Assembly (NCBI GenBank): GCA_022496205.1
Contig: WTXD01000145.1
Span: 1 to 28,386 of the forward strand
Direction: 5' to 3'
Length of the DNA: 28,386 nucleotides
DNA from: Gloeopeniophorella convolvens
Lineage: Eukaryota; Basidiomycota; Agaricomycetes; Russulales
Part shown: in pieces, positions 1 through 28,386 of the stretch
How the letters are laid out: each line of letters begins with the position of its first letter
How positions within the stretch are numbered: position 1 is the first letter of the stretch
The notes under the pieces: model-generated
The model's input: the letters and a program-made list of their open reading frames with translations, nothing else
Told to the model about the DNA's origin: nothing
Database searches by the model: none
Translations under genes and position numbers: made by a program

Positions 1-291
1 GACGGCCGCGCGTTCGCAGAGCGCCACGGCGTGCAGTTCGTCGAGTGCTCGCTCGTGCACCCCTTCCCCGTCCCGTTCATCGAGCTGCTCAACCTCGTGC
101 GCATGCAGCACGAGCGCCGCACGCCCGTGCAGACCTCGCTCGGCGCGGAGCTCGTCGGGCGCGTCGCGGGCGTGCTGCGCCGGCGCGCGCGCTCGGCGTC
201 GAGCAGCACGACGGGGAGCTCAGAGGCGTCCGATGTGCTGACGCAGGCGGAGGAGGCGGAGGCGCGGGTCGGCGGTCGCGGCGGCGCGTGA
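1..291 (+). CDS. 3' end of a Ras-like small GTPase-type protein (partial)
   Basis: The frame is open from base 1 and stops at TGA 289-291, giving the last 96 residues of a protein that begins outside the window. The segment GRAFAERHGVQFVECS followed by an amphipathic stretch ending in LLNLVR resembles the C-terminal part of Ras-superfamily GTPases, where an EG+ALA helix precedes the G5 box (usually ETSA or ECSA, here ECSL) and a final helix. The G1-G4 boxes would lie upstream, so nucleotide binding cannot be judged. After the fold the tail is rich in Arg, Ser, Ala and Gly and ends GGRGGA, without a CaaX prenylation box. That is unusual for a membrane-anchored Ras or Rho and points to a divergent or soluble member. 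The gene converges on the CNNM gene at 738. The assignment rests on pattern only. Confidence 0.4.
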   Translation, partial: DGRAFAERHGVQFVECSLVHPFPVPFIELLNLVRMQHERRTPVQTSLGAELVGRVAGVLRRRARSASSSTTGSSEASDVLTQAEEAEARVGGRGGA

Positions 292-737
292 TCGTTTCGT
301 ATGTCCGGCGGGGGCTGCCCCATGCGTTCCGCCGCGAGGGATCAGGCCTCCGGTCAGGTGCTGCAGGGCAGTCGTCGCCGAGCGAGACCTCCCTTTCGAG
401 TGCCTGATCATGCATCTCTCCGGGGTCCGGTGTATGAGTGTACGCTTTGTTCGCCACTTTGCCTTCTTGTGCACTGTACGTGTTTACCATCTTTGTTCCC
501 TACGCAATGTATCATATGCACCGACGTCACCATGCGCACGCGACCCGGGGGTGAGGGGCAATTAAAGAAGCGATATCATTCGAACTTACAGCCCGCCCAG
601 GCAATTTAACTATCATACAGTATCAAAGACGGGCCTAATTCAGGATATACAGCACAAACGTCATTTCACTTCGTTCCACCCATCACTGCTCGTTCTCAGG
701 CGGCGCCTCCAGGGTGCTGGAGCCGGCCCCGTCTATA
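292..737. other. Convergent 3' intergenic region
   Basis: This lies between two genes that converge. I see no coding frame with sensible composition and no RNA gene; it presumably holds the two 3' UTRs. Confidence 0.5.
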
Positions 738-1167
738 TCAGGCCCTCACGATCGCGTTCCTCCGGTATGTGCGCCTGCGCTGCGTCTGCGGCTCGCCAAG
801 ACGCAGCACGTGCTCCGCAACGCCCAGCGGACTGCTCTTGAACCGCGAGCCCTTGGCCGCCGCCGCGCCCGCCGCGTGCGCGGCCGGGCGGCGCGCGCGC
901 AGGAGCGCTCGGAGAGCGAGGGCGCAGGCGAGGCGCTGCGGGACGCCGCGGCGGTCGCCTGGCGCATGCGCGCGGCGTCGTCGGGCGCCGCGGGCGGGGC
1001 GGCGGGCGCGGGAGGGCGAGGTAGGCGGGCGCGGGCGTCGCGGGGAGGTCGTAGGGCGGGGGCTCAGCACGATCTCGGGGCTTCTCGTCGATGCGCGGCG
1101 AGTCGTCCGGCGTGCTAATCTTTTCCTTCTCGTCGCCGGGGGGTGGCGGGAAGATGGGCGGCGGAGG

Positions 1168-1203
<36 letters not shown>

Positions 1204-3906
1204 AGGACGGTGTCGCGCGGGACGGGGGGCGCCGAGCGGCTGCGGCCGGTGAGGAACGAGAGGCCTTTGAGCGCGGGGATGGCGATGGGGCGCAGGACGG
1301 GCGTGCCGCCCACGCTAGGCGAGCGCTGGGTTGGCTGTGCGGGCGCGAGGGCGGGGTGCGCTGCGTCCGGGCGCGCGGACAGCTGGGGCGCGGAGCCTTT
1401 GCGTTTCAGGGGCGGCGCGGCGTGCAGGTTCTGGGAGCTGTACTGCGGCGGGACGTAGGAGGACACCTCGCCGTGGCGTGCGCCTTCGTTGTCGAATTCG
1501 TCGTATATCTCCTCGCCTATGAGCTCTGAATGGGGGTGTTATTACGCCTGTCTCGGTAGAGTCGGGGTATGTATGTATGGTGCCCACCTTCGAGAACGTC
1601 CTCGAGCGTGATGATGCCGAGGGGAGCAATGTAAGGGTCGAAGCCGAGGAGGAACTGAAGGGTGCTTGCTCATTAATCTCCGTCGCATCGATCGCATACA
1701 TCCGCGGTCTGCTCACCTCGTCGGCACCTTCCTTGCCGAGAACGGCGTCCGCAGGCATGCTCTGCTCCAAACCGGGCGCGAACGCAAGCTGAACGAGGCT
1801 GTCCTTCTTTGAACGAGGCTGGCTGCCCTGGACCCCGGGTGCAGACTCGGGCTCGGGCTTGGGCTCGTGGTGGACAGTGCCCATCTCGACGTCTTCGATG
1901 CGGACCCGCTTCTTACTGCCCTTGCGTTTCTTTCTGAACGAGAACGAACGTCTGCCTTCGTCCTTATCCGATCCGGCTTCGCCTGGGAGCGTGCCGTCGC
2001 GGTCGCTGGTGCCGGTCACGCTGCCGTCGCTGGTCAGGGAGCGATCCGAGCCCCGCCTCTTTGCCTTCTTGCGTTTCGAACGGGGGCCTCGAGCCTCTTC
2101 CTCGTCCGAGGATGAGTCAGAGGATGAGTCAGAGATGCCGACGCGATTCTTGATACGCTGCGTGAGGCCTTTCTTCACAGCTTTCTTCACAGAGGAAGCC
2201 TTCTCAACCGAAGTCCGCGATACAATGGCCATATGAGAGCGGCCTTCTTGGAAGACATCAAGGACGCCGAGCAGGGGCTCGTTCTTGGCGATAGTGGGGA
2301 CTTTGTGCAACGGGAGGCTGCGCACGGGGACCGCGTCCCCGGGGTCGAGAAGAACACACTGATCGACGTGTAAGCCAAGCGTGTGAAGCGGAGGACAAAG
2401 AGCGACTGTACCTGTTTGACCAGAAGTACGCCTACGATTCGCTTCACCTTGACGGTCTGGCCGTCGGTCGTGGGCAGGTCGACCTCCTCGTACACCGGAA
2501 CTCGGCTGTGACCCGTAAGGCAAACCTTCCGGAGCGTTTCATAATCGAGCTTGGCGTCAATGGACAACATGAAAACATTCTCAATCTTGGTCATTGACTG
2601 TCAGGAACCCGCACTGTCAGCACATGATTATTAAGGAAAGGCTCGAGTACGTACCTGCATGGCGGTCTTCTCCTGGAGGTCGAGAGTTGCACCAATAATG
2701 GTGACAGTGTCAGAGCGCAAGTCTCCACCATACTCTCCGACAGACGAATGGAGTGCAATGAGTTCCTTCAGCTCTGCGAGACAAACATGAGCAGGAGGGG
2801 ATGATTGAGCAACGGAACTTCTGACCAGCACGACGGTAGATAATGCCGTGATGGGGGCCAAGCGTCAATTCCAAGAGTTTCGCGATAGGCCAGGCGACGA
2901 TTCCCTGTATGCGGACAGTCAGCGATGATTAGTGGCCACAGAGCTAGACGCACAAGGGTCCAGAGGAGAACGCGCACGAACGGCACCATCTTGGCGCCGA
3001 TGTAAAGGCCATGACGAGTGCAGACTGACTGCGGGATAATCTCTGCGAAGCTGGGAGAGAGAGGTCAGGTGATATTCGTGGGAGTCGATAGGACACCAAA
3101 GCCGATCGCGTGTGTGCCAAGATAGTGCATGCCGAGCCCGATCCTCCAGCATCGTCTCCCATCAGAGACTAACGTGGACAGCACCAGACTGCAAAACGCA
3201 ACGCGACTGCTTCGGTTGCTGGCTGACGGACGTAGGACAGAGAAGCGGCTGGGGTGACGTCACCCAACGGGAAGACATTGACGCCCAATAGCCTTCCCGG
3301 CCCCGACAACGGCACGTAGTCCAGTGAAAGTTGACACGGCAAACAAACGCACGACCGCATTCAGAGACGAATAAGAGTACTGAAACTCACATGACGATGA
3401 GCACCGTGCTGACAATGACACTCTGCACCCCTCCCCAAGGATGGGATCCGAGATGACGGGGAGTGTCTCATTGGTGATCATATTCGCGAGAAGCAGCGTT
3501 ACGAGGAGCAGGTGCCCATTCTGACGGATAGGCATGATCTTGTTCGCGTATTTGCGCTGCTTGCTGCGCAGCGGGGAATGAGATAAGCGCGGGGTATGAC
3601 GACGGAGGGGGGTGACACGACGTACGGGGTGCCGCTTATACTCAACACATGAAGCTGGGTCTCGTCGAGCGACATATAGCCCAATGTCAGACCGGCAAAG
3701 ATGCCGGAGAGTATGACAAGGACTGGCATGAGGACCGCGCCGGCGATGAACGCGCCATCGTGTTTGTCGCTGTCGCGCTTGACGAACTGGTGCGTGGCTG
3801 CACTGGATATGTCAGGTATGCTGGGCACATGTTGGGAAAGAGATGCGGCAAGAGACCAGAAGAGAGAAGGGGAGGATATGGACGGTATCAAAGGCGGGGG
3901 TACCAT
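738..3906 (-). CDS. MAM3: CNNM/Mam3-family membrane protein (DUF21 + CBS pair), nine exons, apparent frameshift
   Basis: This is the fungal relative of metazoan CNNM and yeast Mam3, vacuolar membrane proteins linked to Mg2+ and metal homeostasis. Exons read from the minus strand are 3906-3626, 3563-3391, 3050-2954, 2904-2826, 2773-2655, 2597-2412, 2358-1717, 1654-1588 and 1525-738, about 810 residues. Exon 1 gives a signal-like N-terminus, a VKRD Kex2-like site and the first DUF21 helix with SGIFAGLTLGYMSLDE. Exons 2-4 complete DUF21 (NMITNETLPVISDP, FAEIIPQSVCTRHGLYIGAK, GIVAWPIAKLLELTLGPHHG). CBS1 is in exon 6 (ENVFMLSIDAKLDYETL, GHSRVPVYEE). CBS2 is split by about 190 Ser/Lys/Asp-rich residues and ends with FDPYIAPLGIITLEDVLEE and IGEEIYDEFD. 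The tail is Pro/Arg-rich. Between exons 2 and 3 the conserved frame needs one more base at 3428-3436, and the GC-rich tail after 1200 also switches frame. Intron 2 (340 nt) is far longer than the others (49-62). The start at 3906 was chosen for its hydrophobic leader. Confidence 0.85.
1168..1203. repeat. (GGC)12 trinucleotide repeat
   Basis: Twelve GGC units in the last CNNM exon read as a polyproline tract on the minus strand in the open frame. The surrounding DNA (about 840-1220) is extremely GC-rich, and the plausible coding frame changes on its far side. Confidence 0.9.
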
Positions 3907-3947
3907 AAGTTGTCGGTTCGGTGTGCCGCGTTCTCGTGCCGCCCGAC

Positions 3948-3954
3948 CTTTATA
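3948..3954 (-). promoter_or_regulatory. TATA-like element upstream of the CNNM gene
   Basis: On the minus strand this reads TATAAAG, 42 nt before the chosen ATG at 3906. It supports that start over the upstream in-frame ATG at 4026. Confidence 0.4.
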
Positions 3955-3956
3955 AC

Positions 3957-6900
3957 TCACAGCACCACCGCTTGCCACGCTCACGTAAGCGCCCTTACGT
4001 CCCTTTTTCAACCCACCCCGATGCACCTGGCGATTTGTCCACTCAACGTCAGCCTCGCCCTGTCCTTCTATTGTGCCCTTGCACCCGCCAGCATGCGGGA
4101 AGCAAGCTTGGACCCAGTGTTCTCAACTGATGATGTAGATGCCCTCGTTGCGAGCCACGAGGCGGCTGGGCGACTGTTGCCGCCATGGCCTCGGGCCCGG
4201 GCGATCGCCGCAGCGGAGGCTGCAGCGCTTTTCTACCAGGTGCGGCACCGTTTCGCTCCAGCACCCGGTGAACTGACCGCACGGCCTCCCCAATCGAGGT
4301 TCGCAAGTAGCACGAGCAGGTGCGCCCACGATGCGTGCACATTGCAAGCAGACGTCGTCCTCGCCACAAAGAAACGACGTCGCGCTCATCAATTAAGTTA
4401 CATCAGACCCCAATTTCTCGGAAATTATTATTCATACGAAACGGACACGCAGAAATGAGTCCCGGTGGTGCAAGTGCGGAGGCTCCATGGAACATGGTGC
4501 GGTCATTTTTGCCTGCACAGCCTCGTCTCATGCAGCTTCCCGACTTCAATGTCGCGACGATTCATTTCAGATAGCGAGACTGACGTGTACAGATTACACA
4601 ACTCTGCGGTATCGATGTTAGGAAAACGGGACCCGTGCCAGCACTTGTCTGCTGACAAGAAAAGTTGAAACTGAGAACAAACGTCGGTGGCGAGCTGGGG
4701 GTGTGGCTACAACACAAACGTCCTGGACACAAACCGACCTCAAATAATAGGAGAAATGAGCACTCGTTCATTACACATCACCAGTAACGGCATGTGTTAC
4801 GCCTCTACAGAGACTCAACAAGGTGACGTGAGTGCTCAGTGCATCCTTATCGGTACGACATCGAAATTCCTCTTATCCAGAGCCGGAATAATCGCACGTT
4901 TGTGCCCCACGAATCCCAGGCATTCCCTTGCTCAGTAGTCGCCGTGGTACAAGGGAAGCTATCGTGCGTGAGTCCCAAGTCCTCTGCGGTGTGCTTGACC
5001 ATTTGCTGGCGAGGCTGATTCGAGTACGTTGCGCTGCAACGCATCGATGTCCTTCATGTTTTCATTTCGTTTTGCGGAAATATGTGTCGCAAAACCACGA
5101 ATACGGCCTTACTTATCAGATATCAAGGTTCAGCAACTCGATCGCAACTTCTATCAGAGCTTGCGTTTAAATCGGACGCGCATGTCGGCCGAGTACCTTC
5201 CGTTCCAGCGGCTGTGATCTTTCCCTGTGGCATCCCTTGCTCGAGACTGTCTCCTTCTCGAACGACTGGAACGTCTGCGGTGCGCTCGGCCGAAGAAACG
5301 ACGCCGCGGTCCAAGGCACCATCCTGTGAAGAGTCCTGCATGAAGCCCCTGCATGCGCAAGCCGCGTCCCAGATAAGGAGACGCCGTCTCGCGTTCACAC
5401 TCGCCTTGCCTTCGCTGGCGCGCGGTATAGGTACCAGGCGAGCGGACCAGCCGAAGCTGGCCATATCTGGGTATGTTCTAGGCCGGAACCCTGCGCATTT
5501 GGCTCGGCACCTCGCTCGGGAGGCGCCGGTCGAACGCCCATTCCCTTCTGCCTTCCGCAGCCTCTATCTGACTGCCATCTGGACAGTGCACGAGCCGTCG
5601 GCATTGCGTCGGGCCAAGGTGCGAGCGCCTGCCCAGGATGCAGGGTACGGCACAACCCTGGAGCCGCGGCAGTATCACGAGCGTGGCACCGAATCCTGGA
5701 GGTGGTCTTCGACGGGCCCTTGCAGAGGTGTGCAGGCGCGCAGTCCTGGCCTGCTGTTGCGGGAGCTCGCGCCGGATGGCGGCCGCTCGGAGCGAGTCGG
5801 CGTGAAGTGGCTGCCCTTCACGGCATCGTCTACGTAGGGCACGGCGCATGACGGAGGCCAATTCTGGGTCTGTTGCCAAACCCCCACTCTAGTGGTGGCA
5901 CCTTCGCAGTTGTCAACTGAGGACCCTGAGATGACATCTGTCATCGTTTCTACTTCTGAATCTTCCCCGCATGAGTCTCCTCTCGCGGGAGTCTCCTTGC
6001 TTCGGCACTGCCAGCCATCTGGATCACACGCGGGGCAAGCGAGCGCGCGATCAGCATGACCGCACTGATTGCGGCAGCGGTGACGACGATATGATCCCAT
6101 GACCGAGTTGTACGCAATCTATGGGTAACTCTCCACTAGGGCGTTGACGATGCGTTCTCGTCTCTTGGACGCGAAGCCTCACGTGCGCTACACATTCTGT
6201 GGGCGCAATGGTACTGCCGCCTTGCGCATCCTGGTTTGAAGGCATGCTATACCCATAAATGCGTAGTCATAGAATGGAGAGATTGCAACCTCACCTTTAA
6301 ACGTTAACCTCTCGATTGTTACAGTAGGAGGCGCAGAAGAGATGAACGGAGAATCTGATACACTTTACGCCCTCCATGCGCTGCTACGAATCATTTCGCC
6401 GCACGGGATGCTGTGTCGGCTGGCCGTAGGCTTCGAGTACAACGTTGCGCTCTCGCTAGCGAATCCTGGCTTTGGGGAGACCTTGCAGACGAAGATAGAT
6501 TACAGAAGCTGCCATGCTAGACCAATAGAACGTTGCGCGTCCCAGATGAGTTTCAATGCCGGAGCCTACATGGGTATGTCGCGCTTGCCACCCGTATCGC
6601 ATTAGGTGGCGTCGATTGGAGGGGCCACCTTGGCGTTGTCCGTTGCAGTAATTAGAGTTTAAGAACTGCACGTCATTGGAAAAACGAGCCCAAGTCCGGC
6701 TCCTGCACTCCGCGAGCTCAGGGGTAACTATTCGTGGCACGTTGCCATGACCCATCTGAGGCCGCCCACACCACCATCCCAGGATCGCATGGGCGCATCG
6801 TCCCACGGCATGCTTCGGGAATGGACCACATGTTGACTGCCAGTGGCCACCCCCGCATGCAGGAATGCTAAGATAAGGGAACGATTGGAAATGATAGCGC

Positions 6901-7935
6901 TGGACAGTCAACGGGTGGCGCAAGGTCCCAGAGCTGCCAAGTAGGCTATCCACGAGATACATCTACTTCTTCGAGGGCCAGAAGCAGGAAGCAGTGCAGA
7001 CGCCGGGCATCTGTCCCAGTTAACGGGGACAAGCCGGCGCATCCCAGTCTCCACGACCCCATTTTGAGTCTCGAGCAGAGAAGGCGCGAATGTTCCTGAG
7101 GTGGAAAGCCAAAGCGGGCGAGAGAATCGAGACGGATGGTTCCTGGAATGAGGGGCTCACTTGATCAGGCTCGTGCTTCAGCGGGTCACCTGCGCGCGGA
7201 CTTGACAGTCGTGGGACGAGCGAAGCGACTGCGCAGTGAGACGCGGGCGAGGAACAGAGCTGGTTGCCATGGGATAATTTAAGGGTGTGGCCGTCGTCAC
7301 TCGCATGTTATCAGGCCATCGGGACACGCAGTCTGCTGGGTGCGACCATGGTGGACTGGTGGCGCGCTCATATCGGTCACGTTCGCTGTGGTCAGGGACA
7401 TGGGCTCGGGAAGCACCGCTTCTGACTGCGTGACGTATCTGTAGCATCTTTTCGACTCAGTCCAGGAGTAACCTGTCACCTAATTTGTTCAAAACTGCCA
7501 ACCGTACTAATTGAGCTCACCTGATAGTTTGCTTTATTTGTGGGAGGCCGGCGAGATACTCCCATGGATGTACGCCAACTCACAGACATACTGAATACCA
7601 GTTGTCAAGAGGTGGGCCGTGGCAAACGGACTCATGCGGTCGGCGGTACAGTGCTTGTCACCGACGTAGATAGCGCCCTGAAAGTAACCACAACACCATG
7701 GCAAGGTTGATGTAAAATTTTGTAAGGACCAAAGCTCTATCTCCGCTGCTTTCCTGGAGGGTGCACGATTGTGGTCATGGGGCGTATCATCTCCACAAGT
7801 CTCGCACGTTTTCAAAGATACAGTTTAAGCTTTTATTTTACGCCCTGTGTGAAGCAGCGTCTTTCAAATGAGCCCTCGGAGGCGAAGATGTGCGTGCCTT
7901 GGACAGGGGAAGCTTCTTGAGCTCTGATCTTTCTC
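3957..7935. other. About 4 kb with no supportable gene
   Basis: Open frames here overlap on several strands and lack recognisable motifs or conserved-looking composition. Two spots are worth noting. On the minus strand 6118-5950 there is an exon-like segment after a CATAG acceptor that encodes a hydrophobic helix (DHIVVTAAAISAVMLIARSL) and ends at TAG 5952-5950. On the minus strand about 7690-7590 a frame reads GAIYVGDKHCTADRMSPFAT between a plausible acceptor and donor. Neither could be extended into a gene. The stretch may be a degraded gene region. Confidence 0.4.
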
Positions 7936-8140
7936 TCAGTAGAAATTCAAGTTCTCTGGCTCAGGAGAGCGAGCCTCCAGATTCGGCACATGAGCAAGGC
8001 CATCTGTAGAAAATAATCAGGGGAACTCAGCGCTGTGGGTGGCGCAACTTGCATTCGATAGCAGTCGCGGGACGGGCGGCAGTGACGGCTGCCTGCAGCA
8101 CAAGGACTAAGATAGAAATAGAGGCGACGAGGAAACGCAT
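7936..8140 (-). CDS. Small secreted peptide precursor P1
   Basis: Exon 1 is 8140-8053 and exon 2 is 8003-7936, giving 51 residues. MRFLVASISILVLVLQ begins a clear signal peptide with cleavage expected near VTAA/RPA. The only donor that keeps the phase-1 pattern of its sister genes is GCAAGT at 8052, so the 49 nt intron would be of the GC-AG class with acceptor CTACAG. Exon 2 encodes a 21-residue acidic peptide ending ENLNFY. A GT donor at 8048 is possible and would instead give a 44-residue product ending GGSLS. The element at the position of its sisters' TATA box (about 8218-8226 on the minus strand) reads TTTGAAAAGG, so the promoter looks decayed. Function is unknown; placement in the family rests on architecture. 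Confidence 0.55.
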
Positions 8141-8996
8141 TCTGTTAGATGGCAGAGGGTGAACAAGGCGCTGATGGGGGTTCCCGAGTAGAACAACGCT
8201 CCGAGGTGCGGCCTTGCCTTTTCAAAGGGCTGGCTAGACGCCCTAGTGCCTGCTATGGGGGTCACCGTAATTGATCAGTGATGGGAAGCGCGTCCGAATA
8301 AAGCTTCGACCTGTCTAGAGATATAGACACGACCTTTCAGGTAAGACGTATAAAACGTGTTGTTTTGGCCCCACGAGTGGCGGTATCGCTACGACAACCT
8401 TGGTTCGAAAAAAAATATGGGGAGGCACGCGCGCACGCACGTCAGGCCTCCAGGACGCCGACGTAGATTACAGCACGTCGCCCAACGCCTCCCGAGGGAG
8501 TGGTTGTGATGCCGGCGGTCTCTTTTGCGAATGTCAGTTTTGAGGCAGCAAATCGCTGAATACATGATGAAGTTGAATGATGAAGCCGGTGGCCGGTGGT
8601 GGTGGTTCGCTTTCGCTCGCTTTCGGATTGGTCCGGATGTCGGACCGGGACTGCGGTATGCGGGATCTGCAACACGCAACGTCCGACTACTCCGAGCCTG
8701 GCCGAAGCGCCGCCGCGCTCTGCGCAGGGGCGACTTGTCCCGTACCCAAAGGACTCGGACTTATGCTCGAGACCCAATAAATATCAATGAGGCGCTCTCT
8801 GAAGAAGATAGCGTATTGAGATGCATTGAGTCCAAAGCACAGAACCTCTCATTCACGCGCTCGGAGTCGCAGGCTTGCTTCGCAGCCCGGTCCACGACAT
8901 TCCTGCTTAACATCCATCCAACCCTGAGATCCTCTATGTATCCTTCTTGTATACGAGCGGAAGGAAAATACCTGTCGAAGGCAAGGCAGAGGTCGG
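8141..8996. other. Intergenic between P1 and P2
   Basis: Only low-quality overlapping frames are present. I see no second signal peptide, tRNA or repeat. Confidence 0.4.
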
Positions 8997-9189
8997 TTAC
9001 TTGTGGGCTGCGATGAAGTTCGCTTCAAGAGGCCGTAAAGGTCCAGCTGGGCCGCAAAACGTCAGGAGCAAGAAGATACGAGTGAGAGGATGCGAACGGA
9101 CTTTCAGCATCAGCCTTCGGACTAGTTGGAACTGCCATGACGAGGGAAGCGAGAACGATGAGGATAAATGTCACTGAGTAGGTGCGCAT
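8997..9189 (-). CDS. Small secreted peptide precursor P2
   Basis: Exon 1 is 9189-9102 and exon 2 is 9046-8997, with a 55 nt intron (donor GTCCGT, acceptor GCCCAG), giving 45 residues. MRTYSVTFILIVLASLVMA is a textbook signal peptide followed by VPTSPKADAE. As in the sister genes the intron is phase 1 directly after the Ala-Glu codons. Exon 2 encodes GPLRPLEANFIAAHK, a short basic C-terminal peptide with no cysteine and no CaaX box. Without splicing the frame would still run 54 residues, so the intron is inferred from donor, acceptor and family pattern. TATAAAG lies 78 nt upstream of the ATG. No homologue is recognised. Confidence 0.65.
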
Positions 9190-9266
9190 TTTCGTGGCTG
9201 TATAGAAAGCTGATCGGATGCGGTGGCCTGGTGTTTGGAACCCATGTAAAGCGAAGGCTTGAGATA

Positions 9267-9273
9267 CTTTATA
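9267..9273 (-). promoter_or_regulatory. TATA box of P2
   Basis: Minus-strand TATAAAG, 78 nt upstream of the ATG at 9189. Confidence 0.55.
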
Positions 9274-12032
9274 CTCGGGAACCTGTGGAGGATGTGGAAG
9301 ATTGTTGGCGGGAATGTTGGGACGTCGGAAGGATACATCAGATGCGCCCGTATTCAGCGCGAGAATGTCGAAGACAGCAAATGGCGGGGCATGAACAGAT
9401 TAAAGACGCCCGAGCACGCTGCGTCCAGACAGTTGGGTGGAGCGGGGCCCATATGGTGTGCGCAATCGGGTTGACGAAGGTATGTTGAGAAGAGCTGAAT
9501 ACCTTCTCTAAATTAGAATCCCATAGTAAGTTGCAAGGATCAGATTACTGGAGTGATTTTATCGTAACGAGGCTTATAGGAAGTCAAAGTTGCAAGGACA
9601 TTCGACCGTTGTCTATTGCAAGAAGCCAGTCCTGATAAGATATGTTGCGTTTTACGTCTTGCATTTCGAATCCCATGAGACATTATGCGGAATGATTGGA
9701 GGACTACGATAGCCAGGTAAGGGCGCTCAGAGGGACGATCTTCCTTTGCTCCGACGGAAGAGACCGCGACAAACATGGGTGATAGATAATTATAGACAGA
9801 GAACAACGAAAATTTGATCCATGTAAATGTTTGAGGGTGGTGAAGAAGCAATTAGTTGTTCTACGGGATGAGCGCCACGATAGTAAATGGGTCCACTGGG
9901 CGTTGCACAGGAAGCGGGAGGATTGAATGTCCACTAGTCTTCCCGGCGAGCGAGATCTTTCCAGCCCCCAGAGCCACCGGGTAGGACTTGGAGTTCTTGA
10001 GATAAGTCCGTATGTGCATCAGAAACGGCCCAGTCGGCCTCCAAGTTCCGAGGAATCCCAAAAATTACTGAGTCAGAAAATAAAACGAGCTTTAGCACGG
10101 CATCCTGAGCGTTTTCCAGGCCAGTATCCTGGCGGAAATCCTTCGGTCTGCACGACACGCAAGCGAGTTGAGTCGGTTAATTGAACCAGAGCGACCAGAG
10201 CGCGGGTAGCGAGTCGAAATTATCGGAGTCCGTCTATGATATGAGTGGGAAACTGAAGGTCGCAGCAACGGCGCTAGCCACCCGAGCCGCCGGTCGGGCT
10301 GGTCACGGGACCTTCTCGCTTCACCTCATTTACCGGCACTCCCGGGTGACGCGAATCAGTGATCAAACGCTCATCATCATCTCGCCAGCGAGCTCGTCGC
10401 TCGTCGCCGTGACTCCATACACATCCTCCAGCAAGCCTTCCGCGACTCTTTGACTCTTCCCATGGAACTCCACAGGTTTTCTCTGCTATGCGCTCAATGT
10501 CCTGCTACCATCATGTTGTTGCATTAGAAGGTCATGCTATTTTCAGCAGCGCTACTGGGCCATGCCCACCATTATGGCCCACCATCCATGGCTCCTCCCT
10601 GCTCCTTACATACACCATCCGCGGTGGGCGTCGCACTATCCTCCGTACTGGTGGCTTCGTTCAGATGTGCAAGCCTGGCAGTGCAGGGCTATGAGTGATG
10701 ATCTCGCTGGAGGCTGGCCATCCCCGTGGCTGAGCTGTCTGCCTCCATACAGCGCGGTAGATAGATGACACTGGGAGCCCGAAACCGTTGCGCAGATCTT
10801 TGCTGATCATCCATCATGTCTTCCTATCCGCTAACGTGGGTTTCGTTCTCATGAGTTGTACCTCGGCTGACCCTGATTCAACGAAGAAGACTAGGTATTC
10901 TTGACCATCTTGCGCTTCGTGACGCCTCCTCTTTGGATCACCGCATTTGTACGACAGAGTCAGCTCTTTCGTTGTGAGTTAGATGGAATGAAAATACGAG
11001 GGGTGCGCTGGTATGACCCGTGCCTTGCGTGGCACTGTCGACACATGCATGTAAACAAGCGGTCCGAAGCAAGCTTTCAATCTACTCGATCTCTGTCAAT
11101 ACCCTGTAGAGTCCGCGGGGTTACAGATTGTACCTATCTACACGCAGATGATACCTGTGGCTCGGTCGAGGGGCTAGGGTTCATGGGAATGGGTAACCCC
11201 GCTCAGCTGGGCTGAGCACCTTCTGACTGCTGAAGCGCTGATGGACCGTCGTGTCAGTCAGGGCGAGCGGCGACATCGGATTGTTGGCTTATCCCGTCAG
11301 GCACCGCCCAGCAAAGAAGTGATCCTCTTTCATTTTATATTTCTCAATTGATTAGACCGTACAAACTAATCTCAGGCCTTCCCATTCCGAGTCGTATGTG
11401 GCCCGACGTGCCATTCTGTCTGACAGTCATGACAGTACGACTTCAAACCAACTTTTAACCGTGGTGCTCGCCTCCGGACAAATACGTAAGTATACTGGGA
11501 GGACCCATGGACGCCCCGGAAAAACCTATCAAGTGGACCTCTGCAGCGTTCTATTGGACCCGGGACCAGCTCCTCCTCTTTGAATATGAGATACTATAAG
11601 AGCACTTCTTCGACGTGTGATACTTGATGAACCATCGGTCTCTCGTACACAGGTGACCTGGCTTCGACACTTCGAGCGCCCAAGCGCCGCAACTTACCCA
11701 GGTGCGTATCATTCGCTCCCACTTGGTCTGTCACTGAGGCCAAGACTTGTTTTGATAGTGGGTTGTCTATTTTTTCCTCGATGCGCTCAACGCCCGACTC
11801 CGCGACAGGATTCATATCCAGATGCACGAGGCGTTGCCCACTTATCGGTGGGCGTGGCACGTTCACACGCCGAATGATGGCCACCACATTGGGGCATCAT
11901 CCGCACGATTATATGCGTACTTAAGAGCCAGTCACTAGGGGAGCGTGGTTCTCACCCCATCCTCGGCGTCTTGCCATCCACTGCCGTGCGCGGTACTGCA
12001 GCCTCACCTACTTCACGAGCTCGTCCGCCGCC
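9274..12032. other. 2.8 kb with no supportable gene
   Basis: Several overlapping frames of 60-105 codons occur on both strands, but none shows a family motif, a signal peptide or a consistent exon series. A minus-strand frame at 9851-9540 is the longest in AT-richer DNA and remains unassigned. Confidence 0.4.
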
Positions 12033-13478
12033 ATGTCCGACCAGGCTGCTGAGATCGCCGCGTTGTATCTCTCGTACAAAACGGCGGTGTATGACAACTT
12101 ATTCGTGGGGATGGTATTTGGTGAGTGCATAGATATCTTATGTTGGCCGAGCTTATTTGTACCATTAGGGGCATACGTCGTGCTCTATGCCGTCTCGGTC
12201 CATATACTTCTGTAAGATTCACTCCTTGATCAAAAAAGAGAACGTTCTCACCTTTCGGTTGCGACGATAGGAGGAAGCCTGGGTTCCTTTCCTCGACACC
12301 AAGGCTTTTCATGTTCGGCATCACGACCTTCATGTTTCTCCTGTCAATCATCGCGCTCGCGCTGGAAACAGCACTGGGGTTGCAGCAAATTATTCTTCAG
12401 CTTAACCCTACAAGCGGAGGCATCTGGTCGTCGAGTCGCACCAATGTTATCATTGCTGTCGGCGCGACTATCACACGCATCATGGTGGGCACCCCCATTG
12501 CCCATACTGCACCGACACTAAGTAGGAAGCAATATAGTACATCCTCAGCGACGTTGTCTGCGCCTGGCGTGCTGTCGTGCTATGGAACAGAGACAGACGC
12601 GTCATCGCCATTCTTTTACTCTTTATTCTCGGCACTATGGGTGCGTATGGGTCACCGAGGACGTTCATTATCCACTTATCGAATCTCCTGCTTCTAGCTG
12701 CCGCTGGATCCGATCTCGGTCTTAGCCTGGTCCCTCTGTTCAACCCATCCCACCAAAGCATCCAGGACTCTAGCAATACCAAGCTTGGAGAGCGCGCAAT
12801 GATCATGGTTGGCCCGACGTTGGGCACGAACCTGCTCTCTACGGGACTCATCGCATGGAAGGCTTGGTGCGTGTTGGCGGATCCTTTCCGCCTCGTTCTG
12901 ATCACGCCTTCTTTAGGCAACATCGCGTTTCCGTCCGGAAACACTTGGGCGATGGAAGCGCTCCCATCAGGGTTGAAAAGATTCTCGCGCTGCTCATCGA
13001 GTCCGGATTTGTGTACTGCTGCCTCTGGGTGAGTCCTGTCTATAGTGGGAGAATCTATCTCGGGGACTTACGGCGCCGGCGCAGATTCTATACCTCATCT
13101 CAGCTTTCCGCGTGTTCCCCGAGCCCGGATTCACCATTATGGACGCTGTCTTGCTCTTCGCTTCGGTGAGTTCCGCGGACGCTCCACGGTTGTCACAGGG
13201 CCGGGCCGCTGACGCTGACTCGTGCTGTGCAGGGATTGTACCCGACCCTCATCGTCATCCTGGTCTGTATGCAGAAGAGCCCTGTCGACTACTACTCGAC
13301 CTACTCGACTGGGATCCAGTTCGCGACTGTACCGGTAGTCGACACGCAGAAGGCAAGCGTCGTGCAGCAACAGCAGCACATATACTCCATCCGCCGCGAG
13401 TACCTGTCTGACTCTGACACGCAAGTACCGTCTGCAACGTTCGGGAAGGCGTTAGATGGCAGTGAAAAGAGCGTGTAA
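12033..13478 (+). CDS. Seven-transmembrane protein of the expanded Agaricomycete family
   Basis: Eight exons join cleanly: 12033-12120, 12169-12211, 12271-12484, 12538-12640, 12698-12866, 12917-13028, 13085-13165 and 13233-13478, giving 351 residues with every intron 48-67 nt. The N-terminus is short and outside-type (MSDQAAEIAALYLSYK). Seven hydrophobic helices follow: VGMVFGAYVVLYAVSVHILL, FGITTFMFLLSIIALALE, a third ending in ILSDVVCAWRAVVLW, VIAILLLFILGTM, a fifth around MIMVGPTLGTNLLSTGLIAW, a sixth around VYCCLWILYLISAF, and a seventh around LYPTLIVILVCM. The SDxxxxWRxxVLW motif at the end of helix 3 is typical of the large, functionally uncharacterised seven-helix family of mushroom fungi. 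It is not a Ste3 pheromone receptor by its pattern. A hydrophilic C-tail of about 60 residues follows. The gene converges on the amidase gene. Confidence 0.85.
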
Positions 13479-13742
13479 TCCACTGCTGGAGTCCAGCTGT
13501 TATATGTACCGAGTGCGATCTACACCGTCGCTCATTTGTGTAATCTTCAAGTCTGTCTCACGTCGTAGTCTAGGCTGATATTATTATACGAATAACATGG
13601 CATCTACCGGTTGTCCTGGCAGCTCCACGGAAGTCGAAAATACATGGACCGAATGTGAAAGGAACGGCACTAATAGTTGTAGGTTATAGACGCCAGGTAT
13701 GTTGCCATTGGGCAGACCGCGCTGGTCGCTACATAATAAAGC

Positions 13743-15957
13743 TCAGCTAGAAATTCCCGTCTGTTTGCTTGGCTCCCACTCCCCGGGACCAAACCCGCGC
13801 GGCCCCAAGGCGTCATCCACAACATGCATCATGGCAAGGACGCGCTCCTCCTCCCAAGGGCGCCCAACGATCTGTATCCCCACAGGCAAGCCATGCATCG
13901 CCTTGGGGTTGTATGCGCCCTTTGGCCCATACATGTCCTTCTCGATGAGCTTCGAGCCCGATCCTGGGCCGTTGCGCCATGCATCTGACAACGCATCCTT
14001 CTCCGCGTCGACGCGAGTGACGGGAACAACGCCGACCGGGCTGTCGACGATGTTGTACAGGATGGTGGCCGCAGCAAGCGGTGAAAGAGTGTCGCACCCG
14101 CCGTGCGGTACCGCAGGCAGGGCTTGTACCGGGGCCAGAATCGCGTCGAAGGTTTGTCCGTCCGCTTGTGGGCCCCAGACCGCGGCACGCCAGCGCCGCT
14201 CGAATGCGAGTTTTTCAGCGGTGAGGTCGTAGTATTGCCTCACGGGTTTGACGTGGGATCGGGATAGCAAGCGCGCGAATATTTCATCACCAACAAAGGT
14301 ACGGGCAACCCAGCCAACCAGCGAGAGAACGAAAGCTATGGTCGCAGTCAGAACGAACGTCATAACTCCGAGCGAGGAGACAGGGATAGACTTTGCACGC
14401 ACAGGGAAGTCTTGGTCCGAGCGTCACCAAGAAGAGAGTTGATTCCTGTTGAGAACGCATAGTAGGTGAGACGTGAATGTCACAAGTTCTGAGGAGACAA
14501 AGTGTACCTTCTTATCTGGCCCCAAGTGAGAAAGCATCGTTTTGTAGCCGTCCGCTGATGTTAAGGAAGTGAAAAGCTCCATTGCGTGCAGTGCTGGAAT
14601 GGAGAATCAGTAAAGGTTCCAGCGTGATATTGTAAGTCGTACGTTCTGGTGGCTGAAACTCGATACATTCATGCCCGGCACCGCGCAGTTTCTCGACAGC
14701 CTCTAACACTGCGCGTTGGCACGCTGGAGAACCCTTCACAAGACCATCTGTAACAATTCTAGTCAGCACTATGGAAACGTAAATGTGGATCATCCAACCA
14801 GAGAGATAGTACGCGAATCTGAGCTTCTGGGGGAGCTCAACGTCGAGATACGGTATAGGTGGAGGGAACTGAGCGTCGCCGCGAGCGCCAAATAGGACCC
14901 TCGCCGCGAGCTCTAAGTCTGCTACCGAACGAGCCAGCGGACCTGAAACAACATCTATAGCCTGGAAGCCAGGGTTCGGGTCTGGCGAGGCTAAGTCAAT
15001 GACATGAGCAACGTAGAGCGATTATTACGCACCCCTGGCCCCTTCACAAGAGATGCGCCCGTGCCCGGGCTTGAGGCCGTATATTCCACAGTATCCAGAA
15101 GGTGTACGAATGCTGCCACCGATGTCCGTACCCATCCCGAGCGCTGATCCGTCTGCAGCCAGCAGAGCCCCTTCGCCACCCGACGAGCCGCCGCTCGTAT
15201 GTGCGGCGCTCCATGGGTTCAGCGTGCGGCCCCAGAGCGGGTTGACACTCTCGAACGCAAGCATGGTCTGGGGAACATTCGTTTTGGCGATCAACACCCC
15301 ACCTGCAGCTTTCAGGGTGGCATAAATCTGTTGGTGTCAAGTCAAAATTCATCTTGAATTGGTTCGGCCGCAACGCATATACGCACGACCGAGTCCGAGG
15401 TAGCAGGCTTGTTTGCCCATTGGGTATAACCAATGGTGCCGTCATACCCGGCCACATCAACTGCGGGTACGTCAGCCTATATGATGACCTCAACCGGCTT
15501 GGTAAACATACATAGGTCCTTGAGGCTAAACGGCACACCATGCAGCGGCCCCCGCAGCTTCCCCGTTGCAGTGAAATCTCGGTCCAGCTCTCGAGCCACC
15601 TCACGTGCATCATCGAAGAGGACTGCAAAAGGTTGATAGGGCTGGACTCTACAAAGAGAGCAATACGCACTTTCGGTCAGGCAGTTCGTCGCAGCATGAG
15701 CCTGTGCCGCGCGAGCGATGTACGCTTCTACTACCTCCGCCGCCGTCCACTCTCCTTTTTTGATTCGTTGAACGATTTGCGTCGCTTTATCAAGGTTGGA
15801 ATGACAGGCACACATCGCAAAACCTGAGAAACGGACCTGTGGCATCTGTGAACTGCTTGTGTTCAGGTTGGAAAGCTGAAGCGCTCGCCAGCGCATCGGC
15901 GCGCTCCTTGAGCTTCTTGTCGATGATAGGACGGGCCGAAGATTCGAAAGGCCACAT
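13743..15957 (-). CDS. Amidase-signature hydrolase, fatty acid amide hydrolase type
   Basis: Ten exons give an uninterrupted 574-residue protein: 15957-15837, 15784-15671, 15622-15512, 15460-15387, 15327-15033, 14981-14799, 14747-14643, 14593-14508, 14445-14403 and 14335-13743. The amidase signature fold hydrolyses amide bonds with a Ser-Ser-Lys triad, and all three are present. Lys113 is in GPLHGVPFSLKD, Ser188 in TSGGSSGGEGALL, and Ser212 in GTDIGGSIRTPS. The 24-residue spacing of the two serines equals that in mammalian FAAH (217/241). Length and C-terminal motifs (TILYNIVDSPVGVVPVTRVD, GLPVGIQIVGRPWEEERVL) match fungal FAAH-like or acetamidase-like proteins. The start MWPFESSARPIIDKKLKERA is typical of them. 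There is no N-terminal membrane anchor. The natural substrate cannot be read from sequence. The donor of intron 6 (GTTGGA) is unusual but is forced by the protein pattern. Confidence 0.9.
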
Positions 15958-16486
15958 GCTGAAAACGGATGAGAATCAGGCTCAATGGAATACTTAGTCC
16001 TCCTTGTGCAATGGGAAGGATCGTGCGGATCGTGCTCGTCTCTGCGGTTGAAACGTTGAAAGTGGGAAGCTGAGGACGCGACCGTGACTACGCGTATTTA
16101 ACTGGTCTACCGCCGAAGTCCCACGCTTCAAGCGACGGTGCGATGCTATTGAGTATGCCAGCCCTGAAGGATATGTGAAGTTGATATACTTAGGAGTTGA
16201 TACAAGGCCCTATTAGCCGCGGATGGTGGTGAGCCGCAACCTCGCGCCGAGTCTGAGTCTGGCCAGCCGCGGCGCAACAAGGCGGGCCGAGGCTTGGTGC
16301 GCGTGCAGGCTCGATCGTCCGGATGTGAGCGCTTGTCATCCCCAGTCCAAGCCAGTCCAACCTCGCCGTGACTTATAACTTATTTACAGGAAGCACGGAA
16401 TGAAGCTCGTTCGTGGACATACTCAGTATGTGACAAGGTGCATCCATCTCCCGTCTGTTGGAACCCGGCGCGGCAGGCCCGGTCAC
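15958..16486. other. Amidase upstream region
   Basis: No gene is seen. A short GC-rich stretch at about 16240-16330 separates the amidase promoter from the duplicated P3 segment. Confidence 0.4.
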
Positions 16487-16644
16487 GTCCACCAAGTTGA
16501 CTAGATTTTCATACATGATCCACAACCTTCCACCACAGAACATGGTAATTTATTCGAGCACAATTTCCAGCACAAGTCCAGATTCTTCTTTCAGTTAGAC
16601 TTCAGTAGGTTCCCCACATCCTCTGACTCATGACCCGGGGCACT

Positions 16645-16852
16645 TTACCATGGGTTATCAGCCACTCCGTCCGACCAAGGTCCGTCCTTAACGGGAGCAA
16701 CAGCGGCCGCAGCTAATACGGGCGACACACGTCAGTAGGCAGCTATGGCAGCTTCAGTGGAGACACTCACCCTCAGCACCTTTGTAAGGAGCAGGCGAGG
16801 CAGCCGCAAGGGCGATGACGGCGAAGAAGAAAGAGACGAAGAGGCCGCGCAT
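16645..16852 (-). CDS. Small secreted peptide precursor P3 (duplicated with P4)
   Basis: Exon 1 is 16852-16771 and exon 2 is 16712-16645, with a 58 nt intron (GTGAGT ... ATTAG), giving 49 residues. The leader MRGLFVSFFFAVIALAAA is a strong signal peptide with cleavage expected before SPAPYKGAE. The intron is phase 1 after Ala-Glu. Exon 2 encodes a 21-residue peptide that starts AAAVAPVKDGPW and ends VADNPW. There is no cysteine, CaaX box or dibasic site. TATAAAG lies 82 nt upstream. The paralogue P4 shares the whole of exon 1 and most of the intron, but its exon 2 diverges after AAAV. Function unknown; a RiPP-type precursor or a plain secreted peptide are both possible. Confidence 0.75.
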
Positions 16853-16933
16853 GTTGAGTGTTAGTGGTAAGAGATGAGGCGTGCTCGAGTCAGGTGTGAC
16901 CGGTGCTGAGAGTGTGAAGGTGATGGCTCTGTC

Positions 16934-16940
16934 CTTTATA
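16934..16940 (-). promoter_or_regulatory. TATA box of P3
   Basis: Minus-strand TATAAAG, 82 nt upstream of the ATG at 16852, flanked by CTGCAGCA as in P4. Confidence 0.6.
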
Positions 16941-18064
16941 TGCTGCAGAGTGTACAGTGTAGCATATTCTATGCAGGACTCCGGAGAGATAGCACGGAAG
17001 GAGAACTCGAGCAAACGATTGAACGCTAGGAGCCGCGCTATCTCATCTCGTACCAAGAAGTTCCCAGTGTCAGTACTAGATGGTAATAGCATAGAAGAGT
17101 GAGGAGTGAAGGCCGCCGCGGAGCCGCCCATACAGCTTCCTTTCAATTCAGCGAATAGTCCTTCCTCACGTCCAGGAGTACGCGGTACGAAGCCCGATAC
17201 AGTTCAGACAGCCAGAGTGCACGTGGCGGAGAAACTATGGCGGCGTGACTAGAACGTGAGGACTATGCATGACGCCGCACTAGAGTCGACCCCCTTTATC
17301 CAACTTGATGGACTTTTCCGCCAGTGACCAACCTCTTCTGCGAACTGAAAGGTGTGTGAATCATCGAAGTCGCCGAAGCATCGAGGACGTCAAAGGCGAT
17401 GTTAACGCAGGGAGGCGTTCCGTATGCCAAGCAGGGGCTCATAAACTGCAAGCCAAGCACATAGACATTGTATAAGCCAAAAAGATGTCCTGATACCGTC
17501 GGACGATAGGGGCGGCGTAGCCGCCTGCGCGAGGAGAGAGGAAGAGAGTTCGGGCGCTTACCCCATTACCTTCCCGGCCCGTCAGGTCTACGCTATGTGC
17601 CCGTAATATGACCCTGCCGTCCCGTGACTCTGCCCTTCCTCGCCTCGAGATTCCTATTCCAACGACCAGCAAGTTTAATGGAAAGGCGAGATAAACGACT
17701 GTGTGTTGTGACGAGAACCTGGGATACTGCACTACGATAAGACAGTAGAGAAGCAGGAGCGAAGCAGGCGGGCGGGCCAGCAGGAACAGTCAGTGTCATT
17801 GCACAAACGGCTGTTGACGGTAGAACGTCCGGTTTTCTATTCTGGCAGGGTGTGTTGTGCGTATTACGATGCCGTGGTCGTAGGAGAGAACGCAACCTTT
17901 CTGAGAGAGATCCTGAGGATTGATAACCATTAGAACTTCATCAGAACAGTGCGTCCATCGAGGCGGCTATCAGCCACATTGCCTAGCTATCGTCATTATG
18001 TATATGCTGAAAAATTGGCCCCCAGTAGGAGCAAAACGTTTGACTCGCCTCGAGGAAAAGAAAC

Positions 18065-18632
18065 TTAAGAGCCGGACCGGTGGCGCGATAGCGGGCGAGA
18101 ACGACGCGAGCGAGAGAGCGAGAGCGCGGACGCGACAAAGAGAAGGCGCGTAGCGACAATGGGGACCCCAGAGGCGATGGTGCTGCAGGGCTCCCGACTT
18201 GCCTGCCGCCGCTGAAAAGAGGATCGTTCCGGAGGCCACCCCCCAAATGGCGATCCCCGGGAAAGTGAACCGTGCAAACTCGTCTCCGCGCGAGATTCGT
18301 GCGTATTAATATTAGGACTTTGCGCGGCATGTACGAATACTAGTACAATCAACTCACCTTCGTCCAAAGCGTCTTGTAGGTCCTCGCCATCCCCCAGCGC
18401 GTGTAGCCGCCGTCGCTTAGGAGATGCCGAAGGGACATCTTCTCTTGCATGTTTTTGTGTAGCGAGCGCGCGCGCGCGCGTTGGCGGCGCTCGTTCTCTT
18501 CGTCTGCTTTCCGCGCAATTTCTTGCTCTAGATGCAACCGTACGGTTCTCGGGAGCTGCAAGAGAGGTGGATCGAATGGCATGCACCCTTGACAGTCACA
18601 GTGACGGGGATGAAGTCGTACTTGGGCGGCAT
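18065..18632 (-). CDS. Hypothetical charge-rich small protein
   Basis: A three-exon model (18632-18594, 18555-18358, 18211-18065) keeps phase 0 throughout and gives 127 residues. It starts MPPKYDFIPVTVT. A strongly charged helix follows (HLEQEIARKADEENERRQRA), then the conserved-looking SLRHLLSDGGYTRWGMARTY and KTLWTK. The last exon encodes a hydrophobic stretch (GVPIVATRLLFVASALSL) and an Arg/Ser-rich tail. Exon 2 has the best coding character and ends at a perfect GTGAGT donor. Exon 1 uses a weak GTCAAG donor, and intron 2 is 146 nt, so the ends are tentative. No family is recognised. The gene sits between the two copies of the P3/P4 duplication on the same strand. Confidence 0.5.
18466..18480. 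repeat. Alternating GC dinucleotide tract
   Basis: A 15 nt run of alternating G and C lies inside exon 2 of the hypothetical gene and encodes part of an Arg-Ala repeat. Confidence 0.8.
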
Positions 18633-19031
18633 GGCGAGGATGCGAGGTGGATATGACTTGGGGGCTACAGCAAGGTCGCGACTTCGCGAAACCGGTGGAC
18701 TACGGCCCCTTGGTCCTTGAAGCTTGAGTGACCGAGCCTGCCGCGCCGGATCTCAACGTCAACAGGCTAGCGATGAATGCATCTTCCGTCACATAGGTCC
18801 ACGGACGAGCTTCATTCCATACTCCCTTAGAACAGTTGATTGAAGTCACGGCGAGCCTGCATTATGCATGCGCACCACACTGGATATCATCGATCGACAA
18901 TTCCGGACGGGATCTATGACCGAATTGTTGGAATGTGTTTCGGGCCGGGTGTTAAAATAAGCTGGGCGTACTTTCTCAGCACGTGGAGAGGTCGCGTCGC
19001 GCAAACTCCGGGAACGAAGGCCCGCGAAGCG
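18633..19031. other. Spacer between the hypothetical gene and duplicated copy 2
   Basis: No gene, RNA or repeat is seen here. It probably holds the promoter of the 18632 gene and the 3' flank of P4. Confidence 0.4.
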
Positions 19032-19201
19032 CGTCTACCAAATTGACTACATATATTTTTATGCATGGTCCACAACCTTCGCATGGCAATTCATTCAACC
19101 ATAATTTCCTACACCAGATCTAGCTAACCAGACTGTTCTTCCAGTCAGACCTCAGCAGGCTTCCCACATCCTTCGGCTCGTGGCCCGGGGCACTTTCCCC
19201 A

Positions 19202-19394
19202 TCACCACGGGGCGGAGACGACGCTGTCTTCAACAGGAACAACAGCGGCCGCAGCTAATACGGGCGACAGATGTCAGTAGGCAGCTATGGCGGTTTCAGT
19301 GGAGACACTCACCCTCAGCACCTTTGTAAGGAGCAGGCGAGGCAGCCGCAAGGGCGATGACGGCGAAGAAGAAAGAGACGAAGAGGCCGCGCAT
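19202..19394 (-). CDS. Small secreted peptide precursor P4 (duplicated with P3)
   Basis: Exon 1 is 19394-19313 and exon 2 is 19254-19202, with a 58 nt intron, giving 44 residues. Exon 1 is identical to that of P3, so the leader is the same. Exon 2 begins like P3 (AAAV) and then reads VPVEDSVVSAPW before TGA. The mature product is therefore shorter and more acidic than P3, although both end in Pro-Trp. TATATAAAG begins 81 nt upstream of the ATG. Conserved leader with a changed C-terminal peptide is what one expects of a precursor family under diversification. Confidence 0.75.
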
Positions 19395-19474
19395 GTTGAG
19401 TGTTAGTGGTAAGAGATGAGGCGTGCTCGAGTCAGGTGTGACCGGTGCTGAGAGTGTGAAGCGATGGCTCTGCC

Positions 19475-19483
19475 CTTTATATA
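19475..19483 (-). promoter_or_regulatory. TATA box of P4
   Basis: Minus-strand TATATAAAG, 81 nt upstream of the ATG at 19394. Confidence 0.6.
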
Positions 19484-20427
19484 CTGCAGAGAGTCCAGTG
19501 TAGCTTATTCCATGCAGGACGAGTCCGGAGAGATAGCATGGAAGGTAAACTCGAGCAAGAATTGGACGCTAGGAGCGGCGCTACCTCTCCTCGGTCGTGA
19601 TGCCGTACCAAGATGTTCCCAGGAAAAGTCGATGGCAATGACATAGAAGAGAGAGGAGCGAAGGCCGCAGCGGGGCCGCAGACACAGCTTCTTTCCGGTT
19701 CAGCGAACACTCCTTCCTCGTGCTCGGGAACGCGGTCACACGAAACCCGGTACACTTCAGAATGTCAGAGTGCACATGACGGAGAGACTATGGTGGCGTG
19801 TACTAGTCTGATTCGATCCCCTTTGTCTGACGTGATGGGCTTTCTCCGCCAGTGACCGACCCTTTCTGCAGGCTGAGGAGCGTGGGATAATCGAAGTTGC
19901 CGAAGCCATCAAGGACATCACAGGCGATGCTGAAGCAGGAAGACGTTCCGTATGAGCAGGGGCCCAGAAGCTGCAAGCCAAGTACATAGATATTGTACTA
20001 GCCAATCAAACTTCTTGATACCGTCGAGTGACCAGCACGTTATACTTTCAGAGGGGAGAACAGCAAGTCCGATGGAAAGGCGAGGTAAGACTGCGTGGTA
20101 TGCACGTTGAATACCACGTTACGATAAGAGAGTAAAGAAGCAGAATCGAAGCGGTAGGAACAGTCGATGTCATTGCCCAAATAGCTGCTGGCGATGGAAC
20201 CTCCAATTGTTGTACTCTGGCAGGGAGTGTCGTGCGTAGTACAATGCCGCGGTTGTAGGAGAGAACCCAACCTTTCTGGACGGGTTCCTGAGGACTGGTC
20301 ACAAACCAAGGGTCTTGAGCCAGCAGAACAATGTCGCGTCCTTCGAAATCGCTGTCAGCCTACATCGCCCAGTTATCGCCCTTATGTCTGTGCCGAAACC
20401 TTCGGCCCCAGTAGGAGCAAAGCATTC

Positions 20428-20941
20428 AGGCACGGTCGTAAGGTGATGGGGCTTCGGAACTCCCGACTTGTACGGTCACTTCGGAGACAAAAGGTGCGTA
20501 TACGTGAATCCAGCCACAGATTAGTACGTACCCTTGCAGAAGGGGACCGCCTGGAAGAATCAGTGGTCGAGCTGAATTGAAGTGCCAAAGCTTGCGGGAA
20601 CAAACATTTACGTAAGCAGGGCCCGCTCCTCGCACGTGACTCGGGCAAAGCGATACGGTTGGGAGTCAAGTCCGACCTCGATGTCGTTCCGGACTGCCCT
20701 GAGCTTGCACACAGCTATACTACCCACAAAATGCTGCGAACGACTAACCCATCACATCGATCGACACCAGTAACGCGAACAATGACCAAATTATTGCACA
20801 ACGAAATAGTCCATTCCGACCAAGTACCCATAACCACTGACGACGGGTCTTACAACAGCTTTCGGTCAATGCGCTGCTTCAATGGCTTGCGCATCCCAGC
20901 TTCTGCGGCTCTCGCTCATACGACACGCCGGTTTACTGCAT
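20428..20941. other. Intergenic between copy 2 and P5
   Basis: No supportable gene or repeat beyond the end of the duplicated segment. Confidence 0.4.
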
Positions 20942-21146
20942 CTACTTCTTGCCGTTCACGGCGAAGAATCCAGTCTCCTCAGGCTCGGCCATGGCAGCTG
21001 GGAATACTCTTAGTATCTTCATGCTGAGCAGGCGGATGGCGCTTACCACGGGCGACTTCCTCAAGGGAACGAGAGGGCGCGGCAACGACACCCTGCGCAA
21101 GTGCGAAGAGGGCAGCGAAAGCGAAAGAGAGGGCAGAGTAGCGCAT
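20942..21146 (-). CDS. Small secreted peptide precursor P5
   Basis: Exon 1 is 21146-21047 and exon 2 is 20997-20942, with a 49 nt phase-1 intron (GTAAGC donor, branch-like ACTAAG, acceptor CCCAG), giving 51 residues. The signal peptide MRYSALSFAFAALFALAQ ends near VVAA/PSRS. The propeptide-like linker SLEEVAR is followed by exon 2, AAMAEPEETGFFAVNGKK. The C-terminal part shares Ala-Ala and a Pro-x2-E-x-Gly-Phe-Phe pattern with P6. An Arg just before the exon junction and the terminal Lys-Lys could be processing points. A TATA-like element lies 89 nt upstream. Family unknown. Confidence 0.7.
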
Positions 21147-21234
21147 GATGAGTAGGAGGTACTGTGGCAGGTTGCAGGTTCGCCTGAGTTGATGGTTGGA
21201 TGCTAAGGCTGCGCCATTGATGAATGTCTGAGAG

Positions 21235-21241
21235 TTATAAA
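21235..21241 (-). promoter_or_regulatory. TATA-like element of P5
   Basis: Minus-strand TTTATAA, 89 nt upstream of the ATG at 21146. It is a weaker variant than in P2-P4 and P7. Confidence 0.4.
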
Positions 21242-22306
21242 CTCTTCGTCAGACATCATAGCATCGTCAAATTCAGCTCCTCAAGAAGGTTATATTGCAC
21301 TCCCGTAGCATCCAACGATTTCTGACAAAGATTCCTACTCCGCGTACCTCCAAGCGAGCCCAGGGTCAGCCCAATGTCAGCTCTGCTTAACACTATTGGG
21401 CTGTGTTTGAGTACTTCTGCAAGGCACAACGCAGACGCTCAAGGGTTTTGGCCCTTTTTGGCCTCAGGATCGGAGAGCCTATTGGTTTTCCCGCAATAAC
21501 TACCGGAGAATGTGAACTTGCGGCAGTATGTCTCGCAGAGCCTGTCTGTGGACTGGTGGCGTCAGGTCAGGTCCTGAATCATCGGTGTTGCACATCGAGG
21601 CCGGAATAATGGTAGCATCAATCGCGCTGATGGGTGCCTCTACAAGCACGAGGCTCGTGACCCCGGGATCTGCGTAGAGGCGGGGGCGTTCCAATATGCG
21701 GACTTGCGGAGGCATACATGCCGGTAATTGCTTGCAGTGCCAGCCCAGTGCTAGGGTTTCTTCATGCTCGCAAAGCAGTCCGAAACCAAGAGAAGATGAG
21801 GTCAGGGTTGGTCAGGGTGGATGCAATTTACAAGCGCGACAGAATGACATACAGACCAGACAGCCCTGCTTACCCCATTGCGCGCATCCCACTCTTCGTC
21901 TTCGCGATCGGGGTGGATCGCTGCCTGTTGTGCCTGATCGCGGACCCGGCACAAAGGAGACTGAGGGTAAATGCATGATGCGTTGCACAAGGCCGCACAT
22001 TTGAAGCTAGCGTCAACGTTGGCAATCAGGAGAAAACACATGAGGGTGTGCGTGATACGATATGATAATCTTTCATGGACCGTCTCCCGGTGCGTGGGCG
22101 AACATAGCAACATCGTAACAATGGCAATTTATCGCAAAAGGACAACAGTACGAAGGAAGGAAACGTCTCGTCGCTGGCACGTGGGACGCGGTTCACCACT
22201 GGCTCTTATAGATTACAAAGCTGGCCAAGGATGCCATTCTCCGCGACTTCCATAACGGAACAAGGATTCCGAGGCACATGCGCGGATCAATAATGTGCGT
22301 TTGGAC
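21242..22306. other. About 1.1 kb without a supportable gene
   Basis: Overlapping frames on both strands at 21700-22250 include short hydrophobic stretches, but no consistent exon chain or known motif was found. Confidence 0.35.
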
Positions 22307-22555
22307 TTAGGCTGCCGACCTGGCAGCCGGGAGAGGCGGCAAGGCGGAGAGGATGTCGACGAGAGTAGGCGGGAAGAAGCCTTCAAAGTCAGGCTGAACT
22401 GCAGCAGCTAGAGAGAATATCAGCCAACTATTGCGGACGGTATTCATTGAGACTGGCGCACCGAGCTTTGCGTTAGACAAACTCTTGAAAGGAGCGGCGC
22501 TCGCTGTGCAGGCGCACGCGATCAAGGTAAAAACATACAGGTTTGGTACGCGCAT
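22307..22555 (-). CDS. Small secreted peptide precursor P6
   Basis: Exon 1 is 22555-22462 and exon 2 is 22407-22307, with a 54 nt phase-1 intron (GTGCGC ... CTCTAG), giving 64 residues, the longest of the set. MRVPNLYVFTLIACACTASA is the signal peptide, then APFKSLSNAKL. Exon 2 reads AAAVQPDFEGFFPPTLVD and continues with a Leu/Pro/Ala-rich end (RSAA). Because the intron length is a multiple of three, an unspliced 82-residue reading is also open. The splice model is preferred because it restores the Ala-Ala-Ala-Val junction seen in P3 and P4. TATAAAA lies 64 nt upstream. Confidence 0.65.
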   Translation of the reverse strand: MRVPNLYVFTLIACACTASAAPFKSLSNAKLGAPVSMNTVRNSWLIFSLAAAVQPDFEGFFPPTLVDILSALPPLPAARSAA

Positions 22556-22618
22556 GATGTTGTTGGCTCTGAGAGTGGACAGGCTCCGCGTTCGTGGCCT
22601 CTGCGCGTTTGAGACGAG

Positions 22619-22625
22619 TTTTATA
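22619..22625 (-). promoter_or_regulatory. TATA box of P6
   Basis: Minus-strand TATAAAA, 64 nt upstream of the ATG at 22555. Confidence 0.5.
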
Positions 22626-23335
22626 TTCGTGAAAGCGGTTCCTGATAGCTTTCCGTGCGTAGAGAAGCAGAGTGGTTCTATGCGAGAATCGTCGAAGGAA
22701 GCCGCGATGATGCTCACGCCGGGCGATCACAAGTTGGTTGGTACTGATGTGGTTGGTGCTTCTTCCATCGTTCGTAGGTGGGGCCAAAATGTTCGGACAA
22801 CACTCGGACCTGAGCTGAGCATGATGCTGGGGAGCGCTTGAGTGCACATCCATTGAAGCGAGAGCAGCGTCATGGAGAGTACCCACAAACCTGAAAACGT
22901 GGATACCGCAGACCCGCGGTTATGACTAAGAGGCTGAAGATCATGGGATCCATCACTCCTTGAAACAAGTAGCACTGGGTAATACCCAAGCCAGCGGTAA
23001 AGAAACCAAGAGTATGCAAATGACCTTTGTGTAGGCGAAGGCAACGTTGATGGGAAGCCCACAGCGCCAGTGGTGGGCAGAAGAAGCCCGGCATAACGCG
23101 CGCTTCATTGCGGGAAGATCCAAGTATACGACCATCGCGGCAGTTTTCAATTCGCTCGCAGCTTCCTTCGGAAACGCAGATCAAGATGAATATGAGACGA
23201 ATGAGCGAGGGTGCATCCATTACATGATAGTGGAAAGCGACACGATAATAATAGTGACAGTGGTCCAACGAAGCCCGTAGAATCTCGGGGTGCCCAAGTA
23301 TATTCCTATTCCCAACATAATCCCCAGCAGAGGCA
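22626..23335. other. Intergenic between P6 and P7
   Basis: Minus-strand frames here contain scattered hydrophobic runs, including MPLLGIMLGIGIYLGTPRF starting just past the P7 stop. They break after 30-60 codons, and I could not build a gene from them. Confidence 0.35.
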
Positions 23336-23536
23336 TCAGTGATGCTCAGGGAAATGGTCAGGTTTGGCCGGCTCTGGCTTTGGCTCTGGAAGTCCGACAC
23401 GTCAGAGGAAATACCCCGTTTCAAGGAGGATCAACGAACCGGCGGCGACGAGTTTGAAAGGCGCGAGGGGCGCTGCAGACACAGTCTGCGCGACAGCAAG
23501 AAGAGCAATGACGAAAGAGATCTGAGTGAAGCGCAT
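23336..23536 (-). CDS. Small secreted peptide precursor P7
   Basis: Exon 1 is 23536-23440 and exon 2 is 23385-23336, with a 54 nt phase-1 intron (GTTCGT ... TTCCAG), giving 48 residues. MRFTQISFVIALLAVAQTVS is the signal peptide, cleaved near SAA/PLA. The linker is APFKLVAA, close to APFKSL in P6. Exon 2 encodes PEPEPAKPDHFPEHH, a proline-, glutamate- and histidine-rich C-terminus that could bind metal. TATAAAG lies 83 nt upstream. No cysteine and no CaaX box. It is the member nearest the UstYa-like pair, about 2.1 kb away. Confidence 0.7.
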
Positions 23537-23618
23537 TGTGGTTGAGAGAATGAAAGGGTTCGTCTAGGTTATTTGGTTTTGGTTATGAGTGTGGTAGGGC
23601 GAAGTGCAGAGTGGGGGC

Positions 23619-23625
23619 CTTTATA
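23619..23625 (-). promoter_or_regulatory. TATA box of P7
   Basis: Minus-strand TATAAAG, 83 nt upstream of the ATG at 23536. Confidence 0.55.
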
Positions 23626-25634
23626 GTACGAACTGCGGCCCGCGTTGTCAAGGGCATCAGGTGAAGTGGTGATGTGCAGTCAATGAAAAGCTATTGGGAT
23701 TGACGGATCATGCGTTCAAAATCCGCAGTGTGCATTCATGAGATACTGGACGAATTGACGAAGGCCACAAAGAGAGGTCGCGATGTTCTTAGCATTGAAC
23801 CAGAGCAGTGCGATGCTGATACTGTTCCCAAGTGCAGCGTGCCGAAGGAAGAATACACCGCGAGGCCAGGACATAACCACCAGTTATGGTCACCAAGGCG
23901 GACCAAGAGCGCGCCATATACCAAAGAAAACGGCCCAACACATCTGTCTAACAACGCTGATTGATACTCCATCACATTCGGGACGCAGACAGAGCGCCCT
24001 TGGACCTGGGTTCAGAGCATTTCACGGGCGCGGAATACTTTAGGAGAATGGATTGTCCAATCTGCAACAATCTTCGACGATAGGGATAAAAGGGTCGGAT
24101 AGCTTACCAGAAAGGGCAGACCATGTACTAGACATGGGCGAAGTTGTGAAATGGGCCGGCGCATCTCCCGAGAACGCCGAATTTTGCACTTCCTCACGCG
24201 GGCCCAAATCTGATGCGCCTGCGTGGGTGAAGGAGGGGCGTGAGAGACGTGATTGTTGGCTGTTATCGTCAGTCGCACGGCAAAGGGCTTATCCGGTGTT
24301 TGAGGGGGCCATCGTGTCTGCGCGAAGCGTTTTTGCGCGAGGGGATATACGGTTCTATTTAAGATAGCAGGGAGTCCTTTGCCGGGGGCGAATGGTGAGA
24401 AAACAAGTCGCGAGCGGCTCTCATTGAGCGAGCGTTCGAATTGACGGCAGGAGGCAGCGGCGAAGTGAATGGGTATATCATGTGATTGCATCATCTGATC
24501 CCGTGATGCTGATAGCCTGCGCGTCGCGTCTTCGACGGGTGGGCATGAGTAAGTACTTCACCGACTTCGAGGCGCCAAATTATTATACACGTAAGCTACT
24601 GAAGCCATCCCTATGTAGAGATGAGCATCGGTCCGCCTATCGTTCCCTATGAGGAACATTGCAACGTCCTTCCGTGCAAAGGTGGCGTGCGAGATCCGAG
24701 GATGTGACCGACATACAGTCGACAAGAACGGAAGTCGTTCATCTGCGTGCTCTGCGAACCGGACGCAGTACTTACCTACAGCTACTGTATGACAAGTCCG
24801 TACTCATCGGCACCGGGATGTCCCATTCGAAAGAACTGTGGCGTACCTCACACAGACAGCAGCACCTTCCTCCGGGGGCGACTTCCCCATGGGAAAGCCC
24901 GCGCTTGAATGGTACAAGCACTCGAGCCCTAGGCCGGATTACACCTAATCGCCACCGCCATACAGCTGTTCGTGTTCGTGTCCCTGGTGTCGCTTGACGG
25001 TGCCTTAAGGTGCCTTGTTAAGGAACCTTTCTCCGGATTTTCCTCAATAGGCGCGCCTCCTGAGCGCCATCGTTAGCGGGGGCGCGATCGTCGCCCGCCA
25101 ATATTGGGCGACGCAATAAACTGTGCTCACGAGCAACCCTGCGAACAGCAACAAAATTGCTGTCGATGTTTATAATACAGGAAGGCCGGTCCGAAGTGCC
25201 CAGTGCCTGTATGAGGCCGAATGAGGCCTGCCCCCCAGAAGCAGCGCAAGCAGTGAGCACAAGCGGCCTGCACTTGGCGAAAATGGCGGTATGTCATGAG
25301 GTCATTGAGCGCAATATTGAACCAGTCCGAGCCGACGCTGCTCCCATGTCAAGCGCCACGATGCCGCCACATAACTCTGACGTCGCCGCCGGGACTTGTT
25401 CTGAGTGACACTTCGGACGATGTCAATGACAGGTTGACGGACGCCACCAGCCGTAACGCCCATGACGACAACGCTGCCGCCTTCCGTATATGTGCATGAC
25501 CAGGTCGTACAGGTGTATATTGCTGCAGCATTCCTACGCACACGCGCGCTCGACAAAGAATGTGAGGAAGAACATCAACAAAATAAAATGGGAATCACAG
25601 GTGTACCTGATGGAGTCCGAGCGTCAGCGAGACC
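23626..25634. other. 2 kb between P7 and the UstYa-like genes, no supportable gene
   Basis: Minus-strand 25260-25018 has an open frame with a hydrophobic segment and an Arg-rich end, but no start, signal peptide or splice series could be confirmed. A perfect 7 bp inverted repeat is present at 25090-25112. Confidence 0.35.
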
Positions 25635-26280
25635 TCATGGAAATGGAAGAGAGAGATTGCCCACCTGCTGCTCCGAAACCCATTGTGCGTATTCCTGTTG
25701 GTTCTTCTCGAACTCTTGATAGACGCGTCTCCAATCCACGCATTGATGCGTGTCGGCACGGACCTCTGCCTCACCCTCCCTTCCAAGCACCGTGTCCAGC
25801 GAAAGGTCCGCACGACAGAGCACCATCTGACGCATATAGTTCAAGCAGTGCCGGCTGAGCCTGAGGTCCTCTGGCGGGAGCTCCCCAGCGATGTCGCGCC
25901 TGATGACGTCCAGGCAACGCAGCTGATGGAACAGGGAGATGCTGAACGGCTGGCGGTCTGGGCCGAGGTGGAGGATGCCATCGTTGGGGGCGAGCGCGGC
26001 CCACTCTGCGTCTGCGTCCCGGCCGGAAATTTGGAAGTGGGTGGTCGGCTCGATCGCCATGCGTATGGGCGGGAGGTCACCGACGTCCCAGGTGCGTGGG
26101 TAGTCAGACCCGATGTAAGCTGTCGCGGTGTGAGTCTAGTGTGTACGATACATGACTGCGGTACTGACTGTGCGTGTCAGGCGGGGTAACATGCAGCTTT
26201 GTCCGCAGGAGCGCGATGCAGCCCAGCTTGATGAGCAAGCATAGAGAAACTAAGGTGATATATCTCGAGCCGGGCTTCAT
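25635..26280 (-). CDS. UstYa-like (DUF3328) protein with degenerate HxxHC motifs
   Basis: Exon 1 is 26280-26169 and exon 2 is 26119-25635, with a 49 nt intron (GTCAGT ... CGACAG), giving 198 residues. A single N-terminal membrane helix (ITLVSLCLLIKLGCIALL) is followed by the family hallmarks YIGSDYPRTW, a THF segment, EWAAL and GILHLGPD. UstYa-family proteins oxidise or cyclise secreted peptides and other metabolites, and carry two HxxHC motifs thought to be catalytic. Here the first reads HQLRC (102-106) and the second LSRHC (125-129), so one histidine is missing from each. NYMRQMVLC follows as usual. It may be a non-catalytic partner of the divergent neighbour or have changed chemistry. The start was chosen for its helix. 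The C-terminus is ordinary for the family in length. Confidence 0.85.
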
Positions 26281-26648
26281 GGTCGCTGGAGGGGGACGGG
26301 TGTTCCTAAGCAGCGCTGGATATAGGGAAGGTGGGCGACTGCCAGGCGACGCTTGGAAAAGCACCCCCAGGGGGAACGATTAAGGGGGAGCTGTGGTGCC
26401 GCGGCCGGAGGAGATCAGATGGAATCTGGAGGCGTTGTGAGAAATGATGCCCGCGCCCGGGCATGTGGACGCCCCGTAAACGCCATCGGGCGGCGTTCTA
26501 TTATCAGCGCCGGGGGTGCACCTTCGCGAAATCAGAGTGATGAAGATAAATCGCCAATTCTGCGTTGAGGAGGCGTAAAGATCAGGACTTCGTCTGGTCT
26601 CAGTGCCCACGCGTGTCTGACAGCACGGATAGACTAACCTCGGACAGC
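26281..26648. promoter_or_regulatory. Shared divergent promoter region of the two UstYa-like genes
   Basis: A 368 bp gap separates the start codons of two UstYa-like genes transcribed in opposite directions, so they probably share control elements. No strong TATA box is visible; a weak TATA-like run lies at about 26318-26323. Confidence 0.5.
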
Positions 26649-27456
26649 ATGCTCAGCCACCGGCAGACAAGCATCGTCCTCGTCCTCGTAGCCCTCCTCA
26701 GCGTCGCGTCCATCTTCCTGACCCACTCGCTGTATGTCTTCGTGCGCAATGTTCAATTTGGACGGGCTGTTATGGTCAAGGAATACAGTCAGTGGCCCGT
26801 GCATATTCGGACGTGCTTGCTTCGACTGACCAACGGCCACTCGACAGGCATGCAGGGCGACGACACCCCTCCATTCTTCCCTCTGACGCTGAAGAGGAAA
26901 CTCCGGATGGTAGTGGAAGAGACTGAGCATTACGCGCCGCACGGACCAGGCGCAAAGGACGAGTGGCGCTTCGAGATGGGGTTCGGCTTTGACGGCGCCG
27001 GTCGCGTCGGCTCCGACAACCGGACGTTCGCCGTCGCGCTCTACCACCAGGAGCACTGTCTGCGCTACTTCCAGACAGAGCTCACAGACCACTCTCCGAA
27101 CAAGAAGGACTTCCCGCACCACCACCATTGCTTCGACTATCTGCGCCGGGAGGCGCTGTGCCACCCCGACCTCACGCTCGAGCGTGGAGACTTCACGAAG
27201 CGCGACTTTGACGTGGACCGCGAGGGCGCGACGCACGTCTGCCGCGACTTTGAGACAGCCTGGGACATCAACACGGACAATTGGTTGGGCTGGTATTACT
27301 TCTTGAATTCGACGCGTCTGCCCAGTGAGTCCCACACGTTTCTTATCTGCCATCCGTGTCTGAGCGCGATGCCCCGCTCCTGCAGCGTACCCAAGTCTGG
27401 ATTTTGACTGAAGCGTATTTGATTGACAGTCTGTATTTTTTCGTACAGATACCTGA
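26649..27456 (+). CDS. UstYa-like (DUF3328) protein with intact HxxHC motifs
   Basis: Exons are 26649-26787, 26848-27324 and 27449-27456, giving 207 residues. Intron 1 is 60 nt with a CTGAC branch site and would leave the frame open if retained. It is included because it joins VKEYS to MQGDDTPPFFPL as in the family. The protein has an N-terminal membrane anchor (SIVLVLVALLSVASIFLTH). A VVEETEHY segment, a DEW motif and NRTFAVALYHQEHC (HxxHC at 113-117) follow. The second HxxHC lies in HHHHCFDYLRREALC (137-141), and the end is a Trp-rich LGWYYF. Both putative catalytic motifs are complete. UstYa relatives act in the secretory pathway on ribosomal peptides in dikaritin clusters. The first in-frame ATG of the open frame (26565) was rejected because it puts a charged extension before the anchor. 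Confidence 0.88.
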
Positions 27457-28073
27457 GAATACATGTTGCGCCCGTTCGTAGACGATTGCGCGAGAACGTC
27501 GAAGCGCCACCACGCGGCTGCTTCCTCGACTCCAGAGCGGATATTCCTATCTGGGCACGAGACCATATCGCCCTTCCAGCTCTCCAGCTTCGTCTTTGTG
27601 ATCACCAACAGCAATGCCACTGTGAGCTAATATGAAGGCGCACTGCCTCTCTTCCTGATGCATTGATTGCCCGGAGGAGCTCTAAGAACTTTCATTTATC
27701 CCAAAACGACACTAGCCTCTTATAGGTGCGGCCCTGCGGTATCATTTTCCGCCTCTCAATCGGCTGCTGTATGAGTATGTTTCCCATAGGCGAACGCTAT
27801 TTGATCTATCAAAGAATCCGGTGGACCGTGGGCCTCTACGAAGCTGCCCACATGAGGAAGGTCCGCGCGCGCAGGCACTGGTCAAAACCGTCGACTGACC
27901 ATGCGCAAACACTGGCCTTGTGTGCGCCTATCCTCAAGTTCGTGGCGTAGTGCCCACCTAATATCCTGACGTTGACAGGAGGCTTCCCCATATCTCTCCT
28001 GCCCCTCGAAAGGCCCTGTCTCCCCGGACATTTCCCCTCCACCCATTGTTGACATCGCCTTGTCGTCTCCACT
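27457..28073. other. Intergenic before the last gene
   Basis: No supportable coding region. A short frame at 27726-27950 has no recognisable features. Confidence 0.4.
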
Positions 28074-28386
28074 ATGTGGCGCCGCAGCTACCAGGCCTTA
28101 CCACAAGACAAGTCGGAGGAGGACTTCACCAACTCCGAGTCTTCATTGGATTCCGGTACTATATCTCCCCTCGATCTCACATTGCGATGACATCCTGACT
28201 CAGTCCCTCCAGTGGTTTTGAGCAATAGGACCAAGGCGCTCCTTCGTTACGGCTTTTTCATCATCGCCGTCTGCACCGTCTTTGACGCCCTCCTCCTGTT
28301 GGTCCTGGGCTACCGCTACGCCAAGGCTACCTGGTACCCGCTCGACCCGGACAAGCTCGAAACACCAAGCACGTACATCAACTTTG
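28074..28386 (+). CDS. N-terminal part of a single-pass membrane protein (partial)
   Basis: Exon 1 is 28074-28155, then a 48 nt phase-1 intron with a CTGAC branch site, and exon 2 runs from 28204 off the window. The first 90 residues start MWRRSYQALPQDKSEEDFTN, continue with an acidic cytosolic segment, and reach a membrane helix YGFFIIAVCTVFDALLLLVL. TWYPLDPDKLETPSTYINF follows on the far side. This layout matches a common uncharacterised Agaricomycete family of type II membrane proteins with a TYxxxDxLY-type luminal start. It could be mistaken for another UstYa-like protein, but the diagnostic HxxHC part would lie outside the window. Function unknown. Confidence 0.6.

Follow-up and report, generated by a model that had tools for sequence, protein, structure and literature searches.

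What do seven miniature genes strung along one strand of a mushroom genome encode, and which enzymes might act on their products? A 28,386-nucleotide stretch of Gloeopeniophorella convolvens DNA, called the window below, had been described in an earlier note as carrying seven minus-strand mini-genes of a single architecture (P1-P7; Table 1), and the models that we re-derived from the window sequence bear this out. All seven predicted genes lie on the minus strand as described, begin with ATGCG[CT], carry a phase-1 intron and have an exon 2 contributing 15-32 residues. Each (7/7) encodes a putative ER signal peptide, identified by a hydrophobic core and a small-residue, cleavage-like end rather than with a dedicated predictor. 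The claim that the products are neither cysteine-rich nor prenylated likewise held, as P1-P7 show no Cys in the exon-2 part and no CaaX end. P4 is a paralogue of P3, with an identical exon 1 (82/82 bases) and an exon 2 matching at 37 of 53 aligned bases, and P7 exon 1 is most similar to exon 1 of the P5 allele on the second-haplotype contig, C366 (52%, E 0.18). The P5 core, PEETGFFAVN, resembles those of two further C366 genes (C366:96102 and C366:27162), and tyrosine occurs in the exon-2 part of just one window member, P1, which also has no TATA box in -115..-50.

Table 1. Predicted features of the window (positions in nucleotides from its first letter).
Feature	Position	Strand	Description
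P1 peptide gene	7936..8140	-	signal peptide; GC-AG phase-1 intron, 49 nt; exon 2 YGLAHVPNLEARSPEPENLNFY
P2 peptide gene	8997..9189	-	phase-1 intron 55 nt; exon 2 TGPLRPLEANFIAAHK; TATA at -84
Amidase gene	13743..16000 (limits approximate)	-	PF01425, three exon matches; between P2 and P3
Diverged block around P3	16201..18800		haplotypes differ 8.6-27% per 200-bp window
P3 peptide gene	16645..16852	-	phase-1 intron 58 nt; exon 2 AAAAVAPVKDGPWSDGVADNPW; TATA at -88
P4 peptide gene	19202..19394	-	phase-1 intron 58 nt; exon 2 AAAAVVPVEDSVVSAPW; TATA at -89
P5 peptide gene	20942..21146	-	phase-1 intron 49 nt; TATA at -93
P6 peptide gene	22307..22555	-	phase-1 intron 54 nt; TATA at -70
P7 peptide gene	23336..23536	-	phase-1 intron 54 nt; TATA at -89
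UstYa-family gene B	25635..26280	-	PF11807, 50 bits (cut-off 25)
UstYa-family gene A	26649..27323	+	PF11807, 48 bits; N-terminal hydrophobic helix

An architecture scanner, with settings fixed after the seven genes had been seen and a background of Markov sequences and UstYa loci lacking members (see below), returned exactly P1-P7 in the window and one match in total across ten Markov-1 random windows. A looser scanner admitting any intron phase gave nine matches in the window versus 37 in 20 Markov-2 windows, and six versus four once a TATA box was required. The matches that it placed at 22944 and 3729 on the minus strand were rejected for their phase-2 introns and the absence of a TATA box and of family sequence; outside the window, C366:23233, without family sequence, and C18:22107, unlike the family, were left uncounted. 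Since these seven genes guided the choice of scanner settings, independent support weighs more. The protein and splice of P6 are identical to a public nr model (BC834DRAFT_974008), as is our model of a relative on contig C370 to another (BC834DRAFT_974135), both of these being themselves predictions. Over six pairs, allelic or paralogous, dN/dS comes to 0.30 (Fisher p = 3e-9), which points to selection at the protein level, and a well-placed TATA box precedes 12 of the 16 genes tested, versus a background of 6-7%. By these predicted models, substitution ratios and promoters, P1-P7 behave as real genes. That they are chance ORFs or gene relics, as might be argued from their shortness, their near-absence from annotation and the tuning of the scanner, is hardly credible against this evidence and the existence of 17 further genes of like form.

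With those genes, the family totals 24 members of like form at four loci, every one on a contig bearing UstYa-family genes; the seven are present as the earlier note had it, and the array that they form runs on well past the limits it was given. Contig C366 has three further members downstream of the UstYa pair; at 32 kb from P1 it also carries a sister cluster, made up of six genes. In the better conserved members the shared leader reads PL[SNT][FLM][ED]EK[LI]E and is followed by a short core with a proline ahead of an aromatic residue; in alignment A3 the leader is conserved in 8/8 sequences and the core is variable. The assignment of P1, P2, P3, P4 and P7 to the family rests less on sequence than on gene architecture and location. 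An aromatic residue (F, Y or W) is present in all 24 exon-2 parts, and P-x(2-4)-aromatic, a motif picked after these parts had been seen, occurs in 16 of the 18 non-redundant ones versus 4.8 in shuffles. A dibasic pair appears at the end of P5 alone and a single Cys in one of the 24; among the proteins inspected, no CaaX C-terminus was found (0/24), and the peptide-gene models have no internal repeats, leaving one core per gene. Genome-wide, the leader pattern gave nine matches, all on three UstYa-bearing contigs, versus none in the reversed control. One core pattern gave six (control 0), five of them known members or their allele and the sixth, on C135, taken as chance; a second gave four (three known, one on C346) with a control of three, and is therefore a weak genome-wide signature. 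Family alignments used as queries against protein databases returned no relatives from outside G. convolvens: A1 and A3 each recovered one nr protein, P6 and the C370 relative, both from this species, and A5 (P5 and C366:96102) found no match in the protein collection. These protein-collection searches used at most 100 words each and could miss annotated members; given also how seldom such genes are annotated, the null result is no proof of absence elsewhere. The recovery of just these two nr models supports the earlier suggestion that annotation usually misses genes this short, the family being largely overlooked. The earlier interpretation stands as to architecture and poor annotation; what it left unmentioned is the most specific functional lead, a UstYa pair next door.

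The pair is marked by PF11807 (DUF3328) matches above the cut-off at 25.6-26.1 and 26.6-27.3 kb, the nearer gene lying 2.1 kb from P7. Gene A has both HxxHC motifs intact (HQEHC and HHHHC) and may run on into another exon. In gene B, whose 5′ part beyond the profile match and up to 26280 is our reading of the listed ORF, the motifs are altered to HQLRC and LSRHC. The AlphaFold model of the gene A product is poor (mean pLDDT 45), though the N-terminal helix is present in it; a PDB search with this single protein found 15 entries at E<=1, led by designed or propeller-like chains ('Cake', 'Bagel', cell surface protein), which we take as spurious, and a UstYa alignment found no match among PDB sequences. 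A third UstYa gene suspected at 28.07 kb from a UstYa-like N-terminus was rejected by its length on C366, with no HxxHC seen. Inside the array, besides the amidase gene, lies a gene at 12.0-13.5 kb for a membrane protein in which several hydrophobic segments can be made out by eye; two of its ORFs were scanned and gave no Pfam match above cut-off.

In five genome-wide protein searches with exon 1, every one of the 17 matches with E<=10 (a count that takes in self and haplotype matches) fell on UstYa-bearing contigs, a set of ten out of 404 that accounts for some 3.6% of the bases. Of the four peptide loci, all but C370 are the window itself or were sought near UstYa genes, so that C370 alone is free of that bias; there, no member was found in the 20 kb around the UstYa genes, and the peptide array lies about 29 kb from them. 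An inverted segmental duplication connects the two C366 clusters (26.1-34.3 kb and 87.6-97.2 kb, its four longest pieces 73-83% identical); within it are three peptide genes plus a gene for an old-yellow enzyme. Each cluster has a separate UstYa A gene, and a search with one of these ranks the other first once the haplotype copy is set aside (53%; next 37-40%). The old-yellow enzyme was rejected as a general cluster marker, being present at both C366 clusters and not found among the C370, C268 and C45 contigs; its family is common in the genome, on ten or more other contigs. One-core members were not found in the 10-20 kb around five of the nine UstYa loci (C101, C18, C7, C388 and C45). At C45, a Kex2-type repeat protein stands in place of a one-core member, with two UstYa genes some 5.6 kb away. 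In this protein (C45:7383) a KR-containing unit of 19 residues occurs three times; its first exon is of the same kind as in the family, and its phase-1 intron measures 54 nt. It was the sole convincing case in a repeat scan of the stretches read.

Enzymes of the UstYa family cross-link peptides in other fungi, and UstYa-type proteins are known too from pathways without ribosomal peptides. The proximity of the peptide genes to UstYa genes makes them candidate substrates of this family in mushrooms, and we put at about one in two the probability that P1-P7 encode precursors whose small secreted peptides undergo modification by the neighbouring UstYa-family oxidases. Exon 1 would furnish both signal peptide and short leader, and exon 2, past the phase-1 intron, one short variable core with its proline before an aromatic residue. 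The membrane-anchored UstYa A, with intact HxxHC, and B, with altered motifs, would recognise the leader in the secretory pathway and act on the aromatic core by oxidative cross-linking or some other modification, after which proteolysis would release the core. Product diversity would arise from many divergent one-core genes and not from one many-repeat gene.

Alternatively, the products may be secreted linear peptides with signalling, antimicrobial or effector-like roles that are not UstYa substrates, the co-location reflecting common fast-evolving regions. We regard this as a real possibility, though not the favoured one: the peptides are tiny, tandemly duplicated and variable in exon 2, a membrane-protein gene sits within the array, around five UstYa loci the sequence read holds no one-core gene, and at C370 some 29 kb separate the array from the UstYa genes. 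Yet it does not readily account for the restriction of genome-wide matches to UstYa-bearing contigs, the co-duplication of peptide genes with an oxidoreductase, the recurrent aromatic core or the first-exon form seen again in the Kex2-type repeat protein close to the C45 UstYa genes.

The P3 region raises a different alternative, namely pheromone-like precursors trimmed by dipeptidyl aminopeptidase at XA/XP steps (e.g., EA-AA-AV-AP) and acting on receptors, with the P3 alleles as recognition variants. By eye, P3, P4 and P7 each have XA/XP runs following the signal peptide, such signatures are described in PMC6339444 for some basidiomycete Kex2 repeat proteins, and the block around P3 is strongly diverged between haplotypes, its flanks differing by 0-6.6% (13.4-16.2 kb) and 0-8.0% (18.8-23.6 kb). 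However, P3, with its diverged allele on the other haplotype, is alone among the seven in showing strong allelic divergence, and the predicted P1, P2, P6 and P7 proteins are identical between haplotypes; the lack of CaaX ends, of dibasic sites in exon 2 save at the P5 end, and of any match to a pheromone receptor in the scanned ORFs of the window further makes such precursors improbable.

Returning to modification by UstYa oxidases, we tentatively propose, as something short of an even chance, that the family represents a basidiomycete class of one-core mini-gene arrays with a conserved recognition leader, served by a UstYa pair, with some members (P3) kept as strongly diverged alleles. Pleurotus ostreatus has 16 UstYa-family genes according to PMC8893723, and PMC7329392 offers two readings of the basidiomycete situation, either a cyclisation motif differing between phyla or a near-absence of cyclisation in Basidiomycota. 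Small, intron-split and repeat-free genes would escape repeat-based surveys; if the proposed class is real, it would identify what mushroom UstYa proteins take as substrates and account for the small number of precursors that repeat-based searches have yielded in mushrooms. Confirmation of the peptides as substrates would provide concrete, testable UstYa targets in mushrooms and a search rule: a signal peptide, a leader, a phase-1 intron of ~50-67 nt and a P-x(2-4)-aromatic core near PF11807.

Several known systems bear comparison. Small secreted proteins and effectors of Agaricomycetes are small, secreted, fast-evolving and clustered, as is this family, which differs from the effectors in its much shorter products, its UstYa linkage and the absence from all 24 exon-2 parts of the paired cysteines typical of cysteine-rich effectors, the one Cys in the set being single. 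The dikaritin precursors (ustiloxin, phomopsin and asperipin-2a; UstYa/UstYb) share with P1-P7 a secretory signal, nearby DUF3328 genes and short aromatic-bearing cores. Unlike these, P1-P7 have one core per gene, several different genes per cluster and a basidiomycete host, dikaritins being placed among ascomycete peptides in the part of PMC9233826 consulted; lacking Kex2-separated repeats, they fall outside the dikaritin definition; repeats of that type are seen in the C45 repeat protein alone. The Kex2-processed repeat proteins (KEPs) of Basidiomycota resemble the family in having a signal peptide and short secreted peptides, with the C45 repeat protein sharing its first-exon form; KEP surveys demand repeats and Kex2 sites, whereas the family is without the three internal repeats, and 103 of 1680 KEP genes in Basidiomycota lie near DUF3328 genes in PMC7329392. 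The UstY clusters of lichen fungi also have UstY genes without a repeat precursor, and the available sections of PMC12048977 raise a possible single core peptide for them; those clusters belong to Ascomycota, and the same sections report no precursor family of the present form. Set beside these systems, P1-P7 are best read as a basidiomycete counterpart of dikaritin precursors that does without Kex2 repeats and bears a single core.

The family of small secreted-peptide genes to which P1-P7 belong, with a signal peptide and leader in exon 1 and a single core after a phase-1 intron, is at slightly better than even odds (roughly 0.52) a set of one-core precursors of UstYa-modified peptides. The models of P1-P7 were each reconstructed from sequence, and all seven lie on the minus strand, start with ATGCG[CT], encode a signal-peptide-like N-terminus and carry one phase-1 intron of 49-58 nt (GC-AG in P1) with 15-32 residues from there to the end. 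These rebuilt models bear out the seven-gene array that an earlier note had claimed from the sequence alone; its shared gene form stood, but not its limits, as the family reaches beyond the stretch the note had assigned to it and totals 24 genes at four loci, each haplotype copy pair being counted once. Between P2 and P3 lies a multi-exon membrane-protein gene (12033-13478, plus strand) with several hydrophobic segments by eye; the two of its ORFs that were scanned matched no Pfam family above cut-off.

Peptide genes outside the window and the repeat-protein gene (C-numbers denote contigs of the same genome)
Feature	Contig	Position	Strand	Remark
Peptide genes downstream of UstYa pair	C366	89892, 92760, 96102	+	
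Sister cluster, six peptide genes	C366	18529, 20261, 25547, 27162, 30499, 31772	-	
Tandem array, five peptide genes	C370	48.9-53.7 kb		
Three peptide genes	C268	107.0-111.6 kb		
Kex2-type repeat protein gene	C45	7383-7718	+	~5.6 kb from two UstYa genes

A strict scanner for the family gene form, limited to phase 1 and with settings fixed after the seven genes were known, gave exactly 7 matches in the window versus 1 in ten Markov-1 windows, which is weak evidence by itself because the scanner was tuned after seeing the seven. A looser version gave 9 window matches versus 37 in 20 Markov-2 windows; requiring a TATA box as well brought these figures to 6 versus 4 in 20. Beyond the window, the strict-scanner match C366:23233 was not counted, being without family sequence, and C18:22107 was not placed in the family. 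Introns are of phase 1 and 49-60 nt in all 19 script-built models (3 of them second-haplotype copies), a uniformity of phase that is partly by construction because the scanner required it; the models from C370 (five) and C268 (three) come from inspection by eye, with introns of up to ~67 nt. Soon 3′ of the stop codon, a GTAAG/GTGAG-type splice donor occurs in several genes (C366:30499, 31772, 89892, 92760; C268:107070, 109722, 111561), which suggests that their 3′ untranslated regions contain an intron.

Several lines of evidence point to real genes. Two entries in nr, BC834DRAFT_974008, which is P6 (64 identical residues), and BC834DRAFT_974135, which matches our model of the relative at C370:48.9 kb (57 identical residues), are predictions made by others and not transcripts. 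Across six pairs (P3, P4 and P5 against their alleles; 92760/30499, 96102/27162 and 89892/31772), dN/dS is 0.30, with changes at 55.75/213 synonymous versus 56.25/630 non-synonymous sites (Fisher p = 3e-9). P4 was also compared with the P3 allele (pS 0.28, pN 0.17), but this seventh pair is excluded from the total since its genes are already represented there. TATA[AT]N is found at -115 to -50 in 12/16 genes, including 6/7 in the window (the exceptions are P1, 25547, 30499 and 31772), against a background of 6-7% of random 65-base stretches; the resulting p = 1e-11 is overstated since related genes are not independent.

The leader PL[SNT][FLM][ED]EK[LI]E is conserved in 8/8 C370 and C366 members of one protein alignment (A3), seven of which share the core [SA]P-x-x-x-[IV]-Y, the exception being C370:52.5 with STDADIY. 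The other core type, P-[DEN]-x-x-G-F, is present in all eight of its members in a second alignment (A4), including P5 and P6, and the P5 core PEETGFFAVN is close to the PDE[SN]GFFAVN of 96102/27162. A search with P7 returned itself and its haplotype copy, then only the C366 allele of P5 (52%, E 0.18), and P1-P4 are joined to the family mainly through architecture and place. All 24 exon-2 parts examined (the P3 allele and 23 of the 24 genes; 30499 was omitted because it nearly duplicates 92760) contain an aromatic residue. With six near-duplicates dropped, P-x(2-4)-aromatic, a motif picked post hoc, occurs in 16/18 versus a shuffled mean of 4.8, and is lacking in P3 and C370:52.5.

C366 carries a second copy of the window region, taken as the other haplotype, with a mismatch of 0-4.8% per 500 bases over most of its length and higher values in two stretches, 6.0-6.5 kb (8%) and 16.0-19.0 kb (10-17%). 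Around P3 (16201-18800) the haplotypes differ by 8.6-27% per 200-bp window, and in the flanks by 0-6.6% (13.4-16.2 kb), 5.0-8.0% (18.8-19.4 kb) and 0-5.3% (19.4-23.6 kb). Leader and core both differ between the P3 alleles, which have the terminal W in common and, at pS 0.27 and pN 0.16, are under weak constraint. Balancing selection, introgression and conversion are all candidate causes of the block's divergence. P3 and P4 have the same exon 1 sequence on the window haplotype (82/82), which suggests local conversion there.

PF11807 (UstYa) scored above cut-off on window ORFs at 25.6-26.1 kb (minus strand, gene B) and 26.6-27.3 kb (plus strand, gene A), and genome-wide (36.7 Mb, 404 contigs) in 19 exon matches on ten contigs, or nine loci with haplotypes merged; a tblastn-type search added a single further, weak match on C8 (E 0.06). 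Both HxxHC motifs are intact in gene A. Alignment of two B-type genes gives HQLRC and LSRHC in gene B and HQLKC and LARHC in its C370 paralogue (90.3 kb), and with these altered histidine motifs gene B may therefore act as a partner and not as a catalyst. UstYa pairs of two subfamilies are seen, judged by best translated match, on C366, C268, C370, C18 and C7. A further gene cut by the window end (28074-28386, plus strand) continues on C366 to ~85.1 kb and has a UstYa-like N-terminus; HxxHC was not seen by eye in its continued protein.

Among the best-scoring candidates of five whole-genome searches with exon-1 proteins, 17/17 matches, self and haplotype matches included, fall on the ten UstYa contigs. 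The leader pattern has 9 matches genome-wide, all on C41, C366 and C370, with 0 for the reversed control. The choice of the C366 sister cluster and of C268 for reading was based on their UstYa genes, which leaves C370 as the sole locus without this bias; its array lies ~29 kb from its UstYa genes, with no family member in the 20 kb read around these. On C101, C18, C7 and C388, the 10-20 kb inspected on either side of or around the UstYa genes showed no clear member, and the stretch read on C45 has the repeat protein instead of a one-core member. This protein, with three copies of a 19-residue unit (PQSQKGADWRRTAEDIKRD), shares the exon-1 form of the one-core genes and a 54-nt phase-1 intron; its core is unrelated to the window peptides, and it ties the one-core genes to a known precursor type through gene form, not sequence. 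On C366, an inverted duplication (26113-34276/87596-97160; main pieces 73-83% identical) contains three peptide genes together with a gene of the old-yellow-enzyme family (PF00724), which is common elsewhere in this genome. The UstYa genes lie outside its collinear block; the sister-cluster UstYa A, its own haplotype copy aside, best matches window UstYa A (53%; next 37-40%).

By analogy with the role of UstYa/UstYb in ustiloxin formation, as reported in PMC9233826 and PMC12048977, the precursor would be routed to the secretory pathway by its signal peptide, its leader would be recognised by the membrane-anchored UstYa pair, and the aromatic core would be oxidised or cross-linked and then freed through proteolysis. 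Dikaritins are placed among ascomycete peptides in PMC9233826. In a KEP survey (PMC7329392), DUF3328 neighbours are given for 103/1680 basidiomycete KEPs, with the readings that in Basidiomycota the motif differs or that there is hardly any cyclisation. The authors of a lichen study (PMC12048977) were unable to find precursors with repeats next to UstY genes and brought up the possibility of a single core peptide. Among the matches listed for UstYa/DUF3328 precursors in Basidiomycota in the open-licence literature, no title or abstract reports such a family. Dikaritins are defined by Kex2-separated repeats, which were absent from the one-core genes when tested; because of this we do not class these genes as dikaritin precursors, although they may work in a similar manner.
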